In this document: positions 1-64,000 of the stretch, piece after piece
Position numbering within the stretch: the first letter of the stretch is position 1
Layout of the letters: each line of letters begins with the position of its first letter
Source of the DNA: Candidatus Manganitrophus noduliformans
Lineage (GTDB): Bacteria; Nitrospirota; Nitrospiria; SBBL01; Manganitrophaceae
DNA: 64,000 nt
Assembly: GCF_012184425.1 (NCBI RefSeq)
Contig: NZ_VTOW01000003.1
Coordinates: 620,001-684,000 of the forward strand
Reading direction: 5' to 3'
Notes under the pieces: generated by a model
Database searches by the model: none
Told to the model about the DNA's origin: nothing
Seen by the model: only the letters and a program-made list of their open reading frames with translations
Made by a program: the position numbers and the translations under genes

Positions 1-633
1 TTCGGGGAAGAGGTCGAAGTTGTCGGTGTGAACGCCGACCATTCCCCCTTCCGTCAGGCGCGAGGCGAGGAGCTGGTAGAACTCTTTCGTGTAGAGCATC
101 TTCGACGGGCCGTGCGGTTCGGTGAGATCGACGATGATGACATCATATCTATTTTTATCTTCCTGCAGATCTTTCAAGGCATCGACGCAGCGAAGGTCGA
201 GCCGCTTGTCGTCGAAGGCGCCGCGCGAGATCTCCGGAAGATATTCCTTCGATTTGTCGATGACGACCTGATCGATCTCCGCCATCACGATCCGCTCGAT
301 GCCGGGATGTTTCGCCGCCTCTTCGATTGCGCCGCCGTCCCCGCCGCCGATGATGTAAATGCTCTTGGGATTCTCGCAGGCGAGAAGCGGTCCTTGAACG
401 AGGTATTGATGGTAGCGCTCTTCGTCGAGGTAAGAGACCTGGATCTTGCCGTCGAGGAACATGATCCGGCCGAAGGTGTCGGTCTCATACACCTCGATCT
501 CCTGCAAGCCGGTGCTTCCTTTGTAGAGGACGCGCGACGGAACGTAGACATGGCCGAAATCGGAGGTGACGAATTCGGTTTGGCCTTGTTTGGATTTTGA
601 GATGCTCGGGGGAAGTGCGATCGGTTCGGTCAT
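1..633 (-). CDS. speE: Spermidine synthase-like aminopropyltransferase (3' end outside window)
   Basis: The start codon (complement of 631-633) is present; the C-terminus runs off the left edge, leaving 211 codons. The protein has the N-terminal beta domain and a Rossmann fold. A glycine-rich IIGGGDGGA loop lies near residue 95 and DLTEPHGP near residue 170, matching the co-substrate loop and the catalytic D-x-T-x-P-x-GP motif of polyamine aminopropyltransferases, which move the aminopropyl group of decarboxylated S-adenosylmethionine to putrescine. The usual YHEM segment reads YHQYLVQG, so substrate choice is uncertain. It starts 7 bp after the ilvD stop and is probably cotranscribed. Family call is firm; specificity is inferred. 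Confidence 0.85.
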   Translation of the reverse strand, partial: MTEPIALPPSISKSKQGQTEFVTSDFGHVYVPSRVLYKGSTGLQEIEVYETDTFGRIMFLDGKIQVSYLDEERYHQYLVQGPLLACENPKSIYIIGGGDGGAIEEAAKHPGIERIVMAEIDQVVIDKSKEYLPEISRGAFDDKRLDLRCVDALKDLQEDKNRYDVIIVDLTEPHGPSKMLYTKEFYQLLASRLTEGGMVGVHTDNFDLFPE

Positions 634-640
634 CTTTCCT

Positions 641-2314
641 CTAAGTGGTGATCGCCCCTTCCGCCGCCGACGAGACGTGGCGCGCATACTTCGCCATGAC
701 GCCGATCTTGTAGCGGGGCTTCGGTGCTTTCCAGTTTTTTAGGCGGATTTTGATCTCTTTTTGCGAAAGGGCGACGCTCAGCTCGCGCGCCTTGATGTCG
801 AAGGTAATGATGTCGCCGTTCTTCAGCGCGGCGATCGGTCCTCCGACCGCGGCCTCGGGGGCGACGTGCCCCGCCATCAGGCCGCGGGTCGCGCCGGAGA
901 AGCGCCCGTCGGTCAGCAGCGTGACCGAGTCGCCGAGCCCCGCCCCCATCAGGGCCGCCGTGACGCCGAGCATCTCCCGCATTCCCGGTCCCCCCTTCGG
1001 TCCCTCGTAGCGGATGACGACGACATCCCCCGCTTTGATCTTTCCTTTTTGGACGGCGGTGAAGGCGTCTTCTTCACAATCGAAAACGCGCGCCGGACCG
1101 CTGTGGAGCATCCGCTCGTGTCCGGCCACCTTCACGACGCAGCCCTCCGGAGCGAGATTTCCCTTGAGGATCACCAGCCCGCCGCTTTTTTTGATCGGAT
1201 CGGTCAGAGGCCGGATCACCATTTGGCCCGGCGTTTCCTGCGCCGACATCGCCTCCTCCCCGATCGTTTTTCCGCTCACCGTCTTCTGATTCCCGTGGAG
1301 CAGCTTTGCATCGAGGAGCCTTTTGGCGAGGAGACGGTTCCCGCCGGCGCGGTGCATGTCGGTGGCGACATATTTCCCCCCCGGCTTCAGATCGCAGAGC
1401 AGCGGGGTCTTGGAACTTAACTTGTCGAAGTCGTCGATGTCGAGCTTGATGCCCATCTCCCGCGCGATCGCGAGAAAATGGAGGACGGCGTTTGTGGAGC
1501 CGCCGCTCGCGGCGACCGAGACGATGGCGTTTTCGATCGATTTCCGGGTGATGATCCGGCTCGGCCGAATATCGTTCTTGAGGATTTCAACTATTTGGCG
1601 TCCGACTTCGAAGGCGACCTGGTCTTTCTCGGCATCTTCCGCCGGCACGCCGGCGGTTCCCATCAAGGAGACGCCGAGGACCTCCATCGCCAAGGCCATG
1701 GTGTTGGCGGTGAACTGCCCGCCGCAGGCGCCGGCCCCGGGACAGGCGTGCTCTTCCAGATCGGCCATCTGAAGTTCGGTCAGCTTCCCCTTCGCGAAGG
1801 CGCCGATCCCCTCGAAAACATCTTGAATCGTGACGTCGCGTCCTTCGAATCGTCCGGGGGCGATCGATCCGCCGTAGAGCATCACCGAGGGGAGATCCAA
1901 TCGCGCGAGCGCCATGACGGTGCCGGGAATCGTTTTGTCGCAGCCGGAGAGGGCGACGACGGCGTCGAAGAGGTAACCGCGGGCGCAGAGCTCGATCGAA
2001 TCGGCGATCACCTCCCGGCTGATCAGCGACGTTTTCATCGCTTCCGTTCCCATGCTGATTCCGTCGGAGATCGCGATGGTGTTGTATTCCATCGGCGTTC
2101 CGCCGGCGGCCCGAATCCCCTCTTTCACCTTCGCCGAAAGACGCCGGAGGTGAAAGTTGCACGGCATCGCTTCGATCCAGGTGTTGGCAACTCCGATAAT
2201 CGGCTTGCGCAGATCTTCGTCGGTAAAACCGATCGATTTGAAGTAAGACCGCGCCGCGGCCCGGTCGGGACCGTCGGTGAGGATGTGGCTTTTGTGTTTT
2301 AAATTGGAGGGCAT
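641..2314 (-). CDS. ilvD: Dihydroxy-acid dehydratase
   Basis: 557 residues, the normal length for IlvD/Edd-family dehydratases. It dehydrates 2,3-dihydroxy acids to 2-keto acids, a late step of valine, leucine and isoleucine synthesis in the cytoplasm. Cluster-binding cysteines are visible in [11 protein letters not shown] near residue 122 and in [18 protein letters not shown] near residue 195. The N-terminal [13 protein letters not shown] segment is also typical and carries the third Cys. IlvD rather than phosphogluconate dehydratase is supported by length and motif spacing. It lies upstream of the spermidine-synthase-like gene on the same strand. leuC and leuD of the same pathway lie at 53-55 kb. 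Confidence 0.95.
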
Positions 2315-2349
2315 GATCTGGAATCCTTCATTCTATGTTTCAAAGACGA

Positions 2350-2395
2350 GGGCGAACAGATCGGATTGCCTTACGCAAAACCGGCCTGTTCGCCC
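2350..2395. repeat. Inverted repeat between ilvD and the unknown gene
   Basis: Ten-base perfect arms, GGGCGAACAG at 2350-2359 and CTGTTCGCCC at 2386-2395, are separated by 26 bases. It sits just after the stop of the 2410-3108 gene on the minus strand. No T-run follows on the minus strand, so it is a weak terminator candidate; an mRNA-stabilising hairpin is equally possible. Confidence 0.4.
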
Positions 2396-2409
2396 TTGGA
2401 CAAATGAGG

Positions 2410-3108
2410 TTACGATGCAAAATGGGAAGCGCGATACTTCGCGATGTTGTCCCGGGAATTGGTGCAGCCGATTTCCACCTTCTCGCGAGCGGCGCCGATA
2501 AAGATGGTGCTCGAAAAATCGCTCTCGCCGTAGGGAGAAACCGAGTAATCGCCAAGGACATAGACCGGGACCTTCTTCTCGGAGAGAAGCGGGTAATAGG
2601 CTTCTTCGACCGCGAGGAACTCGAATCCCTCCGGACCGATCCCCCAAGGGGACATTTTCCGGATGTCGTTCGGCGACTGGTCTTTGTAGGCGGCGCCCAA
2701 TCCTTCTTCATAATCTTTCGGGAGGAGCTCTTTGATATAAAACCCTTTAGGGCGGGGCGCGGCGCCGTCGCGCATTTTGATCTTCGGCCGATAGAAGTCG
2801 AAGCGTAACGGATCGGGCGGCGACGGATAAAAGTCGACGAAACGGGATTTATCGAGGTGGTATTTTCCCGTGAGGTAAGTCGCGAAGATATGGCCCGTCA
2901 AAAAAGGGTCGGCTTGGCCTTGGCCGTTGTCGCCGAATCCGTAGAAAAGACGGCTCTTGCTCGTCAACCCCTTCAGTTTCGGTTCGATCGCCTTGAAGGC
3001 TTCGTCCGGGATGGCGTCCTTGGCGAACTGTTTCTTGATAAAATCATTGAGTTCCCGCCACTTTTCAAGCTGCTTTTCCGGGCTGGTATAAACACTTGTT
3101 ATGCTCAT
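2410..3108 (-). CDS. Protein of unknown function, 232 aa
   Basis: I do not recognise a family. The protein looks soluble: no signal peptide or membrane segment. It is rich in aromatic residues and prolines, with a helical N-terminus (residues 1-45) followed by segments such as YGFGDNGQGQADPF and PSPPDPLRFDFYRPK. The end, ESDFSSTIFIGAAREKVEIGCTNSRDNIAKYRASHF, looks like a small beta/alpha tail. The start is supported by GAGGCGA about 7 bases upstream. It lies upstream of ilvD, separated by about 95 bp containing a hairpin. Codon use matches the neighbours, so the gene is probably real. Confidence 0.75.
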   Translation of the reverse strand: MSITSVYTSPEKQLEKWRELNDFIKKQFAKDAIPDEAFKAIEPKLKGLTSKSRLFYGFGDNGQGQADPFLTGHIFATYLTGKYHLDKSRFVDFYPSPPDPLRFDFYRPKIKMRDGAAPRPKGFYIKELLPKDYEEGLGAAYKDQSPNDIRKMSPWGIGPEGFEFLAVEEAYYPLLSEKKVPVYVLGDYSVSPYGESDFSSTIFIGAAREKVEIGCTNSRDNIAKYRASHFAS

Positions 3109-3132
3109 CGAATCGCCTCACTCCCTGGGTGC

Positions 3133-3149
3133 CCCCTCTCAGAGAGGGG
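3133..3149. repeat. Short palindrome upstream of the unknown gene
   Basis: CCCCTCTC at 3133-3140, one base, then GAGAGGGG at 3142-3149. It lies about 25 bp before the start of the minus-strand gene at 3108. It could be an operator or a hairpin in the leader; nothing in the sequence decides. Confidence 0.35.
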
Positions 3150-3366
3150 AAGTTGGATTTACATGATGAAGAATCGCTAGATAATGTACGATTTATGTCC
3201 AAAAAGTCAAGATGAATTCAATGATTTGTGGGTGGATGACTCGGCGAAGCGGGAAAGACCGGGGGGCCTGATCCGTTGCCCCAGGGGCTTGATCGAGGTG
3301 GATTTCTCCTTTCGGTTTTGATACATTTCGGCGGGACGAATGGGGTTGACTCATTAGGAGAGAAGA

Positions 3367-3927
3367 ATGATCCGGTGCAGTTGGGCGGGAGATCTCCCGC
3401 TGATGATCGAATATCACGACAAGGAATGGGGCATGCCGCTGCACGATGACCGCCGGCTCTTTGAATTTTTGATCCTGGAGGGAGCGCAGGCCGGATTGAG
3501 CTGGCGGACGATTTTGGAGAAACGGGAGAATTACCGGAAGGCATTCGATGGTTTCGATCCGGCGAAGGTGGCCCGGTACACCGACGCGAAGATCAGGCGT
3601 CTGCTGGACGATCCGGGAATCGTTCGAAATCGTCTGAAGGTCAACGCCGCCGTCCTCAACGCGCAGAAGTGTCTCGAGGTGCAAAGAGAGTTTGGATCGC
3701 TCGATCGCTACCTTTGGCGGTTTGTCGACGGCCGCCCGATTCGAAATTCCTTTAAGACCTTCAAGGAGGTCCCTTGCCGGTCGGATGTCTCCGATCGGAT
3801 GAGCCGCGATCTTGCGAAGCGGGGCTTCAAGTTTGTCGGCACGAAGATCTGTTATTCCTTGATGCAGGCGGTCGGGATGGTGAACGATCACACGACCGAC
3901 TGCTTTCGATATCAATCGGGTGAGTGA
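3367..3927 (+). CDS. tag: DNA-3-methyladenine glycosylase I
   Basis: 186 residues, the same size as E. coli Tag. It removes 3-methyladenine from alkylated DNA to start base-excision repair. The zinc ligands known in Tag are all visible: Cys4 and His17 at the N-terminus (MIRCSWAG...EYHDKEWG) and the C-terminal H-x3-C in NDHTTDC near residues 175-179. The central EGAQAGLSWRTIL helix and the KFVGTKICYSLMQAVG segment are family hallmarks. AGGAGAG sits 6 bases before the ATG. The FMN reductase gene follows on the same strand after about 60 bp. Confidence 0.95.
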   Translation: MIRCSWAGDLPLMIEYHDKEWGMPLHDDRRLFEFLILEGAQAGLSWRTILEKRENYRKAFDGFDPAKVARYTDAKIRRLLDDPGIVRNRLKVNAAVLNAQKCLEVQREFGSLDRYLWRFVDGRPIRNSFKTFKEVPCRSDVSDRMSRDLAKRGFKFVGTKICYSLMQAVGMVNDHTTDCFRYQSGE

Positions 3928-3986
3928 TTGCGACGATTGGAGCAATCGCGTATCATGAATCCGGAAACAGATTCGTTGAGGACTGA

Positions 3987-4544
3987 ATGAAGTTTCTGAT
4001 GTTTGCCGCCTCTCTTCGAAAAGAGTCAATGAACCGAAAATTGATCGGCCTGGCGGCCGGGATCGTCCGAGGGTCGGGCCATGTTGTCGATCTGGCCGAT
4101 TTTCATGAGTTCGATATGCCGCTCTACAACGGCGATCTTCAAGCCCAATCGGGGCTGCCTCCCGGCGCGTTGGAAATGGTCCGGCGGATTGAGGGAGCGG
4201 ATGGGTTGATCATTGCCTCGCCTGAATATAATTACTCTCTCCCCGGCACATTGAAGAACGCAATCGATTGGGTCTCGCGCGCCAAGCCGATGCCGCTTCG
4301 CGGGAAGAGCGGCCTTCTTTTGTCCGCCGCCACCTCCGTTGTCGGCGGGATTCGAGGCCTCTGGCAACTCCGGATTCCGTTGGAAGGTTTGGGAGTCTTT
4401 CTCTACCCGGATATGTTTGCGCTGGCGGCGGCCGACAAGGCGTTCGCGGAAGATGGGACGTTGAAAGATCCGACCCTCTCCTCTCGGCTTCAGACGATCA
4501 TGGCCGGTTATCTTAAGGCGGCTGAAGCACTCGCCGAACGTTAG
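3987..4544 (+). CDS. NADPH-dependent FMN reductase family protein
   Basis: 185 residues with a flavodoxin-like fold. The N-terminal beta strand and FMN-phosphate loop appear as FAASLRKESMNRKL. The SPEYNYSLPGTLKNAIDWVSR segment (residues 72-92) is the signature of the ChrR/SsuE/ArsH-type NAD(P)H:quinone or FMN reductases. These enzymes reduce FMN, quinones or metal ions such as chromate; the natural substrate cannot be told. The start has GAGGA a few bases upstream. Tail-to-tail with the minus-strand gene ending at 4554. Confidence 0.88.
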   Translation: MKFLMFAASLRKESMNRKLIGLAAGIVRGSGHVVDLADFHEFDMPLYNGDLQAQSGLPPGALEMVRRIEGADGLIIASPEYNYSLPGTLKNAIDWVSRAKPMPLRGKSGLLLSAATSVVGGIRGLWQLRIPLEGLGVFLYPDMFALAAADKAFAEDGTLKDPTLSSRLQTIMAGYLKAAEALAER

Positions 4545-4553
4545 CCGCCTGGA

Positions 4554-5561
4554 CTACCCGTCGATAATCTTTTTCCTTAGGATGATGATTTCCAGCGCCA
4601 TCGCCGTTTTCGCGACGAGGCTTTTGATGGCGGGGATGTGAGGGATCATCCGTCTGGAGAAAAAGTTGTCGCCGTAGATCACGCAAACGACATGGCCTTG
4701 GATCAACATCGGGATGACGACGACCTGTGGGGGAACCTGGATATCGAGGGCCTCGATCAGCTTCTCCATACCGGAGGCGATCATCGGTCCGTCATAGAAT
4801 GTTTTGTTCTTGATCACCTGCTTGAAGAGCGGGAGATCGTCGGTGGGGAGGCTCAGGTCGTGACCTTCTTCTTCCGGGATGCTCATCCAAAGGTTCAGTT
4901 TTCCTTTCTTCACGGAGAAGCAGTAAACCCGCTCCAGGAAGAAGGAGAGATAGCGGATGAGCGACCGGATGACCTCGTCTTGATCTTGAATCAGGAGAAG
5001 ATCTTTCTTGGCCAATTCCATGTAGAGCTCGATTTTCGACGGATCGACATCTTCGTTGCTTCGATCGACCCGGCTTCCATTTTTGGATTGGTCCTGCTCT
5101 CGGTGCAAGATGGAGAGAAACCGCATCTTGGCGTCGGCCTGGTAATACTTTTTCAGAAAATATTGAATTCGAATTTCGGAAGCGACATGAAACTGGAGCT
5201 CATACGGCTGGAAGATCGGGAGTGTGGCGATCTCGGGGGTATTGGTCGGATCGGCCACGGCGATCCGTAGGATATTCCCCTGCCGCCCGAACGGGATCAT
5301 CTCGTATTGAATCGCAAGCCCCTTGGGGACAAGCTGGATCACCTCTTTCGGAATTTGGGCGAGGACGACCTGAGGAACGATCGGAATTTGGAACTTCTCG
5401 CTCAGGAAGTGGGTCAGCTCTTCTTCGGTCAGATATCCCAACTCGATCAGGTTCGTCCCGAGGCGACCCCCTTCCGTGACCTGCCGCTCCAGCACTTTTT
5501 CTAGCTGGTCTTCCGTGATCTTCTTGGCTGCAATCAGGTGTTCGCCCAGGAACCGGCTCAT
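4554..5561 (-). CDS. MshEN (GspE N-terminal) domain protein lacking the ATPase
   Basis: 335 residues. Residues 1-140 match the N-terminal domain of type II secretion/type IV pilus ATPases: a helical first half (LGEHLIAAKKITEDQLEKVL) and a second half with LVPKGLAIQYEMIPFGR and LRIAVADPTNTPEI. Some members of this family bind c-di-GMP. The ATPase that normally follows is absent; after a charged linker (about 150-180) comes a domain ending in VVVIPMLIQGHVVCVIYGDNF, which resembles a GAF-like or PilZ-associated sensor module (inference). Probably a regulatory rather than motor protein. A consensus promoter lies just upstream. Confidence 0.75.
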   Translation of the reverse strand: MSRFLGEHLIAAKKITEDQLEKVLERQVTEGGRLGTNLIELGYLTEEELTHFLSEKFQIPIVPQVVLAQIPKEVIQLVPKGLAIQYEMIPFGRQGNILRIAVADPTNTPEIATLPIFQPYELQFHVASEIRIQYFLKKYYQADAKMRFLSILHREQDQSKNGSRVDRSNEDVDPSKIELYMELAKKDLLLIQDQDEVIRSLIRYLSFFLERVYCFSVKKGKLNLWMSIPEEEGHDLSLPTDDLPLFKQVIKNKTFYDGPMIASGMEKLIEALDIQVPPQVVVIPMLIQGHVVCVIYGDNFFSRRMIPHIPAIKSLVAKTAMALEIIILRKKIIDG

Positions 5562-5597
5562 GGCGCCTTCTTTCGCTTAACTTTGTGTTTTTCTGAA

Positions 5598-5625
5598 AAT
5601 TTATCACAAAGTGGGATCTTGTCAA
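5598..5625 (-). promoter_or_regulatory. Predicted sigma-70 promoter of the MshEN-domain gene
   Basis: On the minus strand a perfect TTGACA (complement of 5620-5625), 16 bp spacer and TAAATT (complement of 5598-5603). It lies about 40 bp before the start at 5561, in an AT-rich stretch. Confidence 0.55.
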
Positions 5626-5702
5626 ATAAAGGAGGGATCGCGCTTCTTCAAAGGACAACCTATCGGCGGCATTTTCTTAATGCGGAGCAATTGCGGGTGA
5701 CT

Positions 5703-5745
5703 AAATGAGATCCTTCGCCGCCGCTCAGGATGACGGAGCGGGACA
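5703..5745. repeat. Copy of a dispersed intergenic repeat (REP-like)
   Basis: The stretch with GAGATCCTTCGCCGCCGCTC and then AGGATGACGGAG resembles the short 'CATCCTGAGC...GAAGGATCTC' repeat scattered through many bacterial genomes. It lies between two minus-strand genes and has no coding potential. Identification is by memory of the repeat's form, not by a search. Confidence 0.4.
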
Positions 5746-5790
5746 CTCTGGATAGGTCTATTGGAAGAGAGATTCGGCTGAAAGGAGAGG

Positions 5791-6510
5791 TTAATAAAAC
5801 TTTTCGTAGTGGACCGATTTCCGCGGCATCCCTTTTTCGATGAGAAGGGTCCTGACCTCTTTGATCATCTCCCCGTTTCCGCAGAGATAGGCTTCTAGAT
5901 TCTCTACGGTTTGAATCAGGCCGGGAAGAAGCGTCGTCACCCGTCCCCTCAATCCGGTCCAGGCGTCGGTCGGCCGGGACAAGGTGACGCAATATTTGAA
6001 GAAGGGGTACTCCTTTGCAAGGGAGGTAAACGCTTCCTGGTAATAAAGGTCGATCTCGCTTCGGAGTCCCCAGTAGAGGGTCATCGGGCGGCGGCTTCCG
6101 CTCCGAAGAAGGTGAACGATCATCGATTTGATCGGCGCGATCCCCGTGCCGGTCGCCACAAAAAGAAGCGAAGTGGCCGCTTCTTTTACGGTGAAATAAC
6201 CGAGCGGATAGAGGAACTTCAACTTGTCCCCCATCTGAAGCGAGTGGATCTGTGTCGATCCCGGTCCCCCCTTCACCAGGTTGACGCAAAGCGTGATGAT
6301 CTCCTTCTCCTCCGGAGAAGAGGCAATCGAGTAGGGCCGATTGTTTTGTCGGGGGTGTCCGTCTTTCATCTCGGTGACCTCGATCGAGATGTATTGCCCG
6401 GCGGTGAATTCAAGCTGCGGGGGATCGATCATTCTCAAGCTGATCTCTTTGACGTCATGCGTCAAGACCCGGATGTCGATCACTTCCGCGCTGCATTTGA
6501 CAGGTTGCAT
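5791..6510 (-). CDS. FAD/NAD-binding oxidoreductase (ferredoxin-NADP reductase family)
   Basis: 239 residues. An N-terminal FAD-binding barrel contains the RPYSIAS motif near residue 58. The C-terminal NAD(P) domain contains GTGIAPIKSM near residue 120 and YLCGNGEMIKEV near residue 210. No iron-sulfur domain is present, so it is a stand-alone flavoprotein reductase that likely passes electrons between NAD(P)H and a separate ferredoxin or oxygenase/heme partner. The start has AAGGAG 5 bases upstream and follows the PilZ stop by 17 bp, indicating one operon. The physiological partner is unknown. Confidence 0.88.
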   Translation of the reverse strand: MQPVKCSAEVIDIRVLTHDVKEISLRMIDPPQLEFTAGQYISIEVTEMKDGHPRQNNRPYSIASSPEEKEIITLCVNLVKGGPGSTQIHSLQMGDKLKFLYPLGYFTVKEAATSLLFVATGTGIAPIKSMIVHLLRSGSRRPMTLYWGLRSEIDLYYQEAFTSLAKEYPFFKYCVTLSRPTDAWTGLRGRVTTLLPGLIQTVENLEAYLCGNGEMIKEVRTLLIEKGMPRKSVHYEKFY

Positions 6511-6527
6511 GTATACTCCTTAGGGAA

Positions 6528-6869
6528 CTATTTATAATACGATTCCGCCTGCTCGATGCAGCGGGTGAGGTTCGGATGTGTCCCCGCGGTCAGGATGTTG
6601 GAGAATTCGACCCCGGAAACAAAGGCGTTCTTGAAGGAGGCGCTCCATTTTACTTTGCCTTGAACGACTTCCGTCTCTTCCTGTCCTTCGAGCAAGAAAT
6701 GAAGCGTGATTTTTACAGAGGTATCTTTTTTAATCTCCTTACTCGTATACATTTCCAGTCCGCCCCGGCTGATGCCGCCGACATAGGCTTGATCGAAATC
6801 GCCGTCCAGCAGCACCACCTCCGCGATCGATTTAATCGTCACCCGGATGTGTTTTCGCTTCTCAATCAT
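6528..6869 (-). CDS. PilZ domain protein (c-di-GMP receptor)
   Basis: 113 residues forming a single PilZ domain. The RKHIR motif at residues 4-8 (RxxxR) and SRGGLEMY near residue 34 (D/N-x-S-x-x-G type) are the c-di-GMP binding elements, although the usual Asp/Asn before the Ser is replaced (GGISRGG). It probably changes conformation on c-di-GMP binding and acts on a partner. It lies between the Ppx/GppA gene and the ferredoxin-reductase-like gene on one strand. Confidence 0.88.
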   Translation of the reverse strand: MIEKRKHIRVTIKSIAEVVLLDGDFDQAYVGGISRGGLEMYTSKEIKKDTSVKITLHFLLEGQEETEVVQGKVKWSASFKNAFVSGVEFSNILTAGTHPNLTRCIEQAESYYK

Positions 6870-6946
6870 TTTCGTCCGCTTTCCCTTCGGTTAACCGGAA
6901 TGGCCGGTGGATGAACTCCAGATAGATCGTTCGAATCGGTCGATTT

Positions 6947-7885
6947 CTAAGACGATGTCTCTTCATATTCTTTCTGATATAAATGAATCAGCACCCCTTC
7001 CCTCAAGCCGTAATCACTCACATAGACCGGATCGTATCCGAAAAGTTCCATCACGGCGAGCAAGATCAAGCTCCCGGTGAGGATGATGTCCTCCCTCCCC
7101 TTCTCCAGCCCCAGCGTTTTCCGCCTCTGTTCGAGCGGCATCAGGGAGAGTTCCTTATAGATCCGCTCGATGGCGGCGCGCGAGAGGGGATAGCGGTTCA
7201 CCTTTTGTGGATCGTATGCGGTCATCTTTTGGTCGATCGCGGCGAGGGTGGTAATGCTCCCCGCCGTTCCAACCAAGAGTCCCTTCGGAGGAAAGTGATA
7301 ACCGATCGGTTTGATCACCTTATCGACCGCCAGCCGCAAACTTTTGAGTTCCTCCGGCGTCGGAGGATCCGACTTCAAATACTTCTCGGTCAGATGAACG
7401 ACCCCCAACTCGGTGCTGAGGAGAAAGTTGGGCGCGTCTCCTTCGGCGCCGATGAATTCCGTGCTTCCTCCCCCGATATCGATAACGAGCATCGGCTCGG
7501 TCTGGTTTTTTATCACAAGATTCACCCCCAGGAAGGTGCAGAGGGCTTCTTCCTCTCCTGAGATGACCTGTACATCGAATCCGGTTTGCCGTTTCACTTC
7601 ATTTAAAAAGAGATCACGATTTTCCGCTTCCCGAACCGCGCTGGTGCCGACCACAATTAGATGGTTCACCGAATATTTCTTGAGGATCTCCTTAAATTGC
7701 TTCAACGCCGCGACCGATCGCTCGATCGCGGCGGGGAGGAAGGCCTTTTTTGTAGAAAAGCCCTCTCCCAGCCGGGTGATTTCCTTCGCGGAGCAAATTT
7801 CACGGAGCGATTGTGTATTCTCCATTTCCGCCACAAGAAGACGAAGGGTGTTCGTGCCGATGTCGATTCCCGCAATGACAGCCAT
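6947..7885 (-). CDS. ppx: Exopolyphosphatase / pppGpp phosphatase family
   Basis: 312 residues, the short two-domain actin-fold form of Ppx/GppA. Phosphate loops are visible as GIDIGTNTLRLL at the N-terminus and VIDIGGGSTEFIG near residue 142; the GEEEA catalytic segment (ISGEEEALCTFLG) lies near residue 118. It hydrolyses terminal phosphates of polyphosphate and/or pppGpp; which one cannot be read from the sequence. The C-terminal HD-like domain of E. coli Ppx is absent. It lies in a run with recG, a small coiled-coil protein and PilZ. Confidence 0.9.
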   Translation of the reverse strand: MAVIAGIDIGTNTLRLLVAEMENTQSLREICSAKEITRLGEGFSTKKAFLPAAIERSVAALKQFKEILKKYSVNHLIVVGTSAVREAENRDLFLNEVKRQTGFDVQVISGEEEALCTFLGVNLVIKNQTEPMLVIDIGGGSTEFIGAEGDAPNFLLSTELGVVHLTEKYLKSDPPTPEELKSLRLAVDKVIKPIGYHFPPKGLLVGTAGSITTLAAIDQKMTAYDPQKVNRYPLSRAAIERIYKELSLMPLEQRRKTLGLEKGREDIILTGSLILLAVMELFGYDPVYVSDYGLREGVLIHLYQKEYEETSS

Positions 7886-7904
7886 TAATCTGCTCTCTCC
7901 TCAA

Positions 7905-8291
7905 TCAAGGCGATACTTTTTCATCGGGGTCGGATGGCTGGTCCATCTCTTTCATCTGGTCGAGGAGAATCTTTTGCTCTTCCAATAAGAGTCCGATGCG
8001 TCGAAATTCCCTCTTCCTCTCTTCCTCGGTCAGATTCCCCTTTCCGGACCAATGATCGTGGACCCTTTTACCCAGGGTTTGATGCGCTTCAAAGAGTTTC
8101 CGATTTGTTTTCTCCAGACGATAACGGATCCGGATGAGCTCCACCTCGGCGAAAGAGCGATCGACGGCGGAGGCGGAGCGGGTTTGGACCGCTTGCCAGC
8201 CCCGAATCATATCCTCTTTCCAATGTTTTGGGAAGAGCCCCCCCTCCGGTTTCCACCACTTTTTTAAGAAGATCTCCCACGAAAGGGCCAT
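7905..8291 (-). CDS. Small coiled-coil protein of unknown function
   Basis: 128 residues, no signal peptide or membrane segment. Residues 45-125 are strongly charged and helical (IRIRYRLEKTNRKLFEAHQTL, LLLEEQKILLDQMKEM), typical of a coiled coil. The N-terminus is tryptophan-rich (SWEIFLKKWWKPEGG). It begins 23 bp after the recG stop and precedes ppx, so it is likely in the same transcript. No family recognised. Confidence 0.7.
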   Translation of the reverse strand: MALSWEIFLKKWWKPEGGLFPKHWKEDMIRGWQAVQTRSASAVDRSFAEVELIRIRYRLEKTNRKLFEAHQTLGKRVHDHWSGKGNLTEEERKREFRRIGLLLEEQKILLDQMKEMDQPSDPDEKVSP

Positions 8292-8314
8292 TCCATCCTC
8301 ACTTCATTCGACCA

Positions 8315-10456
8315 TTATCCGGTGGTCAACCACTCGAGTTTTCCCTTCCACTTTCTTTCCAGCAGGAGGCGAATCGGCCGGCTCTCCGCTTCGGTCAGAT
8401 TCGGATCTCGATCGACCCATGTGAAGGCCTCGCGGCGGGCCGTTTCCAAAATGGCGGTGTCTCTCATCAAGTTTGCAATCCGCAATTCCGGAATGCCAGA
8501 TTGCCGTGTTCCGAAAAATTCGCCGGGACCGCGGATTTCCAAATCGATCTCGGCGATCTTAAAGCCGTCATTGCTCTTCACCATGGCATCCAGACGGCGC
8601 TTCGCCTCGGCGCTGATCGGATACTCCGCCGCCAAGAGACAGAAGGACTGCTCCCTTCCCCTCCCGACCCGCCCCCGGAGTTGATGAAGCTGGGCCAAAC
8701 CGAATCGCTCCGCATGCTCGATCAGCATGAGGGTCGCATTCGGCACGTCGATTCCCACTTCCACGACGGTCGTCGCGACCAGAAGATCGATCCGCCCCTC
8801 TTTGAACTCCCGCATGATCGATTCCTTCTCCTCCCGCTTTAATCGACCGTGGAGCAGCCCGATCCGTCGATGCGGGAAGATCTCACGCTGAAGGGTCACG
8901 GACAGTTCAAGAGCGGCCTTGAGATCGCTCTTCTCGGACTCTTCGATCAGCGGACAGACGACATAGGCCTGTCTTCCTTTCGCGAGCTCTTTCTCAAGAA
9001 AGGAATAAGCCCGCTCCCGCTGCTTTCCATAGAAAAGGAAATTGCGAATCGGTGACCGGCCCGGCGGCAGCGCATCGATGATGGAAATATTCAAATCTCC
9101 ATAAAGGGTCAGCGCGAGGGTCCGGGGGATCGGCGTCGCCGTCATGATGAGGACATCGGGGCGATAACCTTTCCCCGCTAATTTCGCCCGCTGCAGCACC
9201 CCGAACTTGTGCTGCTCGTCGACAACGACCATCCCGAGCTTTTTGAATTCCACCCCCTCCTGGATCAAGGCATGGGTTCCGATGACCAGATCGTACGCTC
9301 CCGCTCGGATTCCTTCCAGGATCTCTTCTTTGGCTTTCTTCCGCATCTCGCTGGTCAGAAACGTGATCGTTCTTCCTAACCGTTCAATATACCCCCGAAT
9401 GGAAAGATAGTGTTGCTCGGCCAGAATTTCGGTGGGAGCCATCAGCGCCGTCTGGTATCCATTTTCAAGGGCGATCAGGATCGACATGAGGGCGACCAGT
9501 GTTTTGCCCGATCCGACATCCCCTTGGACCAGCCGGTTCATGGGACGATCCGAGGCCATGTCCTCTTTGATCTCTGCAAGGACTTTTTCCTGCGCCGGCG
9601 TCAGTTGAAAAGGAAGAATCTGGCGAAGCCGATCCGGAAGTGATCCGGAGGTCCGGAAGGAGATTCCTTTTTCCTGAGTTGAAAACCGCTTTTTGCGGAG
9701 GGCCAAACCGGTTTGGAGAAGGAAGAGTTCATCAAACGAGAGGCGGCGGTGGAAGGGGCTCCGGCCGGCGTTCAATGGGGCCAGCGCTGAATCCGATGCG
9801 GGAAAATGAAGCCCCAAGATCGCCTGGGAGAGAGGGATCAGATTGTACTTCTGAATCAGGGCGGACGGGAGGATATCTGGAATTTTGGCGAGGTATTGAT
9901 TCAACACCACCTTCATCAAGGATCGAATCTGGCGGCTCGTCACCCCTTTGGTTTCATGATAAATCGGAACAATCCGACCCATATGAATCTGAACCTCTTC
10001 TTCATCGACCTTTTCGTAGAGGGGGCTTTCCATTTCGAGATGATATCCGCCGTAATAGTTTGCTTTTACCTTTCCGGAAAGCATGATTTTTTCGCCTACC
10101 TTGAAGAGGTCCTTTAGGTAGGGTTGATTGAACCATTTTGCGTGGAGAAGACCGGTTTCGTCCATCACGGCCGCGTCGACGATCTTCATTCTGCGTCGGG
10201 GTGTCTGAACCAGGGAGACCGCTTTAATTTCGGCCAAGATCGTCTGCTCTTCCCCAGGTTGAAGGTGAGCGATTTTTTTTAAAGCGGTTCGATCTTCATA
10301 CCTGAAGGGGGAAAAGAGGAGAAGGTCTTCAAGGGTCTCAATTCCAAGCTTGCCGAAAAGAACGGCCCTCTTCGGGCCGACTCCTTTCAGGTACTGAATC
10401 GGCTGATCCCACGGAAATGGGCTTGAGTCATTGATCTGTCTGGCCTGTTCGGTCAT
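8315..10456 (-). CDS. recG: ATP-dependent DNA helicase RecG
   Basis: 713 residues. The N-terminal wedge/OB domain (about 1-170) is followed by two helicase domains: Walker A GDVGSGKTLVAL near residue 315, DEQHKFG (the DExH-like motif) near residue 416, and LRGRVGRG near residue 595. RecG remodels stalled forks and Holliday junctions. The N-terminal segment YLKGVGPKRAVLFGKLGI is a helix-hairpin-helix typical of RecG. It is divergently oriented to rpmB. Confidence 0.97.
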   Translation of the reverse strand: MTEQARQINDSSPFPWDQPIQYLKGVGPKRAVLFGKLGIETLEDLLLFSPFRYEDRTALKKIAHLQPGEEQTILAEIKAVSLVQTPRRRMKIVDAAVMDETGLLHAKWFNQPYLKDLFKVGEKIMLSGKVKANYYGGYHLEMESPLYEKVDEEEVQIHMGRIVPIYHETKGVTSRQIRSLMKVVLNQYLAKIPDILPSALIQKYNLIPLSQAILGLHFPASDSALAPLNAGRSPFHRRLSFDELFLLQTGLALRKKRFSTQEKGISFRTSGSLPDRLRQILPFQLTPAQEKVLAEIKEDMASDRPMNRLVQGDVGSGKTLVALMSILIALENGYQTALMAPTEILAEQHYLSIRGYIERLGRTITFLTSEMRKKAKEEILEGIRAGAYDLVIGTHALIQEGVEFKKLGMVVVDEQHKFGVLQRAKLAGKGYRPDVLIMTATPIPRTLALTLYGDLNISIIDALPPGRSPIRNFLFYGKQRERAYSFLEKELAKGRQAYVVCPLIEESEKSDLKAALELSVTLQREIFPHRRIGLLHGRLKREEKESIMREFKEGRIDLLVATTVVEVGIDVPNATLMLIEHAERFGLAQLHQLRGRVGRGREQSFCLLAAEYPISAEAKRRLDAMVKSNDGFKIAEIDLEIRGPGEFFGTRQSGIPELRIANLMRDTAILETARREAFTWVDRDPNLTEAESRPIRLLLERKWKGKLEWLTTG

Positions 10457-10499
10457 CGCATTCAGGAGGTGATTTTCAGGATGTAAAGCGCTTTTTCTC

Positions 10500-10528
10500 T
10501 TGCCAATTCGAAGTGTTCATGATACCAT
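10500..10528 (+). promoter_or_regulatory. Predicted promoter of rpmB
   Basis: TTGCCA (10500-10505), 17 bp spacer, TACCAT (10523-10528). It lies in the recG-rpmB divergent region, about 45 bp before the rpmB RBS. Confidence 0.5.
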
Positions 10529-10580
10529 AGGGTCGCTTTTTTATCAACGAGATACAACTAACGGAAAGGATTTCGGGATC

Positions 10581-10772
10581 ATGGCAAGAGTATGTGAGGT
10601 TTGCGGCAAGGGGCATCAGATCGGTAATTTGGTCAGCCATGCGAATAACAAAAGCAAGCGGAGCTTCAAGCCGAATCTTCAGACTGTTCGCGCCTTGATC
10701 GGTAAAACGGTAAAGCGGATTCTGGCCTGCACCAATTGCATCAAGGCAGGCAAAGTCATCAAAGCAGGATAA
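10581..10772 (+). CDS. rpmB: 50S ribosomal protein L28
   Basis: 63 residues starting [11 protein letters not shown]; the open frame extends upstream to 10500 but the ATG at 10581 matches the family start and has GGAAAGG upstream. It is a structural protein of the large subunit. Four cysteines (CEVC and CTNC) mark the zinc-ribbon form of L28. The conserved [13 protein letters not shown] segment is present. It stands alone with its own promoter. Confidence 0.96.
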
Positions 10773-11026
10773 AGTCCGGTCATTGAGCCGGTGACAAATT
10801 GTGTCCTCTCACTAAGTAATCTACTTCCGGTAAGCCATCCTTCAACCCCATCTTTCTCTCCCGCGCCCAAGGTAACGGGGCATCCCCATCGTAAGCATTT
10901 GGATTCTCATCGGAAATCAATCTTCTCGACATCAACCACAATTGATCAACGATGGCATTTCACTTGCAAATTCCTGGGATTAAGGGAATTTCCTCCACGG
11001 CTACTTGAATATTAGGGAGAGAAAAA

Positions 11027-11803
11027 ATGCAAAAGACATATGGCCCAAAAGCGGTTTGTCAATCTGTGGGTATTTCACAACGCCAACTCGGTTATTGGGG
11101 AATGATCGGCGTGATCAAACCGACGAAGCAGATGCACGGTGCGAAGGTATTTAATCGGTACACAGATGAGGATGTCGAAACCTTAAAGAAGGTGAAGAAA
11201 CTGATTGAGGAAGGTTTTTTCGTCAGCAAGGCCGCTGAAAAAATTCACAAGCTGAAAGAGGCGCTCTCTTCCCCTTCTTCTGGCCTTTCTTCCGGAATGC
11301 CGTCTCCAGAGCAGAATGGGACCCATTCTCATCAAGAAAATGGACACCGGGGCCTTTCTTCCTCGCTCTATCTGGAGGTTCGACTTGCCGAGGAATTGGC
11401 AAAATTAAAGCAGCAGTCGTTTCCGCTGGCATGTATGGCGATTCAAGTTCTCTTTCCTTCTTTTATCAAACTTCCTCATCTAAAAAACGAGATCCTCCTG
11501 AAGCTCTCATTGAAATTCGCTTCGATGTTAAAGTCATCCGAGGTGATCAGCTACAAGAAAGATTCCATTTTCTTCTGGCTGATGCCGAATCGAACGATTG
11601 AGCAGGCCCGGCTTCTTTCCAAAGAAGTAAAAGAGATGATTGAAGGATCTGAATGGGAGGTTCAAGATAAAAGATTCAAGCTGCAAGCGGCCTTTGGCTT
11701 TAGTGACTCCAATACGCCACCCCGGAAAGAGGGTAATCTTCTCACTGCCGCGGAAGGAGAACTGTTAGGACAAGGGTTACGGAGAAATCGGCTGGTTCAA
11801 TAA
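11027..11803 (+). CDS. MerR-type regulator fused to a degenerate GGDEF-like domain
   Basis: 258 residues. Residues 1-70 form a MerR winged helix-turn-helix (YGPKAVCQSVGISQRQLGYW...FNRYTDEDVETLKKVKKLIEEG). A Ser/Pro/Gly-rich linker (about 75-105) leads to a C-terminal domain with the layout of a diguanylate cyclase: RLAEELAKLKQQSFPLACMAIQV (first strand), then YKKDSIFFWLMPN where RYGGDEFxxxLP is expected, AARL-type helix, and TAAEGELLGQGLRRNRLVQ resembling the family's C-terminal GRNR end. The GGDEF active-site residues are missing, so it cannot be a normal cyclase; a nucleotide-sensing role is inference. RBS GGGAGAG is good. Confidence 0.75.
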   Translation: MQKTYGPKAVCQSVGISQRQLGYWGMIGVIKPTKQMHGAKVFNRYTDEDVETLKKVKKLIEEGFFVSKAAEKIHKLKEALSSPSSGLSSGMPSPEQNGTHSHQENGHRGLSSSLYLEVRLAEELAKLKQQSFPLACMAIQVLFPSFIKLPHLKNEILLKLSLKFASMLKSSEVISYKKDSIFFWLMPNRTIEQARLLSKEVKEMIEGSEWEVQDKRFKLQAAFGFSDSNTPPRKEGNLLTAAEGELLGQGLRRNRLVQ

Positions 11804-11831
11804 ACAAGCAATCCGCATTCATTGCGAGGAT

Positions 11832-12674
11832 TTATTCAAAGAGGTAGGTGAACCCAAATTGAACAAGGTAATCGGGGCTGTCGTCAGTGAGCCCAAACCC
11901 GACGGAGGCATCAACACTGGCGGTTCTCTCCAAGTTGTAATTGACTCCTCCGAGTAGAGTTAAGATTCCCTTCGAAGCCGAACTTCCAATCTCGGTGCTT
12001 CCCGATATTTCTCCGATGAGAGACAATGGTTCCTCGATCGTTTGGAGCTCCAAACCGAGCGCATAGAGGATCTGGTCAGGCAGATCGCCTAGAGGCGGAT
12101 TCCCGATAAAAATATAACCGAAATTGATGTGGGCCGTCACGGGCGTGAATTCTTTGCTTGCGATGGCGACAATGCCTACATCGGGTTCTCCGGTGGTGCC
12201 GAAAAAGCGATCACGCCCGGCGCTCGGCACTTTTATAAAGAGTTGGCCTGCAATCGAGAGTGGATTCGCCTCGCGCCCTTTTAAGAAGCGCACCTTTGCA
12301 CGCAGTAATAGATCCCCGATCTGGTTTTCATGTTCTCCATCTTCTTCGCGAAATAAATATGGAAGAAGGATGTCCAATTCCAGATTTTGGATGAGACCAT
12401 ATCGAATATCAACGAGCAGGTTTGCATCACGCGTGTCGGAGGAGAACCGATTTAAAACCAGACCGGTTTCCAATTGATAATTCCCCCTTTCCAGAGGGAT
12501 CGCCCTTTCAGTCACGAGAAAGGGGCGTTCGGCAAATGCTTTGTCTGAAATAGATGGAAGGATCAGAAGGAGACTGGAGACAATCAGAAGAATTCCTTTT
12601 TTCCCGCGGCTATTCACGGGCGTGATTCTACTTTCCAGTAATTTTTTTGTCAAGAATTTAAATCCACTTTTCAT
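11832..12674 (-). CDS. Outer-membrane beta-barrel protein (MetA-pathway/transporter-like)
   Basis: 280 residues. A signal peptide appears after a basic leader: GILLIVSSLLLILPSISDKAFA, with cleavage near residue 48. The mature part alternates polar and hydrophobic residues in amphipathic strands (GNYQLETGLVLNRF, LSIAGQLFIKVPSAG, YLVQFGFTYLF) and ends in Phe-Glu after an aromatic strand, as outer-membrane barrels do. It resembles the 'phenol MetA-pathway' barrel group, whose function is unclear. The first ATG gives a 24-residue basic leader; a later start cannot be excluded. Tail-to-tail with the MerR gene. Confidence 0.7.
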   Translation of the reverse strand: MKSGFKFLTKKLLESRITPVNSRGKKGILLIVSSLLLILPSISDKAFAERPFLVTERAIPLERGNYQLETGLVLNRFSSDTRDANLLVDIRYGLIQNLELDILLPYLFREEDGEHENQIGDLLLRAKVRFLKGREANPLSIAGQLFIKVPSAGRDRFFGTTGEPDVGIVAIASKEFTPVTAHINFGYIFIGNPPLGDLPDQILYALGLELQTIEEPLSLIGEISGSTEIGSSASKGILTLLGGVNYNLERTASVDASVGFGLTDDSPDYLVQFGFTYLFE

Positions 12675-12970
12675 CTTTAATTTACTTTTAAATCATTTCA
12701 TTTATAAATCACAACAAAAATATTTATTGAATTCAGTCAGCATTGAGATATTTTGTTAGAACAGAGGCGAAACGTTGATACTTCCCAAATGAACATATAT
12801 GTGCATCAGTTCAAAACTGCACACATGCTTTTTCCAGAAAGTAAGATCTGTCCACCTCTCTTTGAAATTTTTCTTTTTAAATTAGGGGCTTATATTCTAG
12901 GTGGGTATGACTCGCTTGGGTATTTCTCTTGCATCAAAGAATGGACGCACTCAAACCGCTGGAGGAGTTG
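12675..12970. other. AT-rich intergenic region
   Basis: About 300 bp, visibly richer in A/T than the flanks (long A/T runs between 12660 and 12900). It holds the divergent control region of the barrel gene and the response regulator. I see no gene or clear promoter hexamers beyond AT-rich tracts. Short open frames here lack ribosome sites. Confidence 0.5.
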
Positions 12971-13483
12971 ATGGTCTCTAAAAGAACAATCCTAATTGTA
13001 GATGATGAGATCGGACCGCGTGAATCCCTGAAGATGATTCTGAAACCCTTTTACAATGTTGAGACCGCTGAAGACGGCATTAAAGCCCTTGAGATTATCC
13101 GAGAGAAGGAAATCGATCTGGTGACGCTCGACCTCAAGATGCCGGGTCCCCATGGCGGGGAAGTGCTGAAGCAAATCAAGCAAAAAAATCCCGATATTGA
13201 GGTGTTGATTATTACCGGATATGGGAGCTTAAAGAGCGCGATCGATGGGATTCGACATGGCGCTTGCGATTATTTGATCAAGCCCTTTAATATTTCGGAA
13301 ATTATCAACATTATCAATAAAGCGCTTAATAAAAAGAAAAAGATGGAAGAACTGAAAGGTTTCCTCAGTGAGATCGGCAGCACATTCGGCGAAAATGCAA
13401 GCCTGGAGGAGATCAAGACTTATTTTAAAGAACAGCGGGAAGGGTCAAAAGAAACGGGCACCGTTTCCAAGCAAAGGAGTTAA
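12971..13483 (+). CDS. Response regulator (single receiver domain)
   Basis: 170 residues from the ATG at 12971, chosen because GGAGGAG lies directly upstream; an earlier in-frame ATG at 12929 lacks one. Residues 4-122 are a CheY-type receiver: acidic pair DDE (ILIVDDEIG), phosphoacceptor Asp in LVTLDLKMPG near residue 53, conserved Thr (ITGYG) and Lys (LIKPF). The remaining 45 residues are helical and charged, with no DNA-binding domain. No histidine kinase is adjacent, so its partner is elsewhere. A small membrane ORF follows. Confidence 0.92.
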   Translation: MVSKRTILIVDDEIGPRESLKMILKPFYNVETAEDGIKALEIIREKEIDLVTLDLKMPGPHGGEVLKQIKQKNPDIEVLIITGYGSLKSAIDGIRHGACDYLIKPFNISEIINIINKALNKKKKMEELKGFLSEIGSTFGENASLEEIKTYFKEQREGSKETGTVSKQRS

Positions 13484-13494
13484 AAGAAATTGAT

Positions 13495-13632
13495 ATGAAC
13501 ACTGTCACCTTTCTGATTCTAGGTGTTTTGCTGCTACTCTATCTTTGGACGGAGCGGTATTTGGTCACCCCCTCAAATTTCTTTATTTACTACGTTCTCT
13601 TCTCAATTGCTTTATTTGCCGCGATGATATAG
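13495..13632 (+). CDS. Possible small two-helix membrane protein, 45 aa
   Basis: An open frame too short for usual gene callers begins 11 bp after the response-regulator stop. It encodes two hydrophobic helices, VTFLILGVLLLLYLW (residues 4-18) and FFIYYVLFSIALFAAMI (29-45), around a short polar turn (TERYLVTPSN). AAGGAG lies 15 bases upstream, a long spacing. Its end overlaps the 3' end of recN on the other strand by 50 bp. The hydrophobic pattern suggests it is real, but short hydrophobic frames can arise by chance. Confidence 0.4.
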   Translation: MNTVTFLILGVLLLLYLWTERYLVTPSNFFIYYVLFSIALFAAMI

Positions 13633-15277
13633 TTTCTTCTTCCGATGACTTTCGGTCGATCATCTCTTCCGCATGCTGTAAAGTAATCGGGGTGATCGTG
13701 ACCCCCCCCAACATCCGCGCCAGTTCGTGCACTCTCTCCTTTTTAGACAATCTCTTTACCGAAGTGGTGATCCTCTTTTCCGAGTCCTGTTTTTCCACAA
13801 AATAATGGTGATCCGCGAATTGAGCGATCTGCGGTAAATGGGTGATACAGAATACCTGGTGGGTTTTTGATAGTTTCGAAAGCCGCTTGCCGACCCTTTC
13901 GGCCACCCCGCCCCCGATACCGGCGTCCACTTCATCAAAAACCAATACCTCTACAGGATCCACCTCGGCAAGAATTACCTTCAGCGCCAGCATGATTCTC
14001 GAGAGTTCGCCGCCGGAGGCGATCTTCCCGAGACTTTGCGGCGTTTCTCGGGGCAGCGCAATCAGGAACTCAACCCGATCGATTCCATCTTCCGAGAGAG
14101 ATTTTCGCTCCGTAGTGATTTGAAAGCAGGTTTTCTCCATCCCCAATAGTTGAAGCTCTTCCTGAATTTTCTCCTCCAGCTTTGTTTTGGCTTTCAGCCG
14201 AGCGCGAGAGAGAGAATCCGCTTTTTCCCTAAGATCTTTCTCGGCGCGTTCAATTTTCCGTTCTATTTCTGCCAGCTCCGTTTCACAACCGGAAATTTTA
14301 GAAAGGTCCATTTCCAATTGGGACCGGAGCGATAGAATTTCTTGGAGGGATAAACCGTATTTCTTCTTCAATTTTTGTATCAAGTAGAGCCGCTCTGTGA
14401 CTTCCTGTAAACGATGGGGATCATACTCGAGCGCATTGAGCCGATTCCGCAGGAGGGTCGATAATTCTTTTAGGTTGATTTGGGCGTTCTCCCAGAGTTG
14501 TGTCTCCTCCGAGGCGTCATTTGTAATCTGGTTCAGCCGGTCAATCGCATTCCCGGTTTCGTCCAACCTGCTTAAGATGCCTCCCTCTTCCGACAGGAGG
14601 GCATAGGATGTCTCCGTGGCTGATAAAAAAGCTTCCCAATTCTTCAGCGTCTTCTCTTCTTTTTCTAGCGCTTCCTCCTCTCCGGGCTGGAGGTTTGCGC
14701 TGTTTATTTCCGAGAGCTGGTATTCGAGAAACGCTTGCTTCTGTTTGCCCTCCGATCCAAGTTTTTGGAGCGCGGTCCGTTCCTGTAAAAGCCGGTGCCA
14801 GACACGGTAGCCGTTTGCAACCTGTTTCCTTTGCTCCGGGAGGCTGCCGAAGGCATCCAGGAGGTCGAGCTGCCACTCTAAATTGGTCAGGTTATGATGT
14901 TCGTGTTGACCGTGGATTTCAGTGAGCCGCTGGCCGACTTCTTTCAATATCGATAGGTTTGCGAAAGAATGATTCAGATAAGTCCTATTTTTAGCCGATT
15001 TCGAAAGAATGCGTTTAAGGATCAGCCATTCGCTTGAAGGAAAATCGTTTAGAAGGGGAAGGTCGATCGAATCAAAGCGCGCTTCCAGGAGCGCTTCGTC
15101 CTTTCCTTCCCGAATGATTTCGGGGAAAGTGCGCCCCCCTAAGAGAGTGGAGAGCGCATCGATGAGGATTGATTTTCCGGCGCCTGTTTCGCCGGTGATG
15201 ATATTTAAGCCTTCAGAGAACTCAAGAGAGACTTCGGAGATAATTGCATAATTTTGTATGCGAAGCTCTCTTAGCAT
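13583..15277 (-). CDS. recN: DNA repair protein RecN
   Basis: 564 residues, an SMC-like repair ATPase. Walker A GETGAGKSILIDAL lies at residues 30-43, followed by a long coiled-coil hinge region (about 150-370). The ABC signature ASGGELSRIMLALK and Walker B VLVFDEVDAGIGG are near residues 440 and 465. RecN helps hold broken ends together in double-strand-break repair. The trxA stop is 12 bp upstream, suggesting cotranscription from trxA; no LexA box was recognised. Confidence 0.96.
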   Translation of the reverse strand: MLRELRIQNYAIISEVSLEFSEGLNIITGETGAGKSILIDALSTLLGGRTFPEIIREGKDEALLEARFDSIDLPLLNDFPSSEWLILKRILSKSAKNRTYLNHSFANLSILKEVGQRLTEIHGQHEHHNLTNLEWQLDLLDAFGSLPEQRKQVANGYRVWHRLLQERTALQKLGSEGKQKQAFLEYQLSEINSANLQPGEEEALEKEEKTLKNWEAFLSATETSYALLSEEGGILSRLDETGNAIDRLNQITNDASEETQLWENAQINLKELSTLLRNRLNALEYDPHRLQEVTERLYLIQKLKKKYGLSLQEILSLRSQLEMDLSKISGCETELAEIERKIERAEKDLREKADSLSRARLKAKTKLEEKIQEELQLLGMEKTCFQITTERKSLSEDGIDRVEFLIALPRETPQSLGKIASGGELSRIMLALKVILAEVDPVEVLVFDEVDAGIGGGVAERVGKRLSKLSKTHQVFCITHLPQIAQFADHHYFVEKQDSEKRITTSVKRLSKKERVHELARMLGGVTITPITLQHAEEMIDRKSSEEETISSRQIKQLRRERSK

Positions 15278-15289
15278 ATTTGGAATGCG

Positions 15290-15622
15290 TTACGATGAAG
15301 ATAGGATGGAATCGATTTTTTGTTTGAACTGTTTTTTGGAGGCCGCTCCCACAATCTTATCGACCAGTTTTCCATCCTTGAAGAAAAGAAGTGTCGGAAT
15401 CCCCATAATCTGATATTTTCCGGCGATATCGGGATTTTCATCGGTATTGAGCTTATAGACTTTCAACTTTCCGGCATATTCAACGGCAAGCTCATCAATG
15501 GTCGGCGCGATCATTTGACAGGGGCCGCACCAAGCCGCCCAAAAATCGACCATGGCCGCACCGGACGATTTGAGTACTTCTTGTTCCCAGGTTTGACTGG
15601 TCACCTTTGCTGCATTTCCCAT
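15290..15622 (-). CDS. trxA: Thioredoxin
   Basis: 110 residues with the WCGPC redox site (AAWCGPCQMIAP near residue 32) and the cis-proline loop MGIPTLLFF near residue 75. A cytoplasmic dithiol reductant for ribonucleotide reductase and repair of oxidised proteins. RBS AAAGGGAG is 5 bases before the ATG. It lies just upstream of recN. Its likely reductase, trxB, is at 44486-45430. Confidence 0.96.
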   Translation of the reverse strand: MGNAAKVTSQTWEQEVLKSSGAAMVDFWAAWCGPCQMIAPTIDELAVEYAGKLKVYKLNTDENPDIAGKYQIMGIPTLLFFKDGKLVDKIVGAASKKQFKQKIDSILSSS

Positions 15623-15690
15623 CTCATCTCCCTTTCAAAAGTTGAGTCCATTTTATCCAACTTGCCGAGCCAAGTCAACGAGAAGAAATG

Positions 15691-15727
15691 AAAGCCCCCC
15701 ATACCAAAGAGGATTATGGGGGGCTTT
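15691..15727 (-). terminator. Hairpin terminator after groEL
   Basis: Thirteen-base perfect arms, AAAGCCCCCCATA (15691-15703) and TATGGGGGGCTTT (15715-15727), with an 11-base loop, about 45 bp past the groEL stop. The minus-strand tail (CATTTCTTCT) is only moderately T-rich. A second hairpin at 15740-15766 ends in a T6 tract on the plus strand. Confidence 0.6.
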
Positions 15728-15769
15728 CGAACGCTCACACCTCTTCCGACGTCAAGAGGTTTTTTATGT

Positions 15770-17398
15770 TTAATACATGTCGCCCATTCCTCCGCCGGGA
15801 GGCATGGCAGGTCCCTTCGGTTTCTCTTCGGGGATCTCGGCAACCATCACCTCCGTGGTCAGCATCAGGCTGGCCACGCTGGCGGCATTCTGGAGCGCGG
15901 TGCGGGTGACTTTGGTCGGATCGATAATCCCCGCCTGGACCATATCGACATAGGACTCGGAGGCTGCATCGAATCCGTTGGCGCCGCTTTCTCGTTTCAC
16001 CCGTTCTACGACAACAGAACCTTCAACGCCGGCGTTTTCGGAAATCTGACGGATCGGTTCTTCGAGGGATCGGCGTACGATATCAACGCCGATCTTCTGA
16101 TCCCCGTCAATTTTTACTTTATCCAAAGCTGAAATGCAGCGAAGCAGCGCCACCCCGCCGCCGGGGACGATCCCCTCTTCCACCGCCGCTTTGGTGGCAT
16201 GAAGGGCGTCTTCCACGCGCGCCTTTTTCTCTTTCATCTCCGTCTCCGTGACCGCGCCGACATTGATGACGGCAACCCCGCCGACGAGCTTGGCAAGGCG
16301 TTCTTGGAGTTTTTCTCGGTCGTAATCGGAGGTGGTCTCCTCGATCTGTGCCTTGATTTGCTTCACGCGGCCCTGGATCTTATGGGCGTCCCCTGCCCCT
16401 TCGACGATCGTGGTGTTGTCTTTATCAATCGTGATCCGCTTGGCTTTTCCCAGGTCGGAGATCTTCACGTTTTCAAGTTTCAATCCAAGATCTTCAGAGA
16501 TGACCTGGCCTCCGGTCAAAATGGCGAGATCTTCAAGCATCGCTTTCCTTCGATCACCAAAGCCCGGCGCTTTCACCGCAGCCACCTGGAGGGTGCCGCG
16601 CAGTTTATTCACTACCAGTGTGGCAAGGGCTTCCCCTTCAACGTCCTCTGCGATGATCAAGAGCGGACGCCCCATCTTTGCGACCTGCTCAAGAACGGGG
16701 AGGAGATCCTTCATCGTGGAGACTTTCTTCTCATTGATGAGGATGAAAGCGTCCTCGAGCGATACTTCCATTCTCTCTGAATCGGTGACGAAATAAGGAG
16801 AGATATAACCGCGGTCGAACTGCATTCCTTCGACGACATCCAACGAAGTCGACATGCTCTTGGCCTCTTCGACGGTGATGACCCCGTCCTTGCCGACCTT
16901 CTCCATCGCCTCGGCGATCAGATCTCCGATGGTCTTGTCATTGTTTGCCGAAATGGTTCCAATTTGGGCGATCTCTTTTTTCGTCTGGCAGGGCTTGGAA
17001 ATTTTCTTGAGTTCTTCCGTCACCGCTTCGACCGCTTTGTCGATCCCCCGCTTCAACTCCATTGCATTCGCGCCGGCGGAAAGATTCTTTACCCCTTCTC
17101 TGAAAATGGCCTGGGCCAAAACCGTAGCGGTGGTCGTTCCGTCGCCCGCCACATCGGACGTTTTGCTGGCCACTTCTTTCACCAGTTGAGCGCCCATATT
17201 TTCATAGGGATCTTTCAACTCAATTTCTTTCGCAACCGTTACCCCGTCTTTTGTAATTGTGGGTGCGCCGAATTTCTTTTCAATGACCGCATTTCTTCCC
17301 TTTGGACCTAATGTCGCCTTGACTGCATTGCTAAGCTGATTGACACCCCGTAGGATGGCTGCGCGGGCCTCATCGCTAAATACCATCTGCTTTGCCAT
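15770..17398 (-). CDS. groEL: Chaperonin GroEL (60 kDa)
   Basis: 542 residues, full length. Signature [17 protein letters not shown] near residue 403 and [14 protein letters not shown] near residue 86 (ATP site) are intact, and the tail ends in the usual GGGMGDMY glycine-methionine repeat. It forms the 14-mer folding chamber with GroES. The start follows groES by about 50 bp with AGGAGG upstream. Control is likely by HrcA through the CIRCE element upstream of groES. Confidence 0.98.
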
Positions 17399-17447
17399 CG
17401 AATTTCCTCCTTCTGAGCGGTTAACAGTTTAAAGTTCTAGAATTTTT

Positions 17448-17732
17448 TTATTCGAGAATACCGAGGATGTCCTCTTCTTTTAAGATCAGATATTCCTGAT
17501 TGTCGATGGTGATTTTGCTGCCTGAATATTTATCGAAGAGGACGGTATCTCCGACTTTGACGTTTTTCACTTCTCCGCCGATTGCTTCGATTTTACCCTT
17601 CTGGGGTTTTTCTTTGGCGGCATCCGGAATATAAAGCCCGCCGGAAGTCTTTTCAGGTTCGCCCGAGTAGCTGACGAAAACTCTCTCCTTGAGCGGTTTG
17701 AATTTAACGGCAGATTTCGTAGCCTGTGCCAT
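17448..17732 (-). CDS. groES: Co-chaperonin GroES (10 kDa)
   Basis: 94 residues from the ATG at 17732 (MAQATKSAVKFKPLKERV); this start is preceded by AAGGAGGG, whereas an upstream in-frame ATG at 17747 would lie before the RBS. The mobile loop (SGEPEKTSGGLYIPDAAKEKPQKG) and the DTVLFDKYSGSKI segment are typical. It caps GroEL. First gene of the groES-groEL operon. Confidence 0.97.
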   Translation of the reverse strand: MAQATKSAVKFKPLKERVFVSYSGEPEKTSGGLYIPDAAKEKPQKGKIEAIGGEVKNVKVGDTVLFDKYSGSKITIDNQEYLILKEEDILGILE

Positions 17733-17797
17733 GGTTCCCTCCTTCAAAATTGAAATTAGGCTGATTTTACAAGGTATTTAGAGTGGAGAGTGACTTA

Positions 17798-17824
17798 TTA
17801 GCACTCTCTCATTCAGAGTGCTAA
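17798..17824. promoter_or_regulatory. CIRCE operator (HrcA site)
   Basis: A perfect match to the CIRCE consensus: TTAGCACTC (17798-17806), nine bases, GAGTGCTAA (17816-17824). It lies between the groES promoter and start, about 65 bp upstream of the ATG. It indicates repression by HrcA with release on heat shock. No hrcA gene is in the window. Confidence 0.97.
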
Positions 17825-17829
17825 TAAGA

Positions 17830-17857
17830 TATATAACAATCCCGAGAACAAAATCAA
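17830..17857 (-). promoter_or_regulatory. Predicted groES-groEL promoter
   Basis: On the minus strand TTGATT (complement of 17852-17857), 16 bp spacer, TATATA (complement of 17830-17835). The CIRCE begins 6 bp downstream, covering the expected transcription start. Confidence 0.6.
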
Positions 17858-17943
17858 GTCCTATTTTAATCTTGAGACTAAAATTTCTCAAAACTCGGGA
17901 TTCAATTTCTCTCCGTCGTCTGTCGTATCCTCACCGGGGCCGA

Positions 17944-19314
17944 CTACCTGACGCTTTGCTGCGCCGTCAATTTAGGGGAAAGGTCCTTGAAGATCCTCCA
18001 ACTCTTCAGAAGATCAATCGCTTTTTGAAGCTGAGCGTCTTCCTCTTTATCTTGAGGAGGCTCATTGATCCCGATGATTTCATCCGATGAACCTTGAGGG
18101 GCTAAATCGACCTGATCAGGTTTATCCGCATCGGGGCGGAGCTCATTTTCCAGGTGCCGATCCAAGTCCTTTTCACGGAGAATCGGTGTGTTTTTGACCT
18201 CTTTCGGCAAAATCGGTTTGACCAGGATATCCGGATCGATCCCGGTATTTTGAATCGAACGTCCTTTCGGGGTGTAATATTTCGCCGTCGTCAGACGGAG
18301 TGCGGAGCCGTCGGACAAGGGAAGAATCGTCTGAACGGAACCTTTTCCGAAGGTTTGGGTCCCTACGACCATGGCCCTGCCCCAATCCTGCAGCGCCCCC
18401 GAGACAATTTCGGATGCGGAAGCGCTCCCTTCATTCACAAGCACAATGATCGGTATTTCTTTTAGCGCGCTTGAATTGCTTGCCAGGTACTCATCTCGCT
18501 TGCCGTCTCTTCCCTTGATAAATACGATCAGCTTCCCACTTTCCAGGAATTGCTCCGTCACCTCGACGGCCGATGTGAGCAGACCCCCCGGATTGTTTCG
18601 AAGGTCGAGGATGAGCGAGTGCATATTGTTTTCACGCAAACTCGAAATTGCTTTTGAGAGATCTCGCGCGGTCTGCTCCTGGAATTGGGTGAGTCGAATA
18701 TAACCGATCCCCGGCTCGAGGACCTTTGATTTGACGCTCTGAATGCGGATGATATCTCGGACGAGTTCAAAAACCAGCGGGTTTGGAACTTGGTCTCGCT
18801 GGATGGTCAGGATGACCTTCGTCCCCTTCTCTCCCCGCATTTTATTGACAGCGTCCATCAGGCTGGTCTCTTTCGTCAAGACCTTATCATCGACTTTGAG
18901 GATGATATCTCCTGCTTTTACTCCAGCCAACTCTGCGGGGGTTCCCTCGATGGGGGCGATCACGACTAACCTGTTTTCCTTCGTCCCGATTTGAAGTCCC
19001 AACCCGCCGAACTCCCCTTTTGTATCGACCTGCATCTCTCTGTATACTTCAGGCGGCATAAAAGCGGAGTGGGCATCCAGGGTGTTCAACATTCCTTTGA
19101 CGGCGCCGTACATCAACTCTTTACTCTTCACCGGCTCGACATAATTTCTCTGAAGCGTGGAGAGAACCTCTGAAAAGAGCTTCAGGTCCTCGTAGCTGTC
19201 CGATTCAGACGAAACCTTCCCTTCGAGATCCCTTTCCACAAAGATGCTCATACTAAAAATGGAGAGTATGATCATCGCCAAAAAGGTGATCCGTGCCCGT
19301 TTGCTGAATGTCAT
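17944..19314 (-). CDS. ctpA: Carboxy-terminal processing protease (S41)
   Basis: 456 residues from the ATG at 19314 (MTFSKRARITFLAMI), which has AAGGAGG upstream; an upstream in-frame start lacks one. An N-terminal signal/anchor helix (ITFLAMIILSIFSMSIF) places it in the periplasm. A PDZ domain spans about 95-180. The catalytic serine lies in NEGSASASEIVSGAL and the lysine in FGKGSVQTI. It trims C-termini of secreted proteins, often controlling peptidoglycan hydrolases, in keeping with its place after envC. Confidence 0.94.
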   Translation of the reverse strand: MTFSKRARITFLAMIILSIFSMSIFVERDLEGKVSSESDSYEDLKLFSEVLSTLQRNYVEPVKSKELMYGAVKGMLNTLDAHSAFMPPEVYREMQVDTKGEFGGLGLQIGTKENRLVVIAPIEGTPAELAGVKAGDIILKVDDKVLTKETSLMDAVNKMRGEKGTKVILTIQRDQVPNPLVFELVRDIIRIQSVKSKVLEPGIGYIRLTQFQEQTARDLSKAISSLRENNMHSLILDLRNNPGGLLTSAVEVTEQFLESGKLIVFIKGRDGKRDEYLASNSSALKEIPIIVLVNEGSASASEIVSGALQDWGRAMVVGTQTFGKGSVQTILPLSDGSALRLTTAKYYTPKGRSIQNTGIDPDILVKPILPKEVKNTPILREKDLDRHLENELRPDADKPDQVDLAPQGSSDEIIGINEPPQDKEEDAQLQKAIDLLKSWRIFKDLSPKLTAQQSVR

Positions 19315-19355
19315 TATATTATTCCTCCTTGCTGATAGAACCGGTTGGTTCCGGG

Positions 19356-20552
19356 TCATCGCTTCTTCTGGAGCCAGGTCAAAGGATCGAGCGGCTCCCC
19401 TTGATGTCTGATTTCAAAATAAAGACTGCTTCCCTGGGAAAGCCCTGTCTCTCCAATCTGTCCGATCGGCTTGCTCCGTCCTACTTTGTCGCCGACCGAA
19501 ACCAACAACTTCGCGAGATGCGCATAAAGCGAATAATAATTCTCGCCATGGTCGATGATGATGACCATTCCATACCCTTTAAACCAATTCGCGAAAATAA
19601 TCGTTCCATCGTAAACCGCGCGGACCGTATCACCTCTCGACGGCTCGATCTCGATCCCTTTTTTGTAGATAAAGGTATCAAATTTAGGATGTTTTTGTCG
19701 TCCGAACAAAGAGACGATCTGGCCGTCGCTCGGCCAGGTCAGACGCCCTTTCTCCTTTGAGAATTTACCGGAAGCGGGCTGACGCAGACGGCTCTTTTGT
19801 TCCTCCAGCTTCTTGATCATCAATTGAAGCTGCATAGAAGACTCGTCCAACTCGGCGAGAGCCCTTTCATAAAATACCTTTTCGTTACGGACCCGCGTCA
19901 GCAGCTGATCCTTTTTCCTCTTTTCGGACCGAATCTCGGCCAGCTTACGGGCCAGCGTCTCTTTTTCCTGAACGAGTTGTTCCTTCACCATCCCCACCTG
20001 ATGGTTTTTCCCTTCCAATTCGTTCTGCTTTTCCTTGAATTGAGACAGTATTTCACCTTCTTTGCGGGCGATCGTTTTCAAATAATGCAGCCGTCTCATG
20101 AAGTCGGGATAATCTCGCGCGGCGGACAATATTTTAAGGGAGCCGGTCTGTCTTTCTTGATAAAGGGTCCGAAGCCGTTTTGAGATGGCGCCCCTCTTTT
20201 CCCGTATCTCTTTGTTCAGCCCGTCGATCACCGTAGAGAGCTCCTCCATTTCGATATCTTTTTCACGCGTCTTTAATTCGATCAGGCCGGCCTCTTTTTG
20301 GAGAACCCGCAGCCGGCGATCCATCTCCTCCAGCTGTGAGAGAACGGAGCCCTCCCGTTTCTTGATGGTGATGCTCTTGTCTCTTTTTTCCTCGATCTCT
20401 TCTCTTAATTTTTCGAGCTCCTTTTTCTCGCGTTTTATTTTCTCGTTCAGCGAGGGGGCCTTCTCCGCAGCCGCGGCGGGGATCCGTTCTATCGCGATCA
20501 TAGAAAAGATCACGAGACAGAGTCCAAATCTTTTAAGTCTGCTTTTTTCCAT
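19356..20552 (-). CDS. envC: EnvC-like murein hydrolase activator (degenerate M23)
   Basis: 398 residues: signal peptide (LVIFSMIAIERIPAAAA), long coiled coil (about 30-255) and a C-terminal LytM/M23 domain (about 270-395). The M23 zinc ligands are not conserved: the HxGIDI motif reads KKGIEI and the LHFEIR motif reads LYFEIR, while YAHL remains. This is the EnvC pattern, an activator of amidases rather than an enzyme. It overlaps ftsX by 20 bp, so FtsEX likely controls it during division. Confidence 0.9.
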   Translation of the reverse strand: MEKSRLKRFGLCLVIFSMIAIERIPAAAAEKAPSLNEKIKREKKELEKLREEIEEKRDKSITIKKREGSVLSQLEEMDRRLRVLQKEAGLIELKTREKDIEMEELSTVIDGLNKEIREKRGAISKRLRTLYQERQTGSLKILSAARDYPDFMRRLHYLKTIARKEGEILSQFKEKQNELEGKNHQVGMVKEQLVQEKETLARKLAEIRSEKRKKDQLLTRVRNEKVFYERALAELDESSMQLQLMIKKLEEQKSRLRQPASGKFSKEKGRLTWPSDGQIVSLFGRQKHPKFDTFIYKKGIEIEPSRGDTVRAVYDGTIIFANWFKGYGMVIIIDHGENYYSLYAHLAKLLVSVGDKVGRSKPIGQIGETGLSQGSSLYFEIRHQGEPLDPLTWLQKKR

Positions 20553-21453
20553 CGGTCGGAAAACGCGCCTTCAATAAGACGGACAGCGAAAGAAAGCCGG
20601 CTACCCCGCCAAGCACCCCCCCACCGACTGTAATGCCGAAAAGAAACGGGGCGGGTAGAAAGAGCGGATTGAGAAAGCCTCCGATCATCCCTCCGATCGA
20701 TTGCAGATGAGGCTGGGAAAAATGAAAGAGAGCGAAGAGCATCAACACGGAGATCCAGCCGCTGATCAAACCGATGAGAGAACCTTCAATGAAGAAGGGG
20801 ATCTTGATGAAGCTGTGCGTCGCCCCGATTAAATTCATCACCTCGATTTCATCTCTCCGGCTATAAAAGTGCAGACGGACCGTATTCGCGATAATGGTTA
20901 CGATTGCGACCGACAACAATCCCCCCACGCCGATTCCGACTTTCTTCAATAGGATTAGAAATGCGTCAAGGTTCTGGAGCCACTCCGATCCGTATGCGAT
21001 TTCTTCTACGCCCGGGAGCCGTTTGAAACGATCGACCATCACCGAAAGCTGTCGCGGATCTTGATACTCCCCTTTGACTTTGACCTCAAACGAAGCCGGC
21101 AGCGGATTTCCTCCCAGGCTGTTCAACAATGATTCGTCATGAAATTCTTTTTTAAAAATCGCGAGCGCCTCCTCTTTGGAAATATATGTCACGGAGGAGA
21201 TGCGGTCATCGCTCGATAATCGTTCTTTGATCGAGCGGACTTCTTCTTCAGCCGTTCCATCCGAGAGGTAAATGCTGAACTGAACATCCTCCTGCATCGA
21301 TCGAAGCAGATTCTGCACATTATAATAGAAAAGCAGAAAAACACCAAATAGTGTCAACGTGAGACTCAGTGAGAGAAAGGAAAAGAAGGCCATCATTCGA
21401 TTGATCTGCAGGTTTTCAACGGCCGTTCTAAGAAAATAGAAGGTTTTCCTCAT
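20533..21453 (-). CDS. ftsX: Cell division protein FtsX
   Basis: 306 residues with the FtsX layout: cytoplasmic N-terminus, first membrane helix (FFSFLSLSLTLTLFGVFLLFYY), a periplasmic domain (about 50-165), then three more helices near residues 170, 225 and 270. With FtsE it forms an ABC-type complex transmitting a signal to EnvC. It overlaps ftsE by 4 bp and envC by 20 bp. Confidence 0.95.
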   Translation of the reverse strand: MRKTFYFLRTAVENLQINRMMAFFSFLSLSLTLTLFGVFLLFYYNVQNLLRSMQEDVQFSIYLSDGTAEEEVRSIKERLSSDDRISSVTYISKEEALAIFKKEFHDESLLNSLGGNPLPASFEVKVKGEYQDPRQLSVMVDRFKRLPGVEEIAYGSEWLQNLDAFLILLKKVGIGVGGLLSVAIVTIIANTVRLHFYSRRDEIEVMNLIGATHSFIKIPFFIEGSLIGLISGWISVLMLFALFHFSQPHLQSIGGMIGGFLNPLFLPAPFLFGITVGGGVLGGVAGFLSLSVLLKARFPTDGKKQT

Positions 21454-22118
21454 GCCGAGGCCCCGTCCGAGTAAATTTTCCCCTTTTGTAGGACAATCGT
21501 CCGCTTCCCCATTTTTGTCATCAGATGCTGATTGTGTGTCGCCACGATCACGGTGGTTCCGCTGATGTGAATATTTTTGAGCAGATCCATAATTTCAACC
21601 GAAAGGAATTCATCCAGGTTGCCGGTCGGCTCATCCGCCAACAAAAGAGAGGGACGGTTGATCAACGCCCGGGCGATCGCGACCCGTTGCTGTTCCCCTC
21701 CGGAGAGGAATTGAGGAAACTGGTTCCGGCGATGTTCCAGTTGAACCATCTTTAAAACCTCGTGAACCCGTTTTCGGATTTCTCCGCCGGGAGCCCCGAC
21801 GATTTCCAACGGAAGCGCGATGTTCTCATAAACGGTCTTGCGACGGATCAGTTTAAAGTCCTGAAAGACGAATCCGATGTTGCGACGGAGAAACGGAACC
21901 TGGGTTTCTTTCAGCCGAGAGATATTTTTTCCTCCAATGAGAATTTGTCCCTGTTCCGCTCTTTCTTCACAGATCATCAGCTTGAGGAGGGTCGACTTTC
22001 CGGCGCCGCTCGAACCGACCAGAAAAACAAATTCCCCCTTATCAATCTTCAAATTAATATCGTCCAAAGCGACGTGATCTTTACCGTAATATTTATAAAC
22101 GTGAAACATCTGGATCAT
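21450..22118 (-). CDS. ftsE: Cell division ATP-binding protein FtsE
   Basis: 222 residues, a single ABC ATPase domain: Walker [13 protein letters not shown] near residue 36, signature [15 protein letters not shown] near residue 138, Walker [13 protein letters not shown] near residue 158 and the H-loop VATHN. It is the first gene of the ftsE-ftsX-envC-ctpA run. It powers FtsX signalling to periplasmic murein hydrolase activators. Confidence 0.96.
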
Positions 22119-22270
22119 CGTTTGCCAGCCTTTTTATAACGATCCGAAAGAAACGAGCGTCACTGGTCGTGGTTCGCAGTTGATTTGTCGTGGTATCCGC
22201 GTGCGGAGCGAAACAGTCGGTCGTGATAAAGAAATAGAAGAAGGAAGAATTATCCAAATGAATTTGGAGC

Positions 22271-22672
22271 TTAATCGGCGTCTTTTTCCTTTTCAGAGAG
22301 ATAGTCGAGAATCAGATCATCCAAACTTTTCTTTTGGCTTACCTTTTGCGGCGGAACGGGCGCCGGTGACGGCGCCTTTACGTCCGGCGCCGTCCGATCA
22401 TCCCGGAACTCTTTTCGGGCCGGTGTCTGAAATTTGCCGGCGGTCAAATCTCGGACCATACTTTTGTGCTGCTCTTTCATGAGTTCCTTGACCACCTCTT
22501 GATAAGAAGGAGATTGAAGGATTTCTGCATAGTTCGTTTTTTTGGATGAAAAGATCGCCCCCCCTTTAAAAAGCAACGTCGTGATAATCGGGTTGTTGGT
22601 TCCCCCGTCTTCCGTTTGAACATGGTACACTTCGCCCTTGAACTGAATATCGGTATTGATTCCGCTTAACAT
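22271..22672 (-). CDS. Conserved-looking protein of unknown function, 133 aa
   Basis: 133 residues with no signal or membrane helix. Residues 1-80 look like a folded beta-rich domain (TDIQFKGEVYHVQTEDGGTNNPIITTLLFKGGAIF) followed by a helix (YQEVVKELMKEQHKSMVRDL). The rest is a Pro/Lys-rich linker ending in a short acidic helix (LDDLILDYLSEKEKD), possibly a peptide docking motif. It overlaps yraN by 7 bp at the end of the ffh operon, so it is translationally coupled. Function unknown. Confidence 0.75.
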   Translation of the reverse strand: MLSGINTDIQFKGEVYHVQTEDGGTNNPIITTLLFKGGAIFSSKKTNYAEILQSPSYQEVVKELMKEQHKSMVRDLTAGKFQTPARKEFRDDRTAPDVKAPSPAPVPPQKVSQKKSLDDLILDYLSEKEKDAD

Positions 22673-23073
22673 CCTCTTCCCGTTTCCTGTCCTTCAAAGG
22701 CGTCTTTTAAATGTTCGATCGAGGTCGCTCCGTTCGGCCTGCGGATAATCCCCACGACATCGAATCGGCATTCAGACGGAGCGATTTTCTTTCGGCTGAG
22801 ATAAGCGAGGGCGACACGACTCATCTTGGCCTGTTTTCTCGCGTCCACGGCGAATTGCGGCGCGCCGAAGCGGTCTCCGGAGCGGGCTTTGACCTCGACG
22901 AAGACCAGAATTTTTCCGTCGAGCGCAATGATGTCGATTTCCCCTAAAACGTTTCTGAAGTTCCGCTCCAGAATCCGATAGCCCCGCTTTCGCAAAAATT
23001 CCGCCGCGATCTTCTCCCCTTCCGCCCCCGTCACGGGAGAACGCCTCGAAATGTCTTCCGATGAATTCGACAA
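22666..23073 (-). CDS. yraN: YraN family (UPF0102) putative endonuclease
   Basis: 135 residues with the nuclease-like fold of UPF0102: GEKIAAEFLRKRGYRILERNFRN, then GEIDIIALDGKILVFVEVKARSG, containing the E...D...E-x-K residues of the PD-(D/E)XK superfamily. The true substrate is unknown across the family. It overlaps the rnhB end by about 40 bp, in the common rnhB-yraN order. Confidence 0.93.
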   Translation of the reverse strand: MSNSSEDISRRSPVTGAEGEKIAAEFLRKRGYRILERNFRNVLGEIDIIALDGKILVFVEVKARSGDRFGAPQFAVDARKQAKMSRVALAYLSRKKIAPSECRFDVVGIIRRPNGATSIEHLKDAFEGQETGRGC

Positions 23074-23801
23074 GGTCCGAACGTCCTTAAATTCCGAAGA
23101 TGTTCTTCCGTCCCATACCCCTTATGGGAGAGAAAATTGTACTCCGGAAAGTCCCGATGGTATTCCGTCATGAGACGGTCCCGCGTGACCTTGGCGATAA
23201 TCGATGCGGCCGCGATCGTGATGGAGAGGTTGTCGCCGCGAATAATGCCCTTCTGTGGAAGATCGATCCGGGGAAGGGTCAGGGCGTCGATGAGGAGGTG
23301 GTCCGGTTGAACGGAGAGATTTCGTATGCTCGATTCCATCGCCAAATAGGTCGCTTGCAAAATATTGATCTCATCGATGGTGGTGTGGTCGACGACGCCG
23401 ATCCCGACGGCAACCGCCTCCAGGGAGATTTTATCATAAAGCGTCTCGCGCTGTTTTTCCGTCAGCAGTTTTGAATCGCGTATCCCGTCGGCGGTGTATC
23501 CCGAGGGTAAAATCACCGCCGCGGCGACGACCGGCCCCGCCAGGGGGCCCCGTCCCGCCTCATCGATGCCGCAAACCATTTGATAGCCGTAGGAAGAGAG
23601 CGACCTCTCGAAGAGAGTCATTCCAAACAGGCGATGCGCTTCTTCCGTTTTGAGAGGCGTCATGCGTCGAAACCAACCCAAGGAGTGAGATCGAGATCTT
23701 GCCGAAGATGGTGTGACCGACGGATCGTAAAGTAGGTGAGAGAGCGTTTCTTCACTTTCAGCGAACCGCTTCCTCCTCATCGAAGGAAGCGGTCGGTCCA
23801 C
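23031..23801 (-). CDS. rnhB: Ribonuclease HII
   Basis: Up to 256 residues. The catalytic domain starts at VCGIDEAGRGPLAGPVVAAAVIL, holding the first Asp-Glu pair; later acidic residues are in LLIDALTLP and IAAASIIAKVTRDRLM. It cuts RNA in RNA-DNA hybrids and at single ribonucleotides. The first start is a GTG at 23801 without a clear RBS; an ATG at 23663 (residue 47, MTPLKTEEAHRLFG) fits the family length better, so the N-terminal 46 residues are doubtful. Part of the ffh-rplS operon. Confidence 0.93.
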   Translation of the reverse strand: MDRPLPSMRRKRFAESEETLSHLLYDPSVTPSSARSRSHSLGWFRRMTPLKTEEAHRLFGMTLFERSLSSYGYQMVCGIDEAGRGPLAGPVVAAAVILPSGYTADGIRDSKLLTEKQRETLYDKISLEAVAVGIGVVDHTTIDEINILQATYLAMESSIRNLSVQPDHLLIDALTLPRIDLPQKGIIRGDNLSITIAAASIIAKVTRDRLMTEYHRDFPEYNFLSHKGYGTEEHLRNLRTFGPCRIHRKTFRGVLP

Positions 23802-23829
23802 TAAAGATCGGGAAACCGCTCAGGGCAAA

Positions 23830-24240
23830 TTAAGATTCCACCTTCACGGGCTGCGGCTCTTCGACGGGGGAGGTCGTCTTCGGTTCCGATGGATACGATC
23901 TTTCCCGCTCACTGATACGGGCGGCTTGCCCTGTTCTTTCTCTCAGGTAGTAGAGTTTCGCCCGGTTCACCTTTCCCTCGCGAACGACATCGATCTGAGT
24001 GATATAGGGAGAGTGGACCGGAAAGATCCTTTCAACCCCCACACCGTACGATACCTTCCGGACGGTGAAGGTCTCACGGTTACGCGTTCCCTTCTTTCTG
24101 ATGACCACCCCCTCGTAGACCTGAATACGTTCTTTTTCGCCCTCGACAATCTTGACATGAACTCTTACGGTCGCCCCGATTTTAACGTCCGGGACCGACT
24201 GCTTTAAAAGTCCTCTTTCCAACCGCTCTAACCGATTCAT
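23830..24240 (-). CDS. rplS: 50S ribosomal protein L19
   Basis: 136 residues. The conserved core ([30 protein letters not shown], and [20 protein letters not shown]-type end) is complete. A 20-residue Pro/Glu-rich tail ([19 protein letters not shown]) extends past the usual length of about 115. It sits at the 30S-50S interface. Order trmD-rplS-rnhB is common in bacteria. Confidence 0.97.
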
Positions 24241-24264
24241 TGAAGTTGATCTCCTTTTTTCAAT

Positions 24265-25014
24265 TCAAGAGTGAGATTTAACCGTGTCGCACTGCCGATC
24301 GACCCATTCCTTTTCATCTTCGGTTAAAGAGGCGTCTGCCAACAAGTCAGGCCGTTTCCGAAGGGTATTGAGAAGGGCTTGCTGTTTCCGCCAGGTTCGG
24401 ATCGACTTGTGATTCCCGGAGAGAAGGATGTCCGGAACCCGAAGCCCACGAAACTCCACTGGACGCGTATACTGAGGATATTCTAGAAGAGAAGATGCAA
24501 AGGATTCCTCTTCGAGGGAAGCGGGCTCCCCCAAGACCCCCGGGATTAATCTCGCAGCCGCGTCGATCATCACCAACGCGGCCAATTCTCCCCCGGTGAG
24601 GATATAGTCGCCGATCGAGACTTCTTCGACCGGCATTCCCTCTTTTACCCGGGCATCAATCCCTTCATAATGCCCGCAGATAAAAACAAGCCGCCGCTCT
24701 TCTTTTGAGAATGCAGAGGCCATTTTCTGATCGAACCGTTTGCCTTGGGGAGAAGGCATGATGATTCGCGTCTCCCCCTGTTCCCGGTGAATTTTTTCCA
24801 CAACGGCGAAAATCGGCTCCGGTTTAAGAACCATCCCCGGGCCGCCGCCGTAGGGAACATCATCGGTCGTCTGATGTTTATCCGTCGCATAGTCGCGCAG
24901 TCGATGGACGCCGATTTCCAGAAAACGGCGCTCTTGCGCCCGCTTCAAGATGCTCTCGTGTAATGCCGGAGCGACCATCCCGGGAAAAAGCGTTATTATA
25001 TCACACTTCATCAA
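24265..25014 (-). CDS. trmD: tRNA (guanine-N1-)-methyltransferase TrmD
   Basis: 249 residues. The SAM-binding knot is visible as GDYILTGGELAALVMIDAAARLIPGVLG (about 132-159) and the substrate loop as YGGGPGMVLKPEP near residue 55. It methylates G37 in tRNAs reading CCN and CGG-type codons, preventing frameshifts. It overlaps the rimM end by 4 bp. Confidence 0.97.
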   Translation of the reverse strand: MMKCDIITLFPGMVAPALHESILKRAQERRFLEIGVHRLRDYATDKHQTTDDVPYGGGPGMVLKPEPIFAVVEKIHREQGETRIIMPSPQGKRFDQKMASAFSKEERRLVFICGHYEGIDARVKEGMPVEEVSIGDYILTGGELAALVMIDAAARLIPGVLGEPASLEEESFASSLLEYPQYTRPVEFRGLRVPDILLSGNHKSIRTWRKQQALLNTLRKRPDLLADASLTEDEKEWVDRQCDTVKSHS

Positions 25015-25517
25015 AGTTCTAGCAATCCTTGCATGGGGCGGATCGTCATCCGCCTTTCTGGTAAATTGATTTCTTTTACGACGGAAGAAAGAGCAGGGAT
25101 CAGAAACTCCTTCCCTTCCGCTTTTACGACATAAATGTCGTTGCTGCCGGTTTCCATGATAGACGCGATCTTTCCGAGCCGGGTTCCGTTCTCCAGATAG
25201 ACATCGAGACCTTCGATTTCAAAATGGTAATAACTCCCTTCCGGAAGCGGCATGCGATCTTCCTCGGGAATGAGGATCGATCCCCCCGCCAGGGGTTGGG
25301 CCTCTTCCAGAGAAGAGAGGCCGGCCAATTTAAGGTAGATGAAAGGAGACGCGTACCGTACCTGCTCGATGCGATATGTTTGCGATTGGCCCTCCTTCGT
25401 CTGAATCGTGATATCCCGAAGCTGATTAAAACGCCGAGGAAAGTGGGTCAGCGGGGAGACCTTCAACTCCCCCTGAAGACCGACCGATTTCAGTATGGTT
25501 CCTATCGTAATCGACAT
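25011..25517 (-). CDS. rimM: 16S rRNA processing protein RimM
   Basis: 168 residues: an N-terminal RimM barrel (GTILKSVGLQGELKVSPLTHFPRRF) and a C-terminal PRC-barrel (LDVYLENGTRLGKIASIMETGSNDIYVV...FLIPALSSVVKEIN). It assists maturation of the 30S head with S19. Placed between khpA and trmD as in many genomes. Confidence 0.96.
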   Translation of the reverse strand: MSITIGTILKSVGLQGELKVSPLTHFPRRFNQLRDITIQTKEGQSQTYRIEQVRYASPFIYLKLAGLSSLEEAQPLAGGSILIPEEDRMPLPEGSYYHFEIEGLDVYLENGTRLGKIASIMETGSNDIYVVKAEGKEFLIPALSSVVKEINLPERRMTIRPMQGLLEL

Positions 25518-25528
25518 TTTCAGACATG

Positions 25529-25759
25529 TTATTCCAGGATCTCAAGAACACAGCGTTTGCCCACCTTGGTCCCCGCCGCATTGAGAATCGTCCTCATGGC
25601 TCTCGCTGTTCTGCCTTGTTTGCCGATGACCTTGCCCAAATCTTCTTGGGCAACGCGCAACTCAATAATCGTCGTTTTTTCCCCTTCGGTCTCTCTAACA
25701 ACCACATTCTCAGGTCGATCAACAAGCGACTTTGCGATGTACTCGATCAACTCTTTCAT
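25529..25759 (-). CDS. khpA: KH-domain RNA-binding protein KhpA
   Basis: 76 residues from the ATG at 25759 ([10 protein letters not shown]); GGAGGT lies 7 bases upstream, which rules against the earlier in-frame ATG. A single KH domain with the G-x-x-G loop GKQG ([21 protein letters not shown]). Partners with KhpB in other bacteria to bind RNA. In the standard place between rpsP and rimM. Confidence 0.95.
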
Positions 25760-25847
25760 CGACGCTACCTCCATTTGCATTCACAGGCGACACAGGAATC
25801 TGCGCCGGGAACGACTCCTCGGCGCGCGACATTACACAACCCGCGAT

Positions 25848-26117
25848 CTAACTCGCTTTCGGCTCTTTCGCTTTTTTAAATAACTGCGCTTTTGTAAAAA
25901 GGGTTCTGACCGTCTCGGAAACCTCGGCCCCTTTTTTTAGCCATCCAATCGCTTTTTCTTCTTTGATGTTCACCCCTTCTTTGTCGGCCAAGGGATCATA
26001 GGTTCCTAAAATTTCGATAAATCGTCCGTCTCTTGGAGATTGAGAGTCCGCAACAATAATCCGATAGAAAGGCCGTTTATGTCGCCCCATCCGGGTTAAT
26101 CTGATCTTAACTGCCAC
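25848..26117 (-). CDS. rpsP: 30S ribosomal protein S16
   Basis: 89 residues beginning [20 protein letters not shown], the S16 signature, with the [14 protein letters not shown] segment. It binds the 5' domain of 16S rRNA during assembly. About 90 bp after ffh and 90 bp before khpA. Confidence 0.97.
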
Positions 26118-26204
26118 GTATCGCCCCTTTATTGTGTGAGGCCATTCTCGCCTCGTTGTTTAAAAAATCGCTAAAACGATTTCACCAGCCTGCAGGGCTG
26201 ACGT

Positions 26205-27545
26205 TTACTTGAATCGCGCCAGCATTTGCCCCAACCCCTTTTTACCCCCTTTACCGCCGGAAAAACGTTTCATCATTTTCTTCGCTTCATAGAACTGCTT
26301 TAAAAGTCGGTTGACTTCCTGGACGGAGGTTCCGCTCCCCTTCGCAATTCGTTTTCTCTTGCTTCCGTTGATGGTGCCGGGATCATCGCGTTCACGAGGG
26401 GTCATGGAGGAAATGATCGCCTCGATGTGACGCATTTCTTTATCGATCTGCCCTTGATCAGGGAGGTCCTTCACGCTTTGCATTCCCGGAATCATCTCCA
26501 GGATTTTTTCAAGGCTTCCTAGTTTTTTGATCTGTTTCATCTGTTGACGGAAGTCTTCCAATGTGAACTGCTGAGAGCGAAGCTTTTCCTGAAGGACTTC
26601 CGCTTGTTCTCTCGAGTAGTTCTGCTCTGCGAGTTCGATCAGAGAGAGAACGTCCCCCATGCCGAGGATTCGGGAAGCCATCCGATCCGGATGAAACGGC
26701 TCGAACGCATCCAGCTTCTCCCCGGTTCCGATAAATTTAACCGGGGCGCCCGTGGCGGAGCGCATCGACAAAATCGCCCCCCCTCTGGCGTCCCCCTCCG
26801 TCTTGGTCAGAATAATTCCGGTGAGACCGAGCCGCTTATGAAAGGCATCTGCGACGTTGACCGCGTTTTGTCCGGTCATCGCGTCGGCGATGAAGAGGAT
26901 TTCATTCGGGAGTACTTTGGATTTGATCCGGACCAATTCCTCCATGAGCGGTTCATCCACCTGGAGCCGGCCGGCCGTATCGATGATCACCAGGTCAAAA
27001 CCCTGCTCGTTTCCTTGCGCAACGGCTCTCGTGATGACATCGACCGGGTCTTTTTCGGATTGGGGAGCCGCAACCGGCACGTCAATATTTTTCCCCAAAA
27101 TCTGAAGCTGATCTACCGCCGCCGGACGCTGAAGGTCAGCCGCAACGAGAAGGACCCGTTTCCCTTGTCGCTTATAAAGCCGGGCCAGCTTTCCGGCCGT
27201 GGTTGTTTTTCCGGAACCCTGCAAGCCGACCAGCATGATCAGGGTCGGCGGTTGAGCGGCCAGGGAGATCCCGACCCCCTTTTCTCCCATTAGTTTGGCC
27301 AGTTCTTCCCAGACGACCTTCACGACCTGTTGTCCGGGGGAGAGACTCTCCAAAACCTCTTTTCCGACTGCCTTTGCGCGGACCGATTCGTTGAATGTTT
27401 TAACGATCTTGAAGTGAACGTCCGCTTCCAATAAAGCAAGCCGGACTTCCTTCAACGCTTCGTCAATATTCTCTTCGGTCAAGAGCCCTTTTCCGCGCAC
27501 GTTTTTGAGAACGGAGTCGAGCCGTTTTGTTAAATTTTCCAACAT
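26205..27545 (-). CDS. ffh: Signal recognition particle protein Ffh
   Basis: 446 residues. NG domain: G1 loop GLQGSGKTTTAGKLA near residue 107, VLLVAADLQRPAAVDQL, DTAGR near residue 190, and TKTEGDARGGA near residue 248. The C-terminal M domain holds the RNA-binding helix (GSGTSVQEVNRLLKQFYEAKKMMKRF) and methionine-lined groove. With 4.5S RNA it targets membrane proteins to FtsY. First gene of the operon, with its own promoter. Confidence 0.97.
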   Translation of the reverse strand: MLENLTKRLDSVLKNVRGKGLLTEENIDEALKEVRLALLEADVHFKIVKTFNESVRAKAVGKEVLESLSPGQQVVKVVWEELAKLMGEKGVGISLAAQPPTLIMLVGLQGSGKTTTAGKLARLYKRQGKRVLLVAADLQRPAAVDQLQILGKNIDVPVAAPQSEKDPVDVITRAVAQGNEQGFDLVIIDTAGRLQVDEPLMEELVRIKSKVLPNEILFIADAMTGQNAVNVADAFHKRLGLTGIILTKTEGDARGGAILSMRSATGAPVKFIGTGEKLDAFEPFHPDRMASRILGMGDVLSLIELAEQNYSREQAEVLQEKLRSQQFTLEDFRQQMKQIKKLGSLEKILEMIPGMQSVKDLPDQGQIDKEMRHIEAIISSMTPRERDDPGTINGSKRKRIAKGSGTSVQEVNRLLKQFYEAKKMMKRFSGGKGGKKGLGQMLARFK

Positions 27546-27583
27546 GATACAATTATTCCCCGCTGGACAAAAAAATTTTTACC

Positions 27584-27612
27584 ATTATAGAGAGCTCAAC
27601 CAGTCAAGTCAA
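27584..27612 (-). promoter_or_regulatory. Predicted strong promoter of the ffh-rplS operon
   Basis: Minus strand: TTGACT (complement of 27607-27612), 17 bp spacer, perfect TATAAT (complement of 27584-27589). About 38 bp before the ffh start; the -35 overlaps the last codons of the upstream DegT gene. Confidence 0.7.
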
Positions 27613-28715
27613 GACAATAAAAGCCGCTTGATCTGATCGACCACATAGATTTTTTGATCCATTGTCAGTTCCGGATAAATGGGGAGCGCAATGGTTTCGC
27701 GCGCGGCCCGCTCCGATTCGGGAAAATCTCCCTCCGAATGTCCTAGATACTTAAAGCAGGCCTGTAGATGAAGCGGCACAGGATAATAGATTTCCGTCCC
27801 GATTCCCTTCTCTTTCAGATAGTTTAAAAGCTGATCCCGCTGGGATACTCGAATAACATATTGATTATAAATTGATTTGTTATGAGATTCAACATGGGGG
27901 ACAACCACCTTGTCCAGGGATCCGAGGTGTTTATTGTAGAATTCGGCATTTTCGCGCCGCTTCTGGCTCCACCCTTCAAGGTGGCGGAGCTTCACCGAGA
28001 GAACCACCGCCTGGAGCGAATCGAGGCGGCTGTTGCAGCCGATGACCTGGTGGTAATATTTCGGCTGGCTACCATGGACTCTGAGAATTTTGATCTTTTC
28101 GGCAAAGTGCCCGTCTTGGGTCAGGATCATCCCGCCGTCCCCCGCCCCGCCGAGGTTTTTTGACGGAAAAAAGGAGAGGCAGCCGAACGCGCCCATCGAG
28201 CCGGCCTGCCGTCCTTTATAAGTCGCCCCGATCGACTGGGCCGCATCCTCAACAATCGGAATATGCCTCCGTTCTGCGATCTCTAGAATCGGATCCATCT
28301 CGGCGCATTGGCCGTAAAGATGAACGGGAATGATCGCCTTGGTCCGAGGGGTGATTTTCCCTTCGATCAAGGAAGGATCGATATTATAAGTTTTTGGATC
28401 GATATCGACAAAAACGGGCTTGGCCTGGAGCCGGGCAATCGAGCCGGCGGTGGCAAAAAATGTATAAGGGGAGGTGATCACCTCATCACCGGGCCCCACG
28501 CCCAGCGCCATCAGGGCCAGCAAGAGGGCGTCCGATCCGGAGGCGACGCCGATCGCGTGCCGGACTTGGCAATGCGCCGCAATCTCCTCTTCAAGTTTTG
28601 TGACGGATGGGCCGAGGATAAATTGCTGACTTTCAAAAACCTCCTGAACCGCTTTCTGAATATCCGGTCGGATGGTATGATACTGTGCGACTAAATCAAG
28701 CAAGGGGACGCGCAT
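27609..28715 (-). CDS. DegT/DnrJ/EryC1 aminotransferase
   Basis: 368 residues, PLP-dependent sugar or amino-sugar aminotransferase family. The PLP-binding lysine lies in SFFPSKNLGGAGDGGMI near residue 185, with the cofactor aspartate in IVEDAAQSIGATYKG near residue 157. GVASGSDALLLALMALGV is the phosphate loop. Members build amino sugars for surface polysaccharides. No glycosyltransferases are nearby, so the pathway is unknown; it lies downstream of the ExeA-like ATPase and TPR genes. Confidence 0.93.
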   Translation of the reverse strand: MRVPLLDLVAQYHTIRPDIQKAVQEVFESQQFILGPSVTKLEEEIAAHCQVRHAIGVASGSDALLLALMALGVGPGDEVITSPYTFFATAGSIARLQAKPVFVDIDPKTYNIDPSLIEGKITPRTKAIIPVHLYGQCAEMDPILEIAERRHIPIVEDAAQSIGATYKGRQAGSMGAFGCLSFFPSKNLGGAGDGGMILTQDGHFAEKIKILRVHGSQPKYYHQVIGCNSRLDSLQAVVLSVKLRHLEGWSQKRRENAEFYNKHLGSLDKVVVPHVESHNKSIYNQYVIRVSQRDQLLNYLKEKGIGTEIYYPVPLHLQACFKYLGHSEGDFPESERAARETIALPIYPELTMDQKIYVVDQIKRLLLS

Positions 28716-28835
28716 TTTCTTACACCTTTCATCATGAGAGGTTTAAATTGTTTGTGTGGCGGTTCCGGTGATTACTGTGGATCAGGACCGGTAAATGTCG
28801 TTTCCTAAAAAAGGCGGGTTGTTCTAACGTCCTTT

Positions 28836-29669
28836 TTAGACAGGGTCTTTTCCCGTTCCGACGAGTTTGAGATCGGAAATCACTTCCTTAATCATCTCCT
28901 CGTCGATTCGATCTTTCTTTCGGAGATATCCTTCCAGAAGGGCATTGTCGCAAATGCTGTTGATCAATCGAGGGATCCCTTCCGAGAACCGGTGGATGGT
29001 CGTTAATGACCCCTTCGTGAAGAGCTCCCTCTTCGCGCCGGCGACTTCAAGACGGTACCGAATATACTCTTCCGTTGTTTTCTCCGTAAAGGATTCCAAT
29101 TCATAACGGACCGCGATCCGTTGCTGAAGCGGTTTATCCAATGCCAGATAGGTATCCAGATCGGTCAGCCCGAAAAAAATAAAGGTAATCAGTTTTTGTC
29201 CATCGAGCTCAATATTCAGGATTCCTCTGAACTCTTCCATCACCTCCCGGCGCTGGAGCATCTGCGCCTCATCGATGAGGACAACCGCTTTTTTCCCTGA
29301 ATCATAGATCTCTACCAGGCGATTGTAAAGCTGGCTCAACAGCTCGGTCTTGTCGTCTAACGGGTTTTGCACCCCCAATTGAACGGCGATTTTTCTCAGA
29401 AGCCATTCCGAGGTGATGGAGGTATGAATCACGACAAGCAATGCCGATTCGAACGTGGATTCTTCAAGCTCATCGAGCATCCGGCGCGCCAGCGTTGTTT
29501 TGCCGGTTCCGACCCCTCCGACCAGAACGGCGAGCCCCTTCCTCTCTTCAGCCGCATATCGAAGCTTAACCAATGCATGCGCGTGCTGATTGCTGTTGAA
29601 GTAAAATCGATTATCAACAGAAATCGAGAAAGGCTGTTCCTTTAAATTATAAAATTCAAGATAACTCAT
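28836..29669 (-). CDS. ExeA/GspA-like AAA ATPase
   Basis: 277 residues. Begins YLEFYNLKEQPFSISVDNRFYF, the usual ExeA start. Walker A GGVGTGKTTLARR near residue 50 and Walker B AVVLIDEAQML near residue 130; a sensor/winged region follows (IPRLINSICDNALLEGYL). Such ATPases work with secretion systems or peptidoglycan-binding partners, but the usual C-terminal peptidoglycan domain is absent. It starts 17 bp after the TPR gene, so the two proteins likely act together. Confidence 0.88.
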   Translation of the reverse strand: MSYLEFYNLKEQPFSISVDNRFYFNSNQHAHALVKLRYAAEERKGLAVLVGGVGTGKTTLARRMLDELEESTFESALLVVIHTSITSEWLLRKIAVQLGVQNPLDDKTELLSQLYNRLVEIYDSGKKAVVLIDEAQMLQRREVMEEFRGILNIELDGQKLITFIFFGLTDLDTYLALDKPLQQRIAVRYELESFTEKTTEEYIRYRLEVAGAKRELFTKGSLTTIHRFSEGIPRLINSICDNALLEGYLRKKDRIDEEMIKEVISDLKLVGTGKDPV

Positions 29670-29685
29670 CGGTTATTATCGATTC

Positions 29686-32598
29686 TTACAGATAAGAAAT
29701 TCTATCCTTCTTTTTGGAATCCTGCCGCTTTGGTTTTTTGGCCGGCTCCGAGATCGAGGATACCGTCGGATTGGTTGTGTCTTCTTGTCGCTCCGCCTTG
29801 ATTGTCTTTTTTGCCGCAACATCTCTGAACGTCGGGTCAAGAAGATAGATCTGCTCGTAAAGGACTTTCGCTTGGTCCAGGACGCCTTGAATCTCATAGA
29901 GCATCGCCAGCTCGTATTTCAGGGCGGTGACATTCTCATTTTTGCATCTCGGATCTTCCAACGCATTTTGGATGATCTCCACGGCGTTATCGATCATTCC
30001 GTTCTCTTTATAGCAGCTCGCCAACATGCTCGACGCGTCTTGAAAACGAAGGTTCCCCTGGAATGCAAGCTCGAACTCCTTGATCGCCTCCGGAATCAGG
30101 CCCATTTCTTTATAGGCGATGCCGAGATTATAGTGGGTCTCGTACTCTTGTTCATCGTGTCCTCTTTGAATATTTGCTTTTAAATCATTGATGCTGTCTT
30201 CCAAGCCGGGGATACTGATATCGAATGAATCGTCGGCTTCCGTATTCAGTTCCTCTCCAAAAATAGATTTCAGATCGATATATTCCTCTCTCGCCGGCTC
30301 TTCAGCCTTCTCGGATGAGATTTCTTCCGAGATTTGTTCACTTTCCGAAGAGTCCTCCCCCCCTTCATCTGAAAGGAGGCCGTCCAGACTTTCCTCAAGC
30401 TCTGAGAGTCCCTCAAAAGAAATTTCTTCCCCTGTCGGCGGCGGATCGGTTACGACTTCACGTTCTACATCAGAGGACACTTTCTTTTTTTCTTTTTCTT
30501 TCGCCTGGAGATTCAACAGCATCAAACGTGCTTCGGCGCACCCGGAATCTCTTTTCAATATTTCCCACAAAAGTGATTTCGCCGCTTCCTTTTTTCCCTC
30601 CTGTATGTATTCTTCCGCTTGTGTTAGTTTTATTTTAACTTCATCCGGTTCTTGAAGAAGTTCTTCTTGGGAAGAGGAATCCCCCTCCTCTAAGACCGAG
30701 AGCGGCTCGACTTCTTGCGAAAGCTCACCGATCCCTTCCGTCGGCGCCGCGGGCATGTCGAGAGCCTCGATCGCGGGCGCCGATCCTTCGTCGGCGATCT
30801 CAGGGACGGCCTCCTGCCGGTATTGTCCTTCGGGATCGAGGGCTCTCATTTCCTCCAAGACGGCGGTTCTTTTATCCTCCGCGTCGATTTTCCCGTAGAG
30901 TTCCGAGAGAAAAAGACATTCTTGCACCGCCTCCTCTCGCATCCCCTCTTTTAAATAGAGCTCTTTTAATTGAAGGTGAGGTTCTTCCCTCGACGGCGCG
31001 AGCTTCCGGAGAAGCGTCAATTGTTCAATCGCTTTACTGTTGAGTCCATATTTGATATAGACTTCGGCCTCCGTCAAGTGTCCCTGAAACGTCGCTTCGG
31101 AAACCTCCTCCACGGGGCTCTCAGGCGTTTCTGCAGACCCGCTTTCAGCCGAGACCGATTCGGCGGGGGCCTGGCTTACTTCATTGATATCCATCGGTTC
31201 CGGCAACTCTTCGGCGGCCGGTTCGAGTTCGGGCAGCGCTTCTTCGATCACCGGAGCCGCTGCCTCCGCTTGAAGCGGTTCCTCCAGCGACTCAAGCGGC
31301 AACTCTTCTATCGCTGCTTCTTCCGCTGCTGCTTCTTCCGGTTCAAAGAGCCGGCGACAATGCGCGTCCTCGGAAATCCCGGGGAGGCGTGATTGAATCT
31401 CCTCATAATAGGCTTGTGCATCGGTCATCGATCGTTGCTGATGGAGAAGAGAAATGATTTTTGAATAACACTGGATGGCCTCTCCTTCCTCTCCGGACCT
31501 CTCGAAAGACTCTCCAAGGAGCTGGTGGGCCGATACTTGTTCCGGATTCGCCGCAAGGTAACGCTGGATGAGCGACCGGCCCTCGGAGAAGAGCTGATGG
31601 GATTCGGCGAGAGAAACCGCCTTCTGAAGAATCGAGAACGCCTTGGGAGACGAATCCCTTTCAAGAAAAAAATCAACCCACTTTGATAAATACGCAAAAG
31701 CTTCCGCCGGTTGATCTTGAACTTCTTCGACAAGGGGCTCCGCCGCGGACCAGTCTCCATCCTGAAACGCTTTTTCCATCCTGATCGACAGCGGGGGGGC
31801 TTCTTCCGGCGCCGGCTCGACGGCAGGGGGGATAATCGGTTCGGACGGGCTCGGAGGAGAAGACGCTTCCTGAGGAAGGGATACTTCTTGTGAAGAGACC
31901 TCTTCCTGAGGAGGAGGCGCTTCTGCGATAGGGGGAGGGATGGAGGCCGGGCTTTTCTCGGCTGAAACATTCTCGTCGACGGACGAGGTCGTCCCCGTAA
32001 AGGCGGGATCGATCTTCATCACCTTGTCGATGACTTCTTGCGCCTCGGAAGTCATCTGACGATCCTTAAAGATCGACAAGACTTTGCTGTATTCTTCGAT
32101 GGCCTCTTTCGCGAGGCCCCACTTCTGACAAATCTCCGCGAGTTTTTGCCGGACCGCGAAGTTCTTCGGGTCGAGATTCGCGAGCTTTCGATAAACTGCA
32201 ATGGAGGATTGCATATCCCCCTCCTTTGCATAGTGCTTCGCGACCTTTAGATAGTCCTCCGCGGCATTGGCAACCAACCCGCGTTCCGCGTGAACATCGG
32301 CCAGTTTTTCATAAACATCCATGCGGGTCGGATCGATTTTGACGATCTTTTTGAAAACCGCAATGCTTTTTAACTCGAAGCCGGCCCCTCGAAATGCATC
32401 GGCGGCCTTCAGGTAGGCCGCAATGGCCTCTTTGGTATGATTTGCCTTTAAATGGAGATCACCTATGGTATTATAGATATTTCCGTCATTGGGGGTTTCA
32501 GCGATGAGCTTTTGCCACTCTTCAATGGCCTTATCGATCTGCCCTTTTGCCGCGAGTTTTTGGGCTTTTTCGATGATCGAACTCTTATCTGAAGACAA
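29686..32598 (-). CDS. Giant tetratricopeptide-repeat protein, 970 aa
   Basis: 970 residues, no signal peptide or membrane helix, so probably cytoplasmic. TPR arrays occupy residues 5-205 (AIEEWQKLIAETPNDGNIYNTIGDLHLKANH and repeats), about 275-415, 510-590 and 820-930. They are joined by Pro/Glu-rich low-complexity linkers (about 225-275, 430-510, 600-660 and 710-770). The C-terminus is basic (KKPKRQDSKKKDRISYL). It is likely a protein-binding scaffold; similar proteins in related bacteria sit near pilus, secretion or polysaccharide genes. It is directly followed by the ExeA-like ATPase. Confidence 0.85.
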   Translation of the reverse strand: MSSDKSSIIEKAQKLAAKGQIDKAIEEWQKLIAETPNDGNIYNTIGDLHLKANHTKEAIAAYLKAADAFRGAGFELKSIAVFKKIVKIDPTRMDVYEKLADVHAERGLVANAAEDYLKVAKHYAKEGDMQSSIAVYRKLANLDPKNFAVRQKLAEICQKWGLAKEAIEEYSKVLSIFKDRQMTSEAQEVIDKVMKIDPAFTGTTSSVDENVSAEKSPASIPPPIAEAPPPQEEVSSQEVSLPQEASSPPSPSEPIIPPAVEPAPEEAPPLSIRMEKAFQDGDWSAAEPLVEEVQDQPAEAFAYLSKWVDFFLERDSSPKAFSILQKAVSLAESHQLFSEGRSLIQRYLAANPEQVSAHQLLGESFERSGEEGEAIQCYSKIISLLHQQRSMTDAQAYYEEIQSRLPGISEDAHCRRLFEPEEAAAEEAAIEELPLESLEEPLQAEAAAPVIEEALPELEPAAEELPEPMDINEVSQAPAESVSAESGSAETPESPVEEVSEATFQGHLTEAEVYIKYGLNSKAIEQLTLLRKLAPSREEPHLQLKELYLKEGMREEAVQECLFLSELYGKIDAEDKRTAVLEEMRALDPEGQYRQEAVPEIADEGSAPAIEALDMPAAPTEGIGELSQEVEPLSVLEEGDSSSQEELLQEPDEVKIKLTQAEEYIQEGKKEAAKSLLWEILKRDSGCAEARLMLLNLQAKEKEKKKVSSDVEREVVTDPPPTGEEISFEGLSELEESLDGLLSDEGGEDSSESEQISEEISSEKAEEPAREEYIDLKSIFGEELNTEADDSFDISIPGLEDSINDLKANIQRGHDEQEYETHYNLGIAYKEMGLIPEAIKEFELAFQGNLRFQDASSMLASCYKENGMIDNAVEIIQNALEDPRCKNENVTALKYELAMLYEIQGVLDQAKVLYEQIYLLDPTFRDVAAKKTIKAERQEDTTNPTVSSISEPAKKPKRQDSKKKDRISYL

Positions 32599-32661
32599 AG
32601 ATATCCCCTCTATGTACTCGTATTAGGAGATATCATAGAACCCCCGATGTGTCAAGAAAAC

Positions 32662-32716
32662 CAAACAAAAAGCCTGCTGGTTTATATCCAGACTCGACCA
32701 GCAGGCTTTTTGTTTG
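32662..32716. terminator. Strong bidirectional rho-independent terminator
   Basis: A 20-base perfect inverted repeat: arms 32662-32681 and 32697-32716, loop of 15 bases. The GC core AGCCTGCTGGT/ACCAGCAGGCT is flanked by A5 on one side and T5 on the other, so it can stop transcripts from both directions. It lies between the TPR gene and the small lipoprotein gene, both on the minus strand, so its main role is to end the lipoprotein transcript. Confidence 0.9.
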
Positions 32717-32747
32717 AATGCAATCACCGAGCTGCGCCCGGCGCCTT

Positions 32748-32939
32748 TTACGGTGATGCCGGAGGGGGCTGTTCAGGCGTCCCGCCGGGCTCTCCGGGAG
32801 GAGGTGTTTCAGGGGGTGTCGCGGGTGAAGGTGTTTCAGCGGGTGTTTGCGGACCTTGTTCTTCTTGAGGACGCTCATAGCAGGCGGACAAACCGGTTGC
32901 GATGAGCAAAACAGCGGCTAATCTGATCCAGTTCTTCAT
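32748..32939 (-). CDS. Small Pro-rich lipoprotein
   Basis: 63 residues from the ATG at 32939 (MKNWIRLAAVLLIATGLSAC), with GGGGAA 6 bases upstream. A lipobox LSAC ends the signal peptide at Cys20. The mature 44 residues are almost all Pro, Glu, Gly, Thr and Gln (PAETPSPATPPETPPPGEPG), an extended linker without a folded domain. It has its own terminator and a possible structured leader. Function unknown; an envelope spacer is conceivable. Confidence 0.75.
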   Translation of the reverse strand: MKNWIRLAAVLLIATGLSACYERPQEEQGPQTPAETPSPATPPETPPPGEPGGTPEQPPPASP

Positions 32940-33056
32940 TTTATTTCCCCTTTCGCAAATCAGCATAGCGTGCGTTTCATCCGGCCACGCCGAGGTGCCG
33001 TAGATCTTCCCGGTCGAAGTGGGCGGGTTTCCGAAACGCTCTCCTTGCTGCCTTCT
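32940..33056 (-). ncRNA. Possible structured 5' leader of the lipoprotein gene
   Basis: About 115 bases upstream of the lipoprotein start are non-coding and rich in complementary segments. On the minus strand GCGTTTC (33039-33033) can pair with GAAACGC (32978-32972), closing a 50-base multibranched region, or form a small local hairpin with GGAAACCCGC (33032-33023). The two pairings exclude each other, as in riboswitches. It matches no riboswitch class I recognise. This is a structural guess from sequence alone. Confidence 0.3.
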
Positions 33057-33074
33057 AATTTGAAATGATCCATA

Positions 33075-33104
33075 TTTACAATTGGATCACTTCCCATGTA
33101 TAGT
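33075..33104 (+). promoter_or_regulatory. Predicted lptF promoter, close to the start codon
   Basis: TTTACA (33075-33080), 18 bp spacer, TATAGT (33099-33104). The lptF ATG is at 33113, so transcription would begin at or next to the start codon. No Shine-Dalgarno sequence precedes the ATG, consistent with a leaderless mRNA. Confidence 0.55.
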
Positions 33105-33112
33105 GTCACATC

Positions 33113-34243
33113 ATGATTCGGATTCTCGATCGCTACATTCTCAAAGAGCTACTGATCCCTTTTTTTTTCGGCATTTTTATACTAACATTTTTAATTCTCA
33201 TCCATCAACTCTTGCGGTTGATGGAGCTTGTCATCGACAAGGGGGTCGATCTTCTCAGCGTGGGACAGATCTTTCTTACCCTTCTCCCCTCTTTCTTCCT
33301 TCTGACCATTCCGATGGCCGTCCTGATGGCTTCCGTCATGACCTTTAACCGGCTCTCAAATGATAACGAAATTACCGCTTTGAAATCGGCCGGCGTCGGA
33401 TTTTATCGTTACCTCCGTCCGGTCCTTTTCTTTTCGGTCGCGGCGGCCCTCATCACCCTGTTTATGGGGATGATTGCCCAGCCCTGGGGAGGGGGTTCTT
33501 TGAAATCGCTGGGAATGAAGATTCTGAAGAAGCGGGCCAGCGTCGGAATCGAGGAGGGGAAATTCAACGGGACGTTTTCGGATATTATGATCTACGTTGA
33601 GTCGATGCCGACCTTCACGGAGATGGAAGGGGTCTTCATTTACGATGTGAGAGATCAGAACGCTCCCAAGGTCATTGTCGCCAAGAAGGGAATTCTCTTG
33701 AACGATCCCGGCACCGGCACCATCGCGTTTCATCTCCTGGAGGGAAGTCTTCACGCACAAGGGAAAGACGGGTCCGATTATCAGCATGTGGTCTTTGCCA
33801 CGTATGATTTGAGGTTGGATTTGGAGGCGGTCCTTCAAGGAGGAAATACGAATTTGGAGACGCCCACTTATCAGGAGATTAAGAAAAGCGTGGAGGCCTC
33901 CGGCGGAACGGATATCCGCGCCTTGCGCCTCTTGTCCGAATTTTATAAAAACTTTTCCTTTTCGCTCGCCTCCCTCGTCTTCGGTGTGGTCGGCGTTCCG
34001 CTCGGCATCATCTCGGGAAGAACCGGCCGTCTGGGAGGTTTCACGGTCGGAATCGGGTTGATCACCCTTTATTATTTGCTCAACACATTGGGAGACTACT
34101 TGATCACGATCCAACTTGCCGCCCCCTTTCTGGCGGTCTGGGTTCCCCATTTTGCGCTCATCCCCCTGACCCTTTATCTGATGAGGGTCATGGCGCGGGA
34201 GTCTTACCCCCGATTCCTTCAACTTAGCAACAAGAGGCCCTAG
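33113..34243 (+). CDS. lptF: LPS export ABC permease LptF
   Basis: 376 residues of the YjgP/YjgQ family. Membrane helices lie near residues 10-30, 50-75, 95-120, then a periplasmic beta-jellyroll (about 130-265), and three helices from 285 to 365. The start DRYILKELLIPFFFGIFILTFLILI is typical. With LptG and LptB it extracts lipopolysaccharide from the inner membrane. lptG follows after 2 bp. Confidence 0.94.
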   Translation: MIRILDRYILKELLIPFFFGIFILTFLILIHQLLRLMELVIDKGVDLLSVGQIFLTLLPSFFLLTIPMAVLMASVMTFNRLSNDNEITALKSAGVGFYRYLRPVLFFSVAAALITLFMGMIAQPWGGGSLKSLGMKILKKRASVGIEEGKFNGTFSDIMIYVESMPTFTEMEGVFIYDVRDQNAPKVIVAKKGILLNDPGTGTIAFHLLEGSLHAQGKDGSDYQHVVFATYDLRLDLEAVLQGGNTNLETPTYQEIKKSVEASGGTDIRALRLLSEFYKNFSFSLASLVFGVVGVPLGIISGRTGRLGGFTVGIGLITLYYLLNTLGDYLITIQLAAPFLAVWVPHFALIPLTLYLMRVMARESYPRFLQLSNKRP

Positions 34244-34245
34244 CC

Positions 34246-35328
34246 GTGTCGATCATTTCACGATATCTTCTGAAAGAGTACCTGAAATTCTTTTCGGTCA
34301 CGCTGGCGGTCCTCTCCCTCGTCTATTTGACGATCGAGTTTCTGGAAAAGATTCGAAAGTTTTCCCAGCGCGACGCTGACTTTCTGCTGGTCGTTCAATA
34401 TTTCCTCTACAAGCTCCCGAGAATCATTTTTGATATCTCCCCGCTCGCCGTTCTGATCGCTACCTTTCTCACCTTGGGAATGTTGTCGCGAAATAATGAG
34501 ATCATTGCATTCAAAAGTTCGGGGGTCAGCCTTCTCAAGCTGACCGCTCCCCTCCTTCTCTTCGGCGCCCTTTTCAGCGGCGTTCTTTTTTTTCTCAACG
34601 GCACGGTGGTCCCAACGACGTTTAAAAAAGCAAAAACGATTCAAGAGGTCCGGATCGATAAGAGAAATGCGGAAGGAAAGTTGGTTCAAAACAAGTTCTG
34701 GCTCCGCCTCGACAGCCGCACCCTCTTCAATATCGAGCTCGCGGAACCGAACCGGCGGAAGATGCACGGGATCAAGATCTATTCTCTCGGGAGCGATTTC
34801 TCCTTACCGGAGACGATCGAGGCCGAAGCGCTAACATACCGGGATGGGAGCTGGGTCCTCTCTGAAGGAATCCGCCGCCGGTTTCAGCGGGACGGAACCG
34901 TTCAAATCAAACGGTTTGATGAAGAAATCATTCCGATCAACAAGGCGCCTGAAGATTTCAAGAAAGTGGTCGCCCAGCCCGAGGAGATGACCTATGAGCA
35001 GCTTGAAGCGTATATCGATCAGCTCTCCCGGGATGGATTCGACGCGACGCGGTACCGCGTCGATCTTCTCGGCCGGCAGGCTTTTCCTTTCATCAATTTC
35101 ATGATGGTCCTCGTGGGGATTCCCTTTGCGCTCCATGACCGGAGGAGCGCGGGGGCGGCCCGGGGGGGGGCGATCAGCCTTTCTCTGGGGCTGTTTTATT
35201 ATCTCGTTTTTTCAGTCACGATCTCGCTCGGTCACGTGAACGCCCTTTCCCCCTGGCTCTCCGCCTGGGGCGCCAATCTCCTTTTTATCGGAATCGGAAC
35301 CTATCTTTTTTTGAATATCCGGCACTAA
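34246..35328 (+). CDS. lptG: LPS export ABC permease LptG
   Basis: 360 residues, same fold as LptF: three N-terminal helices (first KFFSVTLAVLSLVYLTIEF), a periplasmic domain with RIDKRNAEGKLVQNKFWLRLD, and three C-terminal helices. The GTG start lies 2 bp after the lptF stop. Its presence implies a Gram-negative envelope with LPS. lptB, lptC and lptA are not in the window. Confidence 0.94.
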   Translation: MSIISRYLLKEYLKFFSVTLAVLSLVYLTIEFLEKIRKFSQRDADFLLVVQYFLYKLPRIIFDISPLAVLIATFLTLGMLSRNNEIIAFKSSGVSLLKLTAPLLLFGALFSGVLFFLNGTVVPTTFKKAKTIQEVRIDKRNAEGKLVQNKFWLRLDSRTLFNIELAEPNRRKMHGIKIYSLGSDFSLPETIEAEALTYRDGSWVLSEGIRRRFQRDGTVQIKRFDEEIIPINKAPEDFKKVVAQPEEMTYEQLEAYIDQLSRDGFDATRYRVDLLGRQAFPFINFMMVLVGIPFALHDRRSAGAARGGAISLSLGLFYYLVFSVTISLGHVNALSPWLSAWGANLLFIGIGTYLFLNIRH

Positions 35329-35529
35329 CCTAAAAACAATAAGAGCTTATTAACGGAAGAGCCAGGGCTCGGTCTGCTTCAGGATCTTCTTCGTCTGGTT
35401 CCGCCGCTGCATTTTAGCTTGTAAATTAAATCCCCCACCCATCTCGTCGTCGACGCCGACCTTGACCGTGTTGAATGAATACGCTCATAATAAAATAAAT
35501 GGGTCTAGAAAGAAACAAAGGAGGTGTCG
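35329..35529. other. lptG-hsp20 intergenic region with a possible coding remnant
   Basis: About 200 bp. On the minus strand a frame ending at 35350 reads MGGGFNLQAKMQRRNQT... and finishes ...QTEPWLFR; upstream it runs into a stop without a good start, so it is at most a 30-residue peptide or a gene remnant. The right part carries the hsp20 promoter. Confidence 0.35.
35462..35491 (+). promoter_or_regulatory. Predicted promoter of the first hsp20 gene
   Basis: TTGACC (35462-35467), 18 bp spacer, CATAAT (35486-35491). A transcript from here would reach the AGGAGG RBS at 35519-35524 after about 20 bases. Confidence 0.5.
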
Positions 35530-36006
35530 ATGAGGAAAGATCGCTCCAATCAGCGTCCCTTCAAGCTGAAGCGCCAATTCTATGATCTTTTCAAGATGAT
35601 TTTTGGGCAACGCTCCTCGGGAGCCGGGCTCCACACCGATCAAGAAACAGTCTGGACGCCGCCGGCCGATCTCTACAGAGAGGACGGCCGCTGGGTCGTC
35701 CGGGTCGAGCTGCCGGGGGTGAATTCGAATGACGTTTTCGTCTCGGTGGTCGATGATCGATTGATTATCCGGGGGGAGAGAAAGCTTTCGGAGGCCTTAA
35801 AATCTGAATATTGCATTCTTCACGAGTGTTCCACCGGTTCCTTCGAGAGAATCATCAGCCTTCCTGCTCCCGTTCCGGAAGACCAGATCAAGGCCGGTTA
35901 CCGGCAAGGGATCCTCTCCATCACCTTTCCCGCGACGGAAGAGAAGGGAAAAAGAATCGAGATTCAATCCGAAGAGCCCCCGGAGGAAACGCCGAAAGCG
36001 GCATAG
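35530..36006 (+). CDS. Small heat shock protein Hsp20 (first copy)
   Basis: 158 residues from the ATG at 35530, 5 bases after AGGAGG; a GTG at 35524 falls inside the RBS. The alpha-crystallin domain spans about 45-135: VWTPPADLYREDGRWVVRVELPGVNSNDVFVSVVDDRLIIRGERK. The tail is charged (KRIEIQSEEPPEETPKAA). It is an ATP-independent holdase. The second copy lies about 110 bp downstream, sharing the VVRVELPGV and ERIxSLPxP pattern, so they arose by duplication. Confidence 0.93.
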   Translation: MRKDRSNQRPFKLKRQFYDLFKMIFGQRSSGAGLHTDQETVWTPPADLYREDGRWVVRVELPGVNSNDVFVSVVDDRLIIRGERKLSEALKSEYCILHECSTGSFERIISLPAPVPEDQIKAGYRQGILSITFPATEEKGKRIEIQSEEPPEETPKAA

Positions 36007-36115
36007 TCCCAACAGATATGGAGGTGAACGGGTTCTTTCGTGTTGATGTGAGAAAGCGGTTGGACACGATAAAAAACCGAAACAAGCACAATCTTGAATA
36101 AAGGAGGTGAGGCGC

Positions 36116-36595
36116 ATGGCTGGGGATGCCTCCCGATGGCGGTCATTTGAAGAAATGGCCGATCTCATCCGATCGTTGAATGTGATCTTCCGAAAAACCT
36201 TCGGTGAGCGGGCCTTCGGCACCGGTTATCAGCCGGGCGAGTGGGTTCCTTCGGTCGATCTTTACACACATGACGGACACTGGGTCGTCCGGGTGGAGCT
36301 CCCGGGAGTCCGTTCTGAAGATGTCTCCATTGCTGTCCTGAATAACCAACTTTACATCCGGGGCGAGCGGAAACCGCCGGAGGGGTTCGACCCGGAGAAG
36401 TGCATTTTTCAGGAGTCCTCTTTTGATCGCTTCGAGCGCGCGGTGGTTTTTCCGGGACCGATCCGGGAAGAGGAGGTCCGGGCCCGGTTCGATAAAGGGG
36501 TTCTCTTCGTGACGCTTCCCGCGACCGAGGGGAACGGAAGGCGGATCGAAGTCCAATCCGAGAAGCCGCCGGAGGAAAAGGAGGAAGCGGCTTAA
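36116..36595 (+). CDS. Small heat shock protein Hsp20 (second copy)
   Basis: 159 residues from the ATG at 36116, with AGGAGG 8 bases upstream (36102-36107); a GTG at 36107 overlaps that site. Alpha-crystallin domain about 45-135 (WVPSVDLYTHDGHWVVRVELPGVRSEDVSIAVLNNQLYIRGERK), ending RRIEVQSEKPPEEKEEAA. It is a close paralogue of the preceding gene and could co-assemble with it. Holdase activity is inferred from family. Confidence 0.93.
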   Translation: MAGDASRWRSFEEMADLIRSLNVIFRKTFGERAFGTGYQPGEWVPSVDLYTHDGHWVVRVELPGVRSEDVSIAVLNNQLYIRGERKPPEGFDPEKCIFQESSFDRFERAVVFPGPIREEEVRARFDKGVLFVTLPATEGNGRRIEVQSEKPPEEKEEAA

Positions 36596-36689
36596 TGCCG
36601 ACAATTTGATCGCAAATCGACCTTCCGAGGCTTTCGTCTCATCCTCACCCGGTTCCGTCCCGCTGGGTCGCCTTGGAAGAAGGAGATAC

Positions 36690-36992
36690 ATGGTTCAACG
36701 CGACATCGTTGTCATCGGAGCGTCCGCCGGAGGGGTTCAGGCCCTGAAAACACTGGTCTCCGGTTTGCCGTCCGGATTTCCCGCCGCCGTCCTGGAAGAG
36801 CGGATATTGCTGTTGCGGGAGATGGAGCAGCTGGCGCGCGAGAGAAACGATCCCGCCGTCGCGAAGGAGTGTGCCGAACAGGCCAACCAGGCGGAGCAGC
36901 GGGTCCGGGAGGTTGTCTTGGACAAGGACATGCTCGGGCATGACCCGAAGTTTTTTCTAGTGCGCATGGCTCCAAATTTAATCTTGACTTAG
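36690..36992 (+). pseudogene. CheB methylesterase remnant with internal deletion
   Basis: Only 100 residues remain. The first 30 (RDIVVIGASAGGVQALKTLVSGLPSGFPAAV) are the start of a CheB-type methylesterase domain, with its catalytic serine in GASAGG. They run directly into LEERILLLREMEQLARERNDP..AEQANQAEQRVREVV, which matches the helical tail after the domain in longer CheB-like proteins. Roughly 200 residues including the catalytic His and Asp are missing, yet the frame is intact. AAGGAGA precedes the ATG. It cannot be an active esterase; a short helical protein might still be made. Confidence 0.7.
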
Positions 36993-37012
36993 TTTAATAT
37001 TAGAGTTATTCT
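36984..37012 (+). promoter_or_regulatory. Predicted perR promoter (leaderless)
   Basis: TTGACT (36984-36989), 17 bp spacer, TATTCT (37007-37012). The ATG of the regulator is at 37020, seven bases past the -10, so the message would have no leader; no RBS is present. The -10 lies inside the PerR-type palindrome. Confidence 0.55.
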
Positions 37013-37014
37013 AA
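37000..37014. promoter_or_regulatory. PerR/Fur-type operator before perR
   Basis: TTAGAGTTATTCTAA, a 7-1-7 inverted repeat with 6 of 7 pairs matching, of the PerR-box form (TTATAATNATTATAA). It covers the predicted -10, suggesting self-repression. Confidence 0.7.
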
Positions 37015-37019
37015 AAAGC

Positions 37020-37439
37020 ATGCATCAAGAAAAAGAACAACTCAGTCATCCGGAAATTGAGAAGCGGCTGATCGACGCGGGGGTTCAGCCGACCGCCCAA
37101 CGGATTGCGATTTGCCGCTATATTCTCTGTGAAGCGGATCATCCCACCGCCGATGAGATTAAAAAATGGGCCGATCGCTACTTTCCAAAGATGAGCCTGG
37201 CGACCGTCTATAACACGTTGAAGACGCTCGTCGATGCCGGGATTATTCAGGAGTTCAAATTCCCCCATTCCGATTCGGCGGTTTATGATTGTAACACCGA
37301 CGTCCATTACCATTTCCTCGACGAAAAGACCGGACAATTGCACGATGTCGAGCCGGAATCGGTCAACCTCTCGGTTAAATTACGTGAAGAATTCAAAATC
37401 AACGGGGTCCAGGTTTTATTGAGAGGGACAAAGAAGTAA
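37020..37439 (+). CDS. perR: PerR/Fur-family repressor lacking the CxxC zinc site
   Basis: 139 residues. The winged-helix domain (about 12-85) carries AQRIAICRYILCEADHPTADEI and SLATVYNTLKTLVDAGIIQEF, the Fur recognition-helix region. The dimer domain has VHYHFLDEKTGQLHDVEPE: the metal-site histidines remain but the usual C-x-x-C zinc motif reads DEKTG. This form occurs in some PerR/Irr-like proteins. It lies directly before katA, with palindromes at both promoters, so it most likely represses katA until peroxide or metal status changes. Confidence 0.88.
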   Translation: MHQEKEQLSHPEIEKRLIDAGVQPTAQRIAICRYILCEADHPTADEIKKWADRYFPKMSLATVYNTLKTLVDAGIIQEFKFPHSDSAVYDCNTDVHYHFLDEKTGQLHDVEPESVNLSVKLREEFKINGVQVLLRGTKK

Positions 37440-37450
37440 ATTTTTTTGCT

Positions 37451-37480
37451 CTGATATTAGAATAATTCTAATTTTAGAAT
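37451..37480 (+). promoter_or_regulatory. Predicted katA promoter
   Basis: CTGATA (37451-37456), 18 bp spacer, TAGAAT (37475-37480), followed by AAAGGAGG (37490-37497) and the katA ATG at 37504. Confidence 0.55.
37457..37471. promoter_or_regulatory. PerR-type operator in the katA promoter spacer
   Basis: TTAGAATAATTCTAA, a perfect 7-1-7 palindrome filling the spacer between the -35 and -10. A further half-site TTAGAAT follows at 37474-37480. Binding here would block RNA polymerase. Confidence 0.85.
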
Positions 37481-37503
37481 AAACCTACAAAGGAGGAACG
37501 AAC

Positions 37504-39006
37504 ATGAACGAAGAGCCCAAGAAGCTGACGACTGAAGCCGGCGCGCCGGTGGCCGACAACCAGAACTCCCAAACGGCCGGACCGGACGGTCCGATCCTGT
37601 TGCAAGACCACCACCTAATCGAAAAGCTCGCCCGATTCGACCGCGAGCGGATCCCCGAACGGGTCGTCCATGCCAAGGGCTCAGGGGCCTTCGGCTATTT
37701 TGAGGTCACGGCGGACGTGAGCCGTTGGACGAAAGCCAAATTTTTAAATCAGGTCGGCAAGCGGACCGATCTGTTCATTCGCTTCTCGACCGTAGCGGGA
37801 GAGCTTGGCTCGGCCGACACCGTTCGCGATCCGCGCGGTTTCGCGATCAAGTTCTACACCGAAGAAGGCAACTACGATCTCGTCGGGAACAACACGCCGG
37901 TTTTCTTCTTGCGCGATCCGCTCAAGTTCCCCGACTTTATCCATTCGCAGAAGCGGGACCCTTACAGCCACGTCCAGGAGCCGGACAATGTGTGGGACTT
38001 TTTCTCCCACTCCCCGGAGGCGACCCATCAGTTCACCTGGCTCTTCGGCGATCGCGGCATTCCGGCGAGCTATCGGAACATGGACGGTTTCGGCTCGCAC
38101 ACCTTTCAATGGGTGAACGCAAACGGTGAAGCATTTTGGGTCAAGTACCACTTCAAGACGGATCAGGGGATTCAGTGCCTGACCGCTCAGGAAGCCGCGC
38201 GGATCGCGGGTGAAAATCCGGACCATCACCATCTCGACCTGCTCCGTGCGATCGACCGCCGGGAGTTTCCCTCTTGGACGCTGAAGATGCAGATCATGCC
38301 GGTCGCCGATGCGGCAAACTATCGCTTCAACCCCTTCGATCTCACGAAGGTCTGGCATTACGCCGACTATCCGTTGATCGAGGTCGGCAAGCTCGTCTTG
38401 AACCGGAATCCGGAGAATTACTTCGCCGATGTGGAACAGGCCGCCTTCAACCCGGGCCATTTTGTCCCCGGTATCGGCCCCTCCCCCGACAAAATGCTTC
38501 AGGGAAGGTTGTTCGCCTACGGCGACACCCACCGCTACCGTCTCGGCATCAACCACACCTCTCTCCCGGTTAATCGGCCGCACGCGGCTGAAGTCAATAA
38601 TTACGGACGCGACGGCGCGATGCGCTTCGACGGCAACGGCGGACGCGCGAAGAACTACGAGCCGAACAGCGACAACGGCCCCGCCCAGAGCAACGAACGG
38701 TACGACGCTCCTTTGGCGGTGCACGGCATGACCGGCGCGCAAAAAGCGACGCGCCATGCCGAAGACAACGACTTCGTGCAGGCGGGCGATCTTTATCGGC
38801 TGATCAGCCCGGATGCAAAGAAACGTCTGATCGAGGCGATTGCGTCGACCCTGGGACGGGTCAGCCGTGAGGAGATTATCGAACGTTCCATTGCGCATTT
38901 CCGTAACGCCGACCCGGAATATGGAGAGCAGGTCGCCAAGGCGGTCGAGATCGTCCGCCGGGGAGCAGCCAAACCGGCGCCCCATCCCGGCCGAAGGGTG
39001 TTCTAG
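37504..39006 (+). CDS. katA: Monofunctional heme catalase
   Basis: 500 residues, small-subunit clade size. The distal His is in [17 protein letters not shown] near residue 58, the Asn in [15 protein letters not shown] near residue 130, and the proximal Tyr in [17 protein letters not shown] near residue 340. It splits hydrogen peroxide to water and oxygen in the cytoplasm. A strong RBS and the adjacent PerR-like gene with palindromic operators point to peroxide-responsive control. A terminator follows at 39031. Confidence 0.97.
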
Positions 39007-39030
39007 CCGACGATCTACCGCCGGAGAAAG

Positions 39031-39065
39031 GGGGACAGGTGACTCAGGCGGCCTGTCCCCTTTTT
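39031..39065 (+). terminator. Rho-independent terminator of katA
   Basis: GGGGACAGG (39031-39039), 12-base loop, CCTGTCCCC (39052-39060), then T5. Located 25 bp past the katA stop. Confidence 0.9.
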
Positions 39066-39208
39066 CTTTTTCTTCCGACTCCCCTATTCTTTCTCACGAT
39101 ATTCATATTCTCGGAATTAGCTGTTGACTACGAAGGCGAGTTGAAATATAAAAACAGAGACGTAATAACCAAGGTTCGTGAATTTCGTGAGGTTCAAAGG
39201 CAACCGGC

Positions 39209-39586
39209 ATGAAGGAATTTAAGATATTCAAACATCCGTCCGGAGCGATCGAGGCGGTGAAGCAAGGCTGGTCCTGGCCCGCCTTCTTCTTCGGGTTCGT
39301 CTGGGCGATGATGAAAAAGATGTGGAAGCTGAGCATCGGCGTCGTATTGGCCATTCTCGTGATCGGCTTCATCACCGGTATTGCCGCGAGCGAAGAGATG
39401 GGCGAAGCGATCCTCAACGGCATCGGAATGACCGCCAACCTCATGTTCGGCGTCCACGGCAATTCCTGGCGGGAAGAGAGTCTGATCGCACGCGGTTTTG
39501 CGGTCAAAAAGACGATCAGCGCCGCCAGCGCCGGCGCCGCTGTCGCGCTTTATCTGGAAAACGACACTTCTGCATCCCCTTCCTAG
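39209..39586 (+). CDS. DUF2628-type small membrane protein
   Basis: 125 residues. Begins with a short soluble part (EFKIFKHPSGAIEAVKQGWSWPAFFFG), where the WPAFFFGFVWAMMKKMW motif is typical of DUF2628 proteins. Two membrane segments lie near residues 28-45 and 47-65. No function is known for the family. The start lacks a strong RBS (AACCGGC), so translation may be weak. Confidence 0.75.
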   Translation: MKEFKIFKHPSGAIEAVKQGWSWPAFFFGFVWAMMKKMWKLSIGVVLAILVIGFITGIAASEEMGEAILNGIGMTANLMFGVHGNSWREESLIARGFAVKKTISAASAGAAVALYLENDTSASPS

Positions 39587-39795
39587 GACTGCTGAATTCT
39601 CCCGCAGAATAACCGATTGACATGCAGGTCTAACTGGTTTATAAATGGGGTCCGTTTTTTAAGAAAACGGCTTTAAGTGGATCGTATGTAATCATTGAAT
39701 GATCCGTTCTTTTCTTCATGACCGGATGATTAAAACAGCACCGGCCGGGGATCATACCGGTTAAATCGTATCCCCCAAACAATTGGAGAACCGAC
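39587..39795. other. Intergenic region before ppa
   Basis: About 210 bp. It holds a small hairpin, CCGTTTT/AAAACGG (around 39653-39672). TTGGAGA precedes the ppa start. No gene seen. Confidence 0.4.
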
Positions 39796-40407
39796 ATGTC
39801 CTTTCCATCCCCTTTCTATCGGTGGAGGCCGCATCCTTGGCATGGTCTCGAAGTTGGTCCGAATCCTCCCTCATTGGTTCACGCCTATATTGAGATCACC
39901 CCTTTCGACACGGTCAAATATGAGCTGGACAAAACCACGGGCTATTTGCATGTAGACCGTCCTCAGCGGTCCTCCGCCCTTCCTCCCAGCCTGTACGGTT
40001 TCGTTCCACGCACCTACTGCGGCCGACGCGTCGGCGCGCTGATGCCGAACGCCAAGATCGGTGACCGGGATCCATTGGATATCTGTGTCCTTAGCGAGCG
40101 TCCGATCGACCGTTCCGACGTGATTTTGCAGGCCCGCGTGGTGGGGGGATTGCCGATGCTGGATGACGGGGAAGCCGACGACAAGATCATCGCCGTGATC
40201 AAGAACGATCATCTCTGGTCCGATGTGAAGGACATCTCGGAGTTGCCGGGGGTCCTTGTAGAGCGGCTTCGGCATTACTTCAGCACTTACAAGCTTGTCC
40301 CCGGCGAGTCGTCGCATGTGGTCATCGATGCCGCGTACAACCGGGAGCATGCGGAGCGGGTCATCCTGGCAGCGATGGAAGATTATCAGGACGAGTACGG
40401 ATCCTAA
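39796..40407 (+). CDS. ppa: Inorganic pyrophosphatase (family I)
   Basis: 203 residues. Metal-binding aspartates are in [10 protein letters not shown] near residue 93, with [16 protein letters not shown] near residue 37 and YGFVPRTYC near residue 75 matching the family. It hydrolyses pyrophosphate from biosynthesis. The N-terminus ([18 protein letters not shown]) is longer than in the E. coli enzyme. RBS TTGGAGA. Likely a plain cytoplasmic enzyme despite lying in a stress island. Confidence 0.93.
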
Positions 40408-40445
40408 GCCTTTCGAGTCCCTTCGATTCCCATCCTAAATTCATC

Positions 40446-40478
40446 CTTAACAGAAAATTAACATCTTCTTAAGGCAGC
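40446..40478 (+). promoter_or_regulatory. Pho-box-like triple direct repeat
   Basis: Three TTAA-centred units spaced exactly 11 bp: CTTAACAGAAA (40446), ATTAACATCTT (40457) and CTTAAGGCAGC (40468). This is the form of PhoP/SphR-type phosphate boxes (TTAACA direct repeats with 11-bp period). TATTTT (40481-40486) follows as a possible -10. It stands upstream of the PhoX-like remnant. Confidence 0.55.
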
Positions 40479-40560
40479 TGTATTTTCGTTGCGTTAGCCT
40501 CCCTTCAGACGAGCGGGTCCGGATTGGCGGCCGTCTCGTCAGGCGGAGAATCTATCCACC

Positions 40561-41001
40561 ATGGTGGTCTGCGATGGAACGATCTTTCCGGCCGCCGGAA
40601 CCAGCGCCGACACCCGTACCGGCGTTCAGTCGTTCCTCGGGCAGCCGCTTCCGGTGAGCTGGGTCGAGATCGAAGAGGTCGATCCGGCCGGCGACACCGT
40701 CCGCGTTGAAGCGCAGTGCAAGGGAGTGGCTCTATTCTCACGCGGCGAGGGAATGTGGTATGCAGACGGGTTGATCTATTTTGTCTGCACCGGCGGAGGG
40801 GAGCAATTCGTCGTGGGAGTGGACGATGCGGGGGATCTCTTCAAATTCGCCCGGAACAACCTAAACACGAGCGAGTTCTGCGGCGCCTGTTTCTCGAACG
40901 ACGGCAGGATGATGTTCCTCAACGTGATCAGCCCCGGCATTACCTATGCGATCTATCGCGACGATCATCGGCCGATATTTGTGAAACAGCCTCCCCGGTA
41001 A
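40561..41001 (+). pseudogene. Truncated PhoX/DUF839-type phosphatase remnant
   Basis: 146 residues resembling only the C-terminal part of PhoX-type alkaline phosphatases: GQPLPVSWVEIEEVDPAGD, GEGMWYADGLIYFVCTGGG, then FARNNLNTSEFCGACFSNDGRMMFLNVISPGITYAI. The N-terminal two-thirds, including the Tat signal, is absent, and the segment between VCTGGG and EQFVVGVD (normally several dozen residues) is missing in frame. The upstream frame is open back to 40498 with no recognisable sequence. Not likely to be active. The upstream Pho-box-like array supports a phosphate-responsive ancestor. Confidence 0.65.
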
Positions 41002-41029
41002 GGGATGATCAATAGATGACTGGAAAAAC

Positions 41030-41054
41030 GGGCGCCTTGGGGCGCCCTTTTTTT
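41030..41054 (+). terminator. Rho-independent terminator after the PhoX remnant
   Basis: GGGCGCC (41030-41036), TTGG loop, GGCGCCC (41041-41047), then T7. Preceded by an A-tract, so it may also serve the minus-strand gene that ends at 41058. Confidence 0.92.
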
Positions 41055-41057
41055 GGC

Positions 41058-41339
41058 TTACCCCTTCCGCCGCCCTGCCTCCTCGTCGTTCGAAAGATCG
41101 ATCACAACGATATTGATATGACAGAGTTCGCCTTCCGCGGGAGTGTATGAATAACTAAAATGCCGACTAAAGACCCGATAACTTCTCCGCTCGTTATCAT
41201 GGGAGTAGGTCACGCTGTCGCCGACGTTGGGGATCGGAATAAATTCTCCTTGTTTAAAGATCAGTTCCTGGTCTTGGCTCGTGTCGGAGGGTCTCAAGCG
41301 GCCTTCCGATTTATGCTGGAATTCTATTTTGTAAGTCAT
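41058..41339 (-). CDS. Small protein of unknown function, 93 aa
   Basis: 93 residues, no signal or membrane helix. It looks beta-rich (QELIFKQGEFIPIPNVGDSVTY, RRSYRVFSRHFSYSYT, LCHINIVVIDLS), perhaps a small barrel. The C-terminus is charged (SNDEEAGRRKG). RBS of the minus strand is GAGAGGAAC, a few bases before the ATG. No family recognised. It ends at the shared terminator at 41030-41054. Confidence 0.65.
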   Translation of the reverse strand: MTYKIEFQHKSEGRLRPSDTSQDQELIFKQGEFIPIPNVGDSVTYSHDNERRSYRVFSRHFSYSYTPAEGELCHINIVVIDLSNDEEAGRRKG

Positions 41340-41450
41340 GATGAAGGTTCCTCTCAGTGAGACGTTTGTCGAGCGCCAACAATCAGTGACTTGATGTGGG
41401 TTTCAAGATCGCTGAGGGAAGGGTGGTGACAAGGAGATTGGGAACAGACT

Positions 41451-42695
41451 CTATATTAATCCACTTAGCTCGTTTCCGGCAACGGCCACATCGGACAGGA
41501 GCTGGACGGCGACTTTTTCACCCGCTTTGTGGATGTTGCCGGCCTCGGGCAGGATCATCAGCGCGTTGGCTTTTACCAACGACATGAGGATGTGGGAGTC
41601 CTGATCGCCGGTGGTCCGGACACGGTACTCCCCGTTTTGGACGGAAACGATTGCCCGCATGAAGTGACGGCGGCCGGGGTGTTTGCGGACCTCTTCTTCA
41701 AGGGTTGCTTGAATAATCGGTCGGAAGACTTCGGTCCGGCCGCCGGCCATTAGGAGCGCGGGGCGGACGAACTGCTCGAAAGAAACCATCGCGGAAACCG
41801 GATTCCCCGGCAACCCGAAGGCCGGTTTTCCGCCGATCACCCCGAAGGCGAGCGGCTGGCCCGGCTTCATCGCCACCTTCCAGAATTTCATCTCGGCTCC
41901 CAGCTCCATCAAGACCTCCTGGACGAAATCGTAATCGCCCATCGAGACCCCGCCGGAGGCGATCAGAAAGTCGGCGTGGAGCCCCCCCCTCAGCTTTTTG
42001 TCGAGATCCTCCCGCGTGTCTTTGGCGATGCCGAGGTTGATCGGGAGTCCCCCCGCCTCGATCACCTGCGCCGCCACGCCGTAGCCGTTGCTGTTGAGGA
42101 TCTTGTTCGGCCCGCGCGGCTCATCAATCTCGGCCAGCTCGTCCCCGGTGGAGAGGATCGCAACGCGCGGCTGCTGATAGACCGGAACCACCGACCGTCC
42201 GATCGACGCCATCATCGCAATGTCGGCGGGACGAATCCGGATCCCTTTCCTTAAAATCAGATCCCCCGTCCGGATCGCCTCCCCCTTTTTCCGGATGAAA
42301 TCGCCGTCATCGGCCGCCTCGAAAATTTTTACCTGGTCGCCGTGTCGCTCCGTCTCCTCGACCTTCACGATCGCCTCGGCCCCTTCCGGGACCGGCGCGC
42401 CGGTCATGATCTTCGAGGCCTCTCCGGGCTCGATCTTTTTCTGAGGGAGGGTCCCCGCTGGGATTTCTTCGATGATCTTGAGTATCCGCGGGTTTGTTCT
42501 GGACGCGCCGGCGGTGTCGTTCCAACGGACGGCGTAGCCGTCCATCGCGGAGGTGTCCCAAGGGGGATGATCGAGCGCGGAGAGCAGATCCTCCGAAAGA
42601 ACCCGCCCGAGCGTATTGGACAGCAGCACCCGCTCCGTCCCCATCCGGCGGATTTCGGCGAGAATGATCTTTCGGGCTTCTTCAACGGAAATCAT
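41451..42695 (-). CDS. moeA: Molybdopterin molybdotransferase MoeA
   Basis: 414 residues. Domain I (SVEEARKIILAEI...LGRVLSEDLLSALDHPPWDTSAMDGYAVR) with the PxxDxSAMDGYA signature, and the MoaB-like domain with ILSTGDELAE and NSNGYGVAAQVIEAGG; GGVSMGDYDF near residue 265 is also conserved. It inserts molybdenum into molybdopterin-AMP. No molybdoenzyme lies nearby. Last gene of the run that starts with the Cld-family protein. Confidence 0.96.
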   Translation of the reverse strand: MISVEEARKIILAEIRRMGTERVLLSNTLGRVLSEDLLSALDHPPWDTSAMDGYAVRWNDTAGASRTNPRILKIIEEIPAGTLPQKKIEPGEASKIMTGAPVPEGAEAIVKVEETERHGDQVKIFEAADDGDFIRKKGEAIRTGDLILRKGIRIRPADIAMMASIGRSVVPVYQQPRVAILSTGDELAEIDEPRGPNKILNSNGYGVAAQVIEAGGLPINLGIAKDTREDLDKKLRGGLHADFLIASGGVSMGDYDFVQEVLMELGAEMKFWKVAMKPGQPLAFGVIGGKPAFGLPGNPVSAMVSFEQFVRPALLMAGGRTEVFRPIIQATLEEEVRKHPGRRHFMRAIVSVQNGEYRVRTTGDQDSHILMSLVKANALMILPEAGNIHKAGEKVAVQLLSDVAVAGNELSGLI

Positions 42696-42727
42696 CGCGA
42701 ACCCAAGACGGTGAGGTGTCGGAGAAA

Positions 42728-43354
42728 TTAAATCTTATCGTGTCGCAGCAGGTCGAGGAATTCAGCGCGGGTTTTAGGGTCGGTCTTGAAGACCCCGAGC
42801 ATCGCGCTGGTGACGGTGCGGGCGTTCTGCTTCTCGACGCCCCGCATCATCATGCAGAGATGCTGCGCCTCGATGACGACGCCGACGCCGTGCGGGTCGA
42901 TCTTATCGGCGATCGCCTGCGCGATCTCGCCGGTCAAGCGCTCTTGCAGCTGCAGCCGCCGGCAGAAAATCTCAACCACCCGGGGAAGCTTGCTTAGGCC
43001 GACGACTTTCTTGTTGGGAAGATAGGCGATATGGCACTTTCCGAAAAAGGGAAGAAGATGATGCTCGCACATGGAGAAGAAGTTGATGTCTTTGACGATC
43101 ACCATCTCTTCATGATCAATCGTAAAGAAGGCGTCGTTCAAAATCCGGTCGACATTCTGGTGATAGCCGCTGGTCAGAAATCGAAGCGATCGCTCGACGC
43201 GGCCCGGCGTTCCCTTCAACCCTTCCCGGGACGGATCTTCTCCCAACGAAACCAGCAGTTTTTCCACCAGTTCTTTGACGGCCGGGGTCTCTGTCTCCAT
43301 GCTCTTTTTTAGGCTGTCGCCGGTCGATCGATTTCCGTTGCGCTTGGAAGCCAC
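42728..43354 (-). CDS. folE: GTP cyclohydrolase I
   Basis: 208 residues. Zinc and catalytic residues in [22 protein letters not shown] near residue 105 and [22 protein letters not shown] near residue 168. First step from GTP to tetrahydrofolate (or 7-deazapurine precursors). The GTG start at 43354 follows the M24 peptidase stop with no gap; GGAG lies about 9 bases upstream. The first 25 residues are polar and probably disordered. Confidence 0.97.
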
Positions 43355-44485
43355 TTAGGGAATCTCCAGTTTTTTTGGAAAGGTCGTGAGGTTCCGGCAT
43401 CCGTCTTTTTCAACCAGGACCATGTCTTCGATCCGGACCGCGCCGATCTCCGGGTAATATAGCCCCGGCTCCACGGTCACCACCTCTCCCTCTTTGAGGA
43501 TCCAATCGGCCCGGCTGATCCGCGGCGGCTCATGGATATCGATGCCGACGCCGTGCCCCGTCCCATGAAAGAATCCCTGCATCCGCCCGCCGACCTTGCC
43601 GGTATGATAGCCTTTTTTCTCGAAGAGCCCGACGATCTCTTCATGAATCGCCTTCCCGGAGGCGCCGCTTCGGACGCGGCTGATGCCGAGCTCCTGCCCT
43701 TCCAAGACGGTGTCGTAGAGCTTCTTCATTCCATCGGAAGCCCGTCCTTTGACCACCGTCCGGCTCATGTCGGCGAAGTAGCGGGTCTCGGAGGATCGGG
43801 GAAAAACATCGAAGATAATCGGCTCGTTCGCCCGCAGCGGGCCCGATCCCTCATTGTGAGGATCGCAGGCATCGACCCCGCAGGCGATGATCGTGTGCTG
43901 CCCGATGCATCCCTTCTCCATCATCCGGAGGTGGAGATGGCTTCGAACCGACTCCGACGTGAGGACCTTTCCCTCAAGATAGATTTGACCGTTCTTAATC
44001 TCCGCCCTTCGGAGAAGATCGAACGCCTCCGCGACCGCTTCTTCCACGGCGATCTGACTCTTTCGGATGGCGGCCACCTCTTCCGGCGTCTTCAGGGCCC
44101 GTTCTTCGAAGAACGGCTCCTTCTTGATCGAGAGGGTAAAACCGCGGGACCGGAGCGCGTCGCCGTATTCCAACGGAAAATTCGCCGGAACGGTCAGCTC
44201 CTTGACCCCTTGTTCCTGGAGGAGCGTTTGAACGACATCGGCCATATCGGGGCGATCGATCCCCCGCTTTTTGGTCCGTTCTTCATACTCTGAATAGGAG
44301 AGGACCTGATCGACCGACGATTGGGCGCGGGCGCGGTCGACTTCCAGATCGCTCATGAGAAGAAACGTTTTACCGCGGGCGCGAAGGAAGATGAAGTTAT
44401 CGGGGGCGAGGAACTTGGTTGCGTAGTAGATGTTGGAGTCGGTCTCGCTGCAAGCGATCAACAGAATATCGGGTCTTTCAGCCAT
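43355..44485 (-). CDS. pepQ: Xaa-Pro aminopeptidase (M24)
   Basis: 376 residues. The N-terminal creatinase-like domain (about 1-140) precedes the pita-bread domain with its two-metal site: Asp in IIFDVFPRS, Asp in YFADMSRTVV, His in HGTGHGVGIDIHEPP, Glu in VTVEPGLYY and Glu in VRIEDMVLV. It removes the N-terminal residue next to proline or splits X-Pro dipeptides. Starts one base after the trxB stop with GAGGAAGGA upstream. Symbol is family-level. Confidence 0.9.
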   Translation of the reverse strand: MAERPDILLIACSETDSNIYYATKFLAPDNFIFLRARGKTFLLMSDLEVDRARAQSSVDQVLSYSEYEERTKKRGIDRPDMADVVQTLLQEQGVKELTVPANFPLEYGDALRSRGFTLSIKKEPFFEERALKTPEEVAAIRKSQIAVEEAVAEAFDLLRRAEIKNGQIYLEGKVLTSESVRSHLHLRMMEKGCIGQHTIIACGVDACDPHNEGSGPLRANEPIIFDVFPRSSETRYFADMSRTVVKGRASDGMKKLYDTVLEGQELGISRVRSGASGKAIHEEIVGLFEKKGYHTGKVGGRMQGFFHGTGHGVGIDIHEPPRISRADWILKEGEVVTVEPGLYYPEIGAVRIEDMVLVEKDGCRNLTTFPKKLEIP

Positions 44486-45430
44486 TCAATGTCCTTCCTC
44501 AGATTCTAAAAACTTCTCGGCATCCATTGCCGCCATACAGCCGGTGCCGGCGGCCGTGATCGCCTGGCGATAGTTCGGGTCTTGCACGTCCCCCGCGGCG
44601 AAGACCCCCGGAACGTTGGTGCGCGGTGTCCCGGGCTGGGTTTTGATGTAACCACGATCATCCAGCGCCAGCTGGCCCTTGAACAGAGCGGTGTTCGGCT
44701 CATGCCCGATCGCGATGAAAACCCCGTCGATCTTCCGCTGAGAAGTCTCCCCGGTTTTCAGATTCTGGAGGACCGCCGCCGAAACCGTTCCGGAAGGCCC
44801 GTCCAAAATATCGGTGATCGTCGTGTCCCAGATGAATTTGATCTTCGGGTTCTTGAAGGCTTTGTCCTGCATGATCTTGGAGGCGCGCAGCTTATCCCGC
44901 CGGTGAATGACGCTGACCTGATTCGCGAAACGGGTCAGAAAGGTCGCCTCTTCCATGGCGGTGTCGCCCCCGCCGACGATAAAGACATCTTTCCCGCGAA
45001 AGAAAAACCCGTCGCAGGTGGCGCAGGCGGAGACGCCGTGGCCCATCAGCCGCGCCTCCGATTCAATCCCGAGCAGCTTGGCCCGGGCGCCGGAGCAGAT
45101 GATCACCGATCGGGTCCGGTAGGTCCGCTCCCCGTCGACCACGATGCTGAAGGGGCGCTGAGAGAAATCGACGGAGGTGACATCCCCGGTGATAAAGGTG
45201 GTGTCGAAGCGCTGCGCCTGCTTCTTCATCTCCAGGATCAGCTGCGGCCCCTGGATGCCGTCGGGGAATCCCGGAAAGTTTTCCACGTCGGTCGTGATCA
45301 TCAGCTGCCCGCCGGCTTGGGCCCCTTCGATCAAGACGGGATGAAGATTTGCCCGGGCGGCATAAATCGCCGCCGTGAGGCCAGCCGGCCCCGAGCCGAT
45401 GATGATGACGTTTTCGATCTTCTCCGTCAT
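44486..45430 (-). CDS. trxB: Thioredoxin reductase
   Basis: 314 residues. FAD fingerprint GSGPAGLTAAIYAARA at the N-terminus; redox-active CATCDG near residue 139; NADPH loop GGGDTAMEEA near residue 158; GVFAAGDVQDPNYRQAITAAG near residue 282. It reduces thioredoxin (trxA at 15290). It starts 7 bp after the Cld-family gene. Confidence 0.97.
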   Translation of the reverse strand: MTEKIENVIIIGSGPAGLTAAIYAARANLHPVLIEGAQAGGQLMITTDVENFPGFPDGIQGPQLILEMKKQAQRFDTTFITGDVTSVDFSQRPFSIVVDGERTYRTRSVIICSGARAKLLGIESEARLMGHGVSACATCDGFFFRGKDVFIVGGGDTAMEEATFLTRFANQVSVIHRRDKLRASKIMQDKAFKNPKIKFIWDTTITDILDGPSGTVSAAVLQNLKTGETSQRKIDGVFIAIGHEPNTALFKGQLALDDRGYIKTQPGTPRTNVPGVFAAGDVQDPNYRQAITAAGTGCMAAMDAEKFLESEEGH

Positions 45431-45437
45431 GTGCGGT

Positions 45438-46133
45438 TTAATTCCCCAGATCGTTCAAGGTATCCTTGAGGCTTTTTCGAACGCAGGTGAAGATCGGCGT
45501 GTCGAGCAGGGTGTACCGGCTCGCCTCGGCTTCGCGCAGCTCCATGACCAGGTCCAAAAAGTCGGAGGGATGGTCGCTCTCGAACGCCACGACGAACTCG
45601 GCATCGTCCAATCCGAAGGAGTAGGAGGTGTTGATCTTCACCGTCGGGTACTTGTGGCCGATCTCGATATGCTCGTTCATCATCCCCTGCCGGGCCGATT
45701 TGGTCAGAAGATACCATTCGCGGGTCTTGACGAAGGGATAGATGAAGAGATATTTCGACTCGCCGGGGACGATCGTGAGGCGCTTCGACTCCTGTCCCTC
45801 GTGCGAATGCTTGTCGACGTAGATCGACCGCTTCGTCATCGCGATGTAGGAGTAGACGGTGTTCATGTATTTGCCCAGGCTGGTCGAGAGCATTTTGACC
45901 GTCATGTCCTGAAACGATTCCAGATCGTAGCTGATCCGCCAGAGCATGATATCGGTCTCCGCCCGGATTCCGACCGTGGAATAAGGGATCACCAGCACCT
46001 TCGACGTGAAGCCTTCGATGGCCGCGGACAGCTCCCGTTTCCCCGCTTCGCGCTCTTCGGCCGGCAACCTTCGCCACGCCGGATCCAACTTGTAGAAAAT
46101 GTAGTTCACATACTGTCTTTTTTCGTTTGCCAT
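45438..46133 (-). CDS. Chlorite-dismutase-family heme protein (HemQ-like)
   Basis: 231 residues from the ATG at 46133 (MANEKRQYVNYIFYK), which has GGAGGAGG upstream; an earlier in-frame ATG lacks one. The ferredoxin-like alpha/beta fold repeats twice; the heme ligand His is probably in GMMNEHIEIGHKYPTVKINTSYSFGLDDAEFVVAFES near residue 165. The distal Arg of true chlorite dismutases, expected in VKRK-x-GLDD, is replaced (VKINTSYSFGLDD), and the HemQ Gln is also absent. So it is probably neither a classical chlorite dismutase nor a standard coproheme decarboxylase. It heads an operon with trxB. Confidence 0.85.
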   Translation of the reverse strand: MANEKRQYVNYIFYKLDPAWRRLPAEEREAGKRELSAAIEGFTSKVLVIPYSTVGIRAETDIMLWRISYDLESFQDMTVKMLSTSLGKYMNTVYSYIAMTKRSIYVDKHSHEGQESKRLTIVPGESKYLFIYPFVKTREWYLLTKSARQGMMNEHIEIGHKYPTVKINTSYSFGLDDAEFVVAFESDHPSDFLDLVMELREAEASRYTLLDTPIFTCVRKSLKDTLNDLGN

Positions 46134-46394
46134 CAATCCTCCTCCAATACAATCCGCGTAGGCACGCAATTATAAAAGCTGAACCGAAGAAAACCCTCCC
46201 TGGCTCAGGGATCTTCAAAAACGGGCCGATCATACCTTTTTAAGCTATGAAAAGCAAATAGAACGGGAGATCGCGTATTCGCCCGATTCTAACAGCGCAT
46301 CGGCGTGAAATCAACCCCAAACAGAGAATGAAGAAGGATGAATGAGGAATCTAGAAATGTAAAAAATGATGAAGTTCAACCCTCGCTTCGAAGC
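46134..46394. other. Intergenic region between the Cld-family gene and nfo
   Basis: About 260 bp upstream of the Cld-family gene and downstream of nfo. GAAGAATGAG-like short repeats occur near 46325-46360. No gene or hairpin terminator seen. Confidence 0.4.
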
Positions 46395-47291
46395 CTATCG
46401 CCGTTGCAGGTTCCTTAAAATGGCCAGGTTTTGGATGTCCTCTTTGAGCTCTTTTCCCTTCGGGGTTTCCAGGACCATCGGCAAGCCGAAGAAACGCGGG
46501 TCGTTCATTAAAAATGAAAAGGGGGCCGTTCCCATCTTTCCCCGGCCGATGTGGTCATGCCGGTCCACCCGGCAGCCGAGCTCTTTTTTGCAATCGTTTA
46601 GATGAAAGGCCCGGACCTGTCCCAAGCCCACCGCCCGGTCGAGGGCGGCCATCGTTTCCTGGTAGTCTGTCTCGGTTCTCAAGTCATACCCGGCCGCAAA
46701 AACATGGCAGGTATCGAAGCAAACCCCGATCCGCTCCGGCGCTTTGATCCGGTCGAAAATCGCGCCGACCTCCTCGAACCGGCTCCCGATGCAGCTCCCC
46801 TGCCCGGCCGTCAGCTCGATGAGGATCTGCATTTTAAACCGGGCGGTCCGTTGAAAAAGAAGGTTCAGCGCCTCGGCCGCCCTGGAAATCCCCACCTCTT
46901 CTCCGGCCCCGAGGTGTGACCCCGGGTGGAGGACCAGATAGGGCATCTCCAATGCCTCGACCCGCTCCATTTCGATGTGGAGCGCTTCGACCGACTTCTT
47001 CCACTCTTCTTCCTTGTCGGAGCAGAGGTTGATCAGGTAAGAGCTATGCACCATGGCGGGGAAGACCCCCGTCTCCAGGCGGGCTTTTTTAAAGTTCGCG
47101 ATATCTTCTACCGTCAGCGGTTTTGCTTTCCACTGGTTGGAGTTCTTCGAGAAGATCTGAATGACATCGCACCCGGCCGTCCGCCCGCGGTAGAGCGCCT
47201 GATCGAGCCCGCCGGCCACCGACATATGCGCTCCCAAGAGGGGACGCTTCGCTTCTACTTTCCCGTCCGTTTTAGCCAATTTTTCCTCCAT
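46395..47291 (-). CDS. nfo: Endonuclease IV
   Basis: 298 residues, TIM-barrel AP endonuclease. Metal ligands are visible: HMSVAGG, LHPGSHLGAGEE near residue 120, ELTAGQGSCIGSRFEE near residue 160, CFDTCHVFAAGYD near residue 195, FHLNDCK near residue 230, and DRHDHIGRG near residue 243. It nicks DNA at abasic sites. The first residues (EEKLAKTDGKVEAKRP) extend beyond the usual start. Functionally pairs with tag. Confidence 0.96.
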   Translation of the reverse strand: MEEKLAKTDGKVEAKRPLLGAHMSVAGGLDQALYRGRTAGCDVIQIFSKNSNQWKAKPLTVEDIANFKKARLETGVFPAMVHSSYLINLCSDKEEEWKKSVEALHIEMERVEALEMPYLVLHPGSHLGAGEEVGISRAAEALNLLFQRTARFKMQILIELTAGQGSCIGSRFEEVGAIFDRIKAPERIGVCFDTCHVFAAGYDLRTETDYQETMAALDRAVGLGQVRAFHLNDCKKELGCRVDRHDHIGRGKMGTAPFSFLMNDPRFFGLPMVLETPKGKELKEDIQNLAILRNLQRR

Positions 47292-47389
47292 GAGTCGGCC
47301 TATTCTACAGCAACCTTCTCGGTTTTTCCAGAAGCATTCGGGAGGCGGTCATGTTATACTCGGCCCGTCATGACATCGATTGACGCCGA

Positions 47390-47935
47390 ATGATAAACCC
47401 CTTTGTGAGGATTCCATTGAAGAGGGTCGTTGTTCTCGCCATGCATGGGGCACCGGCAAACGATTTTCCCAAAAAAGAGAGGGCGGAGTTCTTTGATCTG
47501 CGCGCCAAGCTCAAGCACCCCCCCGCGGCGGGACGGACCCCGCTCCAAGAGCGGCTTCATCAGCTCGACACGAAGATGCGGACGTGGCCTCGAACCGCCG
47601 AGAACGATCCTTTTTTCGAAGGATCGCAGGCCCTCGCCGAACAGCTTCGGAAGGAGATGGGATGCGAAGTGGTGATCGGATTCAATGAATTTTGCGCGCC
47701 GACGGTGGATGAAGCGATCGATCGGGCGGCGGCCGTCGGAGCGGAGCAGGTGATCGTCGTTACGCCGATGATGACCCCCGGCGGCGCCCACTCCAAAGCG
47801 GAAATTCCCGAGGCGATCGAGCAAGCCCGCCGCCGCCACCCGGGCCTTTCCATTCTGTATGCCTGGCCGTTTGAAACCGCGGAGGTCGCGCGATTCCTCG
47901 CCGGTCAGATCGGGCTGTTCATCTCAAAAACATAA
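47390..47935 (+). CDS. CbiX-like sirohydrochlorin chelatase family protein
   Basis: 181 residues. VVVLAMHGAPANDFPKKERAEFFDLR begins like CbiX/SirB (MHG), and NEFCAPTVDEAIDRAAAVGAEQVIVVTPMMTPGGAHSKAEIPEAI carries the second conserved region, including the histidine in GGAHSK. Such enzymes insert cobalt or iron into tetrapyrroles. Between the two halves is an insertion (about 50-90), longer than in small CbiX. No tetrapyrrole genes are nearby, so the metal and substrate are unknown. A small protein follows on the same strand. Confidence 0.82.
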   Translation: MINPFVRIPLKRVVVLAMHGAPANDFPKKERAEFFDLRAKLKHPPAAGRTPLQERLHQLDTKMRTWPRTAENDPFFEGSQALAEQLRKEMGCEVVIGFNEFCAPTVDEAIDRAAAVGAEQVIVVTPMMTPGGAHSKAEIPEAIEQARRRHPGLSILYAWPFETAEVARFLAGQIGLFISKT

Positions 47936-47960
47936 TTACCCATCCCGGAAGAGAGGAAAC

Positions 47961-48221
47961 GTGTTTCGCGAAGAGAAGACGTTCGTGTTGCGGTTTAGTT
48001 TGGAAGCCCGGTTTCCAGAAAATTACGACGGAGAGGAAGACGACTACGCTTGGCTGAAGCGGTGGGAGGGGCAAATCAAGCCGGAAATTCTCAAGTCGAT
48101 CTTCACCTTATTGCGCCGGCATCCCGATCTGAAAGCCCACATTCGGAACCGGGGGATTTCAGCCGAGGATGAGATTGAGATTGTGATTGAGAAAGATTTT
48201 CCGGAGGCGGAAGACCAATGA
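47961..48221 (+). CDS. Small acidic protein of unknown function, 86 aa
   Basis: 86 residues from a GTG at 47961 with GAGAGG 5 bases upstream. It contains a strand FVLRFSLEARFPENY and two helices (WLKRWEGQIKPEILKSIFTLLRRHPDL, RNRGISAEDEIEIVIEKDF). It follows the CbiX-like gene by 25 bp and is probably cotranscribed. The family was not recognised. Confidence 0.65.
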   Translation: MFREEKTFVLRFSLEARFPENYDGEEDDYAWLKRWEGQIKPEILKSIFTLLRRHPDLKAHIRNRGISAEDEIEIVIEKDFPEAEDQ

Positions 48222-48252
48222 TTTTCACTTAATTGTCAGCTGCGTTTGAAAG

Positions 48253-48570
48253 TTAAACCGTTTTTCTTCTTTGGCTGGAGCGGGCCCAGTCGGTCAAATA
48301 ATCGATCAGCGGACGAAGGGTCTCCGGGACCGCGGCTTCGTCGGCAAACACTTCCTTCCGTTTTCCCCCTTCTTCCACCTTGATCCGATATTGAAAACGG
48401 TCGCCCCCCGGAAGGTTCGATTTGAGGGAGGTCGGCAGGTTGAAAAAACGCCCCTCTTCGATCAGGCGGCGCAGCCGATCCGCTTCCATCGAAGGAAGGG
48501 TATCCGTGTCGATTCGGACGGCCAATCTCATTCCTGCAAAGCCGCCGCTTTTTGTAAAATCGATCTTCAT
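48253..48570 (-). CDS. Emfourin-type protease inhibitor protein
   Basis: 105 residues. KIDFTKSGGFAGMRLAVRIDTDTLPSMEADRLRRLIEEGRFFNLP, then GGDRFQYRIKVEEGGKRKEVFADEAAVPETLRPLIDYLT, is the layout of emfourin, the intracellular inhibitor of protealysin-like metalloproteases. Typically the target gene lies next to it; here none is present. No signal peptide, so it acts inside the cell. Start has TCGGAT-like weak RBS. Family call is from memory of the motif pattern. Confidence 0.75.
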   Translation of the reverse strand: MKIDFTKSGGFAGMRLAVRIDTDTLPSMEADRLRRLIEEGRFFNLPTSLKSNLPGGDRFQYRIKVEEGGKRKEVFADEAAVPETLRPLIDYLTDWARSSQRRKTV

Positions 48571-48712
48571 CCGACCCTCTGTATCCCGGCTTCGAGTGAG
48601 CGTGATCGAGCGTTCCGGTGGAATCCGGTCAATGAGTCAATCTACCATGTTCGGTTCGAAGAAGACAAGCGGCGGCGGGAGGGAGCACTTTTCTGACGAG
48701 AGCGGCGGATGT

Positions 48713-48745
48713 GAACAACGGCGTATCGGGTCTGCGCCGTTGTTC
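48713..48745. repeat. Inverted repeat after the response regulator
   Basis: GAACAACGGCG (48713-48723) and CGCCGTTGTTC (48735-48745), 11 perfect pairs with an 11-base loop, just past the response-regulator stop at 48757. No T-tract; terminator role uncertain. Confidence 0.45.
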
Positions 48746-48756
48746 TCCTGTGTTTG

Positions 48757-49248
48757 TCAGATTGTCGGTTTTTTGTCGACGGCGGAGCAGTAGGCAAACG
48801 CTCCCAACTGAAAAGTGATTTTTTCACGAAGAAGAAGAAACGGTAGAAAAATCGATTTCAGGGAAGGCGGAGAAGATCGGTCGTCCCCCAAATATTCCTG
48901 AACTTTTCGCAAGACCTCGGCGGGGTGGATCGGCTTGACCAGATATTCGCTGGCGCCCACCTCCAGACCGCGTTTCCGCGATTCCGGGTCTTTTCTCGCC
49001 GTGATCATGAGAATCGGAATAGCGCGTGTTTCCGGGCTTCCCTTGATCTCCTGGCAAACCTCGAAGCCGTCCATTTTCGGCATCATGATATCGAGCAGGA
49101 TCAGAGCGGGATGGTCCTGACGGACCATCTCGACCGCCTCGGCTCCGTTTTTCGCGACAGAGACGGCGTAGCCTCCCCTCTTCAGGACCGCCGACAAAAT
49201 ATGGATGGCGTCCTGGTTGTCATCAACGATTAATACTCTCTTTGACAT
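48757..49248 (-). CDS. Response regulator (receiver domain only)
   Basis: 163 residues from the ATG at 49248 (MSKRVLIVDDNQDAIHIL); AAGGGAGT lies about 8 bases upstream, while the longer frame from 49371 adds unrelated residues and has no RBS. The acidic pair DDN, the phosphoacceptor Asp in LILLDIMMPKMDG near residue 52, MITA and LVKPIHP form a complete receiver. The C-terminal 40 residues (from the EYLGDDRSSPPS segment) are not a DNA-binding domain. It is separate from the regulator at 12971 and no kinase is adjacent. Confidence 0.9.
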   Translation of the reverse strand: MSKRVLIVDDNQDAIHILSAVLKRGGYAVSVAKNGAEAVEMVRQDHPALILLDIMMPKMDGFEVCQEIKGSPETRAIPILMITARKDPESRKRGLEVGASEYLVKPIHPAEVLRKVQEYLGDDRSSPPSLKSIFLPFLLLREKITFQLGAFAYCSAVDKKPTI

Positions 49249-49387
49249 CGGTAAGAACTCCCTTCTTTTATAAAGATTACGGCAGGTAAAATTTCCTCTT
49301 CCGCTTGAAGTGGAGAAATCACTGAAATTGATTTTGGTATAGATCCGTTCGGCTTTGGGAAAGAGCGACACTTTTTAAAAAGGCATC

Positions 49388-49465
49388 TGGTGTCCCCACG
49401 GGGATTTGAACCCCGGTTACCGCCGTGAAAGGGCGATGTCCTAGGCCGGGCTAGACGATGGGGAC
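49388..49465 (-). tRNA. tRNA-Glu, anticodon TTC
   Basis: On the minus strand the gene starts GTCCCCA, has D arm and D loop (GTCTAGCCCGGCCTAGGAC), anticodon stem-loop TCGCC-CTTTCAC-GGCGG, T arm GGGG-TTCAAAT-CCCC, and acceptor TGGGGAC followed by A and an encoded CCA. The anticodon TTC is at 49427-49429. It folds as a normal cloverleaf. It lies alone between the response regulator and an 830-bp non-coding stretch. Confidence 0.95.
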
Positions 49466-50301
49466 CCAAAGAGCATCGCCGATACTAGCCGAGACGGCGC
49501 AAACATGTCAAGCCCTTTTACATGAAAATGCTACTTTACCCGCGATTGAAGCCTGTTTTGTGAGTGGCCTGATTGGGAAAGCCGTCCTGAAATGAAGAAC
49601 CGATCCAGGCGTTCACGTGTTTGATCAAGAGAACACATTCATGATTATCACCGAGGATGGAGCAACTGTCCGGCCGGAGGCTCGGCATTTTCACACAAGG
49701 CATTGCAAATCTTCTGAACGGGTTTTGGAAGAAACCTCAGCCTGAACCGTGTTTGAGGCTGAAAATAAATGCTCATTTTTACCCAAAGTAGGGAAGATCA
49801 CATTGCCGAATGACGCACCGAATCGAAATCTGTAGGGTGGTTTTAATATTTTCTTTATGAAGTCGTGATTTTTTTTCTCGGGTCAATAGACGGTCGATTC
49901 CTCCGGTTCAAAGGGGCGCTCAAAATGGAAGTGCCCCCTGCAGACGCCTTGTGTTTGTTGTCCGAACCTCTTTTTCTCAGAACCGGCTCGGTCGGCCGGC
50001 GGCTGTGATTTTTTTGCACAAGGAAGGCGCAAGCGATCTATAAATCGCTTATGTGGCCGGATTTTACGGCATTCGTTTTGCAAAAATTTACTTTGATGCA
50101 GATCGATCTTCTCTGTTCGGAAGAATGCCGCCGCAGATCAGTCCCCCTACCAGGAATAGAACAGGACCGCTCTTTCATGGTCGATGCGCGTTCTCAAACC
50201 CGTCTGGAGAGATCGGATGCTTTATATACAAGAGACACTGGAAGAGGGTCTTTCATGTGGTTCGGCAAAAAAATCTTGGCCTATTGATCCGGAGGGGAAA
50301 A
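49466..50301. other. Long intergenic stretch between tRNA-Glu and KDPG aldolase
   Basis: About 830 bp. Open frames here (for example 49883-50083 minus and 50051-50287 plus) lack RBS and family resemblance. A small hairpin, TCAGCCT/AGGCTGA, lies at 49737-49762. Composition shifts to more A/T at 49840-49880. It may be a decayed region or a former insertion site next to a tRNA gene; no integrase or att repeat was seen. Confidence 0.45.
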
Positions 50302-50949
50302 ATGTTAAATGACGTGCTTGAGCGTATTACCAGAGAAAAAATTATCGCAGTCATTCGAACCGAAAATGCCGATCAAGCCGTGAAGACCGTGCAGGCCGTC
50401 ATGGAAGGCGGGGTTTGTATTTTTGAGATATCCTACACCATTCCGGATGCGCAGGACGTCATTCGGGAATTGATGAAGGAAAGGAATATCCTGGTCGGCG
50501 CCGGGACGGTGCTGACCCTCCGTGAAGCGCGCTCCGCGATCGGCCTGGGTTGTCACTTCGTCGCCTCGCCGGTCGGAAACCTGGAGATGGTTCCGGTTTG
50601 CCGAGACGGCAATGTCGCCTGTATATTGGGGGCCTCGACCCCGTCTGAAATTTATACGGCGATGCGAGGAGGGGCGAATATGGTCAAAGTCTTCCCCGTC
50701 GATGCCCTCGGCGGCCCGGATTATATCGACGAGATCCTCAAGCCGCTCCCCTTTCTTAAAATCATTCCGGCGGGGGTCAAGAGTTATGATTCGTTTAAAG
50801 AGTACCTCTCCATCGGCGTGGAAGCGATTGCTTTGGGAAGCTTGCTGACTCCCCGTAAACATGTGGAGAGCCAAAACTACGAGGCGATTACGCGCGAAGC
50901 GAAAAAGTTCTCTTCCCTTCGGGATGACCTTCTGCGCAAAGCGGCATAG
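50302..50949 (+). CDS. eda: KDPG / 2-keto-3-deoxy-6-phosphogluconate aldolase
   Basis: 215 residues from the ATG at 50302, preceded by GGAGGGG; the open frame extends 83 codons upstream without support. Conserved Glu in FEISYTI near residue 44, GAGTVLTLREARSAIGLGCHFVASPV, and the Schiff-base lysine in MVKVFPVDALGGPDYIDEIL near residue 133. It splits KDPG to pyruvate and glyceraldehyde-3-phosphate. No Edd gene is nearby (the 641-2314 gene is the IlvD type), so Entner-Doudoroff use is uncertain. Confidence 0.93.
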   Translation: MLNDVLERITREKIIAVIRTENADQAVKTVQAVMEGGVCIFEISYTIPDAQDVIRELMKERNILVGAGTVLTLREARSAIGLGCHFVASPVGNLEMVPVCRDGNVACILGASTPSEIYTAMRGGANMVKVFPVDALGGPDYIDEILKPLPFLKIIPAGVKSYDSFKEYLSIGVEAIALGSLLTPRKHVESQNYEAITREAKKFSSLRDDLLRKAA

Positions 50950-51096
50950 CGTCGGTCCAACACGGATTCATTGAAGACGGATTAGAGAGATCGGAGCGGT
51001 GACACGAAACTTATTCACCTTCCGTCCCCATCTAATCCGTTTTTATTTCCCCATCTCCACTTTACCCTTCTGCATCAGTTCGGGTATAGTCTCTCC

Positions 51097-51672
51097 ATGC
51101 AGATCTCCCTGACCCCCGAACTCCTTGAGGCCGCCTATCGCCAGGGAATCTTTCCGATGGCCGACGGGGGGGAAGTTCGTTGGTACTCTCCCGATCCCCG
51201 CGGGATCATCGATCTCGAATCGTTCCATCTCCCGAAGCGGCTGGCCAGGACCATCCGCCGGGAACCTTTTGAAATTGTGATCAACCGGAACTTCGAGGCG
51301 GTGATTCGGGCCTGCGCCTCTCGGCAAGAGACCTGGATCAGCGAGGAGATCATCCGGGCCTACCTGGCGCTTCACCGGTCCGGCAAGGCCCATTCTGTGG
51401 AGGCTTATGCGGAGGGAACCCTGGCGGGAGGGCTTTATGGGGTCGCGCTCGGCGGCGCTTTTATGGGGGAGTCGATGTTTACCGCTCAGCGGGACGCCTC
51501 GAAGGTCTGCCTCGCCTTTTTGGTCGAGCGTCTGAAAAATCGGGGCTACCTTCTCCTCGATACGCAGTTCATTACGTCCCACTTGCAGAGTTTCGGCGCC
51601 GTCGAGATTTCACGCCCGGAGTACATGAGACGTCTTGAGAAGGCGCTGGCCCTCGATTGCCGGTTCGATTAA
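51097..51672 (+). CDS. aat: Leucyl/phenylalanyl-tRNA--protein transferase
   Basis: 191 residues. SLTPELLEAAYRQGIFPMADGGEVRWYSPDPRGIIDLESF matches the family start; conserved ETWISEEIIRAYLALHRSGKAHSVEAY and GGLYGVALGGAFMGESMFTAQRDASKV (residues 112-138) follow. It adds Leu or Phe to proteins with N-terminal Arg or Lys, marking them for ClpS/ClpAP. Its 3' end overlaps the opposite CPBP gene by 4 bp. Confidence 0.96.
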   Translation: MQISLTPELLEAAYRQGIFPMADGGEVRWYSPDPRGIIDLESFHLPKRLARTIRREPFEIVINRNFEAVIRACASRQETWISEEIIRAYLALHRSGKAHSVEAYAEGTLAGGLYGVALGGAFMGESMFTAQRDASKVCLAFLVERLKNRGYLLLDTQFITSHLQSFGAVEISRPEYMRRLEKALALDCRFD

Positions 51673-52610
51673 GAAATTGAAACCGTCCCTCCCCATCCGT
51701 ATCCCTTCTTCCGCAGAACGCGATAGAGGATAACGACCCCGACGAAGAGAGCCGCAAGCAAAAGGGTCATCCAACCCGCCTCGGTTTTGCGCACGACGAC
51801 GGAGATGACATTTTTCCCGCCGAAGTAATAGACGACGCTTCCCAGATTAAGCAGCCCATGCAGAATCATGCCGGGGAAAAGGCTCTCCGTCCGCTCGTAG
51901 AGATAGGCCGAAAGGACCCCGGTGAGGAGATGGGGGCTCGCGATCGATCCGTCCGCCAGGGTGAAAAGAAAAGAGGAGATGAGCGCCGCCATGATCGGAT
52001 CGGACTTCCGGCGGATCGGCCCATATAACAGGCCGCGGAAGACGATCTCCTCCGCAAACGGACGAAGGACCACCATGAATAGGATTGGAATGACGACGGA
52101 AGGGAGCCCCCACATTTTTTCAAAGAAGTGCATCAGGGCGGTGACCAGATCGCGGTTTCGGTAAAGCCGCATCAACCAGGCTTGGGACACTTCGACCGAT
52201 TGAAACAGAAGGAAGATATAGAAGACGCAGTAAAGAACGAAGAACACACCGATGATCCACCTCATCGCGAAGAGGAGGCGTATTCCCAACCGCTCCGATG
52301 AAAAGCCGAGGAGGGTAAAGGGCTGACCGGTGATGAGCCGGTAAAAGAGGAGAACGCCGACGAAGACCGAGATTTCGGCCAGAAAATAGATCGGCACGAT
52401 GGCCGGTTGATTCCGGAAGGACCAGGGGGACCAGAGAACGATGGCGCTGACCGATTTGAGAAGGGTCGCGGCGAAGATGCCGATCCAAATGCTCCAGCCC
52501 TGTCGGTCGAACAGGGCTCCCCGGTCAGGATAGGCGTCCTTCTTGACCGAAAAGACGGACCCCGCCGCCAAGAGAACGAGTAGATAGAAAGAGAGCGTCC
52601 ACCATGTCAT
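51669..52610 (-). CDS. CPBP-family intramembrane protease (CAAX-like)
   Basis: 313 residues with about eight membrane segments. The family's glutamate-rich motif is in RPFAEEIVFRGLLYGPIRRK (EExxxR) near residue 205, followed by ISSFLFTLADG (the FxxxH-type motif; His is replaced by Asp-Gly) and MILHGLLNLGSVVYY (HxxxN). The middle motif differs from the consensus. Proposed to process prenylated or bacteriocin-related peptides; the substrate here is unknown. Confidence 0.85.
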   Translation of the reverse strand: MTWWTLSFYLLVLLAAGSVFSVKKDAYPDRGALFDRQGWSIWIGIFAATLLKSVSAIVLWSPWSFRNQPAIVPIYFLAEISVFVGVLLFYRLITGQPFTLLGFSSERLGIRLLFAMRWIIGVFFVLYCVFYIFLLFQSVEVSQAWLMRLYRNRDLVTALMHFFEKMWGLPSVVIPILFMVVLRPFAEEIVFRGLLYGPIRRKSDPIMAALISSFLFTLADGSIASPHLLTGVLSAYLYERTESLFPGMILHGLLNLGSVVYYFGGKNVISVVVRKTEAGWMTLLLAALFVGVVILYRVLRKKGYGWGGTVSIS

Positions 52611-52697
52611 CGGAGAGATCCAGGGAGGAGATCAAGGATTCAGAAGCCGGTGATCAGTATCAGAGAGAAAGATTTTCCATTCTTGACTCTATCAGCA

Positions 52698-53030
52698 TTA
52701 TTTCAGTCCCGCAAGATAAGTCGCCACCGCGTCGAGCTGTTTCTCGGTGAGGGCGACCTTCGGCATCCGCGTTCCCGGCCTTGCTTTTTCGGGATCTTGA
52801 AGGAAATCCCGGAGGGCCGCTTCCTCCAAACGCCCTCCGACGTTCGAGAGATTCGGTCCGCGCGTTCCGCCGGAGCCGTTGATCACATGGCACCGCTTGC
52901 ACCTGGCATCAAAGACCTTCTGCCCCGCCTCGGCCGGCGAAAGGCCCGCCAGCGCCTCATCGCTGATTCCGCCCGAACAACCTGTCAGTAAAATTCCGAC
53001 CGCCACCATGGCCCAAATGAGTTTCGACAT
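52698..53030 (-). CDS. Lipid-anchored c-type cytochrome
   Basis: 110 residues. A lipoprotein signal (MSKLIWAMVAVGILLTGC, lipobox LTGC) precedes one heme-binding site, CKRCH, near residue 43. The distal methionine is in GTRMPKVALTEKQLDAVATYLAGL. An anchored periplasmic mono-heme electron carrier. It is divergent to leuC and shares the intergenic region. Its partner is not evident in the window. Confidence 0.93.
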   Translation of the reverse strand: MSKLIWAMVAVGILLTGCSGGISDEALAGLSPAEAGQKVFDARCKRCHVINGSGGTRGPNLSNVGGRLEEAALRDFLQDPEKARPGTRMPKVALTEKQLDAVATYLAGLK

Positions 53031-53117
53031 GCTTTATGCCCCCTTATTTTCAAAATGAAAAGCATCTTATCAAAGAGAAGGGAAATAATCAAAACAAAGT
53101 CCGTCTGAAAACCACTT

Positions 53118-53145
53118 TTCAACGCCACTTGGTTTCGGTTATAAT
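53118..53145 (+). promoter_or_regulatory. Predicted leuC promoter
   Basis: TTCAAC (53118-53123, weak -35), 16 bp spacer, perfect TATAAT (53140-53145). About 48 bp before the leuC start; no leader attenuator recognised. Confidence 0.55.
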
Positions 53146-53193
53146 GGCGGCTCGCATCGTCATTAAACGGATTGATCGGGAGATGAGAACAGC

Positions 53194-54600
53194 ATGAAAC
53201 CGAAAACAATGTTTGAAAAGATCTGGGAAGCCCACGTCGTCCATGAAGAGGCCGGGAAGCCGTCGCTCATTTACATCGATCGGCATTTGATTCATGAGGT
53301 GACCTCGGCCCAAGCCTTCGACGGACTTCGGCTGGCCAAGCGGAAGGTGCGGCGGCCCGAATTAACGTTCGCCACGATGGATCACAACGTCCCGACCACC
53401 GATCGCGCCCTCCCGATCGAAGATGAAATCTCGGCCAAACAGATGGACACCCTCTCGCGCAATTGCAAAGAGTTCGGGGTGACCCTCTTCGATCTGAACG
53501 ATCCGGAGCAAGGGATCGTCCATGTCATCGGTCCGGAATTGGGGCTGACCCTCCCCGGCTTTACTCTTGTCTGCGGCGACAGCCATACCTCCACCCACGG
53601 GGCGTTCGGGGCGCTGGCGTTCGGAATCGGCACGAGCGAGGTGGAGCATGTCTTGGCGACGCAGTGTCTTCTTCAAGACAGACCGAAAACCTTCCTGATC
53701 GACGTGAACGGCCCGCGCCCCTACGGCGTGGAGGCGAAAGACATCATCCTCTCCATCATCGGGCGGATCGGCACCGGCGGCGGCGTCGGCAGCGTCATCG
53801 AATACGCCGGCGATACGATCCGGTCGCTCAGCATGGAAGAGCGCATGACCGTTTGCAACATGTCGATCGAGGGCGGAGCCCGCGCCGGGATGATCGCCCC
53901 GGACGAGAAGACCTTTGAATATTTGAAAGGACGAAAATACGCCCCCAAAGATTTTGATGCGGCGGTGGCGCGATGGAAGAAGCTCCCGACCGATCCGGGC
54001 GCGGCCTTCGATCGAACGCTGAAGATCGATGCGGCGACGTTGACCCCTCAGGTCACCTGGGGAACCAATCCCGGCCAGGTCCTGCCGATCGACGCCCGCA
54101 TTCCGAATCCGTCCGAATATACCGATCCGAACGACCGGAAGTCGGCCGAGCGGGCCCTCGAATACATGGGGCTGCACCCCGGAACCCGGATCGAGGAGAT
54201 CCCGATCGAGCGTGTCTTCATCGGCTCCTGCACCAACGCCCGGATCGAAGATCTTCGCCGGGTCGCCCAGTTCGTGAAGGGCCGCCGGGTCTCCTCCAAA
54301 GTCTATGCGATGATCGTCCCCGGATCGCAGCAGGTGAAGAAAAAGGCCGAAGAGGAAGGGCTCCATCGCATCTTCAAAGAGGCCGGGTTCGATTGGCGGG
54401 AGTCGGGCTGCTCGATGTGCCTCGGCATGAATCCCGATATCCTCAAGCCGGGCGAACGCTGCGCCTCCACCTCCAACCGGAATTTCGAGGGACGCCAGGG
54501 AAAGGGAGGACGGACCCATCTCGTCAGCCCGATCATGGCGGCCGCCGCGGCGGTCGAGGGACATTTCGTCGACGTTCGTCAATACGATTCTAAAAAGTAG
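53194..54600 (+). CDS. leuC: 3-isopropylmalate dehydratase large subunit
   Basis: 468 residues, full length. The [4Fe-4S] cysteines are in [14 protein letters not shown] near residue 350 and [10 protein letters not shown] near residue 411; [27 protein letters not shown] is also conserved. With LeuD it isomerises 2-isopropylmalate in leucine synthesis. RBS GGGAGAT; leuD follows after 13 bp. Confidence 0.97.
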
Positions 54601-54613
54601 AAAGGGAGAATTC

Positions 54614-55207
54614 ATGGAGCCATTCACCAAATTAAACGGACTGGTCGCGCTGCTCGATCTTCCGAACGTCGATACCGATCAGATCATTCCGAAGCAGTTT
54701 CTGAAGCGGATCGAGCGGACCGGATTCGGACAGTTTCTTTTTTATGACTGGCGTTTTATCGACGGCAAGCAGCTCAACCCCGAATTCGAGATGAACGCCG
54801 ACCGGTATAAAGGGGCGACGATTCTCGTCACGCGCGCCAACTTCGGCTGCGGCTCCTCGCGCGAGCATGCCCCCTGGTCGCTCCTCGATTACGGCTTCAA
54901 GTGCCTCATCGCCCCCTCTTTCGCCGACATCTTCTACAACAATTGTTTTAAAAACGGGATGCTTCCGATCGTCCTTTCCGAGGATCAGATCGAAACGATC
55001 TTCCAGCGGACCCGCGCCAGGGAGGGTTATCGATTGAATGTCGATCTGGAAAAGCGGGAGATCGCTTCTTCCGACGGCCTGCTCTTTCAATTCGATGTCG
55101 ATCCCTTCCGGCGGCATTGCCTCTTAAACGGATTGGATGATATCGGGTTGACGCTCCAGCAGGAAGAGAAGATCAGCGCGTACGAGAAAACGCGCGCCTG
55201 GGTCTAA
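54614..55207 (+). CDS. leuD: 3-isopropylmalate dehydratase small subunit
   Basis: 197 residues, proteobacterial-type length. [33 protein letters not shown] and [44 protein letters not shown] are the classic LeuD blocks. Forms the heterodimer with LeuC. AAAGGGAG lies before the ATG. Confidence 0.97.
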
Positions 55208-55241
55208 GGTAGAGATCCACTCACCTTCAACGCCGAGCTGC

Positions 55242-55775
55242 GTGTCCATCGAGCCGAAAGAAATCGAACCGACCGGCTGGGTCAAAAAGCTGGGGCCCTA
55301 TTTCGTCATCCTCTTCCTGGGGCTCGCGCTGGGTGGATTTATTATCTCCTTCCTCCTCCCCTCCATCTGGAAACCGGACTCCCTTGCCGCAATCGAATTC
55401 ATCAAAGCCGACTATCAATCCATGCTGGCAGAAGGGGTTCGGGATCTTCCGGAGGAGACGACCGCCTACGCGGAGCGCGAGGAGTGTTGGACGGGAGATC
55501 AGACCCACTGTGTTTACGGTTGGTATACCGAATGGAAAGGGGCGGTCTACCTCATCAGCTATACATATGGCACGCGGGAGGATGACCGGCGGGGTATTCT
55601 GCGGGGCTGGTGGTGGGAGGTCGATATGAAAAACAAAACGGCCCGCCCCGTCTGGCTCTCCGAAGCGCTTTGGAAATCGTATGCGCTCCAGCCGACCGAA
55701 GGCTTCCTTGGCCTCATCGATTCGGCGGAAAATCCGCTTCACCCGGCCATCCCTCCGCTCATGAAAATTCCATGA
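55242..55775 (+). CDS. Single-pass membrane protein of unknown function
   Basis: 177 residues from a GTG start. One membrane helix (YFVILFLGLALGGFIISFLLP, residues 20-40), then a soluble domain with CWTGDQTHCVYGWYTEW near residue 82 and a Trp-rich run GWWWEVD. The two Cys, seven residues apart, could form a disulfide if the domain is periplasmic. It starts 34 bp after leuD but no leucine role is apparent; family not recognised. Confidence 0.7.
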   Translation: MSIEPKEIEPTGWVKKLGPYFVILFLGLALGGFIISFLLPSIWKPDSLAAIEFIKADYQSMLAEGVRDLPEETTAYAEREECWTGDQTHCVYGWYTEWKGAVYLISYTYGTREDDRRGILRGWWWEVDMKNKTARPVWLSEALWKSYALQPTEGFLGLIDSAENPLHPAIPPLMKIP

Positions 55776-55865
55776 CTCGAAATGAGTCGACGGACAATCC
55801 CCTGATCCGGGAGATTGTCCGCCGACGAAGGAATGATTTTTAGAGGAAGAATAAATCAGCCGCGT

Positions 55866-56096
55866 TCAGCGGGCGGAGTGGATGATCGGCTCGCCGGCGT
55901 GGGGCTTCAGATATTTTATTTTCCCAACGACAGGCCGCTGCGTGGTTCCACTCCAGTTCGGTTCGATCCCCTCGGGTGTCTGATTGTTGTCCGGAACGTC
56001 GGACTGAATATCCATCGATGAAGTCATTGCAAAGATCACATTAATAAATAAGAAAGCAATTAAGACAATCCATAATCCAAAATATTGATCGATCAT
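55866..56096 (-). CDS. Small membrane protein, 76 aa
   Basis: 76 residues, with a strong RBS (AAGGAGGTAAA directly before the ATG). One N-terminal helix (FGLWIVLIAFLFINVIFAM) is followed by a polar tail (SSMDIQSDVPDNNQTPEGIEPNWS). The tail ends in IKYLKPHAGEPIIHSAR. It is probably real given the RBS. Function unknown. Confidence 0.65.
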   Translation of the reverse strand: MIDQYFGLWIVLIAFLFINVIFAMTSSMDIQSDVPDNNQTPEGIEPNWSGTTQRPVVGKIKYLKPHAGEPIIHSAR

Positions 56097-56203
56097 TTTA
56101 CCTCCTTGAAGATTTTTGAAAATACATTTTTCATATACAGCAAGGCCCGTGCCAAATGATCATTCTCGTATACTCTTTTATCCTATTGAAACAAGGAGAT
56201 AAA

Positions 56204-56467
56204 ATGAACTTTGCTTTCTTCTTGCGAAAAGAATCCGCCCAATCGGGTGGGCAAATCCCCCAACGGTGGGGCAAATCCCCCGGATTGATTCAGGAATGTG
56301 GATCTCGGATTGAACGCTCTGCGCGTCTGTCTCCCGTCGATCCTAAGCCATTCCCGGGTTCGCTTCCATTGGGTGTTTTCGACTGCATCAGGTCATCGGA
56401 GGTTGCGGCAGTCCGCACTGTACTTGCATTGACATCTTTCACTCAATCGGCAGTTACGGTATGGTGA
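56204..56467 (+). CDS. Doubtful small ORF with a strong RBS, 87 aa
   Basis: AAGGAGATAAA precedes the ATG at 56204. The product (MNFAFFLRKESAQSGGQ...SAVTVW) has no recognisable fold, and its composition looks non-coding beyond residue 12. Its stop overlaps the start of the hydrolase (ATGGTGA), so it could serve translational coupling. The RBS may be chance. Confidence 0.25.
   Translation: MNFAFFLRKESAQSGGQIPQRWGKSPGLIQECGSRIERSARLSPVDPKPFPGSLPLGVFDCIRSSEVAAVRTVLALTSFTQSAVTVW
56236..56281 (+). repeat. Imperfect tandem motif
   Basis: Two near-identical units, GGTGGGCAAATCCCCC then GGTGGGGCAAATCCCCC, separated by four bases. Each unit is itself partly palindromic (GGGG...CCCC). In the gap upstream of the hydrolase; too few copies to call more than a local duplication. 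Confidence 0.5.
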
Positions 56468-57288
56468 AAGCGCCACGGATTCGATTCCTTCAATCTTTCA
56501 CCTTCTGGTTCTTATCGGCCTTTCTCCTGGAAAGCGGTTGCGCCATGAAAAGCCTCATTTTCTTCCCCGAGAAAGAGATCACCCTCACCCCCGCCGACGC
56601 CGGCCTTGCATTCGAAGACCTCACCCTTACCACCGCCGACGGCGTCAAAATCAACGGGTGGTTCGTCCCCCATCCCGAAGCACAGACGACGATTCTCTGG
56701 CTTCACGGAAACGGGGGGAACATGAGCCACCGGGTAGGGCGAATCGACCGTTCCCATCACACGCTAAAAGCAAACGTTCTCATCATCGACTATCGGGGAT
56801 ATGGGCGAAGCGGCGGGCGGGTCTCGGAGAAAGGGACCTATCTGGATGCCGTCGCGGCGTATGATTACCTTCTCACCCGGGACGATGTCGATCCGGCGAG
56901 GATCATTCCTTTCGGGGCTTCGCTCGGGGCGGCGGTTGCGGTCGAGCTGGCCCTTCAGAGAAAAGTGCAGGGGCTGGTCTTGGAGGCGCCCTTCACCTCG
57001 ATTCGAGAGATGGCGCGGGTCGCCCTCCCCTGGCTTCCGGTCGGAGGGCTCATCACGACCCGCTACGATAATCTCTCGAAGATCGGACGATTGGAAATTC
57101 CGATCTTGATCCTCCACGGCGACCGGGACGAGACGATTCCCTTCGCGCAGGGCCGGAAGCTCTTCGAGGCGGCCCGCGGGCCGAAGACCTTTTATGCGAT
57201 TCCCGGCGCCGGCCACAACAATACCGAAGAGGTCGGAGGCGAGGCCTATTTCAAGGCGATGGCCGACTTTATCCTCCGCCTTCCCTGA
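56461..57288 (+). CDS. Lipoprotein alpha/beta hydrolase
   Basis: 275 residues. An N-terminal signal peptide (FLQSFTFWFLSAFLLESGC) ends in a lipobox, LESGC, so it is a lipid-anchored envelope enzyme. The hydrolase core has oxyanion HGNGGN near residue 80, nucleophile elbow PFGASLGAA (GxSxG) near residue 158, Asp in LILHGDRDETIPF and His in PGAGHNN. No clear RBS, and a TTGACA at 56429-56434 lacks a good -10. It overlaps the MFS gene tail-to-tail by 20 bp. Substrate unknown. Confidence 0.88.
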   Translation: MVKAPRIRFLQSFTFWFLSAFLLESGCAMKSLIFFPEKEITLTPADAGLAFEDLTLTTADGVKINGWFVPHPEAQTTILWLHGNGGNMSHRVGRIDRSHHTLKANVLIIDYRGYGRSGGRVSEKGTYLDAVAAYDYLLTRDDVDPARIIPFGASLGAAVAVELALQRKVQGLVLEAPFTSIREMARVALPWLPVGGLITTRYDNLSKIGRLEIPILILHGDRDETIPFAQGRKLFEAARGPKTFYAIPGAGHNNTEEVGGEAYFKAMADFILRLP

Positions 57289-58477
57289 GCGGCGGCCCGC
57301 TCCCCCCTTCCCCCTTCTCCCGATCAAACCGGATGAATGCAATCAGGCTGACCATCAGAACCGCCGCGGCGGCGACGTACATCCTTCCGTAACGCTCTCC
57401 GATCGCGATGAAGCCGAGCAGCGGCGCTCCGATGAAGAGACCCAAATCGTAGAGCATGGTAAAGAGGGTGATCGCGCTTCCTCGGTTTTCTTCCCGCGCC
57501 CGCTCGATCAGCATGACCGAAAGAATCGGAAAAATGAATCCATGCCCGATCCCGCTGAGCACGCCGCCCACGATCAACCCCGAGGGGGTCGGCCAGAACA
57601 AAAGGGCGACGATCCCGACCGCCATTGAAATCATCGATGGATAAAGAACCTTCTTGAGTCCGAACCGGTCGGGCCAACTGCTCCCGGCCAGCCGGACGGT
57701 CACGGCGGTGAAGGTGTACGCGATAAAGAAAGGGGTGATCGAGCCGATTCCCATCTTCAGGGCATACGGCTTGAGAAAGACCATGTAGGAGGTCATGCTG
57801 AAGGAGAAGGCGACGGTTCCGAGCAGCGGAATGCGAAGCGCCGGCCCCCGCAGAACGGAGAAGAAGCCCTCCGGTTCGGCGTCGTGAGAAGGGGTTTCGG
57901 GTTCGCGAATAAAGAGGCTGGTGAAGATCGATAAAAGCGCAAGGGTCGCGCTGCTGAGAAAGAGGGCGGGATATCCCCCAAGCCGGATAATCTGCTCCCC
58001 CACCAAAACACCGATCGCGCCGGAGAGGTGCCCCGACACCCCGAAAAGGGCGATCCCTTCCGTCCGCCGCGTTGCCGGCGACAGATCGGCGGCCAGGGTG
58101 AAGAAGGCCGCCATCAAGATTCCCATACCGAGCCCATGAAGCAGCCGGACAACGAAGATCGTCCACCCGACCTCATCGATGGCCAGATAAGAAAGATTGG
58201 CCCCCAAAAAGACCGCCCCGCCGGCGATCAATATTTTCCGCCGGCCGATCCGGTCAAGCGCCGCGCCGACCCACGGACGAATGAGGATTCCGGAAAACGA
58301 GGCGGTCCCCATGATCAGGCCGACCGTAAAAAGATCGGCTCCCAATTGCTGAAGAAACACCGGGAGCAGGACATACGGCCAAAAAGAGAGCCCAAAAAGA
58401 AGATGAGCGGTAAAGAGAAGAATAAAGGCGCGCGTGATCAGAACAGGCCGGGTTTCATGAACACTCGGATCTCTCAT
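57269..58477 (-). CDS. MFS transporter
   Basis: 402 residues with 12 predicted membrane helices. The loop 2-3 motif GxLxDRxGRR appears as GAALDRIGRRKILIAGG near residue 75. The second half has SSWPDRFGLKKVLYPSMISM near residue 265. Likely a drug or metabolite efflux carrier; specificity cannot be read from sequence. Upstream there is no regulator on the same strand. Confidence 0.92.
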   Translation of the reverse strand: MRDPSVHETRPVLITRAFILLFTAHLLFGLSFWPYVLLPVFLQQLGADLFTVGLIMGTASFSGILIRPWVGAALDRIGRRKILIAGGAVFLGANLSYLAIDEVGWTIFVVRLLHGLGMGILMAAFFTLAADLSPATRRTEGIALFGVSGHLSGAIGVLVGEQIIRLGGYPALFLSSATLALLSIFTSLFIREPETPSHDAEPEGFFSVLRGPALRIPLLGTVAFSFSMTSYMVFLKPYALKMGIGSITPFFIAYTFTAVTVRLAGSSWPDRFGLKKVLYPSMISMAVGIVALLFWPTPSGLIVGGVLSGIGHGFIFPILSVMLIERAREENRGSAITLFTMLYDLGLFIGAPLLGFIAIGERYGRMYVAAAAVLMVSLIAFIRFDREKGEGGSGPPLREGGG

Positions 58478-58549
58478 GGTTTTATCATAACAGAACTGGA
58501 AACGAAGAATGAGGGGTGAAGATCAAGAGCAAAGAGTTGATATCATACT

Positions 58550-59341
58550 TTAGGATTTGACGTAAAGTCGGTCGCGCCGATCTTTTAAGAGATGATTGTA
58601 GCGATTGAGCGATTTGTTCCGGGCCAGCTTCGGGTCGATCTCAACCACATGGGACTCCTCTTTCCGATCGGAGGCCCGATAAAGGATTCTCCCTTTCGGA
58701 TCGACCACCTCGCTCATGCCGATATAGGTGAGGGTTTCCTTCCCGCGCGATTCGGACCCGACCCGATTGGCGGTGATCGCGAAGAGTCGGTTCTCCAAGC
58801 AGCGGGTCGGCATTGCATCGGGACAATACGGCAGGACGAGGTTGGAAGGATGCGCGATGATGTCCGCCCCCAAAAGGGCGAGGCTTCGGGCCGCCTCCGG
58901 AAAGAACCAGTCGAAACAGATCATCATCCCGACGCGCGCTTTGCCGACCGGGTGGACCTGGAACCGAAGATTGCCGGGGGTGAACCAGCGGGTCTCTTCA
59001 TAGAAAAGATGGATCTTCCGGTAGACGGAAAGAAGCCCTTTCGGCCCGACCAAGACTGAAGAATTGTAAAACTGTTTTCCGCTTCGCTCCGCCAGCCCGG
59101 CGACGAGATGGGTTCTGTTCTCCTTGGCGAGGCGGATCAGCCGTTGCGTCGTCGGGCCGCTCGGGACCGGCTCGGCCAGCGCGGCGACCTCTTTTTTTGA
59201 TGTAAACTGATAGCTGGTGTTAAATAGCTCCGGCAGAACCCAGAGGTCGGCCCGCTGCCGCGTGATCCACTCCGCCGCGCGGTCGGTGTTCTTTTCCACC
59301 TCTCCGAACCGGCAATCGAATTGGACGAAACCGACTTTCAA
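58550..59341 (-). CDS. Nitrilase/carbon-nitrogen hydrolase family protein
   Basis: 263 residues with the Glu-Lys-Cys triad: E in WVLPELFNT near residue 38, K in SVYRKIHLFYEE near residue 110, C in VGMMICFDWFFPEAAR near residue 143. Such amidases cleave non-peptide C-N bonds (for example N-carbamoylputrescine, omega-amides). It overlaps the ABC ATPase by 4 bp, so is translationally coupled to it. The substrate is unknown. Confidence 0.92.
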   Translation of the reverse strand: MKVGFVQFDCRFGEVEKNTDRAAEWITRQRADLWVLPELFNTSYQFTSKKEVAALAEPVPSGPTTQRLIRLAKENRTHLVAGLAERSGKQFYNSSVLVGPKGLLSVYRKIHLFYEETRWFTPGNLRFQVHPVGKARVGMMICFDWFFPEAARSLALLGADIIAHPSNLVLPYCPDAMPTRCLENRLFAITANRVGSESRGKETLTYIGMSEVVDPKGRILYRASDRKEESHVVEIDPKLARNKSLNRYNHLLKDRRDRLYVKS

Positions 59342-60069
59342 TTTTTTGTCTCCGGGTTCCCGTCACTGGTGAAATAAAGAAATGCCTGATGAAAGGAAGA
59401 GGCCTTGGCTTCTTCCTTTAATGCCTCCGGCGTCCCTTCCCGGACCACGGCCCCCTTCTTGAGGATCAATACGCGCCGGCAGAGGCGGTCTACATACTCC
59501 ATCAGATGGCTGGAGATCAAGACAGTCGCGCCGTTTCGATTGAATTCGACAATCATCTCCGCCAGCCGCTCCATTGTGGCGACATCCAGGCCGTTGAACG
59601 GCTCATCGAGGATCAGAAGGCGCGGCGAGCCGATGAAAGCGGTGGAGAGGGCGACCTTTTTCTTCATCCCGAAGGAGAGATCCCGCAGGAGCGCTCTCCG
59701 TTTTTCGCTCAGTCCGAAGGTCGCCAACCAGCGGTCGATCTCCGCCGCCGGGGAAGGAACATTCTTGATCTCGGCGATGTAGGTTAAAAGCTCTTCCGGC
59801 GTGAGGCGCGGGTAGAGCATCGGCGATTCGGGGAGATAGCCGATCTGGCGCTTGGCCTCCTCCGGATCCTTCTTCAAGTCGATCCCGTTGATCTCCACCC
59901 GTCCCGCGTCGGGGTGAAGCAGCCCGGTGATCATCTTCATCAAGGTCGATTTGCCGGCCCCGTTGTTGCCGATCAAACCGCAGATTTCCCCGCCGATTTT
60001 TAAATCGAGCGGTTGGACAGCCACAATCCGGCCGTAGCGTTTGGTGACCCCTTGGAGCTGAATCGACAT
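59338..60069 (-). CDS. ABC transporter ATP-binding protein
   Basis: 243 residues. Walker A GLIGNNGAGKSTLMK near residue 35, signature RDLSFGMKKKVALS near residue 138 (LSFGM instead of LSGGQ), Walker B LLILDEPFNGLD near residue 155, H-loop LISSHLMEYVD near residue 187. Resembles ABC-2-type exporter ATPases. It pairs with the permease 3 bp upstream; overlap with the nitrilase gene indicates one operon. Confidence 0.94.
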   Translation of the reverse strand: MSIQLQGVTKRYGRIVAVQPLDLKIGGEICGLIGNNGAGKSTLMKMITGLLHPDAGRVEINGIDLKKDPEEAKRQIGYLPESPMLYPRLTPEELLTYIAEIKNVPSPAAEIDRWLATFGLSEKRRALLRDLSFGMKKKVALSTAFIGSPRLLILDEPFNGLDVATMERLAEMIVEFNRNGATVLISSHLMEYVDRLCRRVLILKKGAVVREGTPEALKEEAKASSFHQAFLYFTSDGNPETKN

Positions 60070-60071
60070 GG

Positions 60072-61391
60072 CTAGGCCGCCTCCTCATTTTCAAGACGCG
60101 TGATTGCGGAACCGCGCAGGTTCCCCAGAACCGGAAAGACCAGAACAAAAAGGAGCGGGTGAAAAACGGCGATAAAAAGGGTGGCGAGCAACGAGAGGAA
60201 ACCGGCGATGATGTAGTGAAGCGCCGGCTTTTGGTCCCCCTCGCAGACAGTCCCCCCCGTCAGGGCGGATACTGCAAGCCCCACGAGGACCAGTTGAAAC
60301 AGCAGAGAGAAGCCTTGCGTCGAGGAGAGCGGACGGACGATCATTTCGACGGCCCACACCAGCCAGGGAATCGGAAGAGAGAGAAAAACCGCATAGAGGA
60401 CCTTTCCTCGCCAGATCCGCTCCACCGCCAGGGGAAGAATGTAATCCATCGCGCGATAAGGCCGCTGGAGGGCAAAGAGGGTCGAAGCGGTCGCGGAGAG
60501 GAAATAGACCGCCCCCGCGCAGAAAACCGCGGCGGGAATATTTCCGCGCAGAACGACCGCCGCAACCAGAATGAAGGCAATCGCCAGATTGCGCCAGAAG
60601 AGCGGGGCGAAATTCCGCAGGGTCAACTGAAAGTCGCGCACCACCAGCGGGCGGACACTCTCTGGAAGCCACCGGCCGATCCGGTTAAAGAGGTTTCCCC
60701 TCGATTGAGATTCAAGCAGAAGCTGCTCGACCCCGGAGACATCGCTGTACCGCCACCGCCCGAATCCCCAAAATCCGACCGTCACCAGAAACGGGGCGGC
60801 GAAATCGAGCCACCAGCCCATGCTTTCGATCGGGAGAAACCAGATCAGCCAGAGGAGAATGAAGAGGGCCAAGAGGAGCTCCGCCCGGCTCGGCGGATGA
60901 AGATGATTCCATAAGATCGTCAACCCGATCTCCATGCCGGGAAAGAAAAGCCAAAAGGTAAAGACCCACCCGATCAGGTCGGGCTTATCAAAGAAGAGGA
61001 CGGCGAAAAGGGCGAAGAGAAAGAAGGGAAAGTCTCGGATCAGCTGTTCGATATAGAACATCACGTATCGTGTCTCAGGCCGGATCGGCAACAGATCATC
61101 AATCGTCAGCGATTGCTCGGTCGGATAGAGGCGTTTTGAAAGGGGGAGAAAGTTAAAGAAAATCTTCAAGGAAAGGACGGCGAGCACCCCTTGAAGCAAC
61201 GTCTCTTGGGAGATGGCGATGGACTGGACCGCGCCGATCTTGGAAGCGAAATCGTGAAAGATCCGCCGTCCCAACAGAAAGACGGCGCCGATCATGACCG
61301 GAGCGAGAATGAAATAGGTCGCCCACTCCTCCGTCCATGTCCGGACAAGCCCCTTGATCCGAACTTTCAGATACGAGCGAAGCGCACTCAT
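60072..61391 (-). CDS. ABC-2-type transporter permease
   Basis: 439 residues, about ten membrane helices distributed in two groups (about 20-200 and 260-430), with no soluble domain. Segments such as LLLALFILLWLIWFLPIESMGWWLDF are strongly hydrophobic. It lies 2 bp upstream of the ATPase gene and overlaps the ligase stop by 4 bp (ATGA). It is an exporter or regulator of unknown cargo. Confidence 0.88.
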   Translation of the reverse strand: MSALRSYLKVRIKGLVRTWTEEWATYFILAPVMIGAVFLLGRRIFHDFASKIGAVQSIAISQETLLQGVLAVLSLKIFFNFLPLSKRLYPTEQSLTIDDLLPIRPETRYVMFYIEQLIRDFPFFLFALFAVLFFDKPDLIGWVFTFWLFFPGMEIGLTILWNHLHPPSRAELLLALFILLWLIWFLPIESMGWWLDFAAPFLVTVGFWGFGRWRYSDVSGVEQLLLESQSRGNLFNRIGRWLPESVRPLVVRDFQLTLRNFAPLFWRNLAIAFILVAAVVLRGNIPAAVFCAGAVYFLSATASTLFALQRPYRAMDYILPLAVERIWRGKVLYAVFLSLPIPWLVWAVEMIVRPLSSTQGFSLLFQLVLVGLAVSALTGGTVCEGDQKPALHYIIAGFLSLLATLFIAVFHPLLFVLVFPVLGNLRGSAITRLENEEAA

Positions 61392-63115
61392 TCCATCTTC
61401 ACCCGTTTTTGCAGGTTGAACATATCGATGATTTCAGAAACGGTGGTGGCGTCCCGCGGGCTTTTATCGGTCCGGATGAACCCCTGGACGCGGGGGAAAC
61501 GGAGGGCATAACCGATCCCATCCGCGTCTCTCCCTGCGGTATGGTTGGGGGATCGGGTGATCTCGTCGGCGGTCACCGTGATGACATATTTGGGATTCAC
61601 CCAGACATCGGGGGTGATCTCCGAGTCGACCGGATGGGGACGCTCCGGGGCCGCCTCTTCGTCGAGGAGCTGTTTGAGCTGGACCAGCTCTTCTTCCGAA
61701 AAACCGGTTCCGATCCGCGTCACGGTTTTGAATCGATCTTCCCCCGGATCGTAGACGGCCGAGAGAATCGTCCCGATGCCGAACTTCGCCCGGTGGCCCT
61801 TGCCGGCAAAATAGCCGACGATGACGAGATCGACCGAGTCGGAGAGCGCTCCTTTATAGCTCCGCTTCAGCTTGATCCAATTGAAGTTCCGAGAACCGGC
61901 CGCGTAAGGTCCATCGAGCCGTTTGGCGACGATCCCTTCCAGTCCCCGCTCGATCGACGCGTCGAAGAATTTTTGGATCTCGACCGGATCTTCGGTCTCG
62001 ATGGCGTGGGAGACTTCCATCACCGGGTTTTTCTTGATCAGCTCGAACAGTTTTTTTCTCCGCTGAGCATACCCATGATGGGTATAATCCTCGCCGTTCA
62101 AATAAAGAAGATCGAAGACGAAGAACTTGAGCGGGAAAGCTTTCGCCATATCTTCGATCCCATGTTTGCGCTTCCGCTGACTGGTGATCTGAAACGGCAG
62201 AAGATCGCCGGTCGCCTCATTGAAAGCCAGCGCCTCTCCCTCGATGATGATCTCTTGTTCGCGGAAGAGATTCCGGCAGGCCTCGGCGATTTCAGGGAAC
62301 ATCGGGGTGGTCCGCTCTTGGTTTCGGGAGAAGATGGCGAGATCATTCTTGCTCTTGTGGATCTGGCAACGAAGGCCGTCATATTTCACCTCCACGGAGC
62401 AGCGGCCGATCTTCTCGACGATCTCTTCGGCGGAGCTCAGCCGTTCACAGAGGGCCGGGCGGATCGGATAACCCATCCGGACCGACATGGCGCGGATCCC
62501 TTCCTCTCCCGCTTGGTAGAGGGTTTTGGCGACGAGGCCGAGATCGGAGGTGATGTTGTAGGCCCGGTCAAGCTCCTTTCGATAGGCCCGATCCCCTTTC
62601 GAGAGGGCCAGCGCTTCCAGGATGGTGGCATCTCCCGCGCCGAGCCGCAGCTTTCCCGCCATAAACCGGGCGACATACTTCGCTTCGAGGGGGGAAACCG
62701 CGCCGATGAGCTCGCAAACGGCATCGATCTTCCGCTCCACGCTCCCCTCCCCCGACATCGTCGCGATCGCATCAATTCGCTCGTAGACTTCGGCGACCGT
62801 GAGCCCCTTCCCTTCGCCGTGAATCACCTTCTCCGCCAATCCGCCGAGGTCTCCGACGATCCGATACTGTTTCGCGATCATCTCCGGATCGACATCGCCC
62901 GCCTTCGCCAGGGCGCGAAGGAGATATTTCTCCGACATGCCGATGTTGATTCCATGAAAAGGAGGGAGGAGCTCTCCTTGGGCCAGGTAGATGATCTTGT
63001 CGATCTCTTCCGCGTTCGCCTGCTGGAAGAGATCGGAGAGGATCGCAAACATCTCCAGCCGTTTCGACGTCGCTTCCAGCTTCTCAAAGTAATGGACGAG
63101 GTTCAGGAACTTCAT
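61388..63115 (-). CDS. lig: ATP-dependent DNA ligase (archaeal/eukaryotic type)
   Basis: 575 residues from the ATG at 63115 (MKFLNLVHYFEKLEATSKR); a 14-residue upstream extension has no support. An N-terminal DNA-binding domain (about 1-210) precedes the catalytic core: motif I EVKYDGLRCQIHK (AMP-lysine) near residue 243, motif III FFVFDLLYLNG, motif IV GIVAKRLDG and motif V WIKLKRSYKG. It closes nicks using ATP, unlike the NAD-dependent LigA of most bacteria. It overlaps the ABC permease gene by 4 bp. Confidence 0.94.
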   Translation of the reverse strand: MKFLNLVHYFEKLEATSKRLEMFAILSDLFQQANAEEIDKIIYLAQGELLPPFHGINIGMSEKYLLRALAKAGDVDPEMIAKQYRIVGDLGGLAEKVIHGEGKGLTVAEVYERIDAIATMSGEGSVERKIDAVCELIGAVSPLEAKYVARFMAGKLRLGAGDATILEALALSKGDRAYRKELDRAYNITSDLGLVAKTLYQAGEEGIRAMSVRMGYPIRPALCERLSSAEEIVEKIGRCSVEVKYDGLRCQIHKSKNDLAIFSRNQERTTPMFPEIAEACRNLFREQEIIIEGEALAFNEATGDLLPFQITSQRKRKHGIEDMAKAFPLKFFVFDLLYLNGEDYTHHGYAQRRKKLFELIKKNPVMEVSHAIETEDPVEIQKFFDASIERGLEGIVAKRLDGPYAAGSRNFNWIKLKRSYKGALSDSVDLVIVGYFAGKGHRAKFGIGTILSAVYDPGEDRFKTVTRIGTGFSEEELVQLKQLLDEEAAPERPHPVDSEITPDVWVNPKYVITVTADEITRSPNHTAGRDADGIGYALRFPRVQGFIRTDKSPRDATTVSEIIDMFNLQKRVKME

Positions 63116-63182
63116 TTCAATCTCAAATTCATCTTTGTCAAAATAACCACCGAGCAATCATACCATACCTCATTGGAGCATT

Positions 63183-63267
63183 GTAGGGGCGACCCGGTGG
63201 GTCGCCCTTCTTTTCACGGCAATCAGACGCACAGCAAAAGCAGGGCGAGGCGGTGCCTCGCCCCTAC
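63183..63267. repeat. Palindromic repeat element (two hairpins with matching ends)
   Basis: Outer ends GTAGGGGCG (63183-63191) and CGCCCCTAC (63259-63267) are perfect inverted repeats. Inside lie two hairpins with identical GGT loops: GGGCGACCC/GGGTCGCCC (63187-63207) and GGGCGAGGC/GCCTCGCCC (63243-63263). This is the shape of a REP/MITE-like dispersed element. It sits between htrA and lig, both on the minus strand, where it may also stop transcripts. Confidence 0.7.
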
Positions 63268-63281
63268 GAACCCTATTAAAA

Positions 63282-64000
63282 TCATCGACCCCGCCGTGGG
63301 CGTTCGCCCAGCTTGACCTCGACTTCCCTCTTCTCCCGGCCCCGCCAGAGGATCAGCCGGACCTTATCCCCCGGCCGTTTGCTCTTCATCACCTGATGGA
63401 ACGCTTCCGCAGACGCGACCTCTTCCCCGTCGACGGCGACCAGAATGTCCCCGCCGATTACGAGAATCGCGTTCCCGACCTCGACCCGCTGGGTTCCTCC
63501 CCGGATGCCGGCCCGGTGCGCCGGCCCCCCCCGCACCACCCGGGCGACCATCACCCCTTTTCGGACCGGCAGCGAGAGGGCCTCCGCAAATTCGGGAAGA
63601 AGGGTCTGCGTATCGATGCCGATCCAGGCATAGGCGACATAGCCTTTTGTAATCAGCTCGTTCAAAATCCGTTTGGCGGTGTTGATCGGAATGGCGAATC
63701 CGATCCCGACGCTTCCCCCCGACGGGGTAAAGATGGCGGTGTTGATCCCGACCATCTTTCCCTCCGAATTAAGAAGCGGACCGCCCGAATTCCCCGGATT
63801 GATCGCGGCGTCGATCTGGATCACCTCATCCATCTCCAGGTCGCCGGCGCGAATGTTCTTCCGAACGGAGCTGATGATGCCGGCGGTCAGGGTCCGCTCC
63901 AGGCCGAAGGGATTCCCGATCGCCAGGACTTTTTGGCCGGGGCGGAGCCCGTCCGAATTCCCCATCGGGATCGCCGTCAGACGCTCCGGCGGCGCGTTGA
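63282..64000 (-). CDS. HtrA/DegP-type serine protease with PDZ domain (N-terminus outside window)
   Basis: At least 238 codons are in the window; the frame is open to the right edge, with an internal ATG at 63965. The catalytic serine is in INPGNSGGPLLNS, with IGNPFGLERTLTAGI preceding it. A PDZ domain follows (GVMVARVVRGGPAHRAGI...GDILVAVDGEEVASAEAFHQV). The His and Asp of the triad would be upstream of the window. Usually a periplasmic quality-control protease. C-terminus ends basic (GERPRRGR). Confidence 0.93.
   Translation of the reverse strand, partial: NAPPERLTAIPMGNSDGLRPGQKVLAIGNPFGLERTLTAGIISSVRKNIRAGDLEMDEVIQIDAAINPGNSGGPLLNSEGKMVGINTAIFTPSGGSVGIGFAIPINTAKRILNELITKGYVAYAWIGIDTQTLLPEFAEALSLPVRKGVMVARVVRGGPAHRAGIRGGTQRVEVGNAILVIGGDILVAVDGEEVASAEAFHQVMKSKRPGDKVRLILWRGREKREVEVKLGERPRRGR

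Follow-up and report, generated by a model that had tools for sequence, protein, structure and literature searches.

A MerR-type regulator with a degenerate GGDEF domain in Candidatus Manganitrophus and a related family of Nitrospirota

Results

A MerR head joined to a GGDEF-like domain

The stretch of DNA analysed here (the window) covers 64,000 nucleotides, contig C3:620001-684000, of the 5.17 Mb genome of Candidatus Manganitrophus noduliformans. Positions 11027..11803 (+) hold an intact open reading frame of 258 residues, with an ATG start and, immediately 5′ of it, the sequence GGGAGAG, a plausible ribosome-binding site. The product comprises a MerR-type winged helix-turn-helix (HTH) head (residues 1-78; 11027..11260, +), a poorly conserved linker (residues 79-112; 11261..11362, +) and a degenerate GGDEF domain (residues 113-252; 11363..11782, +), the last supported by profiles, alignment and fold comparison. 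A fusion of this kind had been proposed in a first-pass annotation of the sequence, and is borne out by Pfam, ten homologues, an AlphaFold2 model and profile comparisons. Of the named relatives found, the closest is Candidatus Manganitrophus sp. isolate GAC4, whose genus belongs to the phylum Nitrospirota (PMC9040806); its orthologue shares about 94% identity.

The DNA-binding head suggested earlier is supported by Pfam MerR_1, which matches residues 8-71 of the window protein above its cut-off (E 2.1e-9; 37.8 versus 21.6 bits) and is matched by all 11 family members, and by the order of helices and wing in the model. In MerR proteins the DNA-binding domain is typically followed by a long dimerisation helix (PMC9909328). 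The AlphaFold2 monomer of the window protein has a helix at residues 66-80 followed by a low-confidence stretch at 81-109, and no long dimerisation helix is predicted. The linker, described as flexible in the first-pass annotation, is indeed predicted to be disordered at residues 81-109 (pLDDT <50). Two cysteines are invariant in 11/11 members: residue 11, in the head, and residue 136, in the first strand of the GGDEF-type domain.

The same genome encodes a head-only MerR paralogue of about 95 amino acids, 52% identical to the head (G000:C3:380365-380583; L078:8348-8635). It sits inside a chemosensory cluster, beside CheA, CheW and MCP genes, a placement shared by head-only MerR genes from six of the class's families (f1, f7, f9, f10, f11 and f12); in a further family (f5) no CheA, CheW or MCP match was found near the head-only gene. 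The retention of a DNA-binding protein in such a cluster merits separate attention.

Distribution and selection

A search for proteins with the same two-domain order, one of the checks suggested with the original annotation, yielded ten homologues: four orthologues from the genus and six proteins from another family of the class, hereafter the sister clade, which share 30-33% identity with the window protein. Across the 270 class genomes and 396 sampled phylum genomes searched (at E ≤ 1e-22 for the phylum), no fusion was found outside the two families. Other phyla were covered by one pattern scan. Weak MerR matches from Gammaproteobacteria and FCPU426 (L042-L046) proved to be other MerR proteins lacking a GGDEF domain. 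The fusion gene was not found in one further genome (G002), whose assembly gave no recG orthologue either.

In a tree of MerR heads the fused heads form one clade (support 97/94), apart from the head-only paralogues, so that the fusion appears, most simply, to have arisen once. The open frame is intact in all members. The degenerate domain is more variable than the head, and 67 of its 137 columns are invariant among the five genus members. Its dN/dS is 0.12-0.14 within the genus (three comparisons where computable) and 0.12-0.23 within the sister clade; for the linker, in pairs that had diverged sufficiently, the values are 0.17-0.40. By this measure, the degenerate domain is maintained by purifying selection.

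Gene neighbourhood

The genus gene is flanked by rpmB on one side and a convergent outer-membrane protein gene on the other, within a wider order that is conserved and functionally mixed (recG, rpmB, outer-membrane protein, receiver, recN, groEL). This looks like plain synteny. A receiver-domain protein with a C-terminal extension is encoded within 12929-13483, and is found near the fusion gene in four further genus members as well. The PilZ (6528) and MshEN (4554) genes listed earlier are present in the window (Pfam), but their value as functional context is unsupported: the genome has 25 PilZ matches (and 48 GGDEF matches), so a PilZ gene within 64 kb is unremarkable.

Downstream of the sister gene, and on its strand, come genes encoding a GGDEF-HD-GYP protein, a TonB-dependent receptor, an ABC substrate-binding protein, a hybrid histidine kinase and a receiver-HD-GYP protein. 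Judged by its intact RYGGEEF motif, the GGDEF-HD-GYP protein appears active. One sister genome (G038) is without the GGDEF-HD-GYP gene, and the genus gene has no such neighbour.

The C-terminal domain is homologous to GGDEF

The Pfam GGDEF profile falls below threshold against the window protein alone (E 0.12) and matches 7 of the 11 members (best E 4.8e-7). The NCBIfam model for the diguanylate cyclase SiaD reaches all 11 at E ≤ 1 (best 2.8e-8). When compared with solved structures, a profile of the family matched GGDEF proteins, with SiaD (7e6g) the best at E 2.3e-9; against the class genomes it found GGDEF-type proteins at 3e-16 to 1e-10 through the C-terminal part only. We also built a profile from the five genus C-terminal domains, so that the homology call does not lean on the sister clade, and this aligned to four canonical GGDEF domains with an hhalign probability of 88.9% (E 2.4e-6). 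The related GGDEF_2 profile (PF17853) matches just two of the 11 members, with a best E of 0.071 against 4.8e-7 for GGDEF.

The window protein was modelled as a monomer by AlphaFold2 with seven homologues, giving pLDDT of about 80 at residues 131-230, lower values at the start of the domain and about 45 after residue 230. The matches listed by Foldseek for this model were GGDEF-containing structures (best E 1.1e-7), and the matches listed by VIA-align were likewise GGDEF-containing entries, among them 3ign (Z 17.0, rmsd 2.5 Å, 148 residues). A monomer model of a sister member was better (mean pLDDT 79.7) and superimposed on PleD with Z 17.9 and 2.9 Å over 146 residues. On these matches the predicted fold is that of GGDEF, as the order of secondary structure noted at first reading had suggested, and a different fold for the domain was rejected.

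Taking together the ten homologues of the same architecture, the AlphaFold2 model and the genus-only profile comparison, we conclude that the C-terminal domain is homologous to GGDEF. The tail LRRNRLVQ, likened earlier to the GRNRV end of the GGDEF family, carries no weight here, being absent in G001, G004 and the entire sister clade, and was dropped as evidence.

Loss of the catalytic site

Alignment with canonical GGDEF domains, including two encoded in the window's own genome, places YKKDSIFFW (residues 176-184) in the position of RYGGDEF, as previously noted; the degenerate signature KKDSIF (residues 177-182; 11555..11572, +) stands where YGG(D/E)EF is expected. None of the 11 members has a GG(D/E)EF signature. 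The first metal aspartate is replaced by Q in the genus and by K or R in the sister clade, and the nucleotide segment FKxxND..GH..GD is shortened in all members, with part of the nucleotide loop deleted. Diguanylate cyclase activity is very unlikely given these losses, which upholds, in slightly softer terms, the first-pass statement that catalysis is ruled out. As both clades have lost the catalytic residues, the loss appears to be older than their split.

A second degenerate GGDEF domain, with GGGSTF replacing GGDEF, is encoded elsewhere in the same genome (G000:C3:82933-83406, −). It forms the end of a 1284-residue frame that also contains kinase-like and receiver-like sequence.

The c-di-GMP inhibitory site differs between the clades

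All six sister proteins have an arginine on the helix following the signature position, at residue 200 in window numbering, which we take to be the counterpart of PleD R390. They also share the motif RAYD (RxxD), whose arginine and aspartate precede the signature position by 9 and 6 residues, as has been described for PleD (PMC2170427). Further upstream the sister clade keeps RSRR, which places arginines 14 and 11 residues ahead of the metal position; in tDGC the secondary-site R115 lies 11 residues before the metal ligand D126 (PMC4215984). Thirty-four of the 137 domain columns are invariant in the sister clade, so the conservation of the inhibitory site (I-site) among the six proteins in part reflects relatedness. 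Each conserved I-site residue is, however, the canonical one as well. RxxD alone is no guarantee of binding, since YfiN keeps the motif and does not bind c-di-GMP (PMC3838380).

In the window protein, the RAYD of the sister clade is replaced by KSSE (residues 169-172; 11531..11542, +). All five genus members have K/R/Q-x-x-E in place of RxxD, E in place of the helix arginine and K/H-x-x-Q in place of the upstream RSRR; I-site arginines are absent save for isolated cases, such as the R at position 169 in G004, and position 172 is E rather than D in all five. The earlier suggestion that the domain may sense a nucleotide therefore fits the sister clade, with its I-site in 6/6 members, and does not fit the window protein at the canonical sites, lost in 5/5. 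The accompanying suggestion of a protein signal fares better: because every recognised I-site residue is replaced in the genus, a role in dimerisation or in binding a protein partner is likelier for the domain of the window protein.

Conserved elements upstream of the gene

A putative sigma-54-type −24/−12 promoter, TGGCATTTCACTTGCA, lies at 10953..10968 (+) and is kept in all five genus members as TGGCATTTC(A/C)CTTGCA, 73-77 bp before the ATG. The element matches the sigma-54 consensus and its spacing. Sister copies carry TGG(C/T)A-N6-TTGC(A/T) at −63 to −73 in four cases out of six, and a fifth (G040) is off at the last base. A sigma-54 gene is present in 4/4 genomes checked. Genome-wide, a stringent sigma-54 pattern is not enriched (4 matches versus 4 for the control), so the case for the promoter draws on its position and conservation.

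Two further conserved elements lie upstream in the window, an imperfect dyad GTGACAAATTGTGTC at 10791..10805 and a dyad AAGTAATCTACTT at 10814..10826, either of which could be an operator or enhancer site. Upstream of the sister gene the dyad is TACATTGAACAANCATGTA; in four sister genomes the form TACATTGAACAANCATGT precedes the −24 element by a constant 48 bp. Its longer form has a single occurrence in each of three genomes searched with a tolerance of up to 3 mismatches. The dyads are possible sites for the regulator itself or for an enhancer-binding protein. A regulon defined by the genus dyad was rejected: other copies had two mismatches, and none had a sigma-54-like site in its own 3-kb locus.

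Discussion

We read the product of this frame, from its sequence and predicted structure, as a transcription regulator whose GGDEF pseudoenzyme would serve in dimerisation or partner binding. Its winged HTH would bind DNA in the manner of MerR proteins, with the dead GGDEF domain apparently standing where other MerR proteins carry a dimerisation helix and a ligand domain. Supply of dimerisation to the MerR head by the GGDEF domain fits best, since the long helix through which MerR proteins dimerise is not predicted. In the ancestor and the sister family, c-di-GMP at the retained I-sites may bridge two GGDEF domains; c-di-GMP crosslinks GGDEF domains at their I-sites in the inhibited dimers of tDGC and PleD (PMC4215984). 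Bridged domains would bring two heads together and so gate DNA binding, the target perhaps being the dyad in the gene's own sigma-54-type promoter. With the I-site lost, as in the Manganitrophus genus, the domain would either dimerise constitutively or offer a protein partner a docking surface. We regard this account, a c-di-GMP-gated ancestor and sister family with loss of the I-site in the genus, as the best explanation, at a probability of roughly 0.55. The more specific proposition, that the I-site, a feedback brake of the enzyme, was turned into a switch for MerR dimerisation, and that in the manganese oxidisers the ligand site later disappeared while the domain was retained to serve a different signal, is tentative, and we would put it at rather worse than even odds.

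The domain might instead be a platform for an active GGDEF/HD-GYP protein, resembling MlrA-DgcM-PdeR with part of the partner fused on, and with no direct ligand in either clade. The active-looking GGDEF-HD-GYP protein encoded beside the sister gene would suit such a platform, as would the E. coli precedent in which a GGDEF protein directly co-activates a MerR-like factor (PMC5052742). This leaves unexplained why the sister clade retains all the residues that contact c-di-GMP, and neither G038 nor the genus has the neighbouring gene; we consider it unlikely. Much the same standing attaches to the idea that the window protein controls its DNA binding through a nucleotide (c-di-GMP, GTP or ppGpp/pppGpp) bound at some site other than the canonical ones. 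The fold search returned PDB titles that include PleD with c-di-GMP and with ppGpp or pppGpp, along with 3qyy, a complex titled ‘novel interaction mode’, and the c-di-GMP-responsive MerR protein BrlR binds its ligand through the DNA-binding domain (PMC6028453). Set against these are the losses in all five genus members: the signature and the metal aspartate are gone, as are part of the nucleotide loop and all recognised residues of the I-site.

Least probable, and in our view a long shot, is that the domain is a decaying, functionless remnant, which would leave the head as the one part that counts, as it is in the head-only paralogue of the same genome. All recognised functional residues are lost and the domain varies more than the head, as decay would predict, but the genus dN/dS of 0.12-0.14, the 67 invariant columns and the frame kept open in all members are at odds with it.

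Several elements of this system are already known: the pairing of MerR and GGDEF as separate proteins, catalytically dead GGDEF receptors and a c-di-GMP-responsive MerR protein. PucR/CdaR regulators differ from the MerR-GGDEF proteins in their HTH and domain order; they resemble them in joining an HTH to a GGDEF-like domain (Pfam GGDEF_2), for which no specific function is reported (PMC7652997). The E. coli MlrA-DgcM(-PdeR) system likewise couples a MerR-like factor to a GGDEF protein as direct co-activator (PMC5052742), although there the proteins are separate and DgcM is an active cyclase, whereas the window protein is one polypeptide with a dead domain. Caulobacter PopA has a catalytically dead GGDEF domain and, like the sister clade, keeps RxxD, which the window protein has lost; PopA, a response regulator paralogous to PleD, acts in CtrA degradation and is not a MerR DNA-binding protein (PMC12564702). 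BrlR of Pseudomonas aeruginosa is a MerR-type regulator in the c-di-GMP field, but it binds c-di-GMP in the DNA-binding domain, has a GyrI-like C-terminal domain and lacks GGDEF (PMC6028453). In Streptomyces BldD, c-di-GMP joins DNA-binding domains, as proposed here for the sister clade, although with unrelated domains and a tetrameric c-di-GMP (PMC4151990). In the literature searched, we found no relevant paper on a MerR protein fused to a GGDEF domain, which may exist elsewhere, and none linking Nitrospirota, c-di-GMP and MerR.

Degenerate GGDEF domains are common and, to our knowledge, little is understood of how they acquire new roles; this family may illustrate the conversion of an enzyme into a switch. 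With one clade holding a c-di-GMP site and the other lacking it, gain or loss of ligand control is testable on a few purified proteins. If the I-site did become a MerR dimerisation switch, the two clades would form a natural before-and-after series of the rewiring of a ligand switch. The family also offers a way to approach c-di-GMP-linked control of genes in the Manganitrophus group, given the many GGDEF and PilZ matches in the window's genome.
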